64,000 bases of DNA from Thermomicrobiales bacterium. GTDB lineage: Bacteria; Chloroflexota; Chloroflexia; Thermomicrobiales; UBA6265. The stretch is taken from assembly GCA_023957015.1 (NCBI GenBank), contig JAMLHR010000009.1:1-64000 (forward strand), given 5' to 3'. Positions 1-64,000 of this stretch are shown piece after piece. Below the pieces are notes generated by a model that did no database searches, was not told the DNA's origin, and saw only the letters and a program-made list of their open reading frames with translations. Made by a program: the position numbers and the translations under genes. The first letter of the stretch is position 1. Each line of letters begins with the position of its first letter.

Positions 1-328
1 TACCCAAGCGAACACCACCTGTGCCCACTTGTCAATACCTCTGAAGAGTGCTCTAGATAGGTGGTGGTGACCCTTGTGGTCACCCACGATGCGGAGCATC
101 GTGTCGCGATTAATGGCATGCAATCCTTGCCATATGCAAGTGGGCTCATGTCATTCCGAAACCTGAGCAAAGCGAAGGGGAGGAACAATCTAGTAAGGGA
201 ACGCTCCACCTTATCCCGTGTGGCCTGCCGAGCACGGCCGGTAGCTGGGGAAGTATGACCCCGCACAACTTACGGACGCAGATGATTGTCGCTGAGTTAC
301 TGTCTCAACGCGTCCGCTCGGTGCGAGT
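1..328. other. non-coding stretch with two back-to-back hairpins
   Basis: No convincing gene is seen here: the short frames on either strand lack a ribosome site and resemble no family. Two perfect inverted repeats stand side by side. GGTGACC/GGTCACC lies at 66-84 with a 5-base loop, and CACGATGC/GCATCGTG at 85-103 with a 3-base loop. No T-run follows either, so they are not classical terminators. The deacetylase gene on the minus strand ends at 329, so this is its downstream flank. Confidence 0.5.
149..210. repeat. possible dispersed intergenic repeat, degenerate
   Basis: The stretch opens with TGTCATTCCGA, continues with GAGCAAAGCGAAGGGG and AGGAACAATCTAGTAAGGG. This resembles a dispersed intergenic repeat known from many bacteria, including Chloroflexota, of the general form GTCATTCTGAGCGAAGCGAAGAATCT. 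Here an extra AACCT interrupts it, so it would be a degenerate copy. No second copy was found in this window, so the call rests on resemblance alone. Confidence 0.3.
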
Positions 329-1447
329 CTACAGGTTCCAAAACTCCCACTGGACGTGCTTGACCTCATCCAGTGCGATGCGTTGGTCGCCGCTAACGAT
401 TGTCGCACCCGGCTGAACCTCGCTCCGCGGCGAGTAAGGATCGTCTACGATCTCTGGCGGATCGCTCATGAGTGCTTCGATGATCGCGGCGGTGCAGAAG
501 GGAGCGTAGTAGTTGCTATAGCCTCCTTCCATCAGTGCGATCAGGCGACCATCGCAGCATGCGTTCGCCGTATCACGAACCATCCTCGTCATCTGTCGAT
601 ACGCTGGTACGGTTACGGTCATCCGGCCGAGCGGATCCTGAACGCTGGCATCCTGGCCGGCCGAAATCATGATCAGATCAGGCGCGAACTGCTTCATGAT
701 GGGTAGAACGATCTCGCCCATTGCTGCCAGGTAGACGGCATTCCCGGAACCCGGCGGCAACGGGACATTCACCGTTGTTCCGCGGGCGTTATCTTCACCG
801 CAGTGCTCGACCTTCCCCCAATCGATGGGGAACAGATTGTCCTGATGGATAGAAATGAACAGCACCGAGTCATCATTCCAGAAGATATCTTGCGTGCCAT
901 TGCCGTGATGGACATCCCAATCGATGATGGCGATTCGCTTGAGTCCATGTTGACTCTGGGCGTACCTGGCTGCAATGGCGATGTTGTTATAGACGCAGAA
1001 TCCCAGGCTCTGCTCGGCAGTGGCGTGATGTCCCGGTGGTCGAATCAGTCCGAAGACGTTGCGCGCATCACCGTGGACAATCGCATCCACCGCTACTAAC
1101 GCACCACCCGCTGCCAGTCTGGCGATGCGTTCGCCTCCGGCTGCGATCGGTGCCCCGATACCGACATCACCGCCGGTTGCGCTGATACGTTCGATCCGCG
1201 TTCGCATCTCACGCGAATGAACCCGTTCGATATCTTCGGTGTCGGCATATCTGGGATTGAGGAGTTGGAGGTGATCCAGATACCTCATCGCGGAGAGCAG
1301 CTTGTGTGTACGGCGGGCGACAACCGGTCCGGATGGATGAGGTTCCACTTCATCGAAAGGGAAGTGCTCGCTATAGCGAATGAGGTACTCGCCGGGATCG
1401 TGAAGCAGATAGTCAGGATCGTAGACCAAACCGGTGGTGTGTGACAT
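329..1447 (-). CDS. histone-deacetylase-family zinc deacetylase (AcuC/HDAC class II-like)
   Basis: A 372-residue enzyme of the arginase/deacetylase fold, which removes acetyl groups from lysines or small amines using an active-site zinc. The family motifs are in order: RPPGHHA with the His pair at 140-141, IDWDVHHGNG with metal ligands Asp178 and His180, SAGQD with Asp266, and EGGY with the catalytic Tyr310. The usual SAGFD motif has Gln in place of Phe. Length fits class II bacterial members (about 340-380). There is no signal peptide, so it should be cytoplasmic. The start has GAGG upstream at good spacing. Substrate is not deducible; acetylated proteins such as acetyl-CoA synthetase, encoded 3 kb away, or acetylpolyamines are possible. 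Confidence 0.85.
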   Translation of the reverse strand: MSHTTGLVYDPDYLLHDPGEYLIRYSEHFPFDEVEPHPSGPVVARRTHKLLSAMRYLDHLQLLNPRYADTEDIERVHSREMRTRIERISATGGDVGIGAPIAAGGERIARLAAGGALVAVDAIVHGDARNVFGLIRPPGHHATAEQSLGFCVYNNIAIAARYAQSQHGLKRIAIIDWDVHHGNGTQDIFWNDDSVLFISIHQDNLFPIDWGKVEHCGEDNARGTTVNVPLPPGSGNAVYLAAMGEIVLPIMKQFAPDLIMISAGQDASVQDPLGRMTVTVPAYRQMTRMVRDTANACCDGRLIALMEGGYSNYYAPFCTAAIIEALMSDPPEIVDDPYSPRSEVQPGATIVSGDQRIALDEVKHVQWEFWNL

Positions 1448-1478
1448 CGTCCCGTACCTCGTTGTGAAGATACACGAA

Positions 1479-1500
1479 AGAGGGGCTGCAATGCCCCTCT
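1479..1500 (-). terminator. Rho-independent terminator of the C39-like gene
   Basis: AGAGGGGC and GCCCCTCT form a perfect 8-bp stem around a 6-base loop. Read on the minus strand the stem is followed by TTCGTGT. It lies between the secreted C39-like gene and the deacetylase gene, both on the minus strand, and should end transcripts of the former. Confidence 0.6.
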
Positions 1501-1523
1501 CGTTGGATTACTGTGAATTCGGT

Positions 1524-2561
1524 CTACGCTCCGACGATGAGACCCATCTCATCCATGACATCCCACATCCAGAGGAAGTCACCCCATGAGTAGTACTTCT
1601 TCGAGCCGGTGCCCGGATCGGAAAGGTAGACGCCATCGCTGTCATAGCCATACACCACCATCACGTGCATATAGGCCGTAACCTGATAGCGGGTGCCATC
1701 GGCGGTGTACTCGTTGTGGGAAAGATCGCCACGCATACCGAGCCAGACGATGACCGGCAAGCCGTTATCGATGGCATTGGTGAGGGTGTTAGTTCCACCA
1801 TAGAACGATGTGGCGGCGTATCCGTAATAGTTCAGGCCGGGAGTCAGGGCATTGGCATAGATGCCGTAATCGTCCGTGTTCCCCCAGCTGCCGTTGATAT
1901 TGCCACGATATCCCCAATGTGGATTGTCCGAAAGCGGAGTGACTGCTTCCATTTCATACTCGCTCACGGTGTACCCAATCATACCGGTCGCGATCTGCAC
2001 GGCGGCGTACTCGCAGCTGAGGGGTCGTTGCTGACCGTAGATCACCGGCGTGATGAACGATCCATCGGCGGCGATGCTGGAGTTGCTGCTGGAAGCCTCG
2101 GGTACCCAGGAGTCGGTGACGATCGGGACATCGCCGCTGAGATCGAGCACGCTGGTAGCACCGCTGCAACTGCTGCCATCGATCCAGATCGTGCGACCGC
2201 CCAGGTAGGAACCATTCACCTGCACTTCGAGCCAGGCTTTTGCGGACCAGGCTGCTGAGGTATCGAACGCCAACCAGGCGATACCGGAGCTATTGGTGGT
2301 ACCAGACATGGAGTCGATGATGTAAGACGAAGCATCGTCGGAAAGGACGATGGTGACCTCGGCACCGGCCAAAGGACCGCCACCCGACCGCACTTCGACA
2401 CTGGTATCAACCACACAGCCCGCAGCCGGGTGGTTGGTGTCTACGGTCATCCATGCGTCAACGCCAGCGGCACTCGCTGGTATGGATCCCAGAATTCCTA
2501 ATCCGAGAATGGCCGACATTACGACGGCTAAAGCTGCGCGAAAACGTCTCATAGACGCCAT
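1524..2561 (-). CDS. secreted C39-like cysteine peptidase with N-terminal beta-sandwich domain
   Basis: A 345-residue exported protein. Residues 1-32 form a signal peptide (basic MRRFR, hydrophobic core, likely cut near SIPASAA). Residues about 35-130 look like an Ig-like or carbohydrate-binding beta-sandwich with two cysteines (49 and 132). The C-terminal half matches the papain-like peptidase_C39_2 pattern: nucleophile in PLSCEYAA (Cys183), His299 in MHVMVVYGYD and Asp315 in YLSDPG. Such proteins are usually extracellular and of unknown substrate. A strong GGAGGAGG precedes the start. No ABC transporter sits beside it, so this is not a bacteriocin-processing C39 domain. Fold assignment is good; substrate is unknown. 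Confidence 0.7.
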   Translation of the reverse strand: MASMRRFRAALAVVMSAILGLGILGSIPASAAGVDAWMTVDTNHPAAGCVVDTSVEVRSGGGPLAGAEVTIVLSDDASSYIIDSMSGTTNSSGIAWLAFDTSAAWSAKAWLEVQVNGSYLGGRTIWIDGSSCSGATSVLDLSGDVPIVTDSWVPEASSSNSSIAADGSFITPVIYGQQRPLSCEYAAVQIATGMIGYTVSEYEMEAVTPLSDNPHWGYRGNINGSWGNTDDYGIYANALTPGLNYYGYAATSFYGGTNTLTNAIDNGLPVIVWLGMRGDLSHNEYTADGTRYQVTAYMHVMVVYGYDSDGVYLSDPGTGSKKYYSWGDFLWMWDVMDEMGLIVGA

Positions 2562-2759
2562 GTCCTCCTCCTTCTTCCACCGGTGGTTTGGCGGAATCGC
2601 TGGCGTGTGTCATTGATAGTGCTCGTGATCCCATCCGAACCGTTGTGATTCCGGGGCAGCCAGCCGCCGGAATCCGAACACTACTCCCAGCCTACGTGAA
2701 CCAGGCCAGCAACGCCAGATGTACGTTCGATCAAATCAACTGTGACAATCATGCACAGT

Positions 2760-4010
2760 TTAGTCGATTTTGTCGAGAGGTGTATCGATGCGAATAGGAT
2801 GCTCAGCTTTATGTTCACCGAAGAACTGCGCGCGTGCATCATCGTCTGTAGGCTGCGAATCGGGACCAAGCGCGAAGATCGAGGCATACCCGAGTGCCTC
2901 CGGATCATCTGCTCGCGCCAGCTCAACCTGTGCCTGTAAGGCGAGGCCAGCTTCCGAAACGTTAGTCGTGAGCGGTGCTACCCAGGCGGCGTGCGTGCGC
3001 AGTATTGTCTCGTAGGATCGGCGTGTTACGGCGAATGAAACCGCCACGTCTTGCCACGATTCCGTCCGCAGCAAGTCCCGTAGCACTCGCACATCCCGCC
3101 AGAGCAGCGACATCCCGTGTCCCTGAGAGGGATCGGGTGCACCAGCGGCATCACCGATGGCAACTGCCATCTCGCCAGCGATTCTGGTGGCGGATACATG
3201 GGAGTTGGGGAAGAACGCCAGCGGTCCGGACGGCGTCGCGTTAGCGAATGCATCCTCCGGGAAACATGCAGCGCATGCCTTCAGATATGTCCCGATACGA
3301 TCGGAACCACCGAACGCTTCCGTTGGATTGTCTGGACCGACATAGTAGACGCGCCAGAGGTCATTACCTTGAGGGAAGATCATCAAGAATCCAGCGGTGT
3401 GGAATCCCTGGTGTGATGACGTTGGATCGAGGTTGAGGTTTTTTACCAGCAATCCGCCGAATTGGTGATGGGGTGGATCTATCACTGTCTCACAGCCCCA
3501 CAGCTTGCGTGTGGCCGAGGTCTTGCCATCGGCGGCAATCAGGTATCTCGCCTGAAGGTCATAGACACCATCTGGTCCATCTATCTGCAGAAGCCAACTA
3601 TCGCGCTGTCGCGCAATCGAGGCTCGCGCAGGGCGATGGACGATCGCACCTGCCTCCGTAGCACCTCTTAGCAGTCTTTCCTGCAGGGCAGGATGACTGA
3701 AGCCGATTTCGGGATAGATTCCTGGGAACGCTTCCTCCCAGGCGAAGGTGGAATCGACGTCTCGATCTCGGTACTGCGTCCAGTTGGGGATGCGTTGTCC
3801 ACCAGCTTCGAAGACGAAGGACTCCAGCCCGAGCTCATATAGTTCCTTGACGCCCCAGGGGTGGCAGGCTTCGCCACGGACGCGGTCCCGGAACGCTGGT
3901 TCGCGCTCGATCACCGCAGTGCTGAGACCATCTCGCTGCAGCACGATAGCCAGTGAAGAACCAGCGATGCCGCCACCGATGATGGCGACATCGACCGATG
4001 GGATCGTCAT
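2760..4010 (-). CDS. FAD-dependent monooxygenase/oxidoreductase (PHBH fold)
   Basis: A 416-residue flavoprotein. The N-terminal Rossmann motif VAIIGGGIAGSSL (about 8-20) and the following VIER bind the FAD adenosine part. GDAAG (286-290), followed by PSQGHGMSLL, is the second FAD motif typical of aromatic hydroxylases and geranylgeranyl-reductase-like enzymes. No membrane segment is evident. It follows a small membrane protein gene closely on the same strand (about 15 bases), so the two are probably co-transcribed. The substrate cannot be told from the sequence; an aromatic, quinone or polyprenoid compound is possible. Confidence 0.75.
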   Translation of the reverse strand: MTIPSVDVAIIGGGIAGSSLAIVLQRDGLSTAVIEREPAFRDRVRGEACHPWGVKELYELGLESFVFEAGGQRIPNWTQYRDRDVDSTFAWEEAFPGIYPEIGFSHPALQERLLRGATEAGAIVHRPARASIARQRDSWLLQIDGPDGVYDLQARYLIAADGKTSATRKLWGCETVIDPPHHQFGGLLVKNLNLDPTSSHQGFHTAGFLMIFPQGNDLWRVYYVGPDNPTEAFGGSDRIGTYLKACAACFPEDAFANATPSGPLAFFPNSHVSATRIAGEMAVAIGDAAGAPDPSQGHGMSLLWRDVRVLRDLLRTESWQDVAVSFAVTRRSYETILRTHAAWVAPLTTNVSEAGLALQAQVELARADDPEALGYASIFALGPDSQPTDDDARAQFFGEHKAEHPIRIDTPLDKID

Positions 4011-4025
4011 GATATCTGATCCTGA

Positions 4026-4394
4026 CTAAGAGTTCTTCTCGCCGATCCAGTACGCCGCGAAGACGAGTGCGACCGTGAGAACGCTGGCGATCAGACCGAT
4101 GAGCGCTCGCTTGCGGATTCCGGGCTCCTTCGCGGCCATACCGTGTTCCATACCAATCGGAACAATCGCCACCAGGGCGAACACAACATGTGTCCACTTG
4201 ACGGAGTTACCGGCACCCAGGAGCATGAAGCCCAGAGCATACTGCAGCAGTAGCAGAGTCGCCGCCGAGAAGGCGATCAGGCGATGCTGTGGAATCACTT
4301 GTCCCCGGAACCACTCGACGGCGTAAAGGATAGCGCTGATCACGAAAAGAACCAGCGTCAGGGAACCGACAATCATGTGAACGGTTGAAGACAT
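4026..4394 (-). CDS. small four-helix integral membrane protein, unknown function
   Basis: A 122-residue protein with four hydrophobic segments (roughly 5-25, 38-58, 65-83 and 95-113 of the chosen form), joined by short loops with a few histidines (HMIVG, QHRLIAF, WTHVVF, MEHGM). The start at 4394 is preferred over an upstream one because AGGAG stands nine bases before it. It precedes the flavoprotein gene on the same strand, so it may anchor or supply electrons to that enzyme. That is inference; no family was recognised. Confidence 0.6.
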   Translation of the reverse strand: MSSTVHMIVGSLTLVLFVISAILYAVEWFRGQVIPQHRLIAFSAATLLLLQYALGFMLLGAGNSVKWTHVVFALVAIVPIGMEHGMAAKEPGIRKRALIGLIASVLTVALVFAAYWIGEKNS

Positions 4395-4613
4395 GCCTAT
4401 GAACTCCTGTAGCACTGCCACCCCCCACCGGGTGCCTGATTAGTATAGGTTTTTCCGGACCAGGAAGCTGTGAAGGCGTGCGGATTCCCCGACTTCGTTG
4501 TATCTTCAGGTATGTCAAACGCCGATCACGATACTGTATGCATTGTCCTGCCAAAGATATGCTGATGGATCGAATCGGTAGAGGTGCCACATAACGGGAG
4601 GTGGAGGTTCTTC

Positions 4614-6593
<1,980 letters not shown>

Positions 6594-6691
6594 TCTGTTA
6601 AATGCTCTGCCGCTAAGTGGCAGGGGGCGCTATGCTGAGACGGTACCCGATCCAACGCGGACGGGTGCCGTTTCCGTTGCAGGAGCATTTC

Positions 6692-7699
6692 ATGTCTGAC
6701 AACCTTCGCATTGCCTTGGTGGGCGCCTGGCACGTTCACGCCAACGACTACGCTCGAGATTGTGCCAACAATCCCCATGCTGATTTGGTGGCTGTTTGGG
6801 ACGATGATCCGAATCGCGCAGCAGTGGCCGCCGAGAAATGGTCGGTACCTGTTGTTGCCGATCTCGATGCATTGCTCGCCGATGAGTCGCTTGATGGTGT
6901 CATCACCACCACCGCGACATCGATTCATCGCCCAGTGATGGAGAAGGTGATTGCGGCTGGCAAGCATATCTTCACCGAGAAGGTCCTCGCCGCCGATCCA
7001 GCGGATGCCGAGGCGATCGCTCAGGAAGCAGCATCTGCTGGCATCGTGCTGACCGTGTCACTACCACGGCTTTACACCGGCTATACCCGGGCGATCGATG
7101 AGGTACTGGCCGCAGATGAGCTGGGCGAGATCTCCTATGTGCGTGTTCGGGTCTCGCACGATGGCGCAATTCGCCGCAATGGCAATCCTCAGTGGCTGCC
7201 GGAAACGTTCTTTGATCGCCAAGAGGCAATGGGCGGTGCGATGATCGATTTCGGTGCCCATCCCTACTATCTGGTGAATCACTTCTCTGGTGGGTTGCCG
7301 GAAACGATCAATGCCAGCTACCTCAGCACCAGCGGTCACGAGGTCGAGGATCAGGCGCTGGTTGTCTGTATGTATCCCGACAAGATCACTGGCGTAGCTG
7401 AGGCATCGTTCCTCGGTGGAGCCGTCGGTATGATCATCGAGATTCACGGTGCCGATGGTTCATTGGTGTTCGATTTCGATGATGGTTTGCGCACGAAGAG
7501 TCGCGGCGAGAAATCATGGCGACAGCGCGCCTTGCCTGCCGACGATCCCACACCCTTCGATCGCTGGGTGCAGCATATTCAGCATGGCGAGCAGGATCCC
7601 GAGAATGTCGCAGTTGCTCTTGATCTCACCCGCATGGCCGCTGCGGCCGAGGTATCGGCCGCCGAGCAGCGAACGGTGCAGATCAGCGAGGTGGGGTAG
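6692..7699 (+). CDS. Gfo/Idh/MocA family oxidoreductase
   Basis: A 335-residue NAD(P)-dependent sugar or polyol dehydrogenase-like protein. The N-terminal Rossmann domain starts IALVGAWHVHA, where the usual GxGxxG glycines are partly replaced (G-A-W-H), and carries GKHIFTEKVLA in place of the common EKP motif. The C-terminal half (about 125-335) matches the substrate and dimer domain, with DFGAHPYYL supplying a conserved His. Start 6692 is chosen because AGGAG lies six bases before it. The MOSC gene begins on the last base of its stop codon, so they are translationally coupled. Substrate unknown; the altered cofactor loop is unusual. Confidence 0.8.
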   Translation: MSDNLRIALVGAWHVHANDYARDCANNPHADLVAVWDDDPNRAAVAAEKWSVPVVADLDALLADESLDGVITTTATSIHRPVMEKVIAAGKHIFTEKVLAADPADAEAIAQEAASAGIVLTVSLPRLYTGYTRAIDEVLAADELGEISYVRVRVSHDGAIRRNGNPQWLPETFFDRQEAMGGAMIDFGAHPYYLVNHFSGGLPETINASYLSTSGHEVEDQALVVCMYPDKITGVAEASFLGGAVGMIIEIHGADGSLVFDFDDGLRTKSRGEKSWRQRALPADDPTPFDRWVQHIQHGEQDPENVAVALDLTRMAAAAEVSAAEQRTVQISEVG

Positions 7700-8364
7700 T
7701 GGAGCAAGCACGTGTTCTCACCGTGAATATCGGCCAACGTGAACTGAATCCTCACGGGAAGGCGGAATCAACGGGTATTCACAAGCGACCGATCGATGAA
7801 CCGGTATATGTTTCGGCACCCGGAGTTTCAGGCAGTGGTCTGGCGGGCGATTTCATTGGTGATCCCAAACATCACGGTGGCGATGACCAGGCCGTCTATA
7901 TCTTTGCTCGAGAGGACCTCGATCGGTGGGAGCAGATCAAGGGACGCGCGTTCCCAAACGGTTCCTTCGGCGAGAACCTGACAACGGTAGGTGTCGATGT
8001 CAATGAGGCGTTAATCGGCGAGCGTTGGTGTATCGGTGACGATCTCGTGTTGGAAGTCACTTCGCCACGGATTCCTTGTACCACGTTTCGGGGTGTGATC
8101 TCGGAGCCGAAGTGGATTAAGGAGTTCACCGCCGATGCGCGACCGGGTACCTACTTCAAGGTGATCGCACCCGGCACGATCAAGGCTGGCGACCCGATTG
8201 AGGTTATCCATCGCCCGCCACACGATGTCAGCATCAGCATCGTCTTCCGTGCCACAACGACCGATCGATCACTGAACACCAAGCTGCAAGAAGCGGCGGA
8301 ATATCTGCCACCTGACCTGGTTCAGTACGCTGCCACGGCGGTGGTGGACAAGGATCCCGAATAG
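7699..8364 (+). CDS. MOSC domain protein (YiiM-like)
   Basis: A 221-residue protein with the MOSC (molybdenum cofactor sulfurase C-terminal) fold. Family features are the glycine-rich SGSGLAGDFIGD, HHGGDDQAVY, GSFGENLT and the conserved cysteine in RIPCTTF (Cys127). Related YiiM enzymes reduce N-hydroxylated compounds with molybdenum cofactor bound at that cysteine. It starts at a GTG sharing one base with the stop of the oxidoreductase gene. A terminator follows directly. Confidence 0.85.
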   Translation: MEQARVLTVNIGQRELNPHGKAESTGIHKRPIDEPVYVSAPGVSGSGLAGDFIGDPKHHGGDDQAVYIFAREDLDRWEQIKGRAFPNGSFGENLTTVGVDVNEALIGERWCIGDDLVLEVTSPRIPCTTFRGVISEPKWIKEFTADARPGTYFKVIAPGTIKAGDPIEVIHRPPHDVSISIVFRATTTDRSLNTKLQEAAEYLPPDLVQYAATAVVDKDPE

Positions 8365-8368
8365 ACAC

Positions 8369-8400
8369 GAAACACCCGCCAACGAATCGGCGGGTGTTTC
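8369..8400. terminator. bidirectional intrinsic terminator
   Basis: A perfect 12-bp stem, GAAACACCCGCC against GGCGGGTGTTTC, with an 8-base loop. Its own arms supply A-rich and T-rich ends on both strands. It separates the plus-strand MOSC gene from a minus-strand small gene. Confidence 0.8.
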
Positions 8401-8413
8401 GGTAATCCGCGTT

Positions 8414-8554
8414 CTACAGGACGAAGATGAATGCCAGGATGCCACCGACAACTGCCGGGATACCTACCGCCAAGGCAATGCCAAGGAACGACCACGGATT
8501 GAATCCGAGTTTGTAGATACCGGTCTGATTCTCGAGATTCTGCTTCATGGACAT
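8414..8554 (-). CDS. 46-residue single-span membrane protein
   Basis: A short gene: MSMKQNLENQ, a polar stretch ending FNPWSFLG, then a long hydrophobic helix (about 22-46) running to the C-terminus. The start is supported by GGAGG seven bases upstream of ATG 8554. The stop falls just before a strong bidirectional terminator. It lies downstream of lysS on the same strand. Clean start signals, a clear amphiphilic layout and a terminator make it look genuine. Function unknown. Confidence 0.65.
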   Translation of the reverse strand: MSMKQNLENQTGIYKLGFNPWSFLGIALAVGIPAVVGGILAFIFVL

Positions 8555-8620
8555 GATGATGCCTCCAATGATCTGCACAGTTCTGATGCGCTCAGCATAG
8601 CGCGAATATAACGGATTTCG

Positions 8621-10144
8621 CTACTCGTCTTCCTCGGTCACGGTCTTCTCGCTCGGTAGTCGTCGCATCGCAGGGAAGAGGATGACATCGCGAATCGTGG
8701 GCTGATCGGTGAGCAGCATCACCAGACGGTCGATACCGACACCGACACCACCGGTCGGCGGCATGCCATACATGAGCGCATTGATGAAATCCTCATCGAT
8801 TGGCATCGCCTCCTGATCACCGGCATCGGCGTCCTTCTTCTGCTCCAGGAATCGCTCCATCTGATCCATCGGATCGTTGAGTTCCGTGAAGCTATTACCG
8901 ATTTCGCCGCCGCCGATATACGGCTGGAAACGTTCGACATGCGTCGGATCATCCAGCTTGCGCTTTGCCAGCGGACTGAGCTCGACCGGGTAATCGGTCA
9001 GAAACTGTGGCTGAATCAGGAATGGGCGCACGAACTGCTTGAGGAGTTCATCGACGACGCGTGGCCAGACCGTGCCAGCTTCGATATCGGCACCCTTCTC
9101 GCGAGCGACCTTGATTAGGTCCTCGGCATCGGGGTATTCGGTGTAGTCGATACCGCTTCGTTCCAGAATCGCTTCCCGCAATGTCTGTCGTGGCCACGGC
9201 GTTGTCACGTCGATGGTGTGACCCTGGAACTCGAAGGTGCTGCCACCGAAAACGGACTCAACCACGTGCGCGATCAGCCGCTCCACATAGTCCATCTGTT
9301 GCTCGTAATCGGAATACGCCTCGTACCACTCCATCATCGTGAACTCGGGCGAATGGTTTCGGTCCATACCCTCATTCCGGAAGTCCTTGGCGATTTCGTA
9401 AACCTTCTCGTATCCACCAACGATCAAGCGCTTGAGATAGAGCTCATCGGCGATTCGCAGGTAGAAGATCTGATCAAGGGTATTGTGATGCGTCGTGAAT
9501 GGTCGCGCCGCCGCACCACCGTAGAGCGGTTGCAGCACGGGTGTCTCGACTTCCATGTATCCGTGATCGTCCATGAAGCGACGGATGGCGGAAACCACCT
9601 TTGACCGTGTGGCAAAGATGTGTCGCGTTTCGTCGTTTGCGATCAGATCGGCATAACGTTGACGATAGCGTGTTTCCACGTCCGTCAATCCGTGCCACTT
9701 CTCCGGCGGCGCGTTCAACGCCTTGGACAACATGGTGATGGTGGTGACCCGTAGCGAGACCTCGCCCATCCGGGTGCGGAAGAGCTCGCCGGATGCCTGT
9801 ACGAAGTCGCCGACATCATAGAGCTTGAGGATCTGCTGGTAGAGTTCTTCGCCGATTACGTCCTTGCGGATGTAGAGCTGGAGTTCGGTCGCACCATCCC
9901 GGATATGAGCGAAGACAGATTTCCCCATATGGCGGAAGCTGACGATTCGTCCCACCAGGGAGAGCGTTTGGGTCGAATGCCCGCTCCCGTCCAACGCACT
10001 AGCGGTCTCCTCGGCCTCGAATAGCGTAATCGCATCGGTGTTCGTGTGGGTCCGCTCCGTGCGGGTGGGATAGGGTTCGATACCGAGTTCGCGCAGGTCG
10101 TCGACCTTCGCACGTCGGATTGCCTGCAGATCAGAGAGCTCCAT
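8621..10144 (-). CDS. lysS: lysyl-tRNA synthetase, class II
   Basis: A 507-residue enzyme charging tRNA-Lys. The N-terminal OB-fold anticodon-binding domain (about 55-160) is followed by the class II core: a GGAAARPF segment, motif 2 FRNEGMDRNHSPEFT with its catalytic arginine, and motif 3 GVGVGIDRLVMLL near the end. ATG 10144 is preferred because GGAG lies seven bases before it, while the other ATG two codons upstream is too close to that site. greA is upstream on the same strand with a terminator hairpin between them. Confidence 0.95.
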   Translation of the reverse strand: MELSDLQAIRRAKVDDLRELGIEPYPTRTERTHTNTDAITLFEAEETASALDGSGHSTQTLSLVGRIVSFRHMGKSVFAHIRDGATELQLYIRKDVIGEELYQQILKLYDVGDFVQASGELFRTRMGEVSLRVTTITMLSKALNAPPEKWHGLTDVETRYRQRYADLIANDETRHIFATRSKVVSAIRRFMDDHGYMEVETPVLQPLYGGAAARPFTTHHNTLDQIFYLRIADELYLKRLIVGGYEKVYEIAKDFRNEGMDRNHSPEFTMMEWYEAYSDYEQQMDYVERLIAHVVESVFGGSTFEFQGHTIDVTTPWPRQTLREAILERSGIDYTEYPDAEDLIKVAREKGADIEAGTVWPRVVDELLKQFVRPFLIQPQFLTDYPVELSPLAKRKLDDPTHVERFQPYIGGGEIGNSFTELNDPMDQMERFLEQKKDADAGDQEAMPIDEDFINALMYGMPPTGGVGVGIDRLVMLLTDQPTIRDVILFPAMRRLPSEKTVTEEDE

Positions 10145-10187
10145 TCGCATACTCCGGATTGGGTGTGATTGGCGGATTAAAGCAAAA

Positions 10188-10210
10188 GCGGCGGGATCGC
10201 ATCCCGCCGC
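10188..10210 (-). terminator. intrinsic terminator between greA and lysS
   Basis: A 10-bp GC-rich perfect stem (GCGGCGGGAT against ATCCCGCCGC) with a 3-base loop. On the minus strand it is followed by TTTTGCTTT. It should end most greA transcripts, so lysS probably has its own promoter or relies on readthrough. Confidence 0.75.
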
Positions 10211-10229
10211 CAGGTGGATGACTCCAGAA

Positions 10230-10700
10230 CTATTTTACGTCGATGATGGTATAGGTGAGATCGCCATCAGGTGTGGTGATCGTCACCGAATCGCCGGCAT
10301 GTTTACCCAGCAATGCCAATCCTACCGGAGATTCATCCGAGATGCGGCCATCCATCGCCGAGGATTCCTCCTCATTGACCAGCAGCCAGGTTTCTTGCTC
10401 GTCATCATCATCAGTCTTCACGGTAATTCGGCTGCCGAGGCTGATGGTGCCATCGGCCGAACCTTCCTCAAGGATCGTGGCGCGAGCGAGAATCCCCTTC
10501 ACCTCACGAATGCGTTCCTCAACGTAGTAGTACTCTTCCTTGAGGTCCTCGAACTCGCTGTTATCGGAGACATCGCCCTGTTCGCTCGCTTCCGCAATGC
10601 GATCGGAGAGATCCTTAAGGCGTTCTTCCTCTAATACACGCAACTCTTCCTGCAGTTTGCTCATCCCCTCACGGGTGATCTCCAGGCGATTGTGCGCCAT
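10230..10700 (-). CDS. greA: transcription elongation factor GreA
   Basis: A 156-residue factor that enters the RNA polymerase secondary channel and stimulates cleavage of backtracked RNA. Residues 1-75 form the coiled-coil finger, with the acidic tip GDVSDNSEF (about 42-50) that positions the catalytic magnesium. Residues 80-156 are the FKBP-like C-terminal domain (GLALLGKHAGD). The start at 10700 gives the standard N-terminus and has AGGA at fair spacing. Its 5' leader holds two terminator-like hairpins, suggesting attenuation. Confidence 0.95.
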   Translation of the reverse strand: MAHNRLEITREGMSKLQEELRVLEEERLKDLSDRIAEASEQGDVSDNSEFEDLKEEYYYVEERIREVKGILARATILEEGSADGTISLGSRITVKTDDDDEQETWLLVNEEESSAMDGRISDESPVGLALLGKHAGDSVTITTPDGDLTYTIIDVK

Positions 10701-10745
10701 GATGATGTCCTTTCGAGACCGCATCCAGCGGCAGTTGTACAAAAG

Positions 10746-10763
10746 CCCCGCCAAATAACGGGG
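10746..10763 (-). terminator. greA-leader hairpin, proximal
   Basis: Read on the minus strand, CCCCG and CGGGG pair around the 8-base loop TTATTTGG and are followed by CTTTTG. It lies about 45 bases before the greA start. The stem is short (5 bp), so it would be a weak terminator or attenuator. Confidence 0.45.
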
Positions 10764-10795
10764 TCATCACCGGTAGCGCCTCACCTATAAACAAA

Positions 10796-10820
10796 AACCG
10801 GGTGGCGATGCCAGCCGGTT
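10796..10820 (-). terminator. greA-leader terminator, distal
   Basis: On the minus strand AACCGG, a C, TGGC pair with GCCA, a C, CCGGTT around a 3-base loop, with one C-C mismatch. The stem runs into the T-tract TTTTTGTTTAT. This is the strongest terminator-like structure of the leader. No minus-strand gene lies immediately upstream, so it more likely acts within the greA leader RNA than as another gene's terminator. Confidence 0.55.
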
Positions 10821-10902
10821 CGTAAGGCGGTACCCAGATTATAGGCTGTGCCTGACGTAATCACAACTGTGGATTGTCTACATCACGCCACAATGCCGTA
10901 TC

Positions 10903-10921
10903 TTGTGACTAATTGTCACAA
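10903..10921. promoter_or_regulatory. perfect inverted repeat, candidate operator
   Basis: TTGTGAC and GTCACAA flank TAATT. The half-sites resemble CRP/FNR sites, but the spacing between TGTGA and TCACA is seven rather than six. It sits in the divergent region upstream of the L,D-transpeptidase-like gene. The regulator is unknown. Confidence 0.35.
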
Positions 10922-11128
10922 ATAAGGTTGTTATGGCAATGGCATTGCATGACGGAACGGCACAGATTCACCTATTTAGTAATTTCAGGTGTTGCATTGT
11001 TTGAGCATCATGTATATGCTTGTGCTGTCAGTGTACGTACAGTACGTGCAGACCGAGAGTCGTTGTTACATCAACACTTCCGGGATCGGACACATGGGAG
11101 AGCGATGTGCTCCCTCGGGGATGAGACC

Positions 11129-11881
11129 ATGGGAATCCGCAAACAGGCAGTGGCTACGCCTGTGACCACCAGACGATCTTTTGTCAAGCGAGCGTGTGCC
11201 TCATCGCTGGCACTCGCCACCGGAATCGCCACTACGGCACAACCTGCCTCGGCAAGCGGTCCGATCGGTTATGTCGATGTCCAGGGAGCGGAACTCTTTG
11301 TGCATCCGACCAATCTGTCGGCCATTCTCTATATGGATGCCGGTACACCGGTCGATATCCTCTATGGACCGTACAACGGTATGTATGAGATTCGGTACTA
11401 CAGTACCGATGGCTGGATCTGGGCCGAGTACCTCTCCATCGGTGGCTCCGCCGCGTCTTCCGGGAACCAGGACTCCGCTCCGACCGCAAACTACAGCGAG
11501 GAACACTGGATTGATGTCAATCGCACGAGCGGTTTGGTGCGGCTGATGATCGGCGATGGTGTCGCCGGTGCGTTTTGGGGATCATTGGGTTTCGATTCAT
11601 CGGATTACGGATTCTACGCGACCGCACTCGGAACCTACTACATCTATGGATTCAAGCATTGGCTGCATTACACTGCCTGGGCTGACGCGTGGATCACAGA
11701 CTGGGTGGCGTTCGATCCCGAACGCTACAACGGCTTTCACAGTTATTCCAAGGACGAGTACGGCAACATCTTGCCCAATGGTGGCGGTAGAACCGGTGGT
11801 TGCGTTGCCCTCGGACCTGGCGATATCGATCAACTCTATGATTTCGCCCAAATGGATATGCGCGTTGAGGTTCACTGGTAA
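11129..11881 (+). CDS. exported L,D-transpeptidase-like (YkuD) protein with SH3-like domain
   Basis: About 250 residues. The N-terminus carries a twin-arginine-type signal, TRRSFVKR, followed by an alanine-rich hydrophobic stretch ending in PASA. An SH3-like segment follows (about 50-105, ending DGWIWAEYLSI). The C-terminal part fits the YkuD fold: a His in GFHSYS, a gap of about 18 residues, then RTGGCVALG with the presumed catalytic cysteine. Canonical enzymes have S-x-G-C here; this one has T-G-G-C. YkuD enzymes make 3-3 peptidoglycan cross-links or anchor proteins. The start could instead be ATG 11104. A strong palindromic terminator follows. Confidence 0.65.
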   Translation: MGIRKQAVATPVTTRRSFVKRACASSLALATGIATTAQPASASGPIGYVDVQGAELFVHPTNLSAILYMDAGTPVDILYGPYNGMYEIRYYSTDGWIWAEYLSIGGSAASSGNQDSAPTANYSEEHWIDVNRTSGLVRLMIGDGVAGAFWGSLGFDSSDYGFYATALGTYYIYGFKHWLHYTAWADAWITDWVAFDPERYNGFHSYSKDEYGNILPNGGGRTGGCVALGPGDIDQLYDFAQMDMRVEVHW

Positions 11882-11925
11882 CCGCGCGTCGGTCCGATAC
11901 CTATAGCGAACACACATGGGGAGAA

Positions 11926-11963
11926 CCGAATCCGGACATCGCGATCGCGATGTCCGGATTCGG
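11926..11963. terminator. 38-bp perfect palindrome, convergent terminator
   Basis: Every base from 11926 to 11963 pairs with its mirror, starting CCGAATCCGGACATCGC. In RNA it gives a stem of about 17 bp with a 4-base loop. It lies between the plus-strand L,D-transpeptidase-like gene and the minus-strand permease gene, where a bidirectional terminator is expected. CATTT follows on the plus strand. Confidence 0.7.
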
Positions 11964-11978
11964 CATTTCGTCTCCTGA

Positions 11979-12878
11979 TTAGCTGGCTGGCTGATCCGGC
12001 AGGACATCGAGATCGTCTTCCGGATGATCTCGATGCATGCGATAGCGCACGCGCGTGAAGATCGCGCCCGTGCGCGGCGCGAACAGGAACGTTAGCCCGA
12101 AGATCACGGTTGCTGTCAGGACAATCGCCGCACCGCTCGGCACGCCCTGGTAGTAGCTGATGTAGAGTCCGATCAGTCCGGAAATGGCACCGATGCAGCT
12201 GCTCAGAACCACCATTCGACGCAGACTGTCGGTCAGCAGTCGGGCTGTTGCTGCGGGTGTCACCAGCATGGCCAGCACCAGCACATTGCCGACCATCTGC
12301 AGCGAGATCACGATCGCCATCGCCAGCAGGACGAGGAAGAGTTGGTCGTAGAGCCACAGATTGAGTCCGGCTGAACGAGCAAAGACACGATCGAATGAGA
12401 TCAATGTGATCTCGCGACGGAAGATAAGGATCAAGCCCAGTACAATGACGCCGACCGCACCCGTGAGCCAGAGATCACTACGACTCACTCCCAGGATCGA
12501 ACCGAACAGGAACGAGTTGAGATCGCGCACATAGCCTGATTGCAGGCTCATCAAAGCGACACCTAGTGCGAACGATCCCGCGAAGAGCACACCGATAGCG
12601 GTGTCGTTCTTGATGCGGTCGCTTTGGCTCACTGCACCGATCAGGATCGAGATGATGATCGCTGCGATCATCGCACCGATGACGACATTGCCGCCGAGGA
12701 TGAAGGTAATGACCACACCGGGGAAAACCGCATGACTGAGTGCGTCACCCAGGAAGGAGAGTCCGCGCAGGATGACGAAGACGCCGATTGCACCTGCGAT
12801 CACGCCAACCAGCAGGATTGCCAGGAAGGCGTGCTGCATGAAGGTGAACTGCCACGGTTCGGTGAGCCAGTTAATCAT
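11979..12878 (-). CDS. znuB: zinc/manganese ABC transporter permease (ZnuB/MntB family)
   Basis: A 299-residue integral membrane protein of the ABC-3 family, with about eight hydrophobic segments and a charged C-terminal tail (HRDHPEDDLDVLPDQ). It forms the transmembrane channel for zinc or manganese delivered by an extracellular binding protein. The family segment GLSFLGDALSHAVFPG lies near residues 40-55. Its start overlaps the ATPase stop by 4 bp, so the pair is coupled. The binding-protein gene is not in the window. Metal identity is inferred from the Zur-type regulator next door. Confidence 0.85.
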   Translation of the reverse strand: MINWLTEPWQFTFMQHAFLAILLVGVIAGAIGVFVILRGLSFLGDALSHAVFPGVVITFILGGNVVIGAMIAAIIISILIGAVSQSDRIKNDTAIGVLFAGSFALGVALMSLQSGYVRDLNSFLFGSILGVSRSDLWLTGAVGVIVLGLILIFRREITLISFDRVFARSAGLNLWLYDQLFLVLLAMAIVISLQMVGNVLVLAMLVTPAATARLLTDSLRRMVVLSSCIGAISGLIGLYISYYQGVPSGAAIVLTATVIFGLTFLFAPRTGAIFTRVRYRMHRDHPEDDLDVLPDQPAS

Positions 12879-13630
12879 CGTGCCACCGCCCGCAGTGACT
12901 CGATCGACACGATCGCGCCACCGAATGTCTTGGCGAGGTTGTCTTCCGTAAATACGAATGAAGGCGGCCCATCGGCAATGACCTCGCCATTGATCAGGAT
13001 CGCGTGGTCGGCTGTTTGAGCGGCTTGAGCCAGATCGTGCGTGGCATAGACGATAGCTGTACCGCTGTCTTTGAGCCTCCCCAGAATCGCGACCAACATC
13101 TCCTGTGTCGGCACATCAACACCGGTGAATGGTTCGTCCAGCAGCAGAGCTTTACCCTGGTTCATCAGCGCGCGGGCCAGGAAGACGCGCTGCTGCTGAC
13201 CGCCGCTGAGCGCATCGATCTGGGCATGAGCGAGATGATCCATACCGACGTTGTGGAGTGCCGCCATCGCCGCCTCCTTGTCGGACCGGGAGAATGGTGC
13301 CCATCGGGATCGGCTGCGGATGAGTCCGAGTAGCGTGCATTCCAGCACCGAGATCGGAAACTTCCAGTCGACATCCGATCGCTGTGGCACATAGGTGATG
13401 CTAGCGTGAGGACCGGTCAGCGGTGCACCCTCGAAGGTCGCTGAGCCATGGCTCGGCGAGATCATTCCGGAAAGCACTTTCAGCAATGTGCTCTTACCAG
13501 CACCGTTCGGACCAAGCAACGCGGTAACCTCGCCACCGCGGATGGCTACATTCACACTGCGCAGCGCGGATCGATTGTCATAGTGCACGGTGAGGTCGGT
13601 ACAGGCGAGCATGGGTGGGTGAACGGTCAT
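12875..13630 (-). CDS. znuC: zinc/manganese ABC transporter ATP-binding protein
   Basis: About 251 residues of ABC ATPase. Walker A is GPNGAGKST, the signature is ALSGGQQQR, Walker B is LLLDEPFTG, and the switch histidine is in VYATHDLAQ. It powers the permease encoded just downstream. ATG 13630 is preferred to one 13 codons upstream because the extra residues lie inside the promoter-operator region. A palindromic operator with an embedded promoter precedes it, between this gene and the Fur-family gene. Confidence 0.88.
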   Translation of the reverse strand: MTVHPPMLACTDLTVHYDNRSALRSVNVAIRGGEVTALLGPNGAGKSTLLKVLSGMISPSHGSATFEGAPLTGPHASITYVPQRSDVDWKFPISVLECTLLGLIRSRSRWAPFSRSDKEAAMAALHNVGMDHLAHAQIDALSGGQQQRVFLARALMNQGKALLLDEPFTGVDVPTQEMLVAILGRLKDSGTAIVYATHDLAQAAQTADHAILINGEVIADGPPSFVFTEDNLAKTFGGAIVSIESLRAVAR

Positions 13631-13684
13631 GATCAACGAGGAATCCTGATGCGGAGGAGATCTGCACACCGGCGTGCGGACTCT

Positions 13685-13717
13685 AACCTATCAGTATTGA
13701 TACATGGTGTCAATACT
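13685..13717 (-). promoter_or_regulatory. Zur-type operator with embedded promoter for znuCB
   Basis: A 25-bp imperfect palindrome spans 13693-13717: outer 8-base arms AGTATTGA and TCAATACT match perfectly, and the arms continue with one mismatch. On the minus strand it contains TTGACA (13708-13713), 17 bases before TAGGTT (13685-13690), a plausible -35/-10 pair. A regulator bound here would cover the -35. The palindrome overlaps the last two bases of the zur stop codon. AT-rich palindromes of this kind are typical of Fur-family sites. Confidence 0.6.
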
Positions 13718-14165
13718 ATGACCTGGATTCCTGACATGATGGGCAGATACCGAACACCTCAAGGGTGTGGTCCTTGATCAGGAAGTGAGTGTCTGTGGCG
13801 AGGGTATCAATGAGGTCGTTCATCGGACAGGCGGTGAAGGTCACCGTGGTTCCGCACTCCTCGCAGAGCAGATGATGCCGATGTCCTGGCGCTCCCGAAA
13901 TGTAGCTGGGATGGCCGTCCGGCGAGACGATGCGGGTCAGCACATCCACGCTGGCCAGGACTTCCAATGTGCGATAGACGGTGGCGCGGCCGATCGCATC
14001 TGGTCCGTCGCCGAGCTCGGCCACCAACTGTTCCGCCGTGAATGGTCGATTGTGGCGGAGAACCGCCTCAACGATCACCGAGCGTGGAGCGGTAAGGCGA
14101 TAGCCATGCTGCTTCAGGCGATCTTCAATCTCGATTTCAGTGAGGTGGGTTTCTTGGCTGTGCAA
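13716..14165 (-). CDS. zur: Fur-family metal-responsive repressor (Zur-like)
   Basis: A 149-residue regulator. The N-terminal winged helix (about 10-85) includes YRLTAPRSVIVEAVL and GRATVYRTLEVL, the recognition region. The dimerisation domain has HRHHLLCEECG with Cys101 and Cys104, and a second pair, Cys141 and Cys144 (GICPSCQ), together the structural zinc site. Next to a ZnuBC-type transporter and its operator, a zinc role is the best guess; iron or manganese sensing is not excluded. The regulator lies upstream of the transporter genes on the same strand. Confidence 0.85.
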   Translation of the reverse strand: MHSQETHLTEIEIEDRLKQHGYRLTAPRSVIVEAVLRHNRPFTAEQLVAELGDGPDAIGRATVYRTLEVLASVDVLTRIVSPDGHPSYISGAPGHRHHLLCEECGTTVTFTACPMNDLIDTLATDTHFLIKDHTLEVFGICPSCQESRS

Positions 14166-14295
14166 GGATTCCGTTCCGTTTCGTTCTCAATCCTTGTACC
14201 AGTATACGGCTTGCGGTCCCGGCTGGAACGGCAGGCATCTGGTTCACGTTAGAATGAAGATACTGCGATCATGATCGCTTGATGTGGAGAATACG

Positions 14296-16284
14296 ATGCT
14301 AAATCGATTCCGGAGTGTCCTGCTCGTCGCCGTGATCTTGTTGCTTGCTGGTGTTGCCGTCAACACCGGCGTGGATGCCCAGTCCAGCCGCAGCGCATTC
14401 TGGCAGGAGTACAACACCGAGATCACCGTCAATGAGGACGGCACGTTCCATGTGGTCGAAACCCAGTGGGTTGATTTCACCGGCAATTTCAAGTTCGGTA
14501 CGCGCGAGATTCCCACGGAACGCATGGAGTCTCTAGAGAATGTCAAGGTCAGTGTCTCCAACAATCCCAACATGTCTGGCACGCCATTAAAGGAATCAGA
14601 CTGGGATACAGGCGATATCGGTACCTTCTGGGTCAACAACACCAGTAGCCGGATGACGCTGATTCGCTACTACTTCGAACCCACGAACTCCGGTGGTGAT
14701 CGCGTTATCACCATTGAGTACGATGTCGTTGGTGGTATCCGCGTCTATCCGAACGAGGTTCCTGCCAACCAGCAGCTCCGTTGGATCGGTGTCTCCAGCG
14801 ATGTCACCAGCAGCGCCGATGTCCGTAGTTCCACCATCTCGATCACATTGCCGGAGCGCGTGGACGAGCAGGACACCGTCTGGTCGCCTGCGGCGGCCGA
14901 GACGGACGGTCAAACCTGGGCCTGGACGAAGACGAATCTTGCGTCTGGTTCAAACTTCGAAGTCGGACTCCAGTTCCCGATGATCACCGCCGCCGCGGTT
15001 CCCTCGTGGCAGGAAGGCGATGATGCCTGGCGGGCTGCGGTGGAGGAGCAGGAAGGCAAGGATGCCGTCGCTGGCACTGCCTATCTCATGGCGGGCTTAC
15101 TTATTGGTGTTGGCGGCACGCTCTTCGTTGTCCTGCGATGGTACACAACTGGTCGTGATCCGAAGATCGGTCTCATCGCCGATATCTACAGCGAACCGCC
15201 CGATGATCTTCATCCCGGTGCCGCTGGCACCCTGGTTGATGAAAAGGCCGATACACGCGATATCGTGGCTACGATGGTCGATCTTGGAAGACGCGGCATC
15301 ATTCATATCGATGAAGAGACATCCGGTGGCTTTGCCGGTTTTGGTGCGAACACCACCTACACGATTGAGATAACTGACCTCGCCAAACCCCGCGAAGAGT
15401 ATGAGTTTGTGCTCCTGGATGCGATCTTCGACGGTCGTCTCGAGGTCGGAAAATCGATTCCGATGCAGAAGGCGAATGAGCGGATCCTGTCCAGGGCCGG
15501 AAAGATCCAGGAAGGCATCTATGCCGAGCTGGTGGAGCACGGTTACTTTGAGAAATCGCCGAGCAAGGTGCGTGGCCGCTATATGAAGATGGGTATCTTC
15601 GCGCCGATCATCGCGGTCGTTGTCTGGCTTGGTGCCGGGGTTTTCTACGGCGGCGACAGCGGTTGGCTCTGGTTCATGTTTACGGCGGCCGCATTCGTGT
15701 TCTTCCTGGGCATGAGTGTTAGTAACGCCATGGTGCGGAAGACGATGGCCGGTGCCGAAGCCGCAGCCAAATGGAATGCGTTCAAGCGCTATCTGGATGA
15801 TATCGACAAGAATATCGATCTCGAAGCGAGCAAGGAGATATTCGAGCGCTATCTGCCGTTCGCGGTTGCCTTTGGCATCGAGAAGGGCTGGGTCGGCAAG
15901 TTCGAGCGTGCCGGGGCGCAGACACCGGAGTGGTTCGGAGGTGGTCCGGTGGTCGTCACCACAGGCGGCGGCGGTCGGCGTCAGCATCGTGGTGGCGGAT
16001 GGGTTGTCGGCGATAGTGCCTCCAGCCCCTGGAATCAATCGTCTGGTAGTGGTTCCGGTGGTGGATGGAATGTCCCCGATCTTCAGAGCGGTAGCGATTC
16101 CGCGCACCGCGGCCTCGGTGGTGCTTCTGCCAGCTTACTGGGAATGATCGGTACCGCCGCCAAGATGATGAGCGATAACAGCGGCGGTGGCGGAGGAGGC
16201 GGCTTCGGTGGGGGAGGCGGTGGCTTCTCCGGCGGTGGTGGCGGAGGAGGTGGCGGTGGCGGCGGAAGCAGCAGCTTCGGATGA
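14296..16284 (+). CDS. DUF2207 membrane protein with polyglycine tail
   Basis: A 662-residue protein. A signal peptide or anchor occupies about 1-30. An extracytoplasmic domain (about 35-240) begins YNTEITVNEDGTFHVVE, the DUF2207 signature. A transmembrane helix follows near 262-282, then a cytoplasmic domain with a winged-helix-like stretch (MVDLGRRGIIHIDEE), then a pair of helices near 440-485. The last 60 residues are almost entirely glycine with FGGGGGGFSGG runs, a known feature of the family. Start 14296 has GGAG six bases upstream. Function is unknown across the family. The tail-coding DNA overlaps the next gene. Confidence 0.85.
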   Translation: MLNRFRSVLLVAVILLLAGVAVNTGVDAQSSRSAFWQEYNTEITVNEDGTFHVVETQWVDFTGNFKFGTREIPTERMESLENVKVSVSNNPNMSGTPLKESDWDTGDIGTFWVNNTSSRMTLIRYYFEPTNSGGDRVITIEYDVVGGIRVYPNEVPANQQLRWIGVSSDVTSSADVRSSTISITLPERVDEQDTVWSPAAAETDGQTWAWTKTNLASGSNFEVGLQFPMITAAAVPSWQEGDDAWRAAVEEQEGKDAVAGTAYLMAGLLIGVGGTLFVVLRWYTTGRDPKIGLIADIYSEPPDDLHPGAAGTLVDEKADTRDIVATMVDLGRRGIIHIDEETSGGFAGFGANTTYTIEITDLAKPREEYEFVLLDAIFDGRLEVGKSIPMQKANERILSRAGKIQEGIYAELVEHGYFEKSPSKVRGRYMKMGIFAPIIAVVVWLGAGVFYGGDSGWLWFMFTAAAFVFFLGMSVSNAMVRKTMAGAEAAAKWNAFKRYLDDIDKNIDLEASKEIFERYLPFAVAFGIEKGWVGKFERAGAQTPEWFGGGPVVVTTGGGGRRQHRGGGWVVGDSASSPWNQSSGSGSGGGWNVPDLQSGSDSAHRGLGGASASLLGMIGTAAKMMSDNSGGGGGGGFGGGGGGFSGGGGGGGGGGGGSSSFG

Positions 16285-17071
16285 TCGCGTCATCGCTGAG
16301 TCTCGTCCGACCGTACTGGGTACCGGGGTAACATCCGGTACCCGAACCGAAATGCCTTCCGATATCACCGCGCATCTGATGCACGGTGATACGTTGCTGC
16401 ACATCGCCACGGCGAATCCCGAATACGTCATGTTCGCCAGGAGTGATCCCGCGTTTGCTGAGGCGTTGACCGGGTCCGAGATCGTCACCGTCGACGGTGC
16501 TGGCCTGGCGCTGGCCATGCGTATGCTGCATCCAGCCGTTACCATCGAACGCTTCACCGGTGTCATGCTTACTCATGATCTGGCGGACATATCGGCGGAT
16601 ATCGAAGCCGGGATGTTCCTATTGGGTGCGGGACCTGGCATCGCCGAGCAGGCTGGCGCCATTCTCGTGCAACAGCATCCCGGAGCTGTGATCGCGGGAA
16701 CATGGGATGACGGCACGCCGCGCGCCGAACACGATGCGGAGTCGCATGCGCGTATCCGCGCCAGTGGTGCCACGATCCTGCTGGTCGCCTATGGAGCACC
16801 GGCGCAGATCCACTGGATTCACCGCAATCGAGCGGCGCTTGAAGATGCCGGTGTTCGCGTTGTCGTCGGTATCGGTGGTGCCTTCGATTACATCTCCGGT
16901 AATGTCCCCTGGGCACCTTCGCTGGTGCGGAAGCTGGGTTTGGAGTGGCTCTATCGTCTGGCGCGAGAACCATGGCGCTGGCGGCGACAACTGGTCCTGC
17001 CGCAGTTCGTGATGCTGATCCTTATCGAGTTCATCCGTACCAAAGGTGACCTCCCGCGTAATGCCCGATAG
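16256..17071 (+). CDS. WecG/TagA/CpsF family glycosyltransferase
   Basis: About 271 residues. Members transfer N-acetylmannosaminuronate, N-acetylmannosamine or glucose to lipid-linked sugars during wall polymer, enterobacterial antigen or capsule synthesis. Family features here are IATANPEYVMFARSDP, IVTVDGAGLALAMRM, MFLLGAGPGIAEQAG, LLVAYGAPAQIHWI and VVVGIGGAFDYISG. The expected N-terminus (RPTVLGTGV) has no ATG near it. The frame runs back into the glycine-tail DNA of the previous gene, where GTG 16256 lies five bases after GGAGG, so I chose it. Start uncertainty is about 25 codons. The end is rich in aromatic and arginine residues, fitting membrane association. Confidence 0.8.
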   Translation: MAAEAAASDDRVIAESRPTVLGTGVTSGTRTEMPSDITAHLMHGDTLLHIATANPEYVMFARSDPAFAEALTGSEIVTVDGAGLALAMRMLHPAVTIERFTGVMLTHDLADISADIEAGMFLLGAGPGIAEQAGAILVQQHPGAVIAGTWDDGTPRAEHDAESHARIRASGATILLVAYGAPAQIHWIHRNRAALEDAGVRVVVGIGGAFDYISGNVPWAPSLVRKLGLEWLYRLAREPWRWRRQLVLPQFVMLILIEFIRTKGDLPRNAR

Positions 17072-17178
17072 CAGGGAGGATATCGGAAGTTGCCGAGGCG
17101 GCACGCAAGGGTTCCGAGGTCGCGTAGAATAACCCGAGTGGTTGGACCGACCGACCGAGCTTCCGTGGAATCGCCTGC

Positions 17179-17715
17179 ATGGACTTCATATCAGGGCAAG
17201 TGCCCTGTTCCTATCATCCCGATGTTATGACCGGCCTGCGCTGCAATCATTGCGGCAAGCCCATCTGTCCGCTCGATTCCGTGCGCACACCGGTTGGCTT
17301 GCGCTGCCCGGATTGCGCAGGCGTACGCATGGTCGGTACAGTGCGAACGCCCGTGGATGCGCTGCTCAAGGCGTCACTCGCGGGGTTGTGTGTTGCGGTT
17401 GGTGTCGCTGTGCTGTGGCGATTCTTCCCCAATTGGGAGTTCTACCTGGCGCTTCTTCTCGGATTCGGCGTGGTTGAAACGGTTGCCTGGGCCACAAACA
17501 ACAAGCGTGGCCTTGATCTGCAGATACTCTCGATGGTTCTTGTCACGATCGGGCTTGTGCTCAGTCGCATACTGCTGGCCGATCGTTATGGCATCACCAT
17601 GGATCACCTGCGCCTGGCGAGGGACTTTTCGCTGCAGTTGCTCCAACTGCAGATCGTGCCAAGTCTGATCTTCGTGGCAGTTTGCTATCTCATTTGCTGG
17701 GTGCGTTTTAGGTGA
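17179..17715 (+). CDS. membrane protein with N-terminal B-box-type zinc finger
   Basis: A 178-residue protein. Residues 1-48 hold a cysteine/histidine motif: CSYHP, RCNHCGKPICP and RCPDC, the B-box-like finger found at the N-terminus of some rhomboid-related and other prokaryotic membrane proteins. Four hydrophobic segments follow (about 60-80, 88-105, 115-133 and 155-175). No rhomboid serine or histidine motif is present, so a protease role is not supported. Its stop overlaps the GTG start of murJ by 4 bp, implying co-translation with the lipid II flippase. Confidence 0.65.
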   Translation: MDFISGQVPCSYHPDVMTGLRCNHCGKPICPLDSVRTPVGLRCPDCAGVRMVGTVRTPVDALLKASLAGLCVAVGVAVLWRFFPNWEFYLALLLGFGVVETVAWATNNKRGLDLQILSMVLVTIGLVLSRILLADRYGITMDHLRLARDFSLQLLQLQIVPSLIFVAVCYLICWVRFR

Positions 17716-19337
17716 GCGAGTCTCCGCGGAAGGGGGGTGGCATTGCGATTGCCGCCCTTATTCTCATGCTCGGCAACGTGCTCAGTCGCGTTCTGGGGCT
17801 CGTTCGCGAGCAGCTCGCAGCCGGACTGTTTGGCACCGGTGATGATATCGCCGCCTTCACCGTCGCAGACAATATCCAGACCTTACTCTTTGATCTCCTC
17901 GCCAGCGGTGCCCTGCAGGCGGCGTTGATTCCGGTTTTGGCGCAGTGGGCAGCACCAGCGCTCGGGAAGCGACACGAACTCAAACGCATTGGCGGCACGC
18001 TGGTTGTGGGTGTGTTGGTTGTTGTTGGCGCCGCAGTGCTGTTGGGCGAAATCTACGCGCCGCATGTTGTCGATGCCCTCATCCGTATCTCCGGTGATGA
18101 TCAGGCTCGTGGACCCGAGACGGTCGAGTTGACTGTGCGGTTGGTGCGAATCGTCCTTCCGGCGGCGTTACTGCTCTGTCTGGCGACTGTGCTGCAGGCG
18201 ATGCTCTATGCAATCGAGAAGGTCACCGCCCCGGCGCTCTCCACCGCAGTGCGCAATTTCGCTATTGTGCTGGTGACCGCGCTGTTCGGCGCGCGCTGGG
18301 GCGTTGAGGCAATGGCCTGGGGTACCGTCATTGGTGCCGCGGCGATCATCCTCATTCAGATTCCACCGTTGATCGCCAATGGCATCCTGCCGGTACCCGC
18401 GTTCGACTGGCGACATCCAGCGCTGCGTCAGATGGGTGCGCTCTACATACCGGTCTTTCTCGGACTTATCCTCAATAGTATTGCCGTGGTAGTTGATCGA
18501 GGACTGGCCTGGGGAGCGGGAGAGGACGCGATCGGGGCGATGCGCTACGCCACCACCCTGGTGCAACTGACGCTCGGTATCGTGGCCGCGGCGATCTCAT
18601 TGGCAGCATTGCCGACTCTCGCTCGCCACTTCCAGAGCAACGATGCCGGTTCCTTCCGACGCACGCTCGGCCAGGCGCTAACAATGGTCACGGTGCTTAT
18701 CTTCCCCGCAACATTCGCGCTGGCCACGCTCTCCGATCCGATCTCCAGGCTGCTCTTCGGCTATGGTGCCACCACCGAGGTCGGTGTTGACCAAATCTCG
18801 CTGGCGCTGCTTGGCTACCTGCCCGGTACTTTGATGGCCGCCTATGATCAGGTCTTCATCTTCTCGTTCTATTCTCGCCAGAACACGAAGCTGCCGGTGC
18901 TCATCGGCGTTACCGCGGTCTTCGTCTACTTCGCGGTGGCATTCACGCTGGTGGATAGCTGGGGGATGATGGGGCTCGTTCTCGCGAACTCGGCCCAGTT
19001 CGTCTATCACACGATCGTCATCTGGTGGTTTGGACGACGATCCTTTGGCTGGTCACCGCAAATGCCGTTACGCAGCATGGTGCCGCGTATCGCAGTAGCT
19101 TCGCTTGGAGCTTCGGCCATCGCCTGGTTGGCCTGGTACAACCTCGACTGGCTGCAACCACAGGTAACGCTTATACCGGAAATTGGCTGGCGCCTGGTAC
19201 TGGTGGTAATCCCGGGTATGCTCTTCGTTGCTGCCTATGCTGTGTTGGTGAACTGGACCTCGCCGCAGGTTGTGCGTCAGCTGGGTGAGCTGGTGCTGCC
19301 GCGATTGCCGCAGCGAGTTCGGGCCGCTATCGCTTGA
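17712..19337 (+). CDS. murJ: lipid II flippase MurJ
   Basis: A 541-residue polytopic protein of the MviN/MurJ (MOP) family, with about 14 hydrophobic helices. It moves undecaprenyl-linked peptidoglycan precursor across the membrane. The N-terminal LILMLGNVLSRVLGLVREQ and GTGDDIAAFTVADNI are characteristic, with the helix-1 arginines conserved. It starts at a GTG that overlaps the previous stop. The 3' end overlaps the convergent LarC-like gene by 11 bp. Confidence 0.92.
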   Translation: MSESPRKGGGIAIAALILMLGNVLSRVLGLVREQLAAGLFGTGDDIAAFTVADNIQTLLFDLLASGALQAALIPVLAQWAAPALGKRHELKRIGGTLVVGVLVVVGAAVLLGEIYAPHVVDALIRISGDDQARGPETVELTVRLVRIVLPAALLLCLATVLQAMLYAIEKVTAPALSTAVRNFAIVLVTALFGARWGVEAMAWGTVIGAAAIILIQIPPLIANGILPVPAFDWRHPALRQMGALYIPVFLGLILNSIAVVVDRGLAWGAGEDAIGAMRYATTLVQLTLGIVAAAISLAALPTLARHFQSNDAGSFRRTLGQALTMVTVLIFPATFALATLSDPISRLLFGYGATTEVGVDQISLALLGYLPGTLMAAYDQVFIFSFYSRQNTKLPVLIGVTAVFVYFAVAFTLVDSWGMMGLVLANSAQFVYHTIVIWWFGRRSFGWSPQMPLRSMVPRIAVASLGASAIAWLAWYNLDWLQPQVTLIPEIGWRLVLVVIPGMLFVAAYAVLVNWTSPQVVRQLGELVLPRLPQRVRAAIA

Positions 19338-19776
19338 GTCCGATGCGCGGTTCGGCCAACCGCAGCGCGTCATGCCAGACCATCGCGCCGGAGACACCGA
19401 ATCGCCTGGCCAGCGTGGCGCAATCCGAGAGGTTCGGTGTAACACCGATCACACGACCCTTCCAGACACGATCACGAATGGCGACATCGCCGAACTTGGT
19501 CGCAACAGTGACCGCCTCGTGCGTGATGCGCAAGAGCTCACCGTTCAGAATCATCGTCTCGATCGGCAATTCGGTGACGAGTACGTCCTGGACAGCCTCG
19601 AGATCGGCGGGTGTGACTTCAACCGCCATTGTGTAGGTCCCGAAGGCATCCGGACTGACACCGAACGACGCCCGCGTCACCGCGCCGCCAGCATCCAGAA
19701 TTCGTCGCTCTGCCAACCGCAGGAACAGGGGCTCCACGATCTCGAATGATGTGGTGATGACGATCTCTTCCGACAT
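19327..19776 (-). CDS. LarC C-terminal-domain-like protein
   Basis: A 149-residue protein without signal or membrane segment. The second half (KFGDVAIRDRVWKGRV, then VTPNLSDCATLARRFGV and a DA near the end) matches the pattern of the C-terminal part of LarC (DUF111): the nickel insertion enzyme has a similar pattern of T-x-F/Y-G-x-V-x-R, then PE/PN-x-x-D-C and A-x-x-x-G-V. The N-terminal half has the alpha-beta layout preceding that in LarC, but the LarC N-terminal domain is absent. The lactate racemase genes are not nearby. A stand-alone domain is inferred, not proven. Confidence 0.45.
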   Translation of the reverse strand: MSEEIVITTSFEIVEPLFLRLAERRILDAGGAVTRASFGVSPDAFGTYTMAVEVTPADLEAVQDVLVTELPIETMILNGELLRITHEAVTVATKFGDVAIRDRVWKGRVIGVTPNLSDCATLARRFGVSGAMVWHDALRLAEPRIGLKR

Positions 19777-19874
19777 ACCTGCTCCCGCGCTTACATGCCC
19801 GATCTACACTATACGTACAGCATACTTGCTGGAATGATCGTGGTCGAAGTGGACACCGATCGAGAAAGGACATC

Positions 19875-20231
19875 ATGGACTACCAGAGCAACGCCACCTC
19901 CGTCCGATCGCTTATCTCCCGCCGTATTCAGGTTGCGTTTGTCGCCGGCCTCCTGCTGGGAATCATGTTGGGCTGGCTTTTCAGTGGTGTTGTCAGCGCA
20001 GTCATGCGTTTCGGACTGCTTGTGGTGCTGTTGATTCCGCTCATCCTGGCGCTTCTCTTCTGGTGGCGCGTTCGTCGAACCTCGGCGAATGAGCCGACGG
20101 TAATTACCTGGAATAGTCTGGGATCGACCCGAAATCTGGACGACCTGTTTGGCCCGACCACCCAGCGTCCGGTTGATCCCGACGAGATCGTGATCGAACT
20201 CGAAGAGCTAAAACGGGACAGACGGTCATAG
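19875..20231 (+). CDS. small membrane protein with acidic/basic cytoplasmic tail
   Basis: A 118-residue protein with two adjacent hydrophobic helices (about 20-40 and 44-64), then WWRVRR and a polar tail of 50 residues ending ELEELKRDRRS. AAAGGA lies four bases upstream of the ATG. Its stop codon falls at the beginning of the TauE-like gene, so the two form an operon. No family recognised; the tail could contact a partner in the cytoplasm. Confidence 0.6.
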   Translation: MDYQSNATSVRSLISRRIQVAFVAGLLLGIMLGWLFSGVVSAVMRFGLLVVLLIPLILALLFWWRVRRTSANEPTVITWNSLGSTRNLDDLFGPTTQRPVDPDEIVIELEELKRDRRS

Positions 20232-20239
20232 AACTCCTC

Positions 20240-20995
20240 CTGACCCTCATCGCGATTACGTTCTGCGTCGGTGTCATCATCGGTTTCATCGGTGCGGGTG
20301 GTGCTGGTGTCATGGTCAGCATGCTCACGCTCGTGTTCGATCTCCCGATTCATACCGCGGTCGGCACCGCACTCGCAGCCATGGTGTTTACAACGATTTC
20401 CGGTTCGATCTCCCACTTTCGTGAGGGAAACGTTGTCGTCAAACCCGGTGTACTGCTGGGGTTGGGAGGGATGATTGGTGCTATCGCCGGTGCTGACCTC
20501 AGCCAGTCGATTCCAGAGCATATCCTGCAACCGGCGGCTGGCGCTGCACTTCTCTTTCTCGCATTCCTCGTATGGCTGCGGATGCGGTTGAGTAGCCGCA
20601 TCATTTCGCTCCAGGAAGGGGACCCCGTCGAGATATCCCGTAAACAGGTGATGGTCGGAGGCAGTGCTGGTTTTTTGGGTGGAGTCGCTTCTGCCTTCTT
20701 TGGCGTTGGCATGGCACCGTTTGTCCAACTGACGCTCCTGACCGTGCTACGTCTCCCTCTGATCCAGGCGCTTGGTACCACCATGTTGGCGCTCTGCTTT
20801 ATCAGCGCGAGCGGGAGTCTGGCGTTGGCATCGTATGGAGCGGTCTCGATGGTGCACATGGTAGGTGTCACCATCGGCATGACATTGGGGTCATACGTTG
20901 GGGCGAAATTCACTCGCCGTGCTCCTCGTTGGCTACTGCGCTTCGCGGTCGTAGCGGTACCGTTCTTCGGCGGCTTGTCTCTCATCATTTGGTAA
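20240..20995 (+). CDS. sulfite exporter TauE/SafE family protein
   Basis: An integral membrane protein of about 250 residues with two related halves, each with a glycine-rich segment: VGVIIGFIGAGGAG near the start and GFLGGVASAFFGVG in the middle. Eight or so helices are expected. The family exports sulfite, sulfoacetate or other organic anions. The first canonical start in frame (ATG 20312) would delete half of helix 1, while upstream codons encode a proper first helix. No ATG, GTG or TTG exists in that stretch. I place the start at CTG 20240, but ATA 20228, which overlaps the previous TAG, is equally possible. Confidence 0.75.
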   Translation: MTLIAITFCVGVIIGFIGAGGAGVMVSMLTLVFDLPIHTAVGTALAAMVFTTISGSISHFREGNVVVKPGVLLGLGGMIGAIAGADLSQSIPEHILQPAAGAALLFLAFLVWLRMRLSSRIISLQEGDPVEISRKQVMVGGSAGFLGGVASAFFGVGMAPFVQLTLLTVLRLPLIQALGTTMLALCFISASGSLALASYGAVSMVHMVGVTIGMTLGSYVGAKFTRRAPRWLLRFAVVAVPFFGGLSLIIW

Positions 20996-21052
20996 ACGGG
21001 GTACACTGGTTTTCGGTAGAGGAATGCATCGTATCCCCACAGGAGTATCCAC

Positions 21053-21361
21053 GTGGCAGAGTTCACTAAAGATGATGTCTACGAAGGCTTGAAGAACGTC
21101 TACGATCCGGAGATCGGCATCAATGTCGTCGATCTCGGTCTCGTCTACGACTGCGATATCGAAGAGAACGGCGATGTGCTGGTCACGATGACGCTGACTT
21201 CGCTCGGTTGCCCGCTCGGTCCGGTGATCATGCAGGAAGTCAACAACGCCCTCCGTGATCTGCCCGGCATCGGTGATACGGACGTCAAGCTTGTCTGGAG
21301 CCCAGCCTGGAGCCCGGATATGATGAGCGAAGAGGCCAGGGACGAACTCGGAATCTGGTAG
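21053..21361 (+). CDS. DUF59/MIP18-family Fe-S cluster assembly factor
   Basis: A 102-residue protein of the SufT/PaaD/MIP18 family, which helps mature iron-sulfur proteins. It shows the signature VYDPEIGINVVDLGLVY, then VTMTLTSLGCPLGPVI with the conserved cysteine, and the C-terminal VKLVWSPAWSPDMMSEEA. AGGAG lies seven bases before the GTG start. The next gene begins on the last base of its stop, so they are co-expressed, although the deacetylase has no obvious Fe-S link. Confidence 0.88.
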   Translation: MAEFTKDDVYEGLKNVYDPEIGINVVDLGLVYDCDIEENGDVLVTMTLTSLGCPLGPVIMQEVNNALRDLPGIGDTDVKLVWSPAWSPDMMSEEARDELGIW

Positions 21362-22290
21362 TGTCATCACATACCGCCGCGTCGATGCTCCGAGTCGCCG
21401 CGCTGATCCTTCTGGTCGGCGCGGTTCTGATGGGTGGTCGACATTTGGCCGCCATCAACGAACCCACCCCGACAGCGGAGGTCGCTGCGGTACCGACAAC
21501 GACCGCACCGCCTGTCGTTGATCTTTCGACGCCCGAACCCACCCAACCGCCGACGCCTACACCATTACCACCGACACCGGTCCCCACGGTACCACCGACT
21601 CCCGAGCCGGAGCAGGGACGAGGGAGCTTCCCCGTGCCCGAGAACACCACCGGTGCCTCGATCATTATCGAACGTGGGTCAAGGGACAAGAAGTATGTCG
21701 CATTGACGTTTGATGCTGGAGAAGGCCCCGGGTACACCGCGGAGATCCTGGATTTCCTCAAGGAACGTGGACTTCATGGCAGTTTCGGAGCCACTGGAGA
21801 GTGGGCGCGGGCGAACCCCGATCTCGTCAATCGCATACTGGATGAGGGGCATATGCTCTTCAATCACAGTGAGAGCCACCGGAGTTGGACCGGAGAAACG
21901 ACCGACACCGAACCTCTGACGGATGCGGAGCGCACCGATCAAGTGCTTGGTGCCGAGCAGGCGGTACTGGATGTGGCGGATTGGAACATGCAGCCGTTCT
22001 GGCGTCCGCCCTATGGCGCCTGGGATCAAGAAGGTCAGGTGCTCCTCAAGAGCCTGGGGTACGACTACACGCTCTACTGGACCTGTGACAGCCTTGGTTG
22101 GTACGGCTATATGGCCGACGAGATCGTCGATTGGTGCAGCCCCGATGATCCCGTGCGCGGTGGACCCGGTGCGATCATCCTTTTCCACGTCACCCAGGAG
22201 CAGGATTACCTCTCGCTCCCCGGTCTTGTGGATGCCTATCAGGCGGAAGGCTATGAGATCGTCACTATGGACAAGATGATCGAGCCGTAA
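21361..22290 (+). CDS. polysaccharide deacetylase (NodB/CE4) with Thr/Pro linker
   Basis: A 309-residue exported enzyme. An N-terminal hydrophobic anchor (about 10-28) is followed by a Thr/Pro-rich linker (35-85), typical of a wall-spanning stalk. The NodB domain carries motif 1 VALTFDAGEG, with Ala where the metal-binding second Asp often stands, motif 2 HSESHRSW with two metal histidines, motif 3 RPPYG, and the late ILFHVT motif. TFDAG variants occur in active relatives. The likely substrate is N-acetylated wall glycan. The start GTG shares a base with the DUF59 stop. The end overlaps the convergent hydrolase by 26 bp. Confidence 0.85.
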   Translation: MSSHTAASMLRVAALILLVGAVLMGGRHLAAINEPTPTAEVAAVPTTTAPPVVDLSTPEPTQPPTPTPLPPTPVPTVPPTPEPEQGRGSFPVPENTTGASIIIERGSRDKKYVALTFDAGEGPGYTAEILDFLKERGLHGSFGATGEWARANPDLVNRILDEGHMLFNHSESHRSWTGETTDTEPLTDAERTDQVLGAEQAVLDVADWNMQPFWRPPYGAWDQEGQVLLKSLGYDYTLYWTCDSLGWYGYMADEIVDWCSPDDPVRGGPGAIILFHVTQEQDYLSLPGLVDAYQAEGYEIVTMDKMIEP

Positions 22291-23086
22291 ACGCTCTTAC
22301 CTGAGAAACCCATTCCTCTGCGTGGCTACGATGAATGTTGTGCCCAGCACCTGCTATCCGCACGATCTCGGCCTGCGGTACTTGTGCATCAAATGCGACG
22401 AGATCATCCGGATGGACCATACTCCCGGCATCGGGATCACCGTGGAGGAACAACAGTGGCACGGTGATCATGGAGAGATCGCCAGCGGTATCCAGCCCTT
22501 GGCCCGAGAGCGACAGGTCTCGCAGTTCTTCGATCGCCGTGCGGGATGTGTTCACCATGTCATGAGCACGTTGATCCAGAATCGCGTCGCTCCAACTCGG
22601 ATTCTCGCCGGTATACCAGGTACGTACCTGATCCTCCGGCAGCGCATTCAGCGTCAACCAACCATCGAAAAAGGATGCAAACGACGCACCTGAACGGAGT
22701 GGCGAATCCTCCACGATGAACGCCTGCGCTGTCTCGGGATGTGCACCTGCCCACAGGAGGGTGATGATGCCACCGAGACTGTGCCCGAGCACGATCGGAT
22801 GCTCCAGATCGAGTTCCTCCAGCACGCGATCGAGATCACGGACGTAGTCGTCATAGTGATAGCCGTGATCGGGACGGGAGGAGTCTCCGTGGCCGCGCAA
22901 GTCGAGAGTGATCGGTTGGCAGAACTCGGATAGCGCGGGTACCACGTTGGCGAAATCACCACTACTACTGCCGATACCGTGGATCAACAGTATCTGAGGA
23001 CCATTGCCCTCCCACATGGTCACGGCGATATCTGCATCGCTATTGGCGACCACTAGACGGCGACTGTAGGGGTTTTTCTGATCCAT
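22265..23086 (-). CDS. alpha/beta hydrolase
   Basis: A 273-residue cytoplasmic hydrolase. The fold signatures are LLIHGIGSSSGDF (oxyanion region), LDLRGHGDSS, nucleophile elbow VLGHSLGGI and a late GAGHNIHRS with the catalytic histidine; the acid is likely in FLHGDPDAGS. This is the general pattern of esterases, haloperoxidase-like enzymes and C-C hydrolases. No neighbour points to a substrate. It is divergent from the cupredoxin gene. Confidence 0.85.
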   Translation of the reverse strand: MDQKNPYSRRLVVANSDADIAVTMWEGNGPQILLIHGIGSSSGDFANVVPALSEFCQPITLDLRGHGDSSRPDHGYHYDDYVRDLDRVLEELDLEHPIVLGHSLGGIITLLWAGAHPETAQAFIVEDSPLRSGASFASFFDGWLTLNALPEDQVRTWYTGENPSWSDAILDQRAHDMVNTSRTAIEELRDLSLSGQGLDTAGDLSMITVPLLFLHGDPDAGSMVHPDDLVAFDAQVPQAEIVRIAGAGHNIHRSHAEEWVSQVRAFTARSSCP

Positions 23087-23240
23087 TTGTTGCTCCGTTT
23101 GACCAATTGCAGCATTCCTGCACTATTCACGTATCACGGTACAATAGACCGAGTAGGCGATGTAGTGGGCGCATAACTGGGCGTCAATCATACGTGTGCA
23201 TCGCGAACAATTTCATCCTGGGCAGGGAGGCATAGTCGGT

Positions 23241-25610
23241 ATGAAATTCCTGAATCGTCGTCGTTTTGTGGCTGCTGGTTCGGTGACGGCCGTCAGCGCT
23301 GTGCTGGTTGCCTGTGGTAACGAACCGCTCACCGAGGAAGAGCTGAATCCCACCCAGATTCCGGATGTCCCCGGCGCGCCGCCGACCCTCGCTCCGATTA
23401 CCGATGCTCCTGGAGGCGAAACGGAGGGCTCCGGTAGCGGTGAGACGGGTTCGGGTGAAGCCCCCGAAGCCCTGGTGATTGAGACGCATGATACTTTCAG
23501 CTTCAGTCCAAACGAAGTCGACGTTTCCCCGGGTCAGGTGATCAAGGTTCATAACACCGGTTTTCTCCCCCACGATCTCGTTGTCGATGCGTGGGGTATC
23601 GGCACAGCGCAGCTTAATACCGACGAGGAAGAAGAACTCACGATTCCGGCTGATGCCGAGATCGGCGCCAAGGTCGAATTCCATTGCTCCGTACCCGGTC
23701 ATAAGGAAAGCGGCATGACCGGTACCTTCACGATCGTTGAGGCAGGTGCAGCGGCTCCAACCGAGACCGAGGATGATGCCGCGGAAGCCCCGGCTGGGGA
23801 TGGCGGGACCGCGGAAGCGATCACAATTGAGACGCACGATAACTTTAGCTTCGAACCGAGCGATGTCGAGGTTGCGCCTGGTCAGGTGATCAAGGTTCAC
23901 AACACCGGTTTCCTCCCCCACGATCTCGTTGTCGATGACTGGGGTATCGGCACAGCGCAGCTTAATACCGACGAGGCAGAGGAGATCACGATTCCAGCCG
24001 ATGCCGCGGTTGGCTCGACAGTGGAGTTCCACTGCTCGGTACCGGGTCATAAGGAAAGCGGTATGACCGGTACTTTCACCGTGGTAGAGGCTGGTGCCGC
24101 CGCTCCTCCGGCTGATGAAAGCACGGAAGAGGCCACTGAGGACGAGGCGACTGCCGAAGCCCCCGCGGGTGAGACTCCGGCAGCCGGAAGTGGCGAGCCG
24201 ATCACGATTGAGGCGCTGGATAGCTTCGCCTTCGATCCGAAGGAAGTCGACGTCATGCCGGGGCAGACGATTCACGTAATCAACACCGGCTTCCTGCCAC
24301 ATGATCTGGTGGTTGAGGATTGGGGCGTTGGCACCGAAGAGCTTCAGATGGGCGGCGAAGGCGAGTTCACGATTCCGGCCGATGCAGCCGTTGGCTCGAC
24401 GGTAGAGTTCCACTGCTCGGTACCGGGCCACAAGGAAAGCGGCATGAAGGGTACCTTCACCGTTGTTGGTGGAGCGGCTGAAACCGAGGAAGCTGCGGAG
24501 ACCGAGGCTACAGCCGAAGCACCAGCTGGTGAGACTCCAGCGGCGGTCGGTTCCAGTGAGCCGATCGTGATTGAGGCGCTCGATAGTTTCGCCTTCGATC
24601 CGAAGGAAGTCGACGTCGTTCCGGGGCAGACGATCAAGCTAATCAACACCGGCTTCCTGCCGCATGACCTGGTCGTTGAGGATTGGGGAGTTGGCACCGA
24701 AGAGTTGGGTATCGGTGGTGAAGGTGAGTTCACGATTCCGGCCGATGCCGAAGTTGGCTCAACGGTAGAGTTCCATTGCTCGGTGCCGGGTCATAAGGAA
24801 AGCGGTATGAAGGGTACCTTCACCGTGGTCGCCGGTTCTGCTGATGCTCCCGCTGAGAACGAGGATGCTGGCGAAGCGCCTGTGGGCGATGGTGGCAGTG
24901 CCGAGCCGATCGTGATCGAGGCGCTCGATAGCTTCGCCTTCGAGCCGAAGGAAGTCAACGTCATGCCGGGGCAGACGATCAAGCTGATCAACACCGGTTT
25001 CCTTCCGCACGATCTGGTCGTTGATGATTGGGGCGTTGGCACCGAAGAGTTGGGTATCGGTGGTGAAGGCGAGTTCACGATTCCGGCCGACGCTGAAGTC
25101 GGCTCGACCGTCGATTTCCATTGCTCGGTCCCGGGTCACAAGGAAAGCGGCATGGTCGGCAAGTTCACCGTGGTCGCCGGTGGATCCAACGAGGGCACAG
25201 GTGAGGGCTCACCAGTTGCCGCAGGTACGCCGGTTCCGGCGTCTGTTCACGCGGTCACCGTTGTCGGTACAAAGTGGCAGTTTGAGCCGGCTGAGTTCGA
25301 GATCGCTCCGGGCGGTATCATCACCTTCCAGAACAACACGGGTATGTTGATGGGCCTCTCTTCGGAGGAGTGGGACAAGAACGCATTGCAGCCGATGATC
25401 AAGAGCATCGCCGATGGTGACTCCGCTGAGTTTACGGTGCCGGATGATGCCGAGGTCGGTGCGGAGATCGAGTTCAAGTCCAACCTCAGTGAAGCCGAGA
25501 AGCAGGGCATGGTTGGTAAGATCACGATCGTCGCTGGCGATGGAGGCACACCAGTGGCCACTCGCCGCAGTCGTCGGTCGTTGCTCGCCAGCGTGTTCGC
25601 CGCTCGCTAG
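23241..25610 (+). CDS. lipoprotein with six cupredoxin domains, five with complete blue-copper sites
   Basis: A 789-residue surface protein. The N-terminus has RRRF followed by a hydrophobic stretch and the lipobox LVAC. Six cupredoxin domains begin near residues 77, 193, 320, 441, 556 and 671, joined by acidic, Ala/Glu/Pro-rich linkers. Domains 1-5 each carry GFLPHDLVV (first His) and FHCSVPGHKESGM, giving the Cys, second His and Met of a type 1 copper centre. Domain 6 keeps the fold pattern but has FKSNLSEAEKQGM and no His-Cys-His set. The C-terminus is basic (TRRSRRS). ATG 23241 follows GGGAGG. Likely roles are multi-copper electron transfer at the cell surface or copper storage. A terminator follows. 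Confidence 0.85.
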   Translation: MKFLNRRRFVAAGSVTAVSAVLVACGNEPLTEEELNPTQIPDVPGAPPTLAPITDAPGGETEGSGSGETGSGEAPEALVIETHDTFSFSPNEVDVSPGQVIKVHNTGFLPHDLVVDAWGIGTAQLNTDEEEELTIPADAEIGAKVEFHCSVPGHKESGMTGTFTIVEAGAAAPTETEDDAAEAPAGDGGTAEAITIETHDNFSFEPSDVEVAPGQVIKVHNTGFLPHDLVVDDWGIGTAQLNTDEAEEITIPADAAVGSTVEFHCSVPGHKESGMTGTFTVVEAGAAAPPADESTEEATEDEATAEAPAGETPAAGSGEPITIEALDSFAFDPKEVDVMPGQTIHVINTGFLPHDLVVEDWGVGTEELQMGGEGEFTIPADAAVGSTVEFHCSVPGHKESGMKGTFTVVGGAAETEEAAETEATAEAPAGETPAAVGSSEPIVIEALDSFAFDPKEVDVVPGQTIKLINTGFLPHDLVVEDWGVGTEELGIGGEGEFTIPADAEVGSTVEFHCSVPGHKESGMKGTFTVVAGSADAPAENEDAGEAPVGDGGSAEPIVIEALDSFAFEPKEVNVMPGQTIKLINTGFLPHDLVVDDWGVGTEELGIGGEGEFTIPADAEVGSTVDFHCSVPGHKESGMVGKFTVVAGGSNEGTGEGSPVAAGTPVPASVHAVTVVGTKWQFEPAEFEIAPGGIITFQNNTGMLMGLSSEEWDKNALQPMIKSIADGDSAEFTVPDDAEVGAEIEFKSNLSEAEKQGMVGKITIVAGDGGTPVATRRSRRSLLASVFAAR
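23469..25250 (+). repeat. five tandem in-gene repeats of about 345-380 bp
   Basis: Cupredoxin units start at 23469, 23817, 24198, 24561 and 24906, with the degenerate sixth from 25251. Units 1 and 2 share near-identical DNA over the PHDLVVD segment, as do units 3, 4 and 5 over GFLPHDLVV and the CSVPGHKESGM segment. Unit spacing is 348, 381, 363 and 345 bases; the differences lie in the linkers. Units 1-2 and 3-5 form two subgroups (ETHD versus EALDSFAF), suggesting stepwise duplication. Confidence 0.85.
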
Positions 25611-25635
25611 CCGCTCGGACCAATAGAACCTGAAA

Positions 25636-25669
25636 GAACGCTCCGGGTGTTACGACATCCGGAGCGTTC
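25636..25669 (+). terminator. intrinsic terminator after the cupredoxin gene
   Basis: GAACGCTCCGG pairs with CCGGAGCGTTC, extended inward by GTGT against ACAT, to give about 15 bp closed by a TACG tetraloop. CGTGTTTTCC follows. It lies 25 bases after the lipoprotein stop. Confidence 0.85.
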
Positions 25670-25807
25670 CGTGTTTTCCTGACACGTTTCTGACACCCCT
25701 GTGCTGTACCATGAAGTTCGGAGAAATGGTGATTATGCACGATTGCGGTATCTCACCATCGCAGGCAGACAGCGGGCAAGGTCGCCCAAAGAAAGGTCTC
25801 GTATACG

Positions 25808-27406
25808 ATGTCCCGAACCATCCATGAATCCATCGAATCGTTGGTCCAGGCACTAGAGGGCGTGGTGCGCGTTGCCGATGATCGTGTTGAGATCCTGAAT
25901 GCTGATGTTGTGCGCTCCGATCTGATCGAGCAATTGGCATGGACCAGCACCTTCGGCACGGGTGATGTCCAGGATTCCGCCCGCTGGCTGATCCGCAAGA
26001 TCGCGTTCGCGATGGGTGCCTACCCGGCCTCGATCCAGGATCTCTACATGGCCTCCGCGCGGGGTGAGTATCACAACGTCACCACTCCGGCGATCAATGT
26101 TCGTGGCGATACCGTTGAGTTCGCGGGGACGATTTTCCGGGCCGCCAATGCGACTGGCACCAAGCAGCTCCTGTTTGAGTTGGCGAAGTCCGAGAATGGC
26201 TATACCCAGCAGGCTCCGGCCGAGTTCGCGAGTTCCGTCTTTGCGGCCGCCGTGAAGTATGGCTACGAAGGCCCTGTGATGGTCCAGGGCGATCACTTCC
26301 AGGCGAATCCGAAGAAGTACGCCGCTGATCCCAACGCTGAGATCGAGGCCGTGCGCAAGCACGCCATTGCCGCGCTGGCTGCCGGTTACGGCAATATCGA
26401 TATCGACTGCAGCACGTTGGTCGACTATTCGGTGAGCGATCTGCGTGAGCAGCAGTATCCAAACAGCAAACACACCGCCGAGCTGACCGCTGCCATCCGC
26501 GAGCATCAGCCGGAGGGCATCACCATCTCGGTTGGTGCCGAGATCGGCGAGATCGGTACATCCAACAGCACGGTTGAGGACCTGATCGCCTTCCACGAGC
26601 AGTATGTGGAGGAACTGGCGAAGTACGGTGACAACCTGGATGGCGTGAGTAAGGTCAGCGTTCAAACCGGCACCAGCCACGGCGGTGTTGTCCTTCCGGA
26701 TGGCACGATTGCCGAGGTCGCGGTCGATTTCGACACACTTGGCAAGCTGAGCACCGCCGCCAAGGAACTCGGCATCGGTGGTTCCGTGCAGCACGGTGCC
26801 AGCACCCTGCCGGAGGAAGCGTTCAGCAAGTTCGCCCAGGTGGACGCGGTGGAAGTCCACCTCGCGACGGCCTATCAGAACATGTACCTGGATAGCGAGC
26901 ACTTCCCGTCCGAGTTGCGCGAGCAGATTTACGCCCATCTCTCCGAGGCGCACGCTTCCGAGCGGAAGGAAGGCATGAGCGACGCCCAGTTTTATTACAA
27001 GACGCGTAAGAACTGCTTCGGTCCGTTCAAGCGGGAAATGTGGAGTCTGCCGGACGAGACCAAGGCTGCGATCTACGCCGAGTTGCAGCCGCGCTTCGAT
27101 CTCGTTATGCGCGAACTGAACGTTGCCAACAACGGTGATCTCGCCCTGAAGTACATCAAGCCGGTGGACGTTTACGTCCCGCGCCAGCAGCGTTGGCTGA
27201 GGCCGCCCGGTGGACTCGGGGCTGATCCCGGACTGACAGATTCGACGAAACGCAAACACCGCTCTCATATATGCATGAGGGCGGTGTCGCACTACACCAG
27301 TAGCGTCCTTCATCCCCTACGCGAGGCGAAGGGGATGAATGGGGCGGGCTTAGGTGAGGAGAACCCGCCCAACTCGACCTACAGGTCGAGGGGCGGGTCT
27401 ATTTAA
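25808..27406 (+). CDS. fba: class II fructose-bisphosphate aldolase, C-terminus frameshifted
   Basis: A zinc-dependent aldolase of glycolysis/gluconeogenesis, of the longer family form. Zinc and substrate motifs are MVQGDHFQANP, GAEIGEIG, TGTSHGGVVLPDG, VQHGAST and VEVHLATAYQN. The open frame gives 532 residues, but the last 65 or so are not aldolase-like and run through a hairpin and a palindromic stretch. A one-base shift near 27197-27199 would give a short natural end, EAARWTRG, stopping at 27225 just before the first hairpin. I infer a missing base there, either a mutation or a sequence error. The catalytic part is intact. Confidence 0.88.
   Translation: MSRTIHESIESLVQALEGVVRVADDRVEILNADVVRSDLIEQLAWTSTFGTGDVQDSARWLIRKIAFAMGAYPASIQDLYMASARGEYHNVTTPAINVRGDTVEFAGTIFRAANATGTKQLLFELAKSENGYTQQAPAEFASSVFAAAVKYGYEGPVMVQGDHFQANPKKYAADPNAEIEAVRKHAIAALAAGYGNIDIDCSTLVDYSVSDLREQQYPNSKHTAELTAAIREHQPEGITISVGAEIGEIGTSNSTVEDLIAFHEQYVEELAKYGDNLDGVSKVSVQTGTSHGGVVLPDGTIAEVAVDFDTLGKLSTAAKELGIGGSVQHGASTLPEEAFSKFAQVDAVEVHLATAYQNMYLDSEHFPSELREQIYAHLSEAHASERKEGMSDAQFYYKTRKNCFGPFKREMWSLPDETKAAIYAELQPRFDLVMRELNVANNGDLALKYIKPVDVYVPRQQRWLRPPGGLGADPGLTDSTKRKHRSHICMRAVSHYTSSVLHPLREAKGMNGAGLGEENPPNSTYRSRGGSI
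27256..27287 (+). terminator. hairpin downstream of the inferred fba end
   Basis: ACACCGCTCTCAT pairs with ATGAGGGCGGTGT (13 bp, one T-G wobble) around a 6-base loop. It begins 30 bases after the inferred natural stop at 27225. No T-run follows, so it may instead protect the mRNA 3' end. Confidence 0.6.
27309..27339. other. second hairpin of the fba 3' region
   Basis: TTCATCCCCT and AGGGGATGAA form a perfect 10-bp stem with an 11-base loop. It stands between two other strong hairpins in the 3' region shared with the convergent methyltransferase-like gene. Confidence 0.55.
27363..27398. terminator. long bulged hairpin, convergent terminator
   Basis: ACCCGCCC then CTCGACCT pair with AGGTCGAG then GGGCGGGT, 16 bp with a two-base bulge and a tight loop. 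On the plus strand CTATTT follows. A further GGGCGGG at 27342-27348 could pair with the same CCCGCCC, so two exclusive folds are possible. It lies exactly against the end of the minus-strand gene. Confidence 0.6.
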
Positions 27407-28022
27407 GTGCTGTCACCGACCACGTGGTGCCAATCAACGATGATCGATCCCCGGGACTCCGTCGTCCGAATCGCGGCCACAACTCGCGCTCGGCATCGCG
27501 ATCACCGCGAACCCAGTTTTTCCAGAGCAGTCCCGCTATCATCCGCGCTTCATGCGCGGCATAGTTGATGGTGGTTAGAGACACAGCTCTAAGACCGGAT
27601 TCAGCGCAGAGTGCCCTTAACTCCGCACCGGTATAGTGACGATTCCAACCGGTTGGCAAGGCCGCATCAGGAGGATCTCCTCGTTTACCGATGTCGACCG
27701 CGTACCGGTGCGCATCCATCGCATCCAGCCAGGCGAATAGTCCCGTCTTTGGCACCGTGAAGCGGAGTTCGCCGCCCGGTGCCAGCACGCGACTCAACTC
27801 CGCCAACCAGGCTTCCTCGTCGATCGCCCGGCTCAGGACATCGTCGTGCAGTGTGATGCGCTGGAGGCTGCCAGTTGATACTGGCAGCGACGGTTGATCG
27901 ACATCTGTCCGCCATCGAGCTACCTCCTGATCCTCATTGCGAAACACGACCCAGGGACAGCGTTCTCGGGTTCGTTCAGACGTTGATTCGGAGAGTTCGA
28001 GGTGGGCGGTAAGCGTCGTCAT
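27399..28022 (-). CDS. degenerate class I methyltransferase-like protein
   Basis: A 207-residue protein whose middle (DEEAWLAELSRVLAPGGELRFTVP, quoted in part: LSRVLAPGGELRFTVP) matches the post-motif region of SAM-dependent methyltransferases of the methyltransferase-11 group. The N-terminal glycine-rich SAM-binding motif is not seen; that region reads HLELSESTSERTRERCPW instead. It may be a non-catalytic relative or bind another ligand. A HYTGAELRALCAESGL helix typical of the family follows. Divergent from the next gene with about 65 bases between. Confidence 0.5.
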   Translation of the reverse strand: MTTLTAHLELSESTSERTRERCPWVVFRNEDQEVARWRTDVDQPSLPVSTGSLQRITLHDDVLSRAIDEEAWLAELSRVLAPGGELRFTVPKTGLFAWLDAMDAHRYAVDIGKRGDPPDAALPTGWNRHYTGAELRALCAESGLRAVSLTTINYAAHEARMIAGLLWKNWVRGDRDAERELWPRFGRRSPGDRSSLIGTTWSVTALK

Positions 28023-28086
28023 GTCCGCCAGTATGACGTATCACACCGATTCGTGGCACGATAACGATGATCAGAGAGGAACCGTC

Positions 28087-28767
28087 ATGCAGCTCATCAC
28101 CGTCCATCTATACGATCCCGAAGTTGCCAGCGCCTATATTCATGCCCTGAGCGGTGGCGAACGACCGAACTGGTCCTGGTGGCAACCTGACCTGACGCAA
28201 CTACTGGCGGGCGATATGGATGAGAGCGCTGCCAGTCGCGTGGGAGTTGGGCTGGTGCGGGCGATGGCGGATGCCTATCCGAGCTATCACGAGAACGGCT
28301 TCGGACTGACACCGTGGGAGGCGCAATTCGATCGTGGTGTGGGGATGTACATGCGACCGCCCGCGCGTGTCTTCGTCGACAACGGTGTCAGCCCGACGGT
28401 TACGGGGAAGATGCCGATCCGGCTTGATCTCCAGGGCGGCATTATGGCTGGAGCCTGGATCCCGCCTCACCTCATCGCGAATCTGGATCAACTGATCGAA
28501 ACGCGCCTGGAGATCTGGGCGAAGCGTATACACGAAGCCGAGATCGATCCCTATCCGATGCTGGCGATGATGCGCATGGTTTGCGATGATGCGCTGCGGA
28601 ATGGCCTGGGATTGATTGAGGCGATCAACGTGCTTGAACCCGGTATGCGCGTGATTGAGACACCGGACAAGAAGCGGATGAACGCCGATATCCGCGTCCG
28701 CATCGATGCTGCCCTCAAGGAAGACCAGCAGAGCCTGATCGATAAGCTCTTCCGCCGCGGGAAGTAG
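28087..28767 (+). CDS. conserved-looking protein of unknown function
   Basis: A 226-residue protein, probably cytoplasmic: no signal peptide and no membrane helix. The start at 28087 follows AGAGAGGAACC at good spacing and gives MQLITVHLYD. Visible features are a tryptophan cluster (NWSWWQPDL), a beta-rich middle (KMPIRLDLQGGIMAGAW) and a helical C-terminal third ending KLFRRGK. I recognise no family. Codon use matches its neighbours, so it looks native and expressed. Confidence 0.6.
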   Translation: MQLITVHLYDPEVASAYIHALSGGERPNWSWWQPDLTQLLAGDMDESAASRVGVGLVRAMADAYPSYHENGFGLTPWEAQFDRGVGMYMRPPARVFVDNGVSPTVTGKMPIRLDLQGGIMAGAWIPPHLIANLDQLIETRLEIWAKRIHEAEIDPYPMLAMMRMVCDDALRNGLGLIEAINVLEPGMRVIETPDKKRMNADIRVRIDAALKEDQQSLIDKLFRRGK

Positions 28768-28990
28768 CTGTCAACTTCCGCACTAAACGTTGTTGCTGGT
28801 ACTGAGACTGCTGGCGATCCCTGCACCATGATCGGCGCATCCTATAAGGCTGGCCCGAATCGCATTTAGCAAAGCTCCTTAGGTAATCCTTCGCGACACT
28901 AATGGAATCACTGATACGTTTACTCGGATAGTGGTTTTGTGTTGTGGGTAGTAACTACTCCCGCATACTTCTTTGCTGTAGGGGATGTTT

Positions 28991-29530
28991 GTGACGATGT
29001 CTTGTTTTAGAGGATTGTTGAAAGCATCGCGGTTACTGACGGTCACATTGGGTATGGCCATCGCACTCTATGGATGTGGAGGGAGTGATCAGCCCTCTAC
29101 GGATCCGCAGCGGCACACACCAACGCCAGGAGGGACTTCCATACCAACACCGGATGTTGCTGCAGCACTCGGGGAGGATCCAAATGCAAGCCAACAAGCC
29201 GCTCAACTCATGGGAATTCAGGAGCCCACACGAACCGAAGAGTGCCCAGTTGATCCGGATACTCCCGGTCTGATGACACCGGAGGAGTTTAGGGACTCTC
29301 TCCCCTGTGTTATCTCTTTATTTCCATGGCCGGCAGATCGACAGGTAGATATGGATCTCTACGTCCAGCAGGCTTGGGGTGAAGACATCAATGAGTGGAG
29401 ATTCCCTCCTGATTATCGTTATACGACCACTGAATCCCTCAATCAGTGTGCATGGTTTAGTACCTGGTTGGATGCACAAGAACAAGGAGATCAGGACACA
29501 CAAAAGGCTGCCGAGCTGGTGATTACATAG
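28991..29530 (+). CDS. putative lipoprotein, 3' end probably frameshifted
   Basis: About 179 residues. The N-terminus has a hydrophobic stretch ending LYGC, a lipobox, followed by a Thr/Pro-rich spacer (HTPTPGGTSIPTPD). The mature part has several cysteines (EECPVD, SLPCVIS, NQCAWF). GTG 28991 has AGGGG six bases before it. Beyond the stop, the next frame reads IVIPAYPKTVPGFPKDLDF and ends at 29604, a plausible proline-rich tail, so a base seems missing near 29520. It heads the MacAB-like cassette and DNA here looks poorer in GC than around it. Function unknown. Confidence 0.6.
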   Translation: MTMSCFRGLLKASRLLTVTLGMAIALYGCGGSDQPSTDPQRHTPTPGGTSIPTPDVAAALGEDPNASQQAAQLMGIQEPTRTEECPVDPDTPGLMTPEEFRDSLPCVISLFPWPADRQVDMDLYVQQAWGEDINEWRFPPDYRYTTTESLNQCAWFSTWLDAQEQGDQDTQKAAELVIT

Positions 29531-29731
29531 TCATTCCAGCATACCCAAAGACCGTCCCAGGGTTCCCAAAGGATCTGGACTTTCCAGACAGAACCGCATT
29601 CTGATCGAAGTTAGTAAGAGTGTCCAACTCGGTGACCCATCGGTACTGCAAGAGTGGATGCCTGGTTTGTGCGCCAATAGCCCCTGGTCATCCCCCGGAG
29701 CGTCACTACTTCCTGTTTGGCGAGAAGACGT

Positions 29732-30444
29732 ATGATCCGAACGAGCATTACCAAGTGGATTGTGGTTGCTGCGGTTCTGGCTGCGTTAGCTGGAACCGCA
29801 GGCGGTTTCCTCCTTTCTCGTCAGTTTCCGGCCAGGTCGAGTGATGGGGTCATCAATCACGGAAAGTCCGAAGTGAGCAGGTTGTTACCGTCACTTTGGA
29901 GGATCGCGATATCAGTAGCTTGGTGACTCTGGATGCACTCGTTGTACAAAATGACGCGGGTTATCAGTTGCAGGGAGTTGTTACCTCCGAATCTATCTCC
30001 TATCGACTGGCAGTCGATGAACCTTATCAAGTGCGAGCAGTTATCAATGGTCGTGCGGGTGGGTTCGAATGCGCATGGGCAGGGTACTAGCAGGACACGT
30101 GCCGGCTTCCTCTGGAGAACAGGGTGAGAGACCATTCTGATTCTGCTGGTGTGACAATAGCCTGCGATATCCCGTCAGATATCATTGTGGCTCCTGGTCT
30201 TACTGGTGTAATGGCGATTGCGTTGGAGCAACCAAAGAAGGTGCCCACGTTACCTCGCACTGCGGTGTTTGGTTCGCAGCAATCCGGAGTAGTTATCGTG
30301 GTGACTGACGAAGGTGAGCGGCAGCGGCGCGAGGTCATTTTGGGTGATGCGGACACGCAGTATGTGGAAGTTATTGATGGTCTCACTCCGGGAGAAGACG
30401 TATTGGCCGTGCCGCTGGAAACCGATCTGTTGAGTGCCCCATGA
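29732..30444 (+). pseudogene. broken periplasmic-adaptor (HlyD/MacA-like) gene
   Basis: Pieces of one adaptor protein lie in three frames. The first, from ATG 29732, gives an N-terminal membrane anchor (ITKWIVVAAVLAALAGTAGG). After a shift near 29880 the frame continues VVTVTLEDRDISSLVTLDAL and EPYQVRAVINGRAGGFECAW to a stop at 30090. A third stretch, PASSGEQGERPF, and then the same frame as the second (DSAGVTIACDIPSDI, VAPGLTGVMAIALEQP) require two more shifts near 30070 and 30140. The end, EGERQRREVILGD and VIDGLTPGEDVLAVPL, is typical of MacA-like adaptors. At least three indels make this a pseudogene or an error-rich stretch. Confidence 0.7.
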
Positions 30445-31127
30445 GTGCCTGCATTGTGGAAGCGTCCGGCCTGTCACGTACGTTCGAACGTCGAGGTTCT
30501 GAGCCGGTTACCGTCCTGCGGGAAGCAACACTCGAGGTAATGGCTGGAGAAATTGTCTGCATTCAAGGGCGATCCGGCTCCGGAAAGTCTACTTTGCTGA
30601 ATATTCTGGGCCTTCTTGATCGTTCGACTTCAGGTCGACTGAAGATTGGGGATCAGGACGTGGCGGGAATGTCAGACGACCGGTTGTCAGCGTTGCGAGG
30701 TACCTACCTGGGATTTGTTTTTCAGCAGTTCTATTTGGTAGTAGGGAAGACTGCGCGAGAGAACGTTGCTGAACCGCTTCTTTTCGGTACCGATCCCGAG
30801 CGGCGAGGACGACATCGTCGTGCCGAGCACCTCCTCCAGCTTGTTGGCCTTGAGCATCGGACGCATGAGAAACCGAATATTCTCAGCGGCGGTGAGCAGC
30901 AGCGGGTGGCCATTGCACGCGCCCTTGCGCGTGGGCCGAAGTTGTTGCTGGCCGATGAACCCACGGGGGCGTTGGATACGCAGACGGGAGATCAAGTTAT
31001 GGATCTGCTCGTATCGTTGGTGCGGCAAGAGGGTACATCGTTGGTGCTGGTAACACATGATGATGAGATTGCCGCTCGTGCTGATCGCCGATTCCGAATT
31101 CATGATGGAACATTGGTATCAACATGA
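30441..31127 (+). CDS. MacB-type ABC transporter ATP-binding protein
   Basis: A 228-residue ABC ATPase of the LolD/MacB group: Walker [25 protein letters not shown]-loop FVFQQFYLV, signature [16 protein letters not shown], Walker [13 protein letters not shown], switch VTHDDEIA. It overlaps the adaptor end and the permease start by 4 bp each (ATGA). It is the only gene of the cassette without a frameshift. With the adaptor and permease broken, its partner is uncertain; the group exports peptides, macrolides or lipoproteins. Confidence 0.88.
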
Positions 31128-32349
31128 GGTGGGTTGGAACGTTTATCGCAGCGTGGATGGATATTCGGGCGCAACCACTGAGAGCAATAGCTGTCGTGTT
31201 GGGATTGGCAACGGCAATTGCTGCTATTGTGCTCGCCGATGCATCGAACCGGATTTCGGAAGACGCAAACGCTGCCTATGTCGAACAGGCGTTTGGCAAA
31301 GAGGCGACATTTCTCATTCGTCCTACGGACTACGCCAGCAGGCTCTCAGATTATTGGCGTAGAGAGACTTCAATCGAGTTTGACTCTGCTGTTGTGATGG
31401 TGTTCCCCAGATTAGTCGGTACTCGTCTGTACAGATGGCTGTTCCCGGCAGCTCGGCGCCGATTTTCATCGACGCTCGTTGGGTATCGCCCTCGTATATT
31501 GATGTTGCTTCTCTAGAGTTGCGGCAAGGGAGCTGGCCAGTCGATACCGCAGATGCACGGGCGATTCGTGTTGTTGTTACGCAGGCTGGCCTGACGAAGC
31601 TCGGATTGAGTGAGGACACCGCGGTTGGTGCCGTCGTCGATTACTTCGGCGATACAGGTTCTCAATTTGACATGCGGCTACGACCTCGCTTCCCGATGGT
31701 CATCGAGGGTGTGGTCTCGAGTTCAGGACGGACACAAGAAGGTGTGGAACTCCTCATAGTCACCAGTGGCAATGTGATTCCTGGTCTTAGTGCTTACCCT
31801 TCAACCTGGTTGGTTCATGCCCCACCCGCAGATCAACCGATGATTGAGCATCTGGCGCAGTCATTCCTAAGTGGAACCGACCCTGCTGTGATGTTTGATG
31901 TCCGACGCATGGATCAACAAGGCGAGGTTAAGCCTGTGCTCGACCAACAGAAGACGACATCGAACATCCTGTCACTCATTATCTTGGGGGTAGCGGCAAT
32001 CGGACTGGTGAGTACCGGGCTTTCCAGTATCCGCGAGCGAGCACAGGAGTTTGGTATTCGACGGGCGATCGGAGTCACAACCAAAACGGTCTTCGCTGGC
32101 GTCGTTGTGCAGACTTTGATTGAGGCTGCTATAGCAGCGCTGGTCGCTCTTGTCCTCGCTGCCGTGATTGTTGTCACGTTCGGAGAGCGGCTCATACTGG
32201 TGGATGTGGCGCTGACTTCTCAACCCAGCCTGCCATTCGCAAGTGCTGTTCGAGGAGTTATGTCGGCGCTAGCCGTAGGTTTGCTCGCTTCATTGCTACC
32301 AGCTTTTCGGGCAGCACGTTACAGTGTGGCTCAGGTTATTCGCGCCTAG
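31124..32349 (+). pseudogene. frameshifted MacB-like permease (FtsX fold)
   Basis: The first frame, from ATG 31124, gives a membrane helix (LRAIAVVLGLATAIAAIVL) and the start of an extracellular domain, then leaves the family near 31400. From about there the next frame continues QISRYSSVQMAVPG and VSPSYIDVASLELRQG through three membrane helices (about SLIILGVAAIGLVSTG, then TLIEAAIAALVALVLA and SALAVGLLASLLPAF) and the family ending PAFRAARYSVAQVIRA. A single one-base shift near 31400-31410 would restore one protein of about 400 residues. Confidence 0.75.
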
Positions 32350-32374
32350 GTACCCCCCCTCCTCCCTCTCAACC

Positions 32375-32404
32375 TTGACAAGGTCCGTATCAACCCTGTA
32401 CTAT
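32375..32404 (+). promoter_or_regulatory. sigma-70-type promoter of the hrcA operon
   Basis: A perfect -35 TTGACA (32375-32380) and a -10 TACTAT (32399-32404) are 18 bases apart. The expected transcription start lies at about 32411, at the edge of the CIRCE element, the usual arrangement for HrcA control. Confidence 0.75.
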
Positions 32405-32412
32405 TTTCGCTG

Positions 32413-32439
32413 TTAGCAGTCTCAGGTGGAGAGTGCTAA
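32413..32439 (+). promoter_or_regulatory. CIRCE operator
   Basis: TTAGCAGTC, nine bases, then GAGTGCTAA. The consensus is TTAGCACTC-N9-GAGTGCTAA, so only one position departs (G for C in the left arm). HrcA, encoded just downstream, binds this element and represses the operon at normal temperature. Confidence 0.95.
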
Positions 32440-32456
32440 CAGCGAGGAATGATGTC

Positions 32457-33503
32457 GTGGATCGACGAGTAATGCCCAATCCAGTCGATATGACCGCTCG
32501 GCGCCAGAAGCTCCTGCAGCTGCTGGTGCGTGAGTATGTCGATTCCGGCAAACCGGTTGGTTCCGCCACACTGGTGGAGCGCTTCGGTATGCGGATCTCC
32601 AGTGCCACCATCCGCAATGAGATGGTTGCACTCGAGCAGATGGGTTACGTGCAGCAACCTCACACATCCGGTGGACGTGTACCAACCGATCTCGGCTATC
32701 GCTATTACGTGCATAACCTCATGCCGAACGGCAATCTCGCCCAGAGCGAGCAGGTGATGATTCGTCACCAGTTCCGGCAGGTGGAGGCGCAGCTGGATAG
32801 CATGGTCGAGTTCGCGGCCAGTGTGCTCAGTAGCACCTCGGGTATGGCGAGCATCGTCACCGCCCCACGTACACACGTGCCACGATTGCGTCACTTCGAA
32901 CTGATCTCGCTACAACCGCGACTGGCGTTGATGATCCTGGTGACCCAGGAGAGCGCAGTGCGACAGATGATGCTGCACTTGCCTGAAGAGGTGGAGCAGC
33001 CGATCCTGAGCGCTATCGCCGATCAACAGGTCGGTATCCTGCGTGGATTGAGCAGCGTCGAGATTGCACCATATGCCGTCACAGCCGAGGGATTGACCCG
33101 GTTTGTGTTGGAACACGTTGCCAGCGGTCTGCGAACAGCGGACTCGTTGCAGGACACACCGGTGCGACATTCGGGTATCGACAAGATCCTGATGCAGCCG
33201 GAGTTCGCCGGTACCGAGGGGCAGATGGTGGTCGAACTCATGCATGGCTCCGGCTTGCTGGGGCAGTTGCTGCCGCAGCTGACGGAGGGTGAGGACGTCC
33301 AGGTCTTTATCGGCGAGGAGAATCCCGCCCAGGCGCTGCGTAACTTCGGTATCGTCATCGCCACCTATGGTATCGATGGCGAGGTCACGGGCATCCTTGG
33401 CGTGTTGGGTCCCACCCGCATGCGCTATTGGCACAGCATTCCGAGTGTGCGCTACATGGCGCGATTAATGAGTGATCTCATGGCCGATCTGTATTCGGCC
33501 TAA
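32457..33503 (+). CDS. hrcA: heat-inducible transcription repressor HrcA
   Basis: A 348-residue repressor. The winged helix (about 8-80) includes LVREYVDSGKPVGSATL and ISSATIRNEMVALEQMGY, and the GAF-like domain follows with PHTSGGRVPTDLGYRYYV between them. Folding of HrcA depends on GroEL in other bacteria, which links repression to chaperone load. GTG 32457 is chosen: AGGA lies eight bases before it and it clears the CIRCE element. ATG 32472 is an alternative. First gene of hrcA-grpE-dnaK. Confidence 0.95.
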   Translation: MDRRVMPNPVDMTARRQKLLQLLVREYVDSGKPVGSATLVERFGMRISSATIRNEMVALEQMGYVQQPHTSGGRVPTDLGYRYYVHNLMPNGNLAQSEQVMIRHQFRQVEAQLDSMVEFAASVLSSTSGMASIVTAPRTHVPRLRHFELISLQPRLALMILVTQESAVRQMMLHLPEEVEQPILSAIADQQVGILRGLSSVEIAPYAVTAEGLTRFVLEHVASGLRTADSLQDTPVRHSGIDKILMQPEFAGTEGQMVVELMHGSGLLGQLLPQLTEGEDVQVFIGEENPAQALRNFGIVIATYGIDGEVTGILGVLGPTRMRYWHSIPSVRYMARLMSDLMADLYSA

Positions 33504-33556
33504 CTTGTCAGAGCGAATAGTCGCCGACCACGGGGTCGGTGTAATGGAGTGAATGC

Positions 33557-34108
33557 ATGACCGATAACGAACGCTGGGATGACGAACTTGAAGAGGAGTT
33601 CGAAGAGGAGATTCTCCTCGAAGACGACATCGACGAAGACGAGGCCAGCATCATCGAGAAACTGCTCGCTGAGCGCGATGAGTATCTCGATCAGTTGCAG
33701 CGAAGCCGGGCGGAGTTTATCAACTATCGCAAGCGCACGGATGCCGAGAAGTTGCGATTAGGCGAAATGTTTACCGCTAGCACTATCGGCAGGTTCCTTC
33801 CGGTCATTGATGATTGGGATAGGGCTATGGGTGCGGTGCCGGAGAACGAGCACGATGATAACTGGTTCTCGGGCATCCAGATGATCCAGACCAAGTTCCG
33901 GCAGTTGCTGGAATCGGCGGGAGTGGTTGAAGTGGATGGTGCGGGAACTCCGTTTGATCCCGCTATTCACGAGGCAGTTTCCACCGATCCGGGCTCGAGT
34001 GGCGATATCGTCGTCGAGGTCTACCAGAAGGGATACAAGCTGGGCGATACACTGCTCCGACCCGCTATGGTACGCACCGGCGATGCAGCACCAGGATTTA
34101 ACGCATAA
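33557..34108 (+). CDS. grpE: nucleotide exchange factor GrpE
   Basis: A 183-residue partner of DnaK that speeds ADP release. An acidic, glutamate-rich N-terminus (EELEEEFEEEILLEDDID) is followed by the long helical stretch LLAERDEYLDQLQRSRAEF with INYRKRT, and the beta-wing domain with the family segment near GVVEVDGAGTPFDPAIHEAV. Lies 53 bases after hrcA and 73 before dnaK. Confidence 0.93.
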   Translation: MTDNERWDDELEEEFEEEILLEDDIDEDEASIIEKLLAERDEYLDQLQRSRAEFINYRKRTDAEKLRLGEMFTASTIGRFLPVIDDWDRAMGAVPENEHDDNWFSGIQMIQTKFRQLLESAGVVEVDGAGTPFDPAIHEAVSTDPGSSGDIVVEVYQKGYKLGDTLLRPAMVRTGDAAPGFNA

Positions 34109-34181
34109 GTTCCGCTCCCTTTCAGGAGCACAACAGTTATCAACGTGGCACGAGCCACATACGCAGTAGAGAGGTAAACAC

Positions 34182-36122
34182 ATGGGACGAACAATCGGTA
34201 TTGACCTTGGTACAACAAACTCGGTAATGTCCACCATCGAGGGTGGCGAGCCAGTCGTCATCCCTAATGCAGAGGGTGAGCGCCTGACGCCATCGGTGGT
34301 TGCATTGACCAATAATGGCGAGCGTCTTGTTGGTCGCTTTGCCCGCCGCCAGGCAGTTACCAATCCGGATAACACCATCTTCTCCGTCAAGCGCTTCGTG
34401 GGTCGAAAGTTCAACGATCCCGCAATCGCCAAGGACAAGGAGCTGGTTCCCTACGCTCTGCAGGCCGCCTCGAATGGTGATGTGCAGGTGAAGATGGGCG
34501 ACAAGTGGTACAGCCCGCAGGAAATCAGCGCGATGATCCTGCAGAAGATGAAGGCCGATGCTGAGGCCTACCTCGGTGAGACCGTCGACAAGGCCGTCAT
34601 CACCGTGCCAGCTTATTTCGATAACGCCCAGCGCGATGCCACCAAGGATGCTGGCAAGATTGCTGGTCTGGAAGTGCTTCGCATCATCAACGAGCCAACT
34701 GCCTCCGCGCTCGCCTACGGTCTTGAGAAGGTCGACAAGGACGAGAAGGTTGCCGTTTATGACCTCGGTGGTGGTACCTACGACATCTCCATCCTCGACC
34801 TGAGCGATGGTGTCTTCCAGGTGCTGGCTACCAATGGTGATACCCACCTCGGTGGTGACGACTTCGATCAGGTCATCATCAATTGGTTGGCCGACGAGTT
34901 CAAGAAGACCGAAGGCGTCGATCTCCGCAACGATCGCATGGCACTTCAGCGCCTCAAGGAAGCCGCCGAGAAGGCCAAGATCGAGCTTTCCAGTACACAG
35001 CAGACGGATATTAACCTGCCGTTCATCACGGCGGATGCTAGTGGTCCGAAGCACCTTAACATCACCCTCAGCCGCTCCAAGCTGGAGAGCCTGGTTGGCG
35101 ATCTCGTGAATCGCACCAAGGTGCCGATGGAGAACGCGCTCAAGGATGCGGGGCTCTCCAAGAGCGAGATCGATGAGGCGCTGCTCGTTGGTGGTCAGAC
35201 CCGTATGCCGATGGTGCAGAAGACCGTGCAGGACTTCTTCGGTAAGGAGCCGCACAAGGGCATCAATCCGGACGAAGTGGTCGCGATCGGTGCCGCCATC
35301 CAAGGTGGCGTGCTTGGTGGCGAAGTGAAGGACATCCTTCTCCTCGATGTCACTCCGCTGACCCTGGCAATCGAGACGCTGGGTGGCGTGGCCACACCAC
35401 TGATCGAGCGCAACACCACCATCCCGGCCCGCAAGAGCCAGACGTTCACCACCGCCAGCGACAATCAGCCGCAGGTGGAGATCAATGTCCTCCAGGGTGA
35501 GCGTCCGATGGCGAACGATAACAAGAGCCTTGGTCGCTTCATTCTAGACGGTATTGCCCCGGCACCGCGCGGCTTGCCGAAGATCGAGGTGACGTTTGAC
35601 ATCGATGCCAACGGCATCCTCAATGTCACCGCCAAGGACAACGCGACCGGCAAGGAGCAGAAGATCACCATCACCGGTAGTTCTGGACTCAGCGATGCCG
35701 AGGTTGATCGCATGGTGAAGGAAGCCGAGGAGCACGCCGCCGAGGACGCCAAGCGCAAGGAAGCGATCAACACCCGCAACGAGGCCGAGAGCATGATGTT
35801 CCAGGCCGAGAAGCTGATTGAGGAGAACGGCGACAAGATTCCGGACGATCTCAAGAGCGACCTGCAGGCCAAGGTCGCGGACGTCAAGGACGTGCTCGAG
35901 AACGATCGCGAGAACATCGATCGCATCAAGCCCGCCCACGACGCCTTGATGACGGCGCTCACCGCCGCTGGTACTGCGATGTACCAGGCGGCTGAGCAGG
36001 CCGCCGGCGGACCCGACATGAGCGGCTTCGATGCCAGCGATATGGGTGGCGCCAATGCGGCGGATGACGACAGCACCTTCGAGGGCGAGTTCCGCGAAGT
36101 CGAGGACGATGACGCCAAGTAA
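34182..36122 (+). CDS. dnaK: chaperone protein DnaK (Hsp70)
   Basis: A 646-residue Hsp70. The N-terminal ATPase starts [15 protein letters not shown] and contains [17 protein letters not shown] and [13 protein letters not shown]. The substrate-binding half (about 385-600) includes [14 protein letters not shown] and [18 protein letters not shown], and the lid ends in the acidic tail [17 protein letters not shown] precedes the ATG. dnaJ does not follow; a terminator does. Confidence 0.97.
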
Positions 36123-36157
36123 CAACCTGTAGCCTCGAGCCTTGTGCCCGGGGTGAG

Positions 36158-36195
36158 ACAAAGGGGCCGATTCCCGCAGGAATCGGCCCCTTTGT
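36158..36195. terminator. strong intrinsic terminator after dnaK
   Basis: A perfect 17-bp stem (ACAAAGGGGCCGATTCC and its complement) closed by CGCA. The arms end in AAA and TTT, so it works for both strands: dnaK on the plus strand and the secreted protein gene on the minus strand. Confidence 0.9.
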
Positions 36196-36203
36196 CGTTA
36201 CGT

Positions 36204-36785
36204 TTACTGGACGTTATGTGTCACAGCGAGCAGATGATCGATGAGACTGAATTCGCTGGCCCCGAGTCCGATTATGATCACATAGCCGATGCGGGTGATT
36301 CGGATGTGCAGATCGTCGCTATCGATATACCAGTGGGTCGTGCCACCTTCGACCCCCGTGCCTGTCCAATTTGCATCCATATCGTTGAGCTTTCGCTGCA
36401 GTTCGTGATAGGCGATTTCCACCGATTCATAGACGATATATCCACCATAGAACTCGGCATCCGGGCTTCCCAGATTTGCGCCTTCAGAGGCAATGAAGAC
36501 GCCGCCAAGCGAGTTGTAGAGATCGGTGTCGCCGAAGTCCTGCCACGGCAGCGAGATCAAAGGTGTGCCGTCAGCCCTGGTGACTGAGGCAGATTCCAGA
36601 GCTTCCAGCAGCGTCACTGGATGAACACCATCCATCATGGTGATAATCTCTCTCGCCCGGAGATCTATCACCTGATTAACAGGAGGTGCATCTGGTTCTG
36701 GTGTGGCTTCCTGGGCGAATGCGCGACTGTGGGCAGCCACGGCGATACTCGAAACTCCTGCTCCCACAAGCTGACGACGATTCAT
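36204..36785 (-). CDS. secreted protein of unknown function (Tat-type signal)
   Basis: A 193-residue protein starting [18 protein letters not shown], a twin-arginine-like signal ending near FAQEA. The mature domain has [22 protein letters not shown], then an alternating strand-helix pattern ending in [14 protein letters not shown]. No catalytic motif or known family was recognised. Its terminator is shared with dnaK. It may be a small secreted sensor or binding protein, but that is a guess. Confidence 0.55.
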
Positions 36786-36850
36786 GGGTTCCTCCTTAGC
36801 GATTGAGCGTACTTACCTGCCTTAACGCAAGTGACCCGGAAACCGTTCGC

Positions 36851-37555
36851 TCAGGATTGATCGAATGCGAACCCTGACTCCGTTACGACGACTGGACTGC
36901 TGATGCTAACGCACATCGGCTCTAGTAATCGCACCAGCGCTTCACTGAGGGCGGTCTGTGTTGCCAGCGCATCCTCGTGCATGGCCTCGCTGACGATGAG
37001 GACGTGGCGAGAACTCTCTCGCGCTGCTGCGGTACCGCTTTGGCGGTGCGCCCACCGGCGCGCGTGCGCGGCGTGGGCGTTGTCGCGGAAGATGATCTCG
37101 CCAGCAACCGGATTCTCGACTTCACCCGAGAATGTGGTGAATACTTCGGTCCCGTCCGCATGACAGACTTCCAGATTCCCACTGAAACTCGCGGTATCGA
37201 AGACCGCGATAGGCGCGGCGTAAGCAACCGACACCGCGTTGCAGAGATCGATGATCGGGATAATCGTTGGCAACGAACCATCGATCCGCAATCGTCGCAG
37301 GAGCGCTTCGCTGGCAGAACGGTACTGTGTGGGTTTATATCCCATTGAGGCAAATACGCGTCGCCAGGCCTGAATTTCAGGGAACTCTCCTTCTGATTGA
37401 TCGCTCAGGCGTGCTTTTGCTTGATCAATGAGCCCCGCTATTTCCCTGGTATCCGACTCAGCTTCTGGTTTCAATGTCGCGCAAAGGGCGATGGCTACCA
37501 ACTGCGGGTACTCTGTCCAGATATCGGTGTGATGGCGGAAGATGCGTGCGTTCAT
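36851..37555 (-). CDS. B3/B4 tRNA-binding domain protein
   Basis: A 234-residue protein with the B3/4 fold otherwise found in the beta chain of phenylalanyl-tRNA synthetase, where it edits mischarged Tyr-tRNA. Family features are IQAWRRVFASMGYKPTQYRS, IDLCNAVSVAYAAPIAVFD and the late GEIIFRD with HARRWAHRQSG. Stand-alone B3/4 proteins are common and may act on D- or misacylated tRNA or amino acids. It is divergent from the paralogue pair that follows. Confidence 0.8.
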   Translation of the reverse strand: MNARIFRHHTDIWTEYPQLVAIALCATLKPEAESDTREIAGLIDQAKARLSDQSEGEFPEIQAWRRVFASMGYKPTQYRSASEALLRRLRIDGSLPTIIPIIDLCNAVSVAYAAPIAVFDTASFSGNLEVCHADGTEVFTTFSGEVENPVAGEIIFRDNAHAAHARRWAHRQSGTAAARESSRHVLIVSEAMHEDALATQTALSEALVRLLEPMCVSISSPVVVTESGFAFDQS

Positions 37556-37678
37556 GATCTATCTTTCGCGATTGGGCTGATGTTTGATATCGCCATACTA
37601 CCAGTCTCATCGGTCCGGGAATGCGGACAGTTTTTGTCGTGGTGTTTCGGTATGCTGATGACACGAAAGGGAGATGGA

Positions 37679-38332
37679 ATGAGTTTCAATCGCGTCATGT
37701 TGGAAGTTGCACCAAAGAAGAGCTTCGCCTCGGCCCTGGACTGGCCGGGCTGGAGCCGATCCGGCAAGACGGCCGAGGATGCGCTGATTGTCCTCGCCGA
37801 CTATACGTCGCGATATCAGCTGGTAACAGAGATCGTTGGTGTAACGGATCTACCCGAGAGCTTCGATGTCGTGGAGACGGTCGGGGGCGATGGCGCCACC
37901 GAGTATGGGGTGCCCCACATTCCTGCCGCTATTGAGCAGGAGTTCATGACGCCTGAGGAGTGCGAGCGTCAACTGGCGCTGCTGCAGGCGTGTTGGACCT
38001 ATTTCGACGATGTATCCGGTAGGGTGTCCGAGGAGTTGCGTAAAGGGCCGCGCGGTGGCGGCCGGAATCGAAGTGTCATCATTGATCACGTTCATGAGGC
38101 GGAGCGCTACTACGTCACGCAACTGGGTGTAAAGGCGAAGAAGGACTCGTTGGTGACGCCGGAAGCGATAGCGGCGCATCGTGAGGCGACGCTTGCCGCG
38201 TTGCGTGATCACAATCAGCGCCAGGAGCACGCGCGGTGGCCGTTGCGCTACATCATTCGACGCGCCGCCTGGCACGTGCTTGATCACGCCTGGGAGATGG
38301 AAGACAAGGATCTTACCGGGCAGGAGAGTTAG
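37679..38332 (+). CDS. HicB-like/DinB-like two-domain protein, paralogue 1
   Basis: A 217-residue protein. The N-terminal 55 residues (SFASALDWPGWSRSGKTAEDA) resemble the HicB fold, where W/LPG-C and T-x-E-E-A motifs recur. The C-terminal part looks like a DinB-type four-helix bundle: LLQACWTYFDDVSGRVS, KGPRGGGRNRS, HVHEAERYY and WHVLDHAWEMEDKDL, giving a His on one helix and an H-x3-H on another, as in metal-binding DinB proteins. GGGAG precedes the ATG. The second paralogue starts three bases after its stop. Confidence 0.65.
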   Translation: MSFNRVMLEVAPKKSFASALDWPGWSRSGKTAEDALIVLADYTSRYQLVTEIVGVTDLPESFDVVETVGGDGATEYGVPHIPAAIEQEFMTPEECERQLALLQACWTYFDDVSGRVSEELRKGPRGGGRNRSVIIDHVHEAERYYVTQLGVKAKKDSLVTPEAIAAHREATLAALRDHNQRQEHARWPLRYIIRRAAWHVLDHAWEMEDKDLTGQES

Positions 38333-38334
38333 CC

Positions 38335-39012
38335 GTGCGTGTCTCGATTGAACGAGGTCCCAAGGGGAAGAAGTGTGTGGCCTACGCCATTGATTGGCCG
38401 GGTCTGGAGCGCAATGGCAAGGCGGCGGAGACGGCCTTGGATCACCTGACTGCCTATCGTGAGCGATACGCGCGTGTTGCCGACCGTGTAGGCTTGGCGG
38501 ACGCATTTGTTGCCGAGCCCGAGCCGGAAGTTGTCGAGGACTATCCCGGTGTCGGTTCCACAGACTTCTGGGGAATCTCATTCGCTCAGAGTCCCACAGA
38601 TCATCTGCCACTGCCTCCCGATGAGTTTGAGCGACGATTGTCATTGCTCCAGGCTTGTTGGGCTGAGTTTGATGCCATCGCGGATCGCGTCTCACCCGAG
38701 CTGAAGAAGGGACCGCGCGGAGGCGGGCGCGATCGCGACCATATCGTGCGGCATCTGATCGCCAGCGAGCTCGACTGGACGCCGAAGATCGGTATTCGCC
38801 TGGACTATCACGACATCGCATTTCCCCTGGAGAACCGACAGCGTTATCATGACCAGGTGATCGAACAACTACGATTCCACTACGAGACCGGTACGCCAGC
38901 CAAGCTCAAGGGCGGTCCGTTATGGACTCTTCCGTTCTTCATCCGGCATCTGGCCTACCACGTTATGGATCATGCCTGGGAGATGGAAGACAAAGACCTG
39001 ACCGAGCCGTAG
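38335..39012 (+). CDS. HicB-like/DinB-like two-domain protein, paralogue 2
   Basis: A 225-residue sister of the preceding protein. Shared parts are AYAIDWPGLERNGKAAETA, LLQACWAEFDAIADRVS, KGPRGGGRDRDHIVRHL and YHVMDHAWEMEDKDLTEP; the middle segments differ. AGGAG inside the end of gene 1 lies eight bases before GTG 38335, so translation is coupled. The H-x3-H pair and an upstream His are kept, so both copies could bind metal. Substrates of DinB-fold proteins are mostly low-molecular-weight thiols or unknown. A hairpin overlaps its stop. Confidence 0.65.
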   Translation: MRVSIERGPKGKKCVAYAIDWPGLERNGKAAETALDHLTAYRERYARVADRVGLADAFVAEPEPEVVEDYPGVGSTDFWGISFAQSPTDHLPLPPDEFERRLSLLQACWAEFDAIADRVSPELKKGPRGGGRDRDHIVRHLIASELDWTPKIGIRLDYHDIAFPLENRQRYHDQVIEQLRFHYETGTPAKLKGGPLWTLPFFIRHLAYHVMDHAWEMEDKDLTEP

Positions 39013-39024
39013 CCAGTCAGGTCT
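38994..39024. terminator. convergent hairpin after the DinB-like pair
   Basis: AGACCTGAC and GTCAGGTCT form a 9-bp stem with a 13-base loop that contains the stop codon of paralogue 2. CTGTCTGC follows. The ackA gene on the minus strand ends at 39041, so it may serve both. Confidence 0.45.
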
Positions 39025-39040
39025 CTGTCTGCGAGGTTGG

Positions 39041-40234
39041 TTAGGCGTTCTTCACCGCGACGATCGTTTGCCGCGCGATCTCGAGTTCCTCGTTCGTGGG
39101 TACCACCAACACGGTCACAGCACTCTCGTCGCTGCTGATACGGCGAATGCCACGCTCCGACGAACCGTTGCGTTCCGGATCAAGACGGACACCCATATGT
39201 TCCAGGCCAGCCAACGTCCTGGCACGAACCGGTGCGGCGTTTTCGCCGACGCCAGCCGTGAACACGATACAATCAACTCGACCAAGCACCGCATAATAGG
39301 CACCCACGTAGTGCTTGAGTCGATGGCAATAGACATCCAGCGCCAGTTGCGCGTTGGCATCGCCCTGATCGGCGGCGGCCAGCACATCGCGAACATCACC
39401 GGTGCCGAACAACCCGACCAGTCCGGACTTACGATTCAACAGCGTATCGATATCAGCGGAACTCATCCCAGCCTGCCGTGCCAGGTGGAAGATGATACCG
39501 GCGTCGATATCGCCACTACGGCTGCCCATCACCAGACCTTCGAGCGGCGTCAGCCCCATGCTGGTATCAACACTCTTGCCCCCACGAATGGCTGTGGCTG
39601 ATGCGCCATTGCCGATGTGGAGCACGATGGTGTTGACATCGGCTAACGGCAGCTGCAGATACTCGGCGGCCAACTCGCTCACATATTTGTGGCTGGTTCC
39701 GTGATATCCATAGCGTCGGATACCGTACTCGTCAGCCACAGCCCGGTCAATCGCATAGGTGTAGGCTTCCGGTGGCATTGTCTGGTGAAAGGCCGTATCG
39801 AACACCCCCACGTGTGGGATATCCGGAAAGGCCACTCGCGCCGCCTGGACACCAAGCAGATTCGGTGGATTGTGGAGCGGAGCCAGTGGGCTGAGCTCTT
39901 CCACGGTGCGCACGACTTCATCCGTGATGATCGTTGGCGCAATGAACTTCATGCCGCCCTGAACAAGTCGGTGACCAACCGCGATGACTTCGAGCGTATC
40001 GAGGTCTGGGCCGTGCTCAGCGCAAGCCGAGATCATTGCCTCGAAGCCGGCGATGTGATCCGGCAATGGGAGTTCAGAGACGAACTTCTCATCGCCATAG
40101 GTATGGTTGACGATGCCGTCCTCAGCACCGATACGTTCGATCAGTCCCTTGGCGATGACATGTTCGTTGTCCGCATCAATGAACTGGTACTTGATGGATG
40201 AAGATCCGGAATTAACGACGAGGACGGTGCTCAT
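39041..40234 (-). CDS. ackA: acetate kinase
   Basis: A 397-residue ASKHA kinase interconverting acetate plus ATP and acetyl phosphate. Motifs: VNSGSSSIKYQF at the N-terminus, YGYHGTSHKYVS, VLHIGNGASATAI and TPLEGLVMGSRSGDID, and FTAGVGENAAPVR near the end. Its start overlaps the pta stop by 4 bp. With pta it forms the reversible acetyl phosphate route, complementing acs. Confidence 0.97.
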   Translation of the reverse strand: MSTVLVVNSGSSSIKYQFIDADNEHVIAKGLIERIGAEDGIVNHTYGDEKFVSELPLPDHIAGFEAMISACAEHGPDLDTLEVIAVGHRLVQGGMKFIAPTIITDEVVRTVEELSPLAPLHNPPNLLGVQAARVAFPDIPHVGVFDTAFHQTMPPEAYTYAIDRAVADEYGIRRYGYHGTSHKYVSELAAEYLQLPLADVNTIVLHIGNGASATAIRGGKSVDTSMGLTPLEGLVMGSRSGDIDAGIIFHLARQAGMSSADIDTLLNRKSGLVGLFGTGDVRDVLAAADQGDANAQLALDVYCHRLKHYVGAYYAVLGRVDCIVFTAGVGENAAPVRARTLAGLEHMGVRLDPERNGSSERGIRRISSDESAVTVLVVPTNEELEIARQTIVAVKNA

Positions 40235-42357
40235 TGCTCTTCTCCCTGTGCCTGTATCACCGTCATCGCCACGGTGTTGACGATGTCCTTGACCAGCGCA
40301 CCGCGGCTGAGATCGTTGATCGGTTTGCGCAAACCCTGCAGCATCGGTCCGATCGCGACCGCACCGGCCGATCGTTGTACCGCCTTATAGGTATTGTTGC
40401 CGGTATTGAGGTCGGGGAAGATGAACACCGTCGCCTGACCAGCCACAGAGGATCCTGGCAACTTGCTCTTGGCCACACTGGCATCGGCAGCAGCATCGTA
40501 CTGGATGGGACCTTCCACCAGCAGTTCCGGCGCGCGTTGGCGTACCAGCTCGGTGGCGGTGCGAACGCGATCCACATCGTCACCGTGTCCCGATGCACCG
40601 GTGCTATAGCTGAGCATGGCGATGCGCGGTTCGATGTCGAACTGTCGCGCGGACTTCGCGCTCGTGATCGCGATATCGGCCAGTTGCTCGGCGGTTGGAT
40701 TCGGATTGACGGCACAATCGCCATAGACCAGCACTCGATCGGCAAGAGCCATCAGGAAAACGCTGCTCACGATGCTGACATCGGGCGTGGTCTTGATCAC
40801 CTCGAATGCTGGCTTGATCGTATGGGCCGTGGTGTGAGCCGCGCCGCTGACCATGCCATCGGCCATCCCCATCTTCACCATCATCGTGCCGAAATAGGAG
40901 ACATCCGGTACGATCTCGAGTGCCTTCTCGACAGTCATACCCTTGTGCGCGCGCAGCTTCGCGTACTCATCGGCGAAGGTCTCCACGAGCTCCGGATCGT
41001 GCGGACTGATGATATCGGCACCATCCAGATTGAGATCGCGGGCATGCGCGCGAGCCAGGATATCCTCACGGTCGCCCAGAATCGTCAATTTCGCCGCACC
41101 TCGCTCCAGGACTTCTGCCGCCGCTGCGAGGATACGATCGTCCTCGCCCTCCGGCAGGACGATTCGTTTTGGATTGCCAGCGGCACGCTGCATCAGCATA
41201 TGCTCGAACATCAACGGTGTGACGATATCCGTCTTTGCGCGATCAACGAGGGCCAGGACATCGTCCTTGGCAACGTGATCGGCGAACATCTCGCGCCCCA
41301 GCGCGATCTTCTTCGCGGGTGCGGTGGCGAATCCGGCGCGAGTGCGTGTGATACCGAGAGTGGTGGGGAAGGTGCCAAGCGGTACATCGACGATCGGTAG
41401 ATCGAAGTCCAGACCATCAATGAGTTTTTGGATGATTGGCGAGATCTCGAAGCCGCCATTGAGGATGATACCGGAGAGATTAGGGAAGGTGTGGCTGGCC
41501 TGCGCCACCAACACACTCACCAGCACCTCGGATCGATCCGCCGGCACAACGATGACGCCGCCGTCGAGCAATCGTTCCAGCACGTGTTCCATGTTCATAC
41601 CGGCAACGATGTACGCGAACACATAGTTGTCGAGATCGGCCTCGGCACCATAGATTTGGCGCCCACCAAGCGACACCATGAGGTCACGAACGGTCGGTGA
41701 GACCAACCGCCGATCCTCCGGGATGGTCCAGATCGGCACATCATTGCCAATCAGCTCATGTTCACGCAGCGCCGCCTCATACTCGGAGGATGTCGTCTCG
41801 GCCCGGTTGATGACAATGCCAGCCAGCTGGGCGTGTTCATCAACCATCTCGGCGATCGCCAACTCGGCTGTGCTGCGAATATCAGCTACCGTGCGAGGGC
41901 TACCGGAGAGGAACTGGCTGTTACTGGGGGTGTACTGGTCGGCATCGCGGCCGCCAAGCACCAATAGTACGGAGCTGCCCAGATTGGCCGCAATCCGCGC
42001 GTTATAGGCCAGTTCGGTGGGCGAGGTGACATCGGTGTAGTCGGAGCCCAGGATCACCATGGCCTCATGCCGAGTGGCCAGTGTGTTATAGGTGGCGATG
42101 ATATCTCCCAGCGATCCCGCAGGATCGTGATGGACATCCTCATAGGAGACGCCGACACAGTCGCTCGCAGGGTCAGTGATACCGATCTCGGAGATCAGGC
42201 GTTCCAGGAGGGCATCGGGTTCGGACTTCGATTTGGTCACGGGCCGATAGATGCCCACATCGACACCTGCGGCGGAGAGGACCGATAGCAGGCCGAGCGC
42301 GACCATCGATTTTCCTGAGTGTCCTTCGGCTGATGTAATGTAAATGCCGTTGGTCAT
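40231..42357 (-). CDS. pta: phosphate acetyltransferase, long form
   Basis: A 708-residue enzyme exchanging CoA and phosphate on the acetyl group. The N-terminal third is a BioD-like P-loop domain (YITSAEGHSGKSMVALGL), the middle is a DRTGG domain, and the C-terminal PTA core has LPEGEDDRILAAAAEVLERG and KMGMADGMVSGAAHTTAHT. This is the regulated, three-domain version. ATG 42357 is preferred over one five codons upstream because GAGG lies at good spacing. Overlaps ackA. Confidence 0.95.
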   Translation of the reverse strand: MTNGIYITSAEGHSGKSMVALGLLSVLSAAGVDVGIYRPVTKSKSEPDALLERLISEIGITDPASDCVGVSYEDVHHDPAGSLGDIIATYNTLATRHEAMVILGSDYTDVTSPTELAYNARIAANLGSSVLLVLGGRDADQYTPSNSQFLSGSPRTVADIRSTAELAIAEMVDEHAQLAGIVINRAETTSSEYEAALREHELIGNDVPIWTIPEDRRLVSPTVRDLMVSLGGRQIYGAEADLDNYVFAYIVAGMNMEHVLERLLDGGVIVVPADRSEVLVSVLVAQASHTFPNLSGIILNGGFEISPIIQKLIDGLDFDLPIVDVPLGTFPTTLGITRTRAGFATAPAKKIALGREMFADHVAKDDVLALVDRAKTDIVTPLMFEHMLMQRAAGNPKRIVLPEGEDDRILAAAAEVLERGAAKLTILGDREDILARAHARDLNLDGADIISPHDPELVETFADEYAKLRAHKGMTVEKALEIVPDVSYFGTMMVKMGMADGMVSGAAHTTAHTIKPAFEVIKTTPDVSIVSSVFLMALADRVLVYGDCAVNPNPTAEQLADIAITSAKSARQFDIEPRIAMLSYSTGASGHGDDVDRVRTATELVRQRAPELLVEGPIQYDAAADASVAKSKLPGSSVAGQATVFIFPDLNTGNNTYKAVQRSAGAVAIGPMLQGLRKPINDLSRGALVKDIVNTVAMTVIQAQGEEQ

Positions 42358-42517
42358 CGTGCTTCCTCGCATTCACTTGTCCTGCGGCAGCGTTGCCGCC
42401 TGTGCTACGCTCCAATTCTAGCGGTTCTGCTTCACATACCAGACGGGAAAACCCTGCCAGTCGCGATCAGGTAACGATACAATTGCTGCAGCTTAGTTAG
42501 CCGGAAGGGAAGGCGAA

Positions 42518-44071
42518 ATGACAGAAACCGCCGACGCGAAATATCAGCGATTGTCCGAGTTACGCGCAGAGATTGATGCGCTCCACACGGAAGCCACCAC
42601 CAAGCAACAGAAGCGGAAGAAGCGAGGTGCCAAGGAGCGTGTGCTGGCGTTGTTGGACGAAGGTTCCTTTGTGGAACTGGATGCGATGGTTCGGCACCGC
42701 GCGAATGATTTCGGTATGGATGCCAAGCGCCCGCTGGGAGATGGTGTCGTGACCGGATTCGGCACCATTGAGGGTCGCAAAGTCGCCGTCTTCTCCCAGG
42801 ACTTCACCATCTTCGGTGGCTCACTCGGTGAGGTCTTCGCCGAGAAGATGGTCAAGCTAATGGATCTGGCTGAACGATACGGATGTCCCATCATCGGTAT
42901 CAATGATTCTGCCGGCGCCCGAATTCAGGAAGGTGTCGAGGGACTCGCCGGGTATGGTGAGGTCTTCTTCCGGAACGTCCGCGCCAGCGGCGTCATTCCG
43001 CAAATCAGCATCATTGTTGGCCCCTGTGCCGGTGGTGCGGTGTACTCTCCGGCGATGACCGACTTCATCTTTATGGTGAATGAGATCAGCCAGATGTTCA
43101 TCACCGGTCCCGATGTGATTAAGACGGTCACGGGTGAGACCGTGACGCTGGAGTCATTGGGTGGTGCCGAAACGCACACATCACAGAGCGGTGTCGCCCA
43201 TTTCCGCGCCGCCGATGAGGATGACCTCAACGAGCAGATCAGACAGCTGCTCTCCTACCTGCCATCGAACAACCTCGAGGATGCACCGTACTACACGCCT
43301 GGCGACGATCCCGATCGATCGGTACCGGAGCTGAAGACGATTGTGCCGGAGAACACCAGTCGCCCATACGATGTGCTCAAGGTGATTCAGGCGCTTGTGG
43401 ACGACGAAGAGTTCATGGAGGTCCAGCCGGAGTACGCCGCCAATATCGTCACCGGCTTCGCTCGTCTCGATGGACATACGGTTGGTATCATCGCCAATCA
43501 ACCATCCGTACTGGCGGGCACACTGGATATCAACGCGAGCGTTAAGGGCGCGCGCTTCGTGCGCACATGCGATGCCTACAATATCCCGCTGGTGGTGTTG
43601 GAGGATGTCCCGGGATTTCTGCCCGGCACCGATCAGGAGTACAACGGCATTATCCGCCACGGCTCCAAGCTGCTGTACGCCTTCGCTGAAGCCACGGTAC
43701 CGAGAGTCACCGTAATCATGCGCAAAGCCTACGGTGGTGCCTATGTGGTGATGAACAGCCGGCATATTGGCGCAGACTTTGTCTGCGCATGGCCGATGTC
43801 TGAAATCGCGGTAATGGGTCCTGATGCCGCCGTGAATCTCGTCTTCCGACGAGAGCTGGCAGGATTGGAAGATCCTACCGTGCGACGCAAGGAGCTGATC
43901 TCCGAGTACGAGGATCTCTTCGCGAGTCCGTATCAGGCAGCTGGTCGCGGCTACATTGATGATGTTATCGATCCGGCCGATACGCGCACCTGGCTTGTTC
44001 GGTCGCTTGATATCGCGCGCAGCAAGCGGGTGGCGACACCCAAGCGCAAGCACGGGAATATCCCGCTATGA
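42518..44071 (+). CDS. acyl-CoA carboxylase carboxyltransferase (propionyl/methylmalonyl type)
   Basis: A 517-residue carboxyltransferase of the PccB/MmdA group, moving carboxyl from biotin to propionyl- or acetyl-CoA. Two crotonase-like halves are seen. The first has GDGVVTGFGTIEGRKVAVFS and INDSAGARIQEGVEGLAGYG. The second has VLEDVPGFLPGTDQEYNG and MRKAYGGAYVVMNSRH. No biotin carboxylase gene lies in the window, so the alpha subunit is elsewhere. A small partner gene overlaps its stop by 4 bp. Confidence 0.92.
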   Translation: MTETADAKYQRLSELRAEIDALHTEATTKQQKRKKRGAKERVLALLDEGSFVELDAMVRHRANDFGMDAKRPLGDGVVTGFGTIEGRKVAVFSQDFTIFGGSLGEVFAEKMVKLMDLAERYGCPIIGINDSAGARIQEGVEGLAGYGEVFFRNVRASGVIPQISIIVGPCAGGAVYSPAMTDFIFMVNEISQMFITGPDVIKTVTGETVTLESLGGAETHTSQSGVAHFRAADEDDLNEQIRQLLSYLPSNNLEDAPYYTPGDDPDRSVPELKTIVPENTSRPYDVLKVIQALVDDEEFMEVQPEYAANIVTGFARLDGHTVGIIANQPSVLAGTLDINASVKGARFVRTCDAYNIPLVVLEDVPGFLPGTDQEYNGIIRHGSKLLYAFAEATVPRVTVIMRKAYGGAYVVMNSRHIGADFVCAWPMSEIAVMGPDAAVNLVFRRELAGLEDPTVRRKELISEYEDLFASPYQAAGRGYIDDVIDPADTRTWLVRSLDIARSKRVATPKRKHGNIPL

Positions 44072-44265
44072 GCGAGCAGCAACCAGTCCGTATCGTTGTG
44101 CACCCTCTTCCCGCAGACGCCGAAGCGGCGGTGATCACCGCCGCCGTTTCGATGACCATCTCTGCTGAAGCTGAGCCCGGGCAAGAGAGCGTCCGTAAGG
44201 ACGCCTGGCGACAGGCTGGCAAGCGGGAAGCATTGCGGGATAGGCAATGGGAGACAACGACCTAG
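44068..44265 (+). CDS. acyl-CoA carboxylase epsilon-like small protein
   Basis: A 65-residue protein: MSEQQPVRIVVHPLPADAE, then an alanine-rich helix and a basic end (DAWRQAGKREALRDRQWE). Its place directly after the carboxyltransferase with an ATGA overlap, its size and the W-x(n)-R-x-x-L-R ending resemble the epsilon subunits that activate actinobacterial acyl-CoA carboxylases. Sequence similarity is weak, so this is mainly a context call. A regulatory or assembly role for the carboxylase is the natural inference. Confidence 0.5.
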   Translation: MSEQQPVRIVVHPLPADAEAAVITAAVSMTISAEAEPGQESVRKDAWRQAGKREALRDRQWETTT

Positions 44266-44345
44266 CGCTATTGGGTGACATTCCGACTGTGGCATGAGAT
44301 GCTGACCCCTACAGAGCACATTTGCTCCCGTAGGAGGCAGTTCAG

Positions 44346-45986
44346 ATGACGACAGGCCCAGGCAATGATCGGGCGAGATTTTCGCGACGACGAGATCAGC
44401 CGTTTTACGCCGATCACGGTATGGTTGCTGCGGCACATCCTTTAGCGGTCGATGCCGGACTACAGGTCATGCATCGCGGCGGCAATGCATTTGATGTCGC
44501 TGTGGCTGCGGGGCTTGCCGCGGCGGTCGTCATGCCCGAGATGTGTGGACTTGGGGGCGAACTCTTCGCCGTATTCACAGTGGCTGGTTCCGAACCGCAA
44601 TCCATGCAGGCGAGTGGACGATCTCCTCGTGGCGCGACCTACGAGATGATGGTGCAGGCCGGTGGTGGCAAACACATGCCATATACCGGTCCGCATTCGA
44701 TTGCCGTACCGGGTATGGTTGATGCCTATTGCAACCTGCTGGAGCGGTTTGGCACGATGTCCTTCGCTGAGGTCGCCCAACCAGCGATCAGCCTTGCTCG
44801 AGATGGATTCCCTCTGCACCCGCATGGTGCCGCGGCAATAGCCGCAAACGCGGACCTGATCGCCCGAGATGAAGCTGCCGCCGCAATCTTTCTGGCGAAT
44901 GGCCATACACCCACCGCTGGTATGCGATTGGTGCAATCCGATCTCTCCACCACCCTCGAGACGATCGCATCGGATGGAGCGAAGAGTTTCTATTCCGGCT
45001 CACTTGCTAAGCGCATGGTCGGCTATCTGAAATCGATTGGCGGCAAGTTTGAACTCGCGGACTTCGCCGACTACACCACCGATCACTCGGCTCCATACTC
45101 GACAACCTATCGCGGGTATACGGTCTACCAGTCAGCTCTCCCGTCTCAGGGAATCATCATGCTCGAGGCGTTGAACATCCTCGAGTATGCGGATCTGTCC
45201 GCACCGCAGTCGGTGGAGGCCATTCACACTATGGTCGAAGCCAAGAAGCTTGCCTACGCCGATCGTCTCGCGTATCTCGGCGATGGTGCCAGGAATCTGA
45301 TCCAGGGCATTCTCAGTAAGGAGTTCGCCGGAGATCGCTATCGTCGTATTGATCCGTCGCGAGCGAACGACGACATTGTTGCCGGAAACCTATACGACGG
45401 TGACACTACCTACCTTTGTGCCGCAGATGATCAGGGCAATATGGTGTCGTTGATCCAGTCAGTTTCCGCCGCGTTTGGCTCCGGTATCGTTGCGGGAGAT
45501 ACGGGCGTGGTTATGAATAATCGTTCCGGGCGTGGTTTCTCGCTCGATCCTGCCCATCCGAACTGTTATGCACCCGGCAAGAAGTCTATGCATACGTTGA
45601 ACGCGTATCTGGTTGCTAACCAGCAAGGTGTGCCGGTTCTGGTTGGCGGCACCCCCGGTGGCGATGGTCAACCGCAGTGGAACCTGCAATGTATCGTCGG
45701 TGTCATCGATGCGGGTATGGATGTACAGGCAGCGATTGAACAACCACGCTGGACCAGTTGGCCGGGTACCGATCCGGCAGGTGTCGATAATCCCTTTGAG
45801 CTTCGCGTGGAAGCGCGACTGCCGGAGTCGGTGCGGCAGGCGTTGATGGATCGTGGTCACCGCTTCGTCGTTCAATCGGAGTGGGGCGGCGGGGGTGCGG
45901 CCCAGATGATCTTCCGCGATCCGCAGACCGGACTTCTGGTTGGGGGATCGGATCCTCGTGTCGAAGGCATGGTGCTGGGTCGATAG
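44346..45986 (+). CDS. gamma-glutamyltransferase-family Ntn hydrolase
   Basis: A 546-residue precursor that should cut itself before a threonine to give two subunits. The large-subunit start has VAAAHPLAVDAGLQVMHRGGNAFD and the oxyanion region PEMCGLGGELFAVF. The nucleophile is likely Thr354 in DGDTTYLCAADDQGN. The late GTPGGDGQPQWNLQ is characteristic. No signal peptide is seen, so it is probably cytoplasmic; relatives act on glutathione, gamma-glutamyl amides or cephalosporins. It stands alone between the carboxylase and DUF2252 genes. Confidence 0.9.
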   Translation: MTTGPGNDRARFSRRRDQPFYADHGMVAAAHPLAVDAGLQVMHRGGNAFDVAVAAGLAAAVVMPEMCGLGGELFAVFTVAGSEPQSMQASGRSPRGATYEMMVQAGGGKHMPYTGPHSIAVPGMVDAYCNLLERFGTMSFAEVAQPAISLARDGFPLHPHGAAAIAANADLIARDEAAAAIFLANGHTPTAGMRLVQSDLSTTLETIASDGAKSFYSGSLAKRMVGYLKSIGGKFELADFADYTTDHSAPYSTTYRGYTVYQSALPSQGIIMLEALNILEYADLSAPQSVEAIHTMVEAKKLAYADRLAYLGDGARNLIQGILSKEFAGDRYRRIDPSRANDDIVAGNLYDGDTTYLCAADDQGNMVSLIQSVSAAFGSGIVAGDTGVVMNNRSGRGFSLDPAHPNCYAPGKKSMHTLNAYLVANQQGVPVLVGGTPGGDGQPQWNLQCIVGVIDAGMDVQAAIEQPRWTSWPGTDPAGVDNPFELRVEARLPESVRQALMDRGHRFVVQSEWGGGGAAQMIFRDPQTGLLVGGSDPRVEGMVLGR

Positions 45987-46054
45987 CGAATACCGCATGC
46001 ACTAGGGTAGAATGTGCGGACGACTAGCTGAACATAAATCGAGGATACCGCTCC

Positions 46055-47434
46055 ATGAAGGGACTACCAAAGTTCACGGCACCAACTGCGGAACTGGAAG
46101 CCTACGGTCGGACACTGCGACAAGCGCTCCCGCGGCGGGATCAGGGTAGGCTGGTTTTGCCGGAACGAGACTCGATTGCGATCATGGAACGGCAACATGC
46201 CGATCGTTTGCAGTCGCTTATACCGGTGCGTGTGGCGCGGATGCTGGAATCCCCGTTCGCGTTCTACCGTGGCAGTGCCGCGTTGATGGCGCATGACCTG
46301 GCCGATGCCCCTACTATCGATGTCGGAGTCATCGCCTGTGGTGATGCGCATATCAGCAACTTTGGCTGGTACGCGTCGCCGGAGCGGGCATTGACGTTTG
46401 ATCTGAACGACTTTGATGAAGCCAGCAATGCCCCCTGGGAGTGGGATCTCAAGCGTCTGGTAACCAGCGCCTATATCGCCGCCCTGGATAACGGATTGTG
46501 TCCGGATCAGGCGCGCGATATCGCCAGAGCCGGATCAACTGCTTACCGGTGGGGGCTGGCCGAGCTGATGAAGCTTCCGGCGTTGGAGCGCTATTACTTC
46601 AGGGTTGAATCCGATTGGCTTGAGGAGCGGCTGGATAATCAATCCCGGGAGGTGGTGAAACGCACCCGCCGCAAGGCTGAAAAGAACAATTCCGGTCGCG
46701 TGATTGGCAGGATCGAGACGATTGGCATGGACGATCGTATCACGATCATCGATCAGCCTCCGATCATGTTGCATAGTCCAGAGGCTCAACTTGAAATATC
46801 GACACAGTTGCTGAACCAGTTCCTGAAATCTGTGCGTGAGGATATCGCCATCCTGCTCACCCACTACGTCCTGCAGGATGTGGTTCTGCGCGTTGTTGGC
46901 GTGGGGAGCGTTGGTACGCGCTGTTTTATCCTCTTGCTGACGGGTCCGCATGGCGAACCGTTCTTTCTCCAGATCAAGGAGGCCCAGAAGACGGTGCTGG
47001 AGACCTATGGCAAGCGGGCACCGAAGTTGTTTGGTCAACCCATCAAGCAGGGACCGGGATTCAACGGTAAACGCGTGATCGCCTGTCAGCGAACATTGCA
47101 GTCGGTCTCGGATCCATTTCTGGGCCACTTCCACACGGGTGGGGTGGATTACTACGTTCGCCAATTCCGGGATATGAAGGGATCGTTCGATATCGCCACG
47201 CTCAACGCAGAGCTGTTGGACCAGTACGTCCGTCTTTGCGGGGCGCTGTTGGCGCGTGGTCATAGTCAGAGTCCAAACGCCGGTATCATCAACGGTTACC
47301 TTGGTGGGAGCAGGCGATTCGATGATGCGATGGCAGATTGGGCCGCCGCCTACTTCGATGTGGTGCAACGTGACTATGAGGACCTCGAGAAGGCAGTGAA
47401 GAGCGGTCGCGTGCCCATTGAGCACGATGCATAG
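46055..47434 (+). CDS. DUF2252 family protein
   Basis: A 459-residue protein of a widespread family with kinase-like features. Typical segments are MLESPFAFYRGSAALMAHDL, CGDAHISNFGWYASPERAL, FDLNDFDEASNAPWEWDLKR, LLLTGPHGEPFFLQIKEA and the C-terminal GALLARGHSQSP. The GDAH-x-x-N-F and D-x-N-D-F-D motifs recall the catalytic loop and metal site of aminoglycoside phosphotransferase-like kinases. Substrate unknown. The family is frequent in Actinobacteria and Chloroflexota. Confidence 0.88.
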   Translation: MKGLPKFTAPTAELEAYGRTLRQALPRRDQGRLVLPERDSIAIMERQHADRLQSLIPVRVARMLESPFAFYRGSAALMAHDLADAPTIDVGVIACGDAHISNFGWYASPERALTFDLNDFDEASNAPWEWDLKRLVTSAYIAALDNGLCPDQARDIARAGSTAYRWGLAELMKLPALERYYFRVESDWLEERLDNQSREVVKRTRRKAEKNNSGRVIGRIETIGMDDRITIIDQPPIMLHSPEAQLEISTQLLNQFLKSVREDIAILLTHYVLQDVVLRVVGVGSVGTRCFILLLTGPHGEPFFLQIKEAQKTVLETYGKRAPKLFGQPIKQGPGFNGKRVIACQRTLQSVSDPFLGHFHTGGVDYYVRQFRDMKGSFDIATLNAELLDQYVRLCGALLARGHSQSPNAGIINGYLGGSRRFDDAMADWAAAYFDVVQRDYEDLEKAVKSGRVPIEHDA

Positions 47435-47507
47435 ACCCCAGAATTGTGGTGACTCCGGGTATCATTGCCTCAGGATTGTTCGGCATACGTAGCCAGGGAG
47501 TGAGAGC

Positions 47508-48884
47508 ATGGTCGCAGCGAATCTCGAGCCACTTGATCCGAAAGTAGGGGAGCTTTTCAAGGCCTATGACATCCGCGGTCTCGTGCCGCAGGAGATGGAT
47601 GCCAGCCTGGCCTATCGCATCGGACGGGCGTTGGTGACGTTCCTGAATGTCGATACGGTCGTGGTCGGTCGCGATATGCGGGTTTCTGGTCCGGAGTTGC
47701 AGGCCGAACTCATGCGCGGTATCACCGAGCAGGGCGCGAATGTGGTCGATATCGGTCTGGTGAGTACCGATACGCTGTACTTCGCGGTTGGCAAGTATGA
47801 GTATCCGGCTGGCGTCATGATCACGGCCAGTCACAATCCCGCTGGCTACAACGGCTTCAAGATTTGTCGTGAGGAAGCGAAGGCGCTCTCGCTCGATACC
47901 GGTATCGGCGATATCCGCGATCTGGCCGTCAGCGGCGCGTTCGGCGAACCACGAGGACCGGTGGGCACGATTACCGAGCGCGATGTCACGGCCGCCTATG
48001 CCGAGCACGCGCTGAGCATGATCGATCTCAGTTTGATCAAGCCGCTCAAGATCGCAGTCGATGCTGGTAACGGTATGGCCGGAAAGCTTGCACCAGCGGT
48101 ATTCGAGCGCCTTCCTCTCGAGATTGTTCCGCTCTACTTCGAACTCGATGGCACGTTCCCGAATCATGAAGCCAATCCGATCGAGCCAGAAAACATCCGC
48201 GATCTCCAGCGAGCCGTCGTGGAGCACGGCTGTGATCTGGGTGTGGCCTTTGATGGCGATGCCGATCGCATGTTCCTTGTGGACGAGAACGGCACCTTCA
48301 TTGGCGGCGATATGACGTTGGCGATGGTGGCGACTCAGATGCTGAAGAAGCATCCGGGTTCGGCTATCGTCTATAACCTGATCTGCTCCCGCACCGTACC
48401 GGAGGTGATCAGCGAGAATGGTGGTCGCCCGATTCGTTCCCGTGTCGGTCACTCGTTTATCAAACCGCTGATGCGTGAGGAGGACGCCGTCTTCGGAGGC
48501 GAGCACTCCGGTCACTTCTACTTCCGCGATAACTGGTATGCGGATAGTGGTCTGATCGCGATGTTGACGGTGGTGGAACTGGTCTCGGAGCTTGGCGAAC
48601 CGCTTTCTGAAATCCTGGCACCGATCGATTCCCGTGTTCGCTCCGGTGAGATCAATACCGAAGTGTCCGATCCCAAGACAGTCATGGCCCGCATCGAGGA
48701 GTTCTACACCGAAGAGGGAGCCACGATCGATCATCTTGATGGTCTGACCGTTGAATTCGATTCCTGGTGGTTTAACCTGCGCGGTTCTAACACGCAGCCG
48801 CTGTTGCGACTGAATGTAGAGGCCGACGATTCCCCGATTCTCGAGGCGAAGACCGCGGAAGTCCTCGCTATGGTGCGTGGTTAG
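47508..48884 (+). CDS. manB: phosphomannomutase/phosphoglucomutase
   Basis: A 458-residue alpha-D-phosphohexomutase. The phosphoserine loop is TASHNPAGYNGFK (Ser108), the metal loop is FDGDADRMF, the sugar loop GEHSGHFYFRD (about 330), and the phosphate loop is RGSNTQPLLRLNVE. It interconverts mannose- or glucose-6-phosphate and the 1-phosphate, feeding nucleotide sugars for wall polymers. The next gene's GTG shares the last base of its stop. Confidence 0.92.
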   Translation: MVAANLEPLDPKVGELFKAYDIRGLVPQEMDASLAYRIGRALVTFLNVDTVVVGRDMRVSGPELQAELMRGITEQGANVVDIGLVSTDTLYFAVGKYEYPAGVMITASHNPAGYNGFKICREEAKALSLDTGIGDIRDLAVSGAFGEPRGPVGTITERDVTAAYAEHALSMIDLSLIKPLKIAVDAGNGMAGKLAPAVFERLPLEIVPLYFELDGTFPNHEANPIEPENIRDLQRAVVEHGCDLGVAFDGDADRMFLVDENGTFIGGDMTLAMVATQMLKKHPGSAIVYNLICSRTVPEVISENGGRPIRSRVGHSFIKPLMREEDAVFGGEHSGHFYFRDNWYADSGLIAMLTVVELVSELGEPLSEILAPIDSRVRSGEINTEVSDPKTVMARIEEFYTEEGATIDHLDGLTVEFDSWWFNLRGSNTQPLLRLNVEADDSPILEAKTAEVLAMVRG

Positions 48885-49882
48885 TGGCGATCGGCGATGT
48901 GGCACGGCTGGCAACGGTCGCTGACGCCGCACGTATCGCCGATATCTACAACCAGGGCATTGAGGATCGCATTGCGACATTTGAGACGGAGTTGCGGACG
49001 GCTGAAGCCGTCCGTGACTGGTTTTCGCGTCCCTATCCGATTGTCGTGGTGGAGCGGCAAGGTGAGGTGATCGCCTGGGCATCGGCCTCGGAGTATCGAC
49101 CGCGAACGTGCTATGCCCAGAATTGCGAGTTCTCCGTGTACGTTGATCGCACGGCGCGCGGTACCGGTGCTGGGAAGCAGGCAATGCTGGCGTTGATGGC
49201 GAACGCTGCCTCCGCTGGATTCCATAAACTGATCAGTCGTGTCTTCGTGGAAAATCGTGCCAGCCTGAGGATGTTGGAGAGTGTCGGATTTCGACAGGTT
49301 GGTGTCTATCACCAACACGGCCAACTGGACGGTATCTGGAAAGATGTCGTGATCGTGGAAGTACTGCTGCATGATCGCCATCCCAATCCGCCGACGCTGA
49401 CCAACGGACAGCATCTTATGGTCACGAAGACCCATTGTCGAGATGAGAAGCCACCGATTCGATACTCCGGCCAGGTGGTGCCCTGCAATCGAGGTGATTG
49501 GATAGCTATCCGGGCGGAATGGGAACTGGCGGACACGGTCGTCGCTGGTATCCGGTTCGAGAACGGTGGGGAGCTGATCGAGTACTTTTCACCGACCAAG
49601 CTATACAACGTGTTCTGTGTTCACGATCGTGCGGGTGCGCTGACCGGTCTCTACTGCAACGTCACCGCACCCATCGTGATTTCCGATGACGGCCAAGAGC
49701 TCGTCTGGGAGGATCGCTGGCTGGATGCCGTGAAGTTGCCCGATGGCTCGATCGCGATTCTGGACGAGGATGAATACGAGGCAAGCGGTATCCCGTCCAG
49801 CGATCCCGATCTGGACCTGGAGATTCGGACAGCGTTAGAGGATTTGCTGGAATCGCTGCGTCGTGGCGATTGGGACCTCTAG
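48884..49882 (+). CDS. fusion of PAT-type GNAT acetyltransferase and DUF402 domain
   Basis: A single continuous frame of 332 residues. Residues 1-165 match phosphinothricin N-acetyltransferase-like GNATs: VADAARIADIYNQGIEDRIA, the acetyl-CoA loop DRTARGTGAGKQAML, VFVENRASLRMLESVGFRQV and the W-K-D-V-V-I-V-E-V-L-L ending. Residues about 190-332 match DUF402: SPTKLYNVFCVHDRAG, GLYCNVTAPIVI, VWEDRWLDAVKLPDG and ILDEDEYEAS. DUF402 proteins are metal-dependent phosphatases acting on nucleoside diphosphates or, in FomD, on cytidylyl phosphonates. The fusion is unusual; combined action on phosphonate or phosphinate compounds is a guess. Its stop overlaps the convergent gene at CTAG. Confidence 0.82.
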   Translation: MAIGDVARLATVADAARIADIYNQGIEDRIATFETELRTAEAVRDWFSRPYPIVVVERQGEVIAWASASEYRPRTCYAQNCEFSVYVDRTARGTGAGKQAMLALMANAASAGFHKLISRVFVENRASLRMLESVGFRQVGVYHQHGQLDGIWKDVVIVEVLLHDRHPNPPTLTNGQHLMVTKTHCRDEKPPIRYSGQVVPCNRGDWIAIRAEWELADTVVAGIRFENGGELIEYFSPTKLYNVFCVHDRAGALTGLYCNVTAPIVISDDGQELVWEDRWLDAVKLPDGSIAILDEDEYEASGIPSSDPDLDLEIRTALEDLLESLRRGDWDL

Positions 49883-50241
49883 AAGATACCCAGTATTTGA
49901 TCCCGCGTGGCATCGGAGAATACCACCGCCCACACGAAGAACCCGATCAATACCAGCATGATCGTTGCGGCAATCCATCCCAGCACTGCACCGCGCGGGC
50001 TTTCCTCGATCGGTTCATAGGCGCCGGTGTATGCGTGGACGGGCTGATACACGGACGGTTCACTGATCGGCGCAATCGCTATGGTTCCGGTCTGATCGGA
50101 GGATACGGGTATGAACGCAGCGGTCTGTTGGTAGCCACCTGAGACGGATACCAGGCTGGATCCACACTCCTTGCAGAAGAGATCAGCAGACACATTGATC
50201 GCACTGCACTCCGGGCAGGTTTTCGTCGCGTTGGTGGACAT
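49879..50241 (-). CDS. zinc-ribbon single-span membrane protein
   Basis: A 120-residue protein. CPECSAINVSADLFCKECGSS at the N-terminus, seen here as CPEC and CKEC, is a four-cysteine zinc ribbon. A low-complexity linker (about 30-85) and one hydrophobic helix (about 88-108, AVLGWIAATIMLVLIGFFVW) follow. Such proteins usually face the cytoplasm through the ribbon. No partner is suggested; the 3' end meets the fusion gene. Confidence 0.65.
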   Translation of the reverse strand: MSTNATKTCPECSAINVSADLFCKECGSSLVSVSGGYQQTAAFIPVSSDQTGTIAIAPISEPSVYQPVHAYTGAYEPIEESPRGAVLGWIAATIMLVLIGFFVWAVVFSDATRDQILGIF

Positions 50242-50250
50242 GCCGACCTC

Positions 50251-50652
50251 CTAGCTGGCCTCAGAGAGGAATGTGGTGTCCACCACGAACGCGTCGGATA
50301 TGCCCAGCTTTTCCATCACCACCAGGCTGACGGCATCGGTGTAGCTGAGACCGCGAGTGCTGCGCGAACTCATCACCATTGCCATCGCTCGGGCTTCATC
50401 ATCCGGCAAGGCGTGGTAGATGGTGAGTCGTTGATCACGCAGGAACTGGCGCGCAACCTCCGCCCCGATACCATCGGTGAGGAGCTGTACCACTTCCGCC
50501 AGCACGAGGTTGGTGGTGAAGAGACGGTACCCGGCCTCCTGTAGACCACGATAGGCGGCGATAGCCGCTTCATGTGATCGATCGTTGCGATCAACGAGCG
50601 CTACAATCGCGCTGGCATCAACGAAGGCGGTTGGCTGCATCGTATCGGTCAT
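50251..50652 (-). CDS. PIN-domain ribonuclease (VapC-like toxin)
   Basis: A 133-residue PIN nuclease with the full acidic set: Asp in TAFVDASAIVALVD, Glu in NLVLAEVVQLL, Asp in GLSYTDAVSLV and Asp in AFVVDTTFL. GAGG lies nine bases before the ATG. The upstream gene overlaps by 4 bp and is a small helix-turn-helix protein, making a toxin-antitoxin-like pair. Targets of VapC toxins are commonly tRNA or rRNA. Confidence 0.85.
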   Translation of the reverse strand: MTDTMQPTAFVDASAIVALVDRNDRSHEAAIAAYRGLQEAGYRLFTTNLVLAEVVQLLTDGIGAEVARQFLRDQRLTIYHALPDDEARAMAMVMSSRSTRGLSYTDAVSLVVMEKLGISDAFVVDTTFLSEAS

Positions 50653-50987
50653 CGTAATATTCCTCGATTTCGACGCACGCTATCCGCGCGATAACTCGCG
50701 ATTCCGTTGACGATATCGGAACCGGGACCACTACCGATACCGATGACGGCATCGAGTGGTTTTGAGCGGGAGGCTGTGCGGAGTGTCTTCAGGAATGGAT
50801 CCTCCTTCGTTTGGTTTGCACCAAACTCTCTCACCGCTGATGCCTCGATAAACCACTGCCCGCCGATGCGCTGGCCCGGAAGTCGACCTTCGCGCAAGTA
50901 GCGTCGCACCTGTTCGGTGCTGCGATCCAGCGCCTTCGCCGTTTCCGCTACGCTAAGCCGATCTTGATGTGTGGGGGTATGATCCAT
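50649..50987 (-). CDS. helix-turn-helix (excisionase-type) protein, likely antitoxin of the PIN pair
   Basis: About 112 residues. The N-terminal part (LSVAETAKALDRSTEQVRRY, then LREGRLPGQRIGGQWFI) is an HTH_17/MerR-like excisionase fold. The rest (SAVREFGANQTKEDPFLKTL onward) is polar and could wrap the toxin. It overlaps the PIN gene by 4 bp. Classical VapB antitoxins are ribbon-helix-helix or AbrB proteins; this is a less common partner type. ATG 50987 has GGAGG a little far upstream (11 bases), and an upstream start at 51026 remains possible. Confidence 0.7.
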   Translation of the reverse strand: MDHTPTHQDRLSVAETAKALDRSTEQVRRYLREGRLPGQRIGGQWFIEASAVREFGANQTKEDPFLKTLRTASRSKPLDAVIGIGSGPGSDIVNGIASYRADSVRRNRGILR

Positions 50988-51067
50988 AGCAGGAAGTGCC
51001 TCCAAGCGCGTTGCATGCGACAACATGATAGAGGAAAGTATACGGCAAGTCAGAGGATGGAGGGTGA

Positions 51068-52003
51068 ATGAACGATAGCAGTATCACGCGATTCAGCGAT
51101 GATCTCATCTTGATCGATCTTGGATTTCAGGGTCAGCACCATGCCATTGCCACCTGGTTGGTGAGAGGCAGTGATGGCTGGATCGCTATTGATTGCGGCC
51201 CCACAACGACCAATGCGAACCTGGTGGCGGGTATCAACGCTGCTGGTCTGGCGATGGAGCAGATCAGCCGTATCGTGTTGACCCATATCCATCTGGACCA
51301 CGGTGGAGGGGCTGGCGCGCTAATGCGCGATTATCCCCACCTGCGAGCAACGATTCAACGCGATGCTGCCCAGTACCTGATTGATCCAGCCCGATTGCTC
51401 CGCAGCGCCAGTATGAGCTTTGGTGATCGTATGGAGCGGCTGTGGGGTGACGTGGTGGGTATCGATCCCATGCGCGTTGATGGCATTGAGGCCGGCGATA
51501 CGGTTCATGGAACGCGTTTGCGTGCGTATGCCACCCCTGGTCATACCGGAACGCATCTTTCGTTTCTCGATCCGGAGAGTGGTGTGCTCTTCGCCGGTGA
51601 CGCTGCCCACGCGCGCCTGCCGATGTCGAGCCTTATTGTCCCCACGCTTGCGCCAGTCGAGTTGGACTTCGATGCCTGGCATATGACAGCACGAACTATG
51701 CAGTCGCTGACCCCATCCGCGTTGGCGATTCCGCATTTCGGTTTTGTTCCAGAGGCCGCGGATCACCTGGCGCAGGTTGAGGAGCGGATCAACGTCCGCC
51801 GTGGGCTGGCGGAGCAAACAGTGAGCTCACCTGATGATCTGGATGCGTTGATCGCGGTGTACGAGCGTACGACGCGAGCTGAGTATGCGGCAGAGGGTGG
51901 CGATGTTGACGACAAGGTCCTCTCGCTCGAACTCGCTATGCCGAGCTATCTCGGCGGACAGGGCATGATGCGCTGGTTCAAGGTCCACGATTGGTTCGCG
52001 TAG
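51068..52003 (+). CDS. metallo-beta-lactamase-fold hydrolase
   Basis: A 311-residue enzyme with the two-metal site THIHLDHGGGAG, a later His in ATPGHTGTHLSF, the Asp in LFAGDAAHARLP and a final His in AIPHFGFVP. No signal peptide. It belongs to the broad group that includes glyoxalase II-like and lactonase-like enzymes. The C-terminal quarter is helical. Substrate not deducible. Starts eight bases after an AGGATGGAGGG run. Confidence 0.85.
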   Translation: MNDSSITRFSDDLILIDLGFQGQHHAIATWLVRGSDGWIAIDCGPTTTNANLVAGINAAGLAMEQISRIVLTHIHLDHGGGAGALMRDYPHLRATIQRDAAQYLIDPARLLRSASMSFGDRMERLWGDVVGIDPMRVDGIEAGDTVHGTRLRAYATPGHTGTHLSFLDPESGVLFAGDAAHARLPMSSLIVPTLAPVELDFDAWHMTARTMQSLTPSALAIPHFGFVPEAADHLAQVEERINVRRGLAEQTVSSPDDLDALIAVYERTTRAEYAAEGGDVDDKVLSLELAMPSYLGGQGMMRWFKVHDWFA

Positions 52004-52007
52004 GAGT

Positions 52008-52030
52008 GGGGAGATGGTAACCACCTCCCC
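52008..52030. terminator. convergent terminator hairpin
   Basis: GGGGAG, A, TGGT pairs with ACCA, C, CTCCCC around a single A, giving 10 bp with one A-C mismatch. It lies between the plus-strand hydrolase and the minus-strand RNHCP gene, which both end here. Confidence 0.6.
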
Positions 52031-52037
52031 TGATAAC

Positions 52038-52589
52038 CTAGGCTGATTCCGCTGCCTCATCGGCTGCCGTTGATAGTGCCGGATGCTCTATCAAAGGAAG
52101 TCGCATCAGCAGTAATGGATTATCATCCGCCGCAATCCGGTTCGGATCCTCCTTACCGCACTTGCGACATTTGTGAACCAGCACCTGCTCGCCATTTCGC
52201 CGCACGATCCTGCCAATCGGCTCCATCGCGGCATGGCAGATACTACGACGATCGCCGGGATGCGTATGATCAACGTGTCGACTCCAGAGGCAGTTCGGAC
52301 AATGGTTCCGATGTCGACCGCCGGTCAGTGGTGCGCCAATGAACTGTTTGCAGTGCACGCACTTGAAGGCTTGATCCTGTTCCGTTCGTGGCGGTCGGGT
52401 GATCCGCTTTTCTGGCTTGGACGTCTGTTTTCGGTTTCGCCGATTGCGAAACTTCTCATGTGTTGGTTGTTCGTATTCTGAATCGTATTCTGTGAATGAC
52501 AATGTCAAACCCTCTCCGGGTATCGCCTGGCGATATCCGGGTATCAATTGGGACGTTGACGGGTTGAGCGTCGCGCATGGCGACACCAT
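52038..52589 (-). CDS. RNHCP-domain zinc-binding protein
   Basis: A protein of up to 183 residues. The core has FKCVHCKQFIG, GRHRNHCPNCLWSRHVD, which holds the RNHCP signature, then SICHAAMEP and HKCRKCGKEDPNRIAADDN. This matches the RNHCP family, a zinc-binding domain of unknown function. The N-terminal 60 residues are low-complexity and basic (EKFRNRRNRKQTSKPEKRI), so the real start may be further in. Nothing nearby explains its role. Confidence 0.75.
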   Translation of the reverse strand: MVSPCATLNPSTSQLIPGYRQAIPGEGLTLSFTEYDSEYEQPTHEKFRNRRNRKQTSKPEKRITRPPRTEQDQAFKCVHCKQFIGAPLTGGRHRNHCPNCLWSRHVDHTHPGDRRSICHAAMEPIGRIVRRNGEQVLVHKCRKCGKEDPNRIAADDNPLLLMRLPLIEHPALSTAADEAAESA

Positions 52590-52803
52590 TCACAGTGGCA
52601 AGGGTCATTAAGTGCTCTCTTTCGTTCATCGCAGATCACTCCGGGCCGAAGGTGGCCGGAGCGTACAGATACTGGGATGTCAGGAACGAAGAGCGAGCAC
52701 GAGGGGGATTAGGCCTTATGGCGCTCCGCGATCATGACATCAACCGGAACAAGGATTGTGCTGGGCATCTATGCCTCCCTTGGGGTTAATGCAGATAGCG
52801 TGT

Positions 52804-52818
52804 TCACACGTAGTGTGA
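52804..52818. promoter_or_regulatory. small palindrome upstream of the RNase Z gene
   Basis: TCACAC and GTGTGA flank GTA, 52 bases before the RNase Z ATG. It could be an operator, but 6-bp arms are short and no regulator is nearby. Confidence 0.25.
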
Positions 52819-52870
52819 CTGACCAGAGTGTACGGGGTGAGAATGACCTTCCGCAAGAGGGAGATTGAGC

Positions 52871-53803
52871 ATGATTGACGTGATGTTGCTCGGTAATGGG
52901 GCAATGGTGCCACTACCCGATCGCTACCTCTCCGCGACCCAGCTCCGGGTTGGTTCCGGACTACATTTGATTGATTGTGGCGAAGGGACGCAAGTCGCGA
53001 TGCGCCACCACGGCTGGGGTTTCAAACGGCTGCAGTCCATTCTGTTGACGCATTTCCACGCGGATCATGTCGCTGGTTTGCCCGGATTGATGCATACATT
53101 GGCGCATTCCGGCAAAACCGATCGGCTCACCATCGTGGGACCACCGGGTACCTACCATATCGTCTCTGGGCTCTTCGTCATCGTTGGTCAACTCCCGTTC
53201 GAGATATACATTCAGGAGCTCTCCGATGGCGAAACGACGGTGCTGGATGGTGGTGTTCGCGTCACCGTCGCGGAGGGGCAGCATCGAGGGCCGGTTCTGG
53301 CCTACCGGTTCGATGTCGATCGTGCACCGGCTTTTCTGCCAGAGGAGGCGGAACGACTAGCTGTGCCGAAGCGTATGTGGAGCGCGTTGCAGAAGGGTGT
53401 GTCAGTGGACGTCGATAGCCGTCTGATCACACCGGATCAGGTCCTGTCAGCGCCTCGGTCTGGCGCGTCTGTTGGCGTCGCCACCGACACCCGACCCACC
53501 GAGGCCGTGCAGGGCCTCATGCGTGGCGTTGATCTCCTCATTTCCGAGGGGACGTATGGTGACGATGAGGATCAACCGAAGGCGGTCGAGCGCGGTCATA
53601 TGACCTTCCGGGAAGCAGCCACACTGGCGAGCGAAGCCGAGGTCGGAGCGTTGTGGTTAACCCACTTTGGCGCGGGTATGCCGGATCCAGGCAAGTATGT
53701 GGCCAATGCCACCGGCGTCTTCCCGAGGACGTGGTTGGGATACAGCGGTCTCCAGGGAACGATCACGTTCGATCGCGGCTATGCTCCGTCCGACGGGGAG
53801 TGA
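52871..53803 (+). CDS. rnz: ribonuclease Z-like tRNA 3' processing enzyme
   Basis: A 310-residue metallo-beta-lactamase-fold nuclease. The early segment MIDVMLLGNGAMVPLPDR with ATQLRVGSGLHLIDCGEGT and THFHADHVAGLPGL is the RNase Z signature; late motifs are LISEGTYG and LWLTHFGAGMPDP. RNase Z trims 3' trailers from tRNA precursors. ATG 52871 follows AGGGAG at seven bases. Its 3' end overlaps the convergent LCP gene by 25 bp. Other family members act on different substrates, so tRNA processing is likely but not certain. Confidence 0.85.
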   Translation: MIDVMLLGNGAMVPLPDRYLSATQLRVGSGLHLIDCGEGTQVAMRHHGWGFKRLQSILLTHFHADHVAGLPGLMHTLAHSGKTDRLTIVGPPGTYHIVSGLFVIVGQLPFEIYIQELSDGETTVLDGGVRVTVAEGQHRGPVLAYRFDVDRAPAFLPEEAERLAVPKRMWSALQKGVSVDVDSRLITPDQVLSAPRSGASVGVATDTRPTEAVQGLMRGVDLLISEGTYGDDEDQPKAVERGHMTFREAATLASEAEVGALWLTHFGAGMPDPGKYVANATGVFPRTWLGYSGLQGTITFDRGYAPSDGE

Positions 53804-55008
53804 TTACCACTGAGGACGTCGTCAATGAACTTGCCGATTTCCACCGGATCACCGACATAGATCCAGGCACCATCCTCCGCTGTTCCCGGTGTCACCAGCG
53901 GATCGGTTAGATTCTTCATGACGATCTTGTCCTGGTCCAGTCGAAGCCCAAGGCTCGCCAGGGCTAGCTGCTCTTTCCAATCGATGCTGGTGAGGATGGC
54001 GTCGCCAGTCGCGGAAATGATCTGGGAAACACGGGTCACGGAATTCAATGTCTGCGCTTTGTCCAGAAGCGCGCGTAGGACCAGCATCTGTCGTTCACGA
54101 CGTTTGTCATCGCTATCCTGGTGGCGTGTACGTGCATACGCCAGCGCCGTCTCGCCGTTCATCTCTTGCTCACCGGCTTCAATAATGAGTTCGCGTGTGC
54201 CGAAATCCTCGGTGGGGTAGGCATCGTCCACGATCTTTTCCGGGACATCAATCGTTATTCCACCAACGGCGTCGATCACCTGCTGGAAGCCGTCGAAATC
54301 GACCAGGACAAATTCATCGATGGGGATACCGAAGTTGTACTCGATCGTATCGCGCATCATCAGCACACCGGCCACTTCGTTGTCCGGATCCTCGGTGACG
54401 CCGATGTTGTAGGCACCGTTGATCTTGTGCAGGCCATGATCTGGGACTTCGACCTGGAGGTCACGGGGTAGACTCACGATCCGCACTTCATTGGTCGTGA
54501 AATCGAGTCGGGCAATCATGATCACATCGGCGTTCTGATCGCCGCCGGTTTCACGCGTGTCGATACCCAGGACCAGTATGTTGATGTAGTCACGACCCGG
54601 CCACGCTTCATTGAGCTCCACCTTGTTGGTGCCGGTTCCCGTGCCCAGTATTCCGCGTGCGATATCGAGCGATCCCGGATTGTCACGCGTCGGCTGTGCT
54701 GTCGGCTTCGGGTCTTCGCTGTCCTCAGATGATGACTGGGTCGGATCGGAGGTTCCGCTCTGTGATGATCCGGTCTCGCCGCTAGCTGTTGACGTTTGCG
54801 ACTCGGTAACACCACCCAATCGATAGTCACTGGTGGGGAATGCAACCACGGAGTCACTCTGCACATCCTCGATGGTGCGGGCGACATCCCATACGTAGTA
54901 TCCAGCCGCCGCAATTGGCGCCAGAATCATCAACAGGACGATGACAAGGGCCGTTTTCTTGCGCCGCGACCAACGATTCTTGCGGGGTGCCGATGTGGGT
55001 TGATACAT
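53779..55008 (-). CDS. LytR-CpsA-Psr (LCP) family protein
   Basis: A 409-residue enzyme that attaches teichoic-acid-like or capsular polymers to peptidoglycan. A basic cytoplasmic start (RKNRWSRRKKT) and one membrane helix (about 18-40) are followed by a Ser/Thr/Pro-rich linker (about 65-110). The LCP domain has INILVLGIDTRETGGDQNAD, MIARLDF, IVSLPRDLQVEVPDH and LAYARTRHQDSDDKRRERQ, whose arginines and aspartates bind the lipid phosphate. Fits a monoderm cell envelope. Confidence 0.92.
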   Translation of the reverse strand: MYQPTSAPRKNRWSRRKKTALVIVLLMILAPIAAAGYYVWDVARTIEDVQSDSVVAFPTSDYRLGGVTESQTSTASGETGSSQSGTSDPTQSSSEDSEDPKPTAQPTRDNPGSLDIARGILGTGTGTNKVELNEAWPGRDYINILVLGIDTRETGGDQNADVIMIARLDFTTNEVRIVSLPRDLQVEVPDHGLHKINGAYNIGVTEDPDNEVAGVLMMRDTIEYNFGIPIDEFVLVDFDGFQQVIDAVGGITIDVPEKIVDDAYPTEDFGTRELIIEAGEQEMNGETALAYARTRHQDSDDKRRERQMLVLRALLDKAQTLNSVTRVSQIISATGDAILTSIDWKEQLALASLGLRLDQDKIVMKNLTDPLVTPGTAEDGAWIYVGDPVEIGKFIDDVLSGNHSPSDGA

Positions 55009-55191
55009 ACCAACTCCTGGTAAGCAGAACGGTTGCCGCGCATGACGAAGGGTCCCCTAGAATCAGAGTGTGCTGCCTATGGTGAGTGATATGCAAGTAT
55101 ACGTACTCGAACCGGTTGCACACGAGATCGGTTTCTGCCAGCATGCGTAGGAACTGTCGACCGTTCTTGTAGCTGCCAAAGGTGAAATCTC

Positions 55192-56439
55192 ATGACCGAG
55201 CGAACAACGTGGTTTGTCCAGGATCGATTTGGCCTCTTCATTCACTGGGGTGTTTATGCCGTCGCGGCCAGGCACGAATGGGTGCAGAGTCGCGAGAAGC
55301 GCTCCACGGATGAGTATGGCCGCTATATGGCTCACTTCGATCCGGATCTCTACGATCCGGCCGCATGGGCGCGAGAAGCGAAAGCAGCGGGTATGAGGTA
55401 CGCCGTCATCACGGCCAAACATCACGATGGTTTTGCCATGTGGGATACCAGCACCAGCGACTACAAGGTCACGAACACACCTGCTGGGCGTGACTTGCTG
55501 CGAGAATGGGTTGATGCCTTTCGCGCCGAGGGACTGAGAATAGGGTTTTACTACTCGGTCATCGATTGGCATCACCCGCATTACACGATGGACCGGGTTC
55601 ATCCGCAACGTGATGAGGATTGGGACGCGTTCAATGATGGTCGTGACATGACTATCTATCGCGAGTATATGTACGCGCAGGTGCGTGAGCTGCTAACCAA
55701 CTATGGTACGGTCGATGTGCTCTGGTTTGACTGGACGCCTCCCGAGAAGTCCGCTGCTGATTGGGACTCCCCGGCGCTCACCGCGATGGTGCGGGAACTA
55801 CAGCCACATGTCATCCTTAATGACCGTATCGATTATCCGGAGGGTGCCGATCTTGTCACTCCGGAGGAATATCAGGCCAAGAGTTGGCCCACCCGCAACG
55901 GCGAACGTGTGTTGTGGGAGACCTGCCAGACACTCAATGGTAGCTGGGGCTATGATCGCGACAATCACAACTGGAAGTCACCCGAGCTCCTGATCTCGCT
56001 TCTGATCGATACGGTCAGCAAAGGCGGGAACCTGCTCCTCAATGTCGGTCCCACTGCGCGGGGTGAGTTCCAGCCCGAAGCGCGAACGACGCTGGAGACA
56101 ATCGGTAACTGGATGCGTCAGCATAGTGGCGCGATCTACGGCTGTACCGCCAGTGATCACACTGCTCCGGCGGATTGCCGCTATACCCAGAACGGTTCGA
56201 AGCTCTACCTCCACATTCTGAACTGGCCGTTGGGCCATATTCATCTGGACGGTTTGGCTGGCCAGGTCACCTTCGCTCGCTTCCTGCATGACGGATCGGA
56301 AGTGGCGTTCAAGGACGCCGATCCGAATCTGATCCCACAGAACACCGATATGCCTGAAGAGGCTGGCGATGTGATCCTCACTATTCCGACGATCCGCCCA
56401 TCGGTGGCGGTTCCTGTTATCGAACTAACCCTGGTTTGA
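55192..56439 (+). CDS. alpha-L-fucosidase, glycoside hydrolase family 29
   Basis: A 415-residue retaining glycosidase with no signal peptide. Family features: WFVQDRFGLFIHWGVYAV, AVITAKHHDGFAMWDT, FYYSVIDWHHP, and LWFDW, where Asp180 is the likely nucleophile. GGNLLLNVGPTARGEF closes the barrel, and a small C-terminal beta domain follows. Cytoplasmic location suggests it acts on imported fucosyl oligosaccharides. No sugar transporter lies nearby. GH29 specificity ranges over several fucosides. Confidence 0.9.
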   Translation: MTERTTWFVQDRFGLFIHWGVYAVAARHEWVQSREKRSTDEYGRYMAHFDPDLYDPAAWAREAKAAGMRYAVITAKHHDGFAMWDTSTSDYKVTNTPAGRDLLREWVDAFRAEGLRIGFYYSVIDWHHPHYTMDRVHPQRDEDWDAFNDGRDMTIYREYMYAQVRELLTNYGTVDVLWFDWTPPEKSAADWDSPALTAMVRELQPHVILNDRIDYPEGADLVTPEEYQAKSWPTRNGERVLWETCQTLNGSWGYDRDNHNWKSPELLISLLIDTVSKGGNLLLNVGPTARGEFQPEARTTLETIGNWMRQHSGAIYGCTASDHTAPADCRYTQNGSKLYLHILNWPLGHIHLDGLAGQVTFARFLHDGSEVAFKDADPNLIPQNTDMPEEAGDVILTIPTIRPSVAVPVIELTLV

Positions 56440-56473
56440 GCCCCTCAGCTTGCGAACCTTGGGACGGAATGGC

Positions 56474-57238
56474 ATGCTACGGGCGATGAACACGCCGAAC
56501 GATGCACCACACTATCCGGCCGGAACCAATCAGGAACCAGTCTCCGATCACGCCGCCAGTACCTGGCCGTTTCAGAAACGCGATGGCTATGAGAACCCTT
56601 CGCTAGAGCGATACTCGGACTTGCGTTTCGAGGAGCACCCGCGTGGCCACCGTAAATGGGCGGTGGCTATCGCGGTGGTCCTTGTTGCCATCGCCGCCAT
56701 CATCGCTGGATTCATGATTGCGATCTATGCGCAAGCGCGGAGCGACGAGACCCGAAAGGTCGATGCGCTCCTGGTCCTTGGTGCGGCGCAATATAACGGT
56801 CGCCCCACCGATGTCTTCGAGGCTCGTCTGCAGCACACACTTGATCTCTACAACCAGGGCTACGCTCCCTACATCATCGTGACCGGCGGCAAGATGGAGG
56901 GCGACCAGTTCACCGAAGGGGACACGGCCGCCACCTGGCTGGAGAACCGCGGTGTACCCACGTCTGCCATTATCATCGAGAACGAGGGGCGCGATACCTG
57001 GGATACCCTGGAAGGAGCATGGGTTCTTTCGCGACCCCATGATGTTCACACGATATTGATCGTGAGCGACGGCTTTCATCTCTTCCGGGCGGAACGCATG
57101 GCCAACGCGGTTGGTTTTGAGGCGTACTCGTCGGCAGCACCGGATAGTCCGATCCGCCCCTGGAGCGCGACCGAGTTCAGCTATGTCATCCGCGAGACCG
57201 GTGCCGTGGTCCTGCAGATACCGAAGTGGTTGTTCTGA
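56474..57238 (+). CDS. YdcF/SanA-like DUF218 membrane protein
   Basis: About 254 residues. A polar start is followed by one membrane helix (about 60-85 from ATG 56474, WAVAIAVVLVAIAAIIAG) and the DUF218 domain: DALLVLGAAQYNGRPTD, LYNQGYAPYIIVTGGKMEGD, then AIIIENEGRDTWDT and LIVSDGFHLFRAERMA. The family is linked to envelope integrity and vancomycin sensitivity in other bacteria. Several starts are possible. Its stop overlaps the kinase-like gene start (TGATG). Confidence 0.82.
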   Translation: MLRAMNTPNDAPHYPAGTNQEPVSDHAASTWPFQKRDGYENPSLERYSDLRFEEHPRGHRKWAVAIAVVLVAIAAIIAGFMIAIYAQARSDETRKVDALLVLGAAQYNGRPTDVFEARLQHTLDLYNQGYAPYIIVTGGKMEGDQFTEGDTAATWLENRGVPTSAIIIENEGRDTWDTLEGAWVLSRPHDVHTILIVSDGFHLFRAERMANAVGFEAYSSAAPDSPIRPWSATEFSYVIRETGAVVLQIPKWLF

Positions 57239-57852
57239 TGGCCAGTGCAGACGCCAACGCCAGCATCGTCCTGATAGGACCCACGGGGAGCGGCAGGAGC
57301 TCTGTGGCCAAGGTGCTTGCCGAACTCCTCGGTTGGTCTATGGTGGAGCTTGATGACCTGCGCGAGACATGGTATCCGGAGTTTGGGCTCAATCCGGAGG
57401 GTGAGCGCGCCGCCCGTGAACGTGGCGGTCTGCTGGAGCTGATCGCGACCTGGAAGCCATATGAACTGCTGAGCGCCGAGCGTGTGATGAGGGAGTATCC
57501 GCAGCGTACCGTCATCGCCTTCGGTGGCGGTCAGAGCGTCTATGCCAAAGAGGAAGACGTCCAGCGGGCGAGAGAGGCGTTGTCTGTAGCCAGTCGCGTG
57601 ATCCTGCTGCTGCCATCGGATGACCCGGATGCATGTCTGGCGACTCTCCGGGACCGTATGCGTCACGATCCATTTATTGAGCAGCAGGATGATCCGGAAA
57701 CGCTCATTCGGGACTTCACCCCTATACTCAAAACCCAAATCCAGAGCGAAAGTAATGCTCGCCTCGCAACGGAGTTGATCGTCACCGGACAAAGCACGCC
57801 CGAGGAGATCGCCCGCCACATCGTAGCCACCGCCGACGAAGTGCGCGAATGA
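57238..57852 (+). CDS. shikimate-kinase-like P-loop protein with altered Walker A
   Basis: A 204-residue P-loop protein. The order of segments (IVLIGPTGSGRSSVAKVLAE, WSMVELDDLRETW, VIAFGGGQSVY, a late LRDRMRHDPF) follows shikimate kinase. The Walker A is GPTGSGRSS, with Arg where the nearly invariant Lys should be. The usual shikimate-binding Asp and the GGG segment are present. It may bind another nucleotide or substrate weakly. It overlaps YdcF upstream and the DUF84 gene downstream by a few bases, so the three form an operon. Confidence 0.65.
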   Translation: MASADANASIVLIGPTGSGRSSVAKVLAELLGWSMVELDDLRETWYPEFGLNPEGERAARERGGLLELIATWKPYELLSAERVMREYPQRTVIAFGGGQSVYAKEEDVQRAREALSVASRVILLLPSDDPDACLATLRDRMRHDPFIEQQDDPETLIRDFTPILKTQIQSESNARLATELIVTGQSTPEEIARHIVATADEVRE

Positions 57853-58388
57853 TACGTGTTGCGATTGGCTCATGTAGCCAGTACAAGATCGATGCGACGC
57901 GTGATGCGATGCGACTGGTCCTCCCCGACGAACCTCTCGATGTTGTCAGCGTTGATGCCGCCTCCGGCGTGTCTGCACAACCGATGTCCAACGAGGAATC
58001 GATCCAGGGTGCTCGCAATCGCGCCCGAGTTGCGCTACAGGCGACTGGTGCCGACATCGCAATCGGTATCGAGAACGGACTGTCTGAGGTAGATGATGTC
58101 TGGTTCGCGAACACCTGGATTGCGGCGATCGATGCTCATGGTGGCGAGGGATTGGCCAGCACGATCCATCGACCTGTGCCTCCGCGTTTGATGACCAGGA
58201 TTCACTCTGGGTGGGAGCTGTCTGATGCCGTTCGAGAGGAGATTCCAGCAGAGGTCAGGGAGAGGTATGTGGGGCTTATCGGCATCATCACCAATGGTGT
58301 GCTCAATCGCCACGATGTGTTGCGAGACGGCATCGTGGTGGCGATGAGTTCACTGCTGCAGTCGGATCTATATCGGGGCGATGGGTAA
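57849..58388 (+). CDS. DUF84/YjjX-family inosine/xanthosine triphosphatase
   Basis: A 179-residue phosphohydrolase that clears deaminated purine triphosphates. Features: RVAIGSCSQYKIDATRDAM, GVSAQPMSNEESIQGARNRA and ADIAIGIENGLSEVDDVWFA. The GS-x-N-P-x-K motif of the family has S-Q instead of N-P here. Overlaps the preceding gene by 4 bp; the tRNA terminator follows. Confidence 0.85.
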   Translation: MIRVAIGSCSQYKIDATRDAMRLVLPDEPLDVVSVDAASGVSAQPMSNEESIQGARNRARVALQATGADIAIGIENGLSEVDDVWFANTWIAAIDAHGGEGLASTIHRPVPPRLMTRIHSGWELSDAVREEIPAEVRERYVGLIGIITNGVLNRHDVLRDGIVVAMSSLLQSDLYRGDG

Positions 58389-58393
58389 GCAAA

Positions 58394-58416
58394 AGGCGCA
58401 TTGCTAAAATGCGCCT
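58394..58416 (-). terminator. terminator of tRNA-Leu
   Basis: AGGCGCATT and AATGCGCCT form a 9-bp stem with a 5-base loop. On the minus strand it is followed by TTTGCTT. It lies ten bases after the tRNA 3' end and also meets the plus-strand DUF84 gene. Confidence 0.8.
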
Positions 58417-58425
58417 CGCTGCCTC

Positions 58426-58509
58426 TGGTGCCGGGAGAGAGATTCGAACTCTCACGGGTCGCCCCGGCGGATTTTGAGTCCGCTGCGTCTGCCATTTCGC
58501 CACCCCGGC
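58426..58509 (-). tRNA. tRNA-Leu, anticodon CAA
   Basis: On the minus strand, acceptor GCCGGGG pairs with TCCCGGC (last pair G-T). The D arm contains GGCGAAATGGCAGACGC. The anticodon stem GCGGA/TCCGC encloses CTCAAAA, giving anticodon CAA at plus positions 58474-58476 for UUG codons. A long variable arm, typical of class II tRNAs, and the T loop TTCGAAT follow. CCA is encoded. Confidence 0.95.
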
Positions 58510-58593
58510 TAACGCTCCAACAGTGTACAGCAGGTTCACATCATTTGTCCTTGGCAAGTGGAGTAGAATTGCAGCAATAACGTCGTAACACTC

Positions 58594-59265
58594 ATGGCTG
58601 CCCGGAGCCTGGACGAGTCTGTGTATATTCTCGAACCCATGACATTGGACGATATCGAAGAAGTCGCCGCCGTTGAACGGCTGTGCTTCTCCAACCCATG
58701 GCCGCTGGCGGCCTATCGTCGCGAGCTACGTGACAATCGGGGCAACTACTATATCGTCCTGCGGGATGATCCCGATGCAGAGGCGGTGGGTGACTTCCCG
58801 GTGCAGTATGGCGCCAGCGCGCCGCGACGCCAGGGGCGATTTGCATTTTGGCCACTCGGTAAGCGGGATATCCGTAAGCAGGCACCACCGATCATCGGTT
58901 TTGCTGGTATGTGGCACGTCATGGACGAGGCCCACGTCACCACGATCGCTGTCAGCCCAGACTATCAGGGGCGTGGGTTGGGGGAGTTGCTCTTCTCGAC
59001 ACTGGTCGACGAGACAATCCGACGGGAAGCGACCTGGCTGACATTGGAAGTTCGGGTGAGCAATTACAGTGCCCAGCAGCTCTATCGCAAATACGGATTC
59101 ACGATCCAGGGGAAACGGGCTCGCTACTACACCGACAACAACGAAGATGCCTACATCATGTGGAGCGAGAGCTTCAGGAATCCGGCGTACATCGACCAGA
59201 TCGATGTATTGCGACGTCGGTTGCATCACAAGCTGAGCTTCGCCACGTCGGGTGTGAGTTCGTGA
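58594..59265 (+). CDS. rimI: ribosomal-protein S18 alanine N-acetyltransferase (RimI-like)
   Basis: A 223-residue GNAT enzyme. The acetyl-CoA loop is SPDYQGRGLGELL, preceded by DEAHVTTIAV and followed by LEVRVSNYSAQQLYRKYGF. The C-terminal third (about 180-223) is longer than in E. coli RimI. It also has an insertion (about 70-95). No clear ribosome site stands before the ATG. It overlaps tsaD by 4 bp, a widely kept rimI-tsaD arrangement. Confidence 0.87.
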   Translation: MAARSLDESVYILEPMTLDDIEEVAAVERLCFSNPWPLAAYRRELRDNRGNYYIVLRDDPDAEAVGDFPVQYGASAPRRQGRFAFWPLGKRDIRKQAPPIIGFAGMWHVMDEAHVTTIAVSPDYQGRGLGELLFSTLVDETIRREATWLTLEVRVSNYSAQQLYRKYGFTIQGKRARYYTDNNEDAYIMWSESFRNPAYIDQIDVLRRRLHHKLSFATSGVSS

Positions 59266-60347
59266 GAATCCTCGGTATCGAAACCTCATGTGACGAAACG
59301 GCCGCAGCCGTGGTTGAGGATGGGGAGGTTGTGCTCAGCAATGTCATCTCCTCCCAGATCGCCTTGCATCGCGTCCATGGAGGTGTGGTGCCAGAGCTGG
59401 CCGCTCGTGGCCAGATCACGGCCATCCTGCCTGTGGTTGAAGCTGCCCTCGCCGAAGCTGCCTGCGAGATCAACGACATCGACGCGATTGCGGTTACCAA
59501 TCGACCGGGATTGGTAGGCTCACTCCTCGTCGGTGTGAACGCCGCCAAGGCCTTCGCCTGGAGTACCGGCAAGCCATTCATCTCTGTCAACCATCTTGAG
59601 GGTCATGTTCACGCCAACTGGCTTCATCGCGCCAACGAGCCTGCTCCAGATCTCCCGTTCCCGGTCGTCTGCCTGCTTGTTTCCGGTGGGCACACCGAGT
59701 TGCTGTTAATGACCTCACACCACGACTATGCATTGCTGGGCCAAACGATTGACGATGCTGCGGGAGAGGCGTTCGACAAAGGTTCCAGATTGCTCGGTCT
59801 CGGCTATCCCGGAGGCCCCGCCATTCAGCGCGCCAGCGAGGGGGGCGATCCGGCAGCGTTCGCGTTTCCACGCTCCCAACTTGGCGATTCGTTCGATTTC
59901 AGTTTCAGTGGGCTGAAAACCAGTCTCCTACGGCAAGTGGATCACTATCGGCTGCCCGATGATCGACCGAAGCAAACCGGGGCGATCTTCCCGGAGCATC
60001 GTCCGCCGATCTATCGTGATGATCTGCCGCTCGCGGATCTCGCCGCCAGTTACGAGGCGGCCATCGTCGAGGTCCTTGCCAGCAAGGCGATGCGCACCGT
60101 GGAGGCAACCGGTGCGCGATCATTGCTTCTTGCTGGCGGAGTTGCCGCCAATCGAAAACTGCGAGAACGTATCAGTGACATTGCACCAGAGGACATCACC
60201 GTCCACTGGCCTCCGTTCGAATACTGCACTGATAACGCCGCCATGATCGCTGGCAGGGCGTGGCATCTCGCGCGGCGAGGTGAGTTCGGTGATCTGACAA
60301 CAGACGCATTCCCTAAAGGAGCTATTGCCCATGCAAACAACACGTGA
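59262..60347 (+). CDS. tsaD: tRNA N6-threonylcarbamoyladenosine synthase subunit TsaD
   Basis: A 361-residue ASKHA protein making t6A37 on ANN-decoding tRNAs. Motifs: RILGIETSCDETAAAVVEDG, the metal motif HLEGHVHANW, LLVSGGHTELLL and GGVAANRKLRERI. GTG 59262 gives the standard N-terminus; an upstream in-frame start would add a stretch shared with the rimI gene. TsaB and TsaE genes are not in the window. The suhB-like start lies inside its last 17 bases. Confidence 0.95.
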   Translation: MRILGIETSCDETAAAVVEDGEVVLSNVISSQIALHRVHGGVVPELAARGQITAILPVVEAALAEAACEINDIDAIAVTNRPGLVGSLLVGVNAAKAFAWSTGKPFISVNHLEGHVHANWLHRANEPAPDLPFPVVCLLVSGGHTELLLMTSHHDYALLGQTIDDAAGEAFDKGSRLLGLGYPGGPAIQRASEGGDPAAFAFPRSQLGDSFDFSFSGLKTSLLRQVDHYRLPDDRPKQTGAIFPEHRPPIYRDDLPLADLAASYEAAIVEVLASKAMRTVEATGARSLLLAGGVAANRKLRERISDIAPEDITVHWPPFEYCTDNAAMIAGRAWHLARRGEFGDLTTDAFPKGAIAHANNT

Positions 60348-61134
60348 GATCGATATCCATCAGGCGCTTGATGTGGCGATCCACTTGGCCGAAGCCGCTG
60401 GCGAGATCCAGCGAGAAGCCATTCATAACGGGAGCCAGATCCATTTCAAGGGTGAGATCGATCTCGTGACCGATGCCGATATCGCCTCGGAGAAGCTCAT
60501 CTCCGCAGGCATTCTGGAGGAGTTCCCGGATCACATGCTGACCGGTGAAGAGGGCGCTATCGGTGCGACGGATAGTGACTATCGCTGGCTCATCGATCCG
60601 ATTGATGGCACCACCAACTTCGCCCATGGCCAGCCCCATTGGGCGGTGAGCATCTGTCTTGCGCATGATGGCGAGGCGGTGATGGGCCTGGTGTACGACG
60701 TACCCAAGCGGGAGATGTTCACCGCGATCAAGGGTGAAGGTGCCTTCCTCAACGGGCTACCGATCCACGTCTCCCGGGTTACCGATCTCAAGCGTGCCAT
60801 TGGTTCCACCGGTTTCTCCTACGATATCAATGATCGTGCCGATGCCTTCAAGCTGTGGGAGGCGTTTAGCTGGAATGCCCAGGCGATGCGTCGTGATGGT
60901 GCCGCGGCGCTTGATATGGCATGGGTCGCATGTGGACGGTTGGATTTCTATTTCGAGAAACCCATCAACAACTGGGACGTCTCCGCTGGCGCGCTCATCT
61001 GCATGGAAGCGGGCGCTATGGTAACGCGCGTTGACGGCTCGCTCTACCGGATTGACGACGAGGAGATCTGTGCCAGCAATGGCATACTTCATGCTGCGAT
61101 GGTGCAGTTGATACACGATACCGTCCGGAAATAG
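60331..61134 (+). CDS. inositol monophosphatase family protein (SuhB-like)
   Basis: A 267-residue magnesium phosphatase: the acidic pair in TGEEGAI, then WLIDPIDGTTNFAHGQPHWAV and the late NNWDVSAGALICMEAGA. It dephosphorylates inositol 1-phosphate or related sugar phosphates. AGGAG lies nine bases before ATG 60331, inside tsaD. The SuhB branch can also bind NusA, but that cannot be judged here. Confidence 0.9.
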   Translation: MQTTREIDIHQALDVAIHLAEAAGEIQREAIHNGSQIHFKGEIDLVTDADIASEKLISAGILEEFPDHMLTGEEGAIGATDSDYRWLIDPIDGTTNFAHGQPHWAVSICLAHDGEAVMGLVYDVPKREMFTAIKGEGAFLNGLPIHVSRVTDLKRAIGSTGFSYDINDRADAFKLWEAFSWNAQAMRRDGAAALDMAWVACGRLDFYFEKPINNWDVSAGALICMEAGAMVTRVDGSLYRIDDEEICASNGILHAAMVQLIHDTVRK

Positions 61135-61219
61135 GCGATTCCCGGCACGAATGGCGGTGATGATCGTGTATTATGTGGTCACGAAGTCGCCTGGCTGTCA
61201 ATGACAAGGAGTGGACACC

Positions 61220-61549
61220 GTGAAATTGATCTTTGCCATTGTTCAGGATGAAGATACTGACGTTCTCACCGAGGCGTTGGTATCTGCGGGATTCCGCTTT
61301 ACCAAGATCGCGACGACCGGTTCGTTCCTGCGAACGGGGAACTCAAGCTTGATGATCGGTGTGGAGGACGCAGGTGTTCCGACAGTGATGAACATCCTGC
61401 AGCGTTCCGCGCGGCGTCGCACCCAAATTGCGGTGCCATACTCTCCCGCGCTTGAGCCTGGGCTGCTGTACATGCCGGAAAACTTCGAGGTCGAGGTTGG
61501 CGGTGCGGTGGTGTTCGTGCTCAATGTGGAGCGCTTCGAGCGTATCTAA
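61220..61549 (+). CDS. cyclic-di-AMP receptor (PstA/DarA family)
   Basis: A 109-residue PII-like signalling protein. Typical segments: LIFAIVQDEDTDVLTEAL, FTKIATTGSFLRTGNSSLMIGV and an extended B-loop region ending VAVVFVLNVERFE. The family binds c-di-AMP and is mostly monoderm. GTG 61220 is chosen since GGAG lies eight bases before it. Separate from suhB by 85 bases with a terminator after it. Confidence 0.88.
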   Translation: MKLIFAIVQDEDTDVLTEALVSAGFRFTKIATTGSFLRTGNSSLMIGVEDAGVPTVMNILQRSARRRTQIAVPYSPALEPGLLYMPENFEVEVGGAVVFVLNVERFERI

Positions 61550-61566
61550 CCCGATAGTTGCTTTGC

Positions 61567-61594
61567 ACGCTCCGGATCATCCGATCCGGGGCGT
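61567..61594 (+). terminator. intrinsic terminator after the c-di-AMP receptor gene
   Basis: ACGCTCCGGATC pairs with GATCCGGGGCGT (12 bp, one T-G pair) around ATCC, followed by TTTGCG. It ends the tsaD-suhB-receptor gene run. Confidence 0.8.
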
Positions 61595-61687
61595 TTTGCG
61601 TTAGCGCAAGAAGGAAGAAGTGGTGGGTGTCGGAAACCGATACTCTAGGATCGTACTGACAAACACTTCAGTGAAAGGCAACGAGCT

Positions 61688-62359
61688 ATGTCACGCGTAC
61701 GTGTTCACAATTTCTCGATTTCGCTTGATGGTTTCGGCACAGGTGATGTGCAGACGCTCGAGAATCCGTTCGGTCACGTGGGAGAACGTCTGCATAAATG
61801 GATGATCTCTACCGATGCCTTCGGCGGCACTGGCAAGCGAGGCATCGAGAATGACCTTGTCGCTCACACCATTGTCGGCGTAGGAGCGATGATTATGGGG
61901 CGCAACATGTTTAGCCCCCATCGTGGTCCATGGGAGGACGAAAGCTGGAGAGGCTGGTGGGGAGACAATCCACCCTATCACAACCCCGTTTTCGTCATGA
62001 CGCATCACGCCCGTCCATCGTTGGAGATGGAGGGCGGCACCACCTTCCACTTCGTCAGCGGTACACCTCAGGAAGTATTGGCAATGGCTAGGGAGGCGGC
62101 AGGCGATTTGGATATCCAGGTCTGTGGCGGCGTCTCAACCGTGCGCGACTTCCTTGCGGCGGGGCTGATCGACGAGGCGCACATTGCCGTTGCTCCAGTT
62201 GTGGTCGGCCGAGGGGAGCGGCTCTGGGATGGATTGGAGGGTCTCACGGAAACCTATGATCTGGTTGAAGCCGTCGGTGTCGACAAAATGACACATCTGC
62301 GCTTGGTCAGGAAGTACTCACACGCGACGACCGTGTATCCAGTGTGCGACTTCGTCTAG
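61688..62359 (+). CDS. dihydrofolate-reductase-fold (RibD C-terminal-like) reductase
   Basis: A 223-residue protein. VRVHNFSISLDGFGTGD at the start, VGVGAMIMGRNMFSP and VCGGVSTVRDFLAAGLIDEAHI match the RibD-C/DHFR-like fold, with a nucleotide-binding GG. These stand-alone proteins are common in soil bacteria and are mostly uncharacterised. The last 42 bases overlap the convergent hydrolase gene. Confidence 0.85.
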   Translation: MSRVRVHNFSISLDGFGTGDVQTLENPFGHVGERLHKWMISTDAFGGTGKRGIENDLVAHTIVGVGAMIMGRNMFSPHRGPWEDESWRGWWGDNPPYHNPVFVMTHHARPSLEMEGGTTFHFVSGTPQEVLAMAREAAGDLDIQVCGGVSTVRDFLAAGLIDEAHIAVAPVVVGRGERLWDGLEGLTETYDLVEAVGVDKMTHLRLVRKYSHATTVYPVCDFV

Positions 62360-63202
62360 CCAGTTCAATTCAGGATCGAGATAGTGGCGTTCGCCATTCA
62401 CTATGCGGGTGGTGAGCAGGCTACTCGTGTGTGTCTTTAGTGTTGACAACGCCTGATCGACGGGAACGACGATATCCGCTCCTCCCCAAACGGCAAAGAT
62501 GGGTTGCCACATGCTGGCCAGGAGGGGTGCCGAGTCAAAGTGTCTGTAGTCACAGAGATATGTAACGACCTTCATTCCTGCGACCTTAAGGGTTCGAACT
62601 GGTAGAGAGAGGTGTTTCGTTTCCTCTCTGACGCAATACATCATCTGGTCTGCCGGCGTAACGACTGCGGCGGACTCAAGGATCACGAAGTCGATGATGA
62701 CAGGGTGCCTCGCTGCGCACGATGTGGCCACCCAACAGCCTTCACTGATCCCCAGTAATCCGATGTGAGCGGCGTCGATACCGGGCTGCGAACCAAGCCA
62801 GGTAGCAGCTTCGGCGGCATCATCGGCCAGGCGGTTGTAGTTTCTTCGTAAACCGTTATAGTAGTCCGTCACTTTGTCTACGGAGAGAAAGGCAACTCCG
62901 TGTTCAGCGAATCGCTCGGCTTCTCGACCGAACGCGAATGCATCTCCATTCCCGCTGCCATGAACGAAGACGATCGCTGGTACGGTCTCTTTCTGGACTG
63001 CTGGCATGGTTAGCCGCGCATTGCGGTATGCTCCACGTATCTGGATGCGAACTGACTTGACTTCGAATTGATCTATACCCATCACACAATCCGCTTCATT
63101 ACGCTGGCTCGGATTACTCGCCCTCTCCAATGCCATCAGTATATGTGGCAGGAATCCAGAGTCTTTGTCGTAATCTGAAGAACCGTGAACGAGTGTACGC
63201 AA
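62318..63202 (-). CDS. alpha/beta hydrolase (dienelactone-hydrolase-like)
   Basis: Up to 294 residues. AIVFVHGSGNGDAFAFG is the oxyanion region, LLGISEGCW carries the nucleophile serine (G-x-S-x-G), and VWGGADIVVPVD and GERHYLDP supply Asp and His. It resembles the acyl-CoA thioesterase/dienelactone hydrolase branch. The start is unsettled: the frame's first candidate is a TTG, and ATGs near 63139 and 63083 would shorten it. No ribosome site is clear. Confidence 0.78.
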   Translation of the reverse strand: MRTLVHGSSDYDKDSGFLPHILMALERASNPSQRNEADCVMGIDQFEVKSVRIQIRGAYRNARLTMPAVQKETVPAIVFVHGSGNGDAFAFGREAERFAEHGVAFLSVDKVTDYYNGLRRNYNRLADDAAEAATWLGSQPGIDAAHIGLLGISEGCWVATSCAARHPVIIDFVILESAAVVTPADQMMYCVREETKHLSLPVRTLKVAGMKVVTYLCDYRHFDSAPLLASMWQPIFAVWGGADIVVPVDQALSTLKTHTSSLLTTRIVNGERHYLDPELNWLDEVAHWIHGRRV

Positions 63203-63305
63203 CTATGGTTGGAGGAAGACGCGTTCAACAGTAGCCCGGGGGGAGTTGGCTGCTCTCGGAGTTTGTGATACAAGATTGCGGTGTCTACAGTTGTCTGGAG
63301 GAAGC

Positions 63306-64000
63306 ATGTCAACGAATCAATGGGTAGAAAAGGTCAATCGCGACGATGTTGTCGAAATCGGGAAGCAACTGGTCTCGATTCCGTCCGTCAGCGGTGATGA
63401 ATACGAGATCATGCAGTTCGTGAAGCGCTGGCTGGACGAGCGTGGTATCAGCTACTGTGTGTTGAGACCGCCACGATCCGAAGCGACCAACATCATTGCG
63501 ACCGTGGGCAATCCCGATCAGGCCCACTCGTCGCGATGAACGGTCATCTGGACGTGGTGCCGGTCAGCGATGCCAGCAGCTGGAACACCGATCCGTTTTG
63601 AGGGCGTGGTCAGCGAGGATGGAGCTCGCCTCTACGGTCGTGGTGCCAACGACATGAAGACCAGTGTCGGCGTCATGATGACCATGCTCAACATGTTCAA
63701 GGATGCTGACCTGAAAGGCGCGCTGAGTGCCCACATCGTGAGCGACGAGGAGATCGGTGCCGAGTTCGGTACCAGGCATGTGCTGGCGGAGATCGAGGCC
63801 GGTAATCTGCCTCGACCCGATTACGTCTTCATCGGCGAGGGAGCGAGCACAAGGTCCGGTAACGCGGAGCGCGGCGGTCTCGCGGTCATCGTCGTTCACT
63901 TCAAGGGACGCCAGCCATACCGCGGCCGCACGCGTCACCGGCATCAACGCTTTGCAGAAGGCCGCCAAGGGCATCATCGCTCTGGAGCATCATATCGATA
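63306..64000 (+). pseudogene. M20-family peptidase/deacylase, frameshifted and cut by the window end
   Basis: The first frame from ATG 63306 (good GGAGGAAGC site) gives EIGKQLVSIPSVSGDEYEI and ATNIIATVG, then stops at 63539. One frame over, MNGHLDVVPVSDASSWNTDP continues with the metal His and Asp. After a T-run at 63596-63599 another frame gives LYGRGANDMKTSVGVMMTML and HIVSDEEIGAEFGTRHV, and near 63910 a third shift leads to VTGINALQKAAKGIIALEHH. At least three indels. All parts are well conserved, so recent decay or sequence errors are equally possible. Confidence 0.72.

Follow-up and report, generated by a model that had tools for sequence, protein, structure and literature searches.

One open reading frame on the forward strand of the window (the whole stretch of DNA that was analysed, 64,000 nt) encodes a 789-aa protein with six cupredoxin-like repeats, of which five carry complete type 1 copper ligand sets and the sixth, which is best conserved between species, lacks the His and Cys ligands. 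The reading we prefer, to which we give slightly less than an even chance, is that this array protein is an electron shuttle on a lipid tether that docks through domain 6 (D6). The reading frame spans 23241-25610 (ATG at 23241, stop codon at 25608-25610), and its features, with the hairpin behind it, are as follows.

23241..23315, + strand: Tat-like signal peptide (NRRRFVA) and lipobox VLVA-C25, residues 1-25, a motif reading only
23346..23396, + strand: anchor-proximal motif NPTQIPDVPGAPPTLAP, residues 36-52, near-identical in all four genus members
23472..23744, + strand: cupredoxin domain 1 (D1), subgroup A, ligands H111, C149, H154 and M159
23820..24092, + strand: cupredoxin domain 2 (D2), subgroup A, ligands H227, C265, H270 and M275
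24201..24473, + strand: cupredoxin domain 3 (D3), subgroup B, ligands H354, C392, H397 and M402
24564..24836, + strand: cupredoxin domain 4 (D4), subgroup B, ligands H475, C513, H518 and M523
24909..25181, + strand: cupredoxin domain 5 (D5), subgroup B, ligands H590, C628, H633 and M638
25254..25538, + strand: domain 6 (D6), predicted plastocyanin fold without His/Cys ligands, strongly conserved across species
25539..25610, + strand: C-terminal tail (23 residues) and stop codon, at the place where the G001 and G002 orthologues have an extra intact cupredoxin domain
25636..25669, + strand: likely intrinsic terminator, a 15-bp stem followed by a T-rich tail; a hairpin of similar form lies behind the stop codon of G001

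The N terminus of the array protein, MKFLNRRRFVAAGSVTAVSAVLVAC, resembles a Tat leader and contains the lipobox VLVAC (residues 21-25). The signal peptide and the lipobox are kept in the orthologues, and NRRRF and L-V-A-C-G-N are invariant in those of genomes G001 and G002. The protein is thus predicted from these motifs to be a lipid-anchored lipoprotein with a Tat-like leader. Kinship of the leader with that of C39 from the same genome was rejected, C39 being merely a Tat lipoprotein of a different kind. The anchor-proximal motif is conserved far above plain linker and is recognisable in the family member G009. Six repeats of 91-95 aa follow (residues 78-168, 194-284, 321-411, 442-532, 557-647 and 672-766); the linkers between them are 24-36 residues long, with abundant Ala, Glu, Gly, Pro and Thr. 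The C-terminal tail, TRRSRRSLLASVFAAR, is basic. A hidden out-of-frame seventh domain 3' of the stop codon was not found when the G002 terminal domain was searched by tblastn against 25301-27500; the best match was D6 and the others were at chance level.

As the preliminary description had claimed, D1-D5 are intact blue-copper domains. FLPHDLVV and CSVPGHKESGM are present in all five, supplying one His and a C-x4-H-x4-M loop each, and the only Cys residues of the chain are the lipobox Cys25 and one ligand Cys per copper domain. The plastocyanin/azurin-type profile PF00127 (Copper-bind) matches five stretches (128.4 bits against a cut-off of 21.2, E 1.5e-37), and each of D1-D5 taken singly exceeds the cut-off with its His/Cys/His/Met ligands complete. 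The H, C, H and M columns are near-invariant across 48 family domains, the exceptions being the D6 set. Five type 1 copper sites per chain are therefore predicted, one in each of D1-D5, and we infer that they are loaded with copper. The two repeat subgroups noticed earlier are also borne out: D1 and D2 share 82% identity and D3, D4 and D5 86-92%, with 66-71% between the subgroups, while D6 is 28-33% identical to the rest.

Auracyanins show the same C-x4-H-x4-M ligand spacing as D1-D5, and auracyanin is a functional mobile carrier between a complex III-type enzyme and its acceptor. In relation to the plastocyanin/azurin-type cupredoxins in general (PF00127, including the auracyanins of Chloroflexota), D1-D5 are complete domains of the same type and D6 shares the fold; however, the members named are single-domain carriers, whereas the array protein has five such domains, a copperless one and a lipid anchor. 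The comparison with an auracyanin (PDB 6kol) gave E 9.4e-4, a matter of sequence similarity only. The plastocyanin equivalog TIGR02656 was exceeded (113.2 bits against 87.85) with a score summed over five stretches; membership was rejected because the loop is C-x4-H-x4-M instead of C-x2-H-x4-M and the protein is no single-domain carrier. Ceruloplasmin and hephaestin (PMC3600357) resemble the array protein in having six cupredoxin-fold domains per chain, some of them without a mononuclear site, but the array protein differs in its long disordered linkers, in having five mononuclear sites instead of three, and in containing no HxH motif anywhere. Since HxH motifs are absent, a trinuclear oxidase centre is not present, and assignment as a multicopper oxidase was rejected.

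D6 has the same fold pattern without Cys or His ligands, as initially described. At the H/C/H ligand positions it has G/S/A, with the axial Met (M757) kept, and it scores 17.8 bits with PF00127, below the cut-off of 21.2. The AF2 model of D6 reached a pLDDT of 84.1, and a Foldseek search with it placed plastocyanins on top (best match 2gim, E 2.5e-7, TM 0.68), as expected for a cupredoxin fold; the model is supportive and not independent, because its input alignment contained intact cupredoxins. The further idea that D6 had merely lost its ligands did not hold up. Its identity between species is 76-86% with a dN/dS of about 0.1-0.3, compared with an average of 56-64% for the intact N-terminal domains, and this conservation rules out simple decay from a copper domain. 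A D6 profile searched against 61 genomes of the order gave E values below 1e-60 in three genus members only, with a single hit per genome; weaker matches, from E 1.6e-14 onwards, scored like ordinary cupredoxins and were mostly the intact domains described here. Three of the four genus members thus have one D6-type domain per protein, and the other relatives fetched have none. Because conservation is highest in this domain, which is found once per protein and is common to three species, D6 is best described as a maintained module instead of a relic: judged from these alignments, it is a distinct single-copy module under purifying selection. A role of D6 in binding a different metal or ligand (e.g. 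Cu(I), held by M702, M704, M719 and M757) instead of in metal-free docking appears quite improbable to us; the four Met residues are invariant in three species, but three sequences are all that this invariance comprises, and residues 709-719 are poorly modelled in the full chain. A second case of ligand loss was seen in a paralogue of the same genome (C11, L045 6231-7511), a 427-aa frame with two cupredoxin domains, of which the second is intact and the first has lost the Cys, the second His and the Met, SSIPGDREGGL replacing the copper loop.

In a full-chain model from a three-row alignment, D1-D5 reached pLDDT values of about 90-94 and D6 of about 43-79, while the linkers and the N terminus remained below 50, with a pTM of 0.26 for the whole chain. 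The copper domains are thus predicted to be beads on disordered acidic linkers, with no fixed copper-to-copper wire. The contour lengths of the linkers, 9-13 nm, make a fixed tunnelling wire unlikely, and encounters within the tether are the natural alternative. The suggestion of copper centres side by side on the cell surface is therefore retained in part: the five predicted sites and the lipoprotein leader agree with it, whereas a fixed side-by-side relay is disfavoured by the predicted disorder of the linkers and the low whole-chain pTM.

The array locus is internal to a 72.8-kb contig, and in the three other genus genomes an orthologue lies in the same place, between a deacetylase gene and an aldolase-like gene. 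The array protein itself consists of five intact domains, D6 and a short tail (five predicted copper sites). In the G001 orthologue, a D6-type domain stands behind four intact domains and before a fifth (five sites); in that of G002 it stands behind three and before a fourth (four sites); that of G003 has two intact domains and lacks D6 (two sites). Tandem repeats are prone to misassembly and copy number varies here; nevertheless, an assembly artefact, which the preliminary description had named as a refuting possibility, or a neutral repeat expansion without function is highly improbable. No stretch of the coding sequence longer than 37 bp is repeated exactly, making short-read misassembly unlikely, and together with the syntenic arrays in independent genomes this led us to reject an artefact; in addition, the ligands are kept in every copper domain and dN between repeats is low relative to dS. 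The repeats are thus genuine.

We reconstructed the history of the array from a domain tree built without D6. All four N-terminal domains from G001 group together (99/96), as do all three from G002 (90/88); D1-D5 fall into two groups (97/93 and 98/98). The terminal domain of G001 is sister to that of G002 (100/99), and a larger tree places the D6s in a clade of their own (100/100). Constraining the first domains to group cost 116 log-likelihood units (p-AU 0.0002) and constraining the last N-terminal domains 88 units (p-AU 0.0003), so that positional one-to-one orthology of domains across species was rejected. Monophyly of all five intact domains of the array protein was not recovered in the tree and was not rejected (p-AU 0.26). 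It follows from the tree and these rejections that each lineage independently either multiplied its copper domains or homogenised them through gene conversion. Between repeats of the array protein, synonymous divergence amounts to 0.4-0.7 if both belong to one subgroup and to 0.9-1.3 if they belong to different ones. The duplications thus look lineage-specific in the tree but, from these values, not fresh. Of the recent expansion proposed earlier, the lineage-specific part agrees with the tree, whereas a very recent origin conflicts with the synonymous divergence.

The genes around the array gene, a polysaccharide deacetylase and a hydrolase upstream and an aldolase-like gene downstream, are unrelated to it, and no operon partner was found at the locus, which is syntenic in all four genus members. 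The array gene is probably transcribed alone; a scan for terminators found one site, that listed above, against an average of 1.7 in shuffles, which is not significant by count. A search of a plasmid collection gave no match. Possible partners lie elsewhere in the genome. At C10 (L046 3564-6801), genes of a cytochrome b6-type protein, a subunit IV-type protein and a Rieske protein are followed by a cytochrome c-cupredoxin fusion, and at C97 COX1 adjoins a COX2 with CuA and a CxxCH domain. The cytochrome b genes of G005 (L048) precede one for a fusion of cytochrome c with three cupredoxins, and proteins of G016 and G029 contain three cupredoxins each, that of G016 with a CxxCH N-terminal part. 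Similar cupredoxins are found in relatives of the family as one to three copies fused to cytochrome c, beside cytochrome b/Rieske genes in two inspected genomes. Like the array protein, the fusions of C10 and G005 contain related, extracytoplasmic cupredoxins, one to three in tandem; they differ in their haem-binding CxxCH part and cytochrome b neighbours, the array protein being free of haem motifs and the product of a solitary gene.

According to the shuttle reading, the chain with its five independent type 1 copper domains would work outside the cytoplasmic membrane, held by its lipid anchor. Electrons would reach these domains from a donor, most plausibly the cytochrome c-cupredoxin arm of the cytochrome b/Rieske complex, and would be handed on, as the domains diffuse within reach of the tether, to an acceptor, for instance an oxidase of the COX2-cytochrome c type. 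With several copies, more electrons could be held on each anchor and the local concentration might be higher, and D6, which would carry no electrons, may serve as a conserved docking or folding module. This reading is supported by the five complete ligand sets with no spare Cys, by the cytochrome c-cupredoxin fusions near cytochrome b in this genome and in G005, by the COX2 with CuA and CxxCH, by the three-cupredoxin proteins of G016 and G029, and by well-modelled domains on low-pLDDT linkers with D6 the most conserved. Against it, the array gene stands singly among unrelated genes and thus has no linked partner, and the predicted copper number varies (2, 4, 5 and 5), a variation that a specific relay does not need. 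Since the candidate partner domains are themselves acidic (pI 4.1-4.9), as is an unrelated lipoprotein, electrostatic steering can not be argued, and docking of acidic domains to basic cytochromes was dropped as an explanation.

The variation in copy number among species at the same locus, together with five copper-type ligand sets per chain, would also fit a dosage trait, that is, a surface buffer or scavenger whose main task is to store or sequester copper at the membrane, with a copy number that tracks the copper supply. We regard this as unlikely, since the full type 1 set in all five domains exceeds the needs of storage, Met- or His-rich copper-storage stretches were not seen in the protein, no copper-homeostasis gene was seen among the neighbouring genes scanned, and similar family domains are fused to cytochrome c. 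Between the relay and the buffer mentioned in the preliminary description, the family context leans towards electron transfer. Meanwhile, the array might serve a dedicated extracytoplasmic redox enzyme or an external substrate instead of the bc-oxidase chain. The separation of the array gene from respiratory genes and the presence of other cupredoxin fusions in the genome (e.g. one ending a long propeller-like protein) are consistent with this, but such a partner was not identified, and we give the idea only a small chance. The stronger form of the shuttle reading, in which a tethered multi-copper shuttle or capacitor replaces the mobile respiratory carrier, the number of copper domains evolves fast through duplications specific to each lineage and the copperless domain is the docking head, seems rather doubtful to us. 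If the shuttle reading is true, flexibly linked blue-copper arrays would move electrons outside the cytoplasm in a way unlike haem wires or free carriers, and evolution could tune the repeat number. The copperless domain, conserved above the copper domains, offers a testable handle on the docking target.

Further arrays were found in G018 (at least six intact domains) and G013 (at least four), both in frames that end at the contig end. A protein of G249 from the same phylum (L077, C66; 1175-aa frame) likewise has at least five cupredoxin domains per chain, but these are amicyanin-like with the short loop C-x2-H-x2-M, and the array is apparently independent. Given these and the three-domain proteins, cupredoxin arrays recur in this group and are not a unique oddity. 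In the open literature we found nothing directly relevant on tandem cupredoxin arrays, which is weak evidence of novelty, most subscription papers being outside the scope of the search. Single-domain cupredoxins were also observed at L009, L078 and L080, near a protein that ends in the copper motif CSALHLEMQ and is possibly a nitrous oxide reductase.
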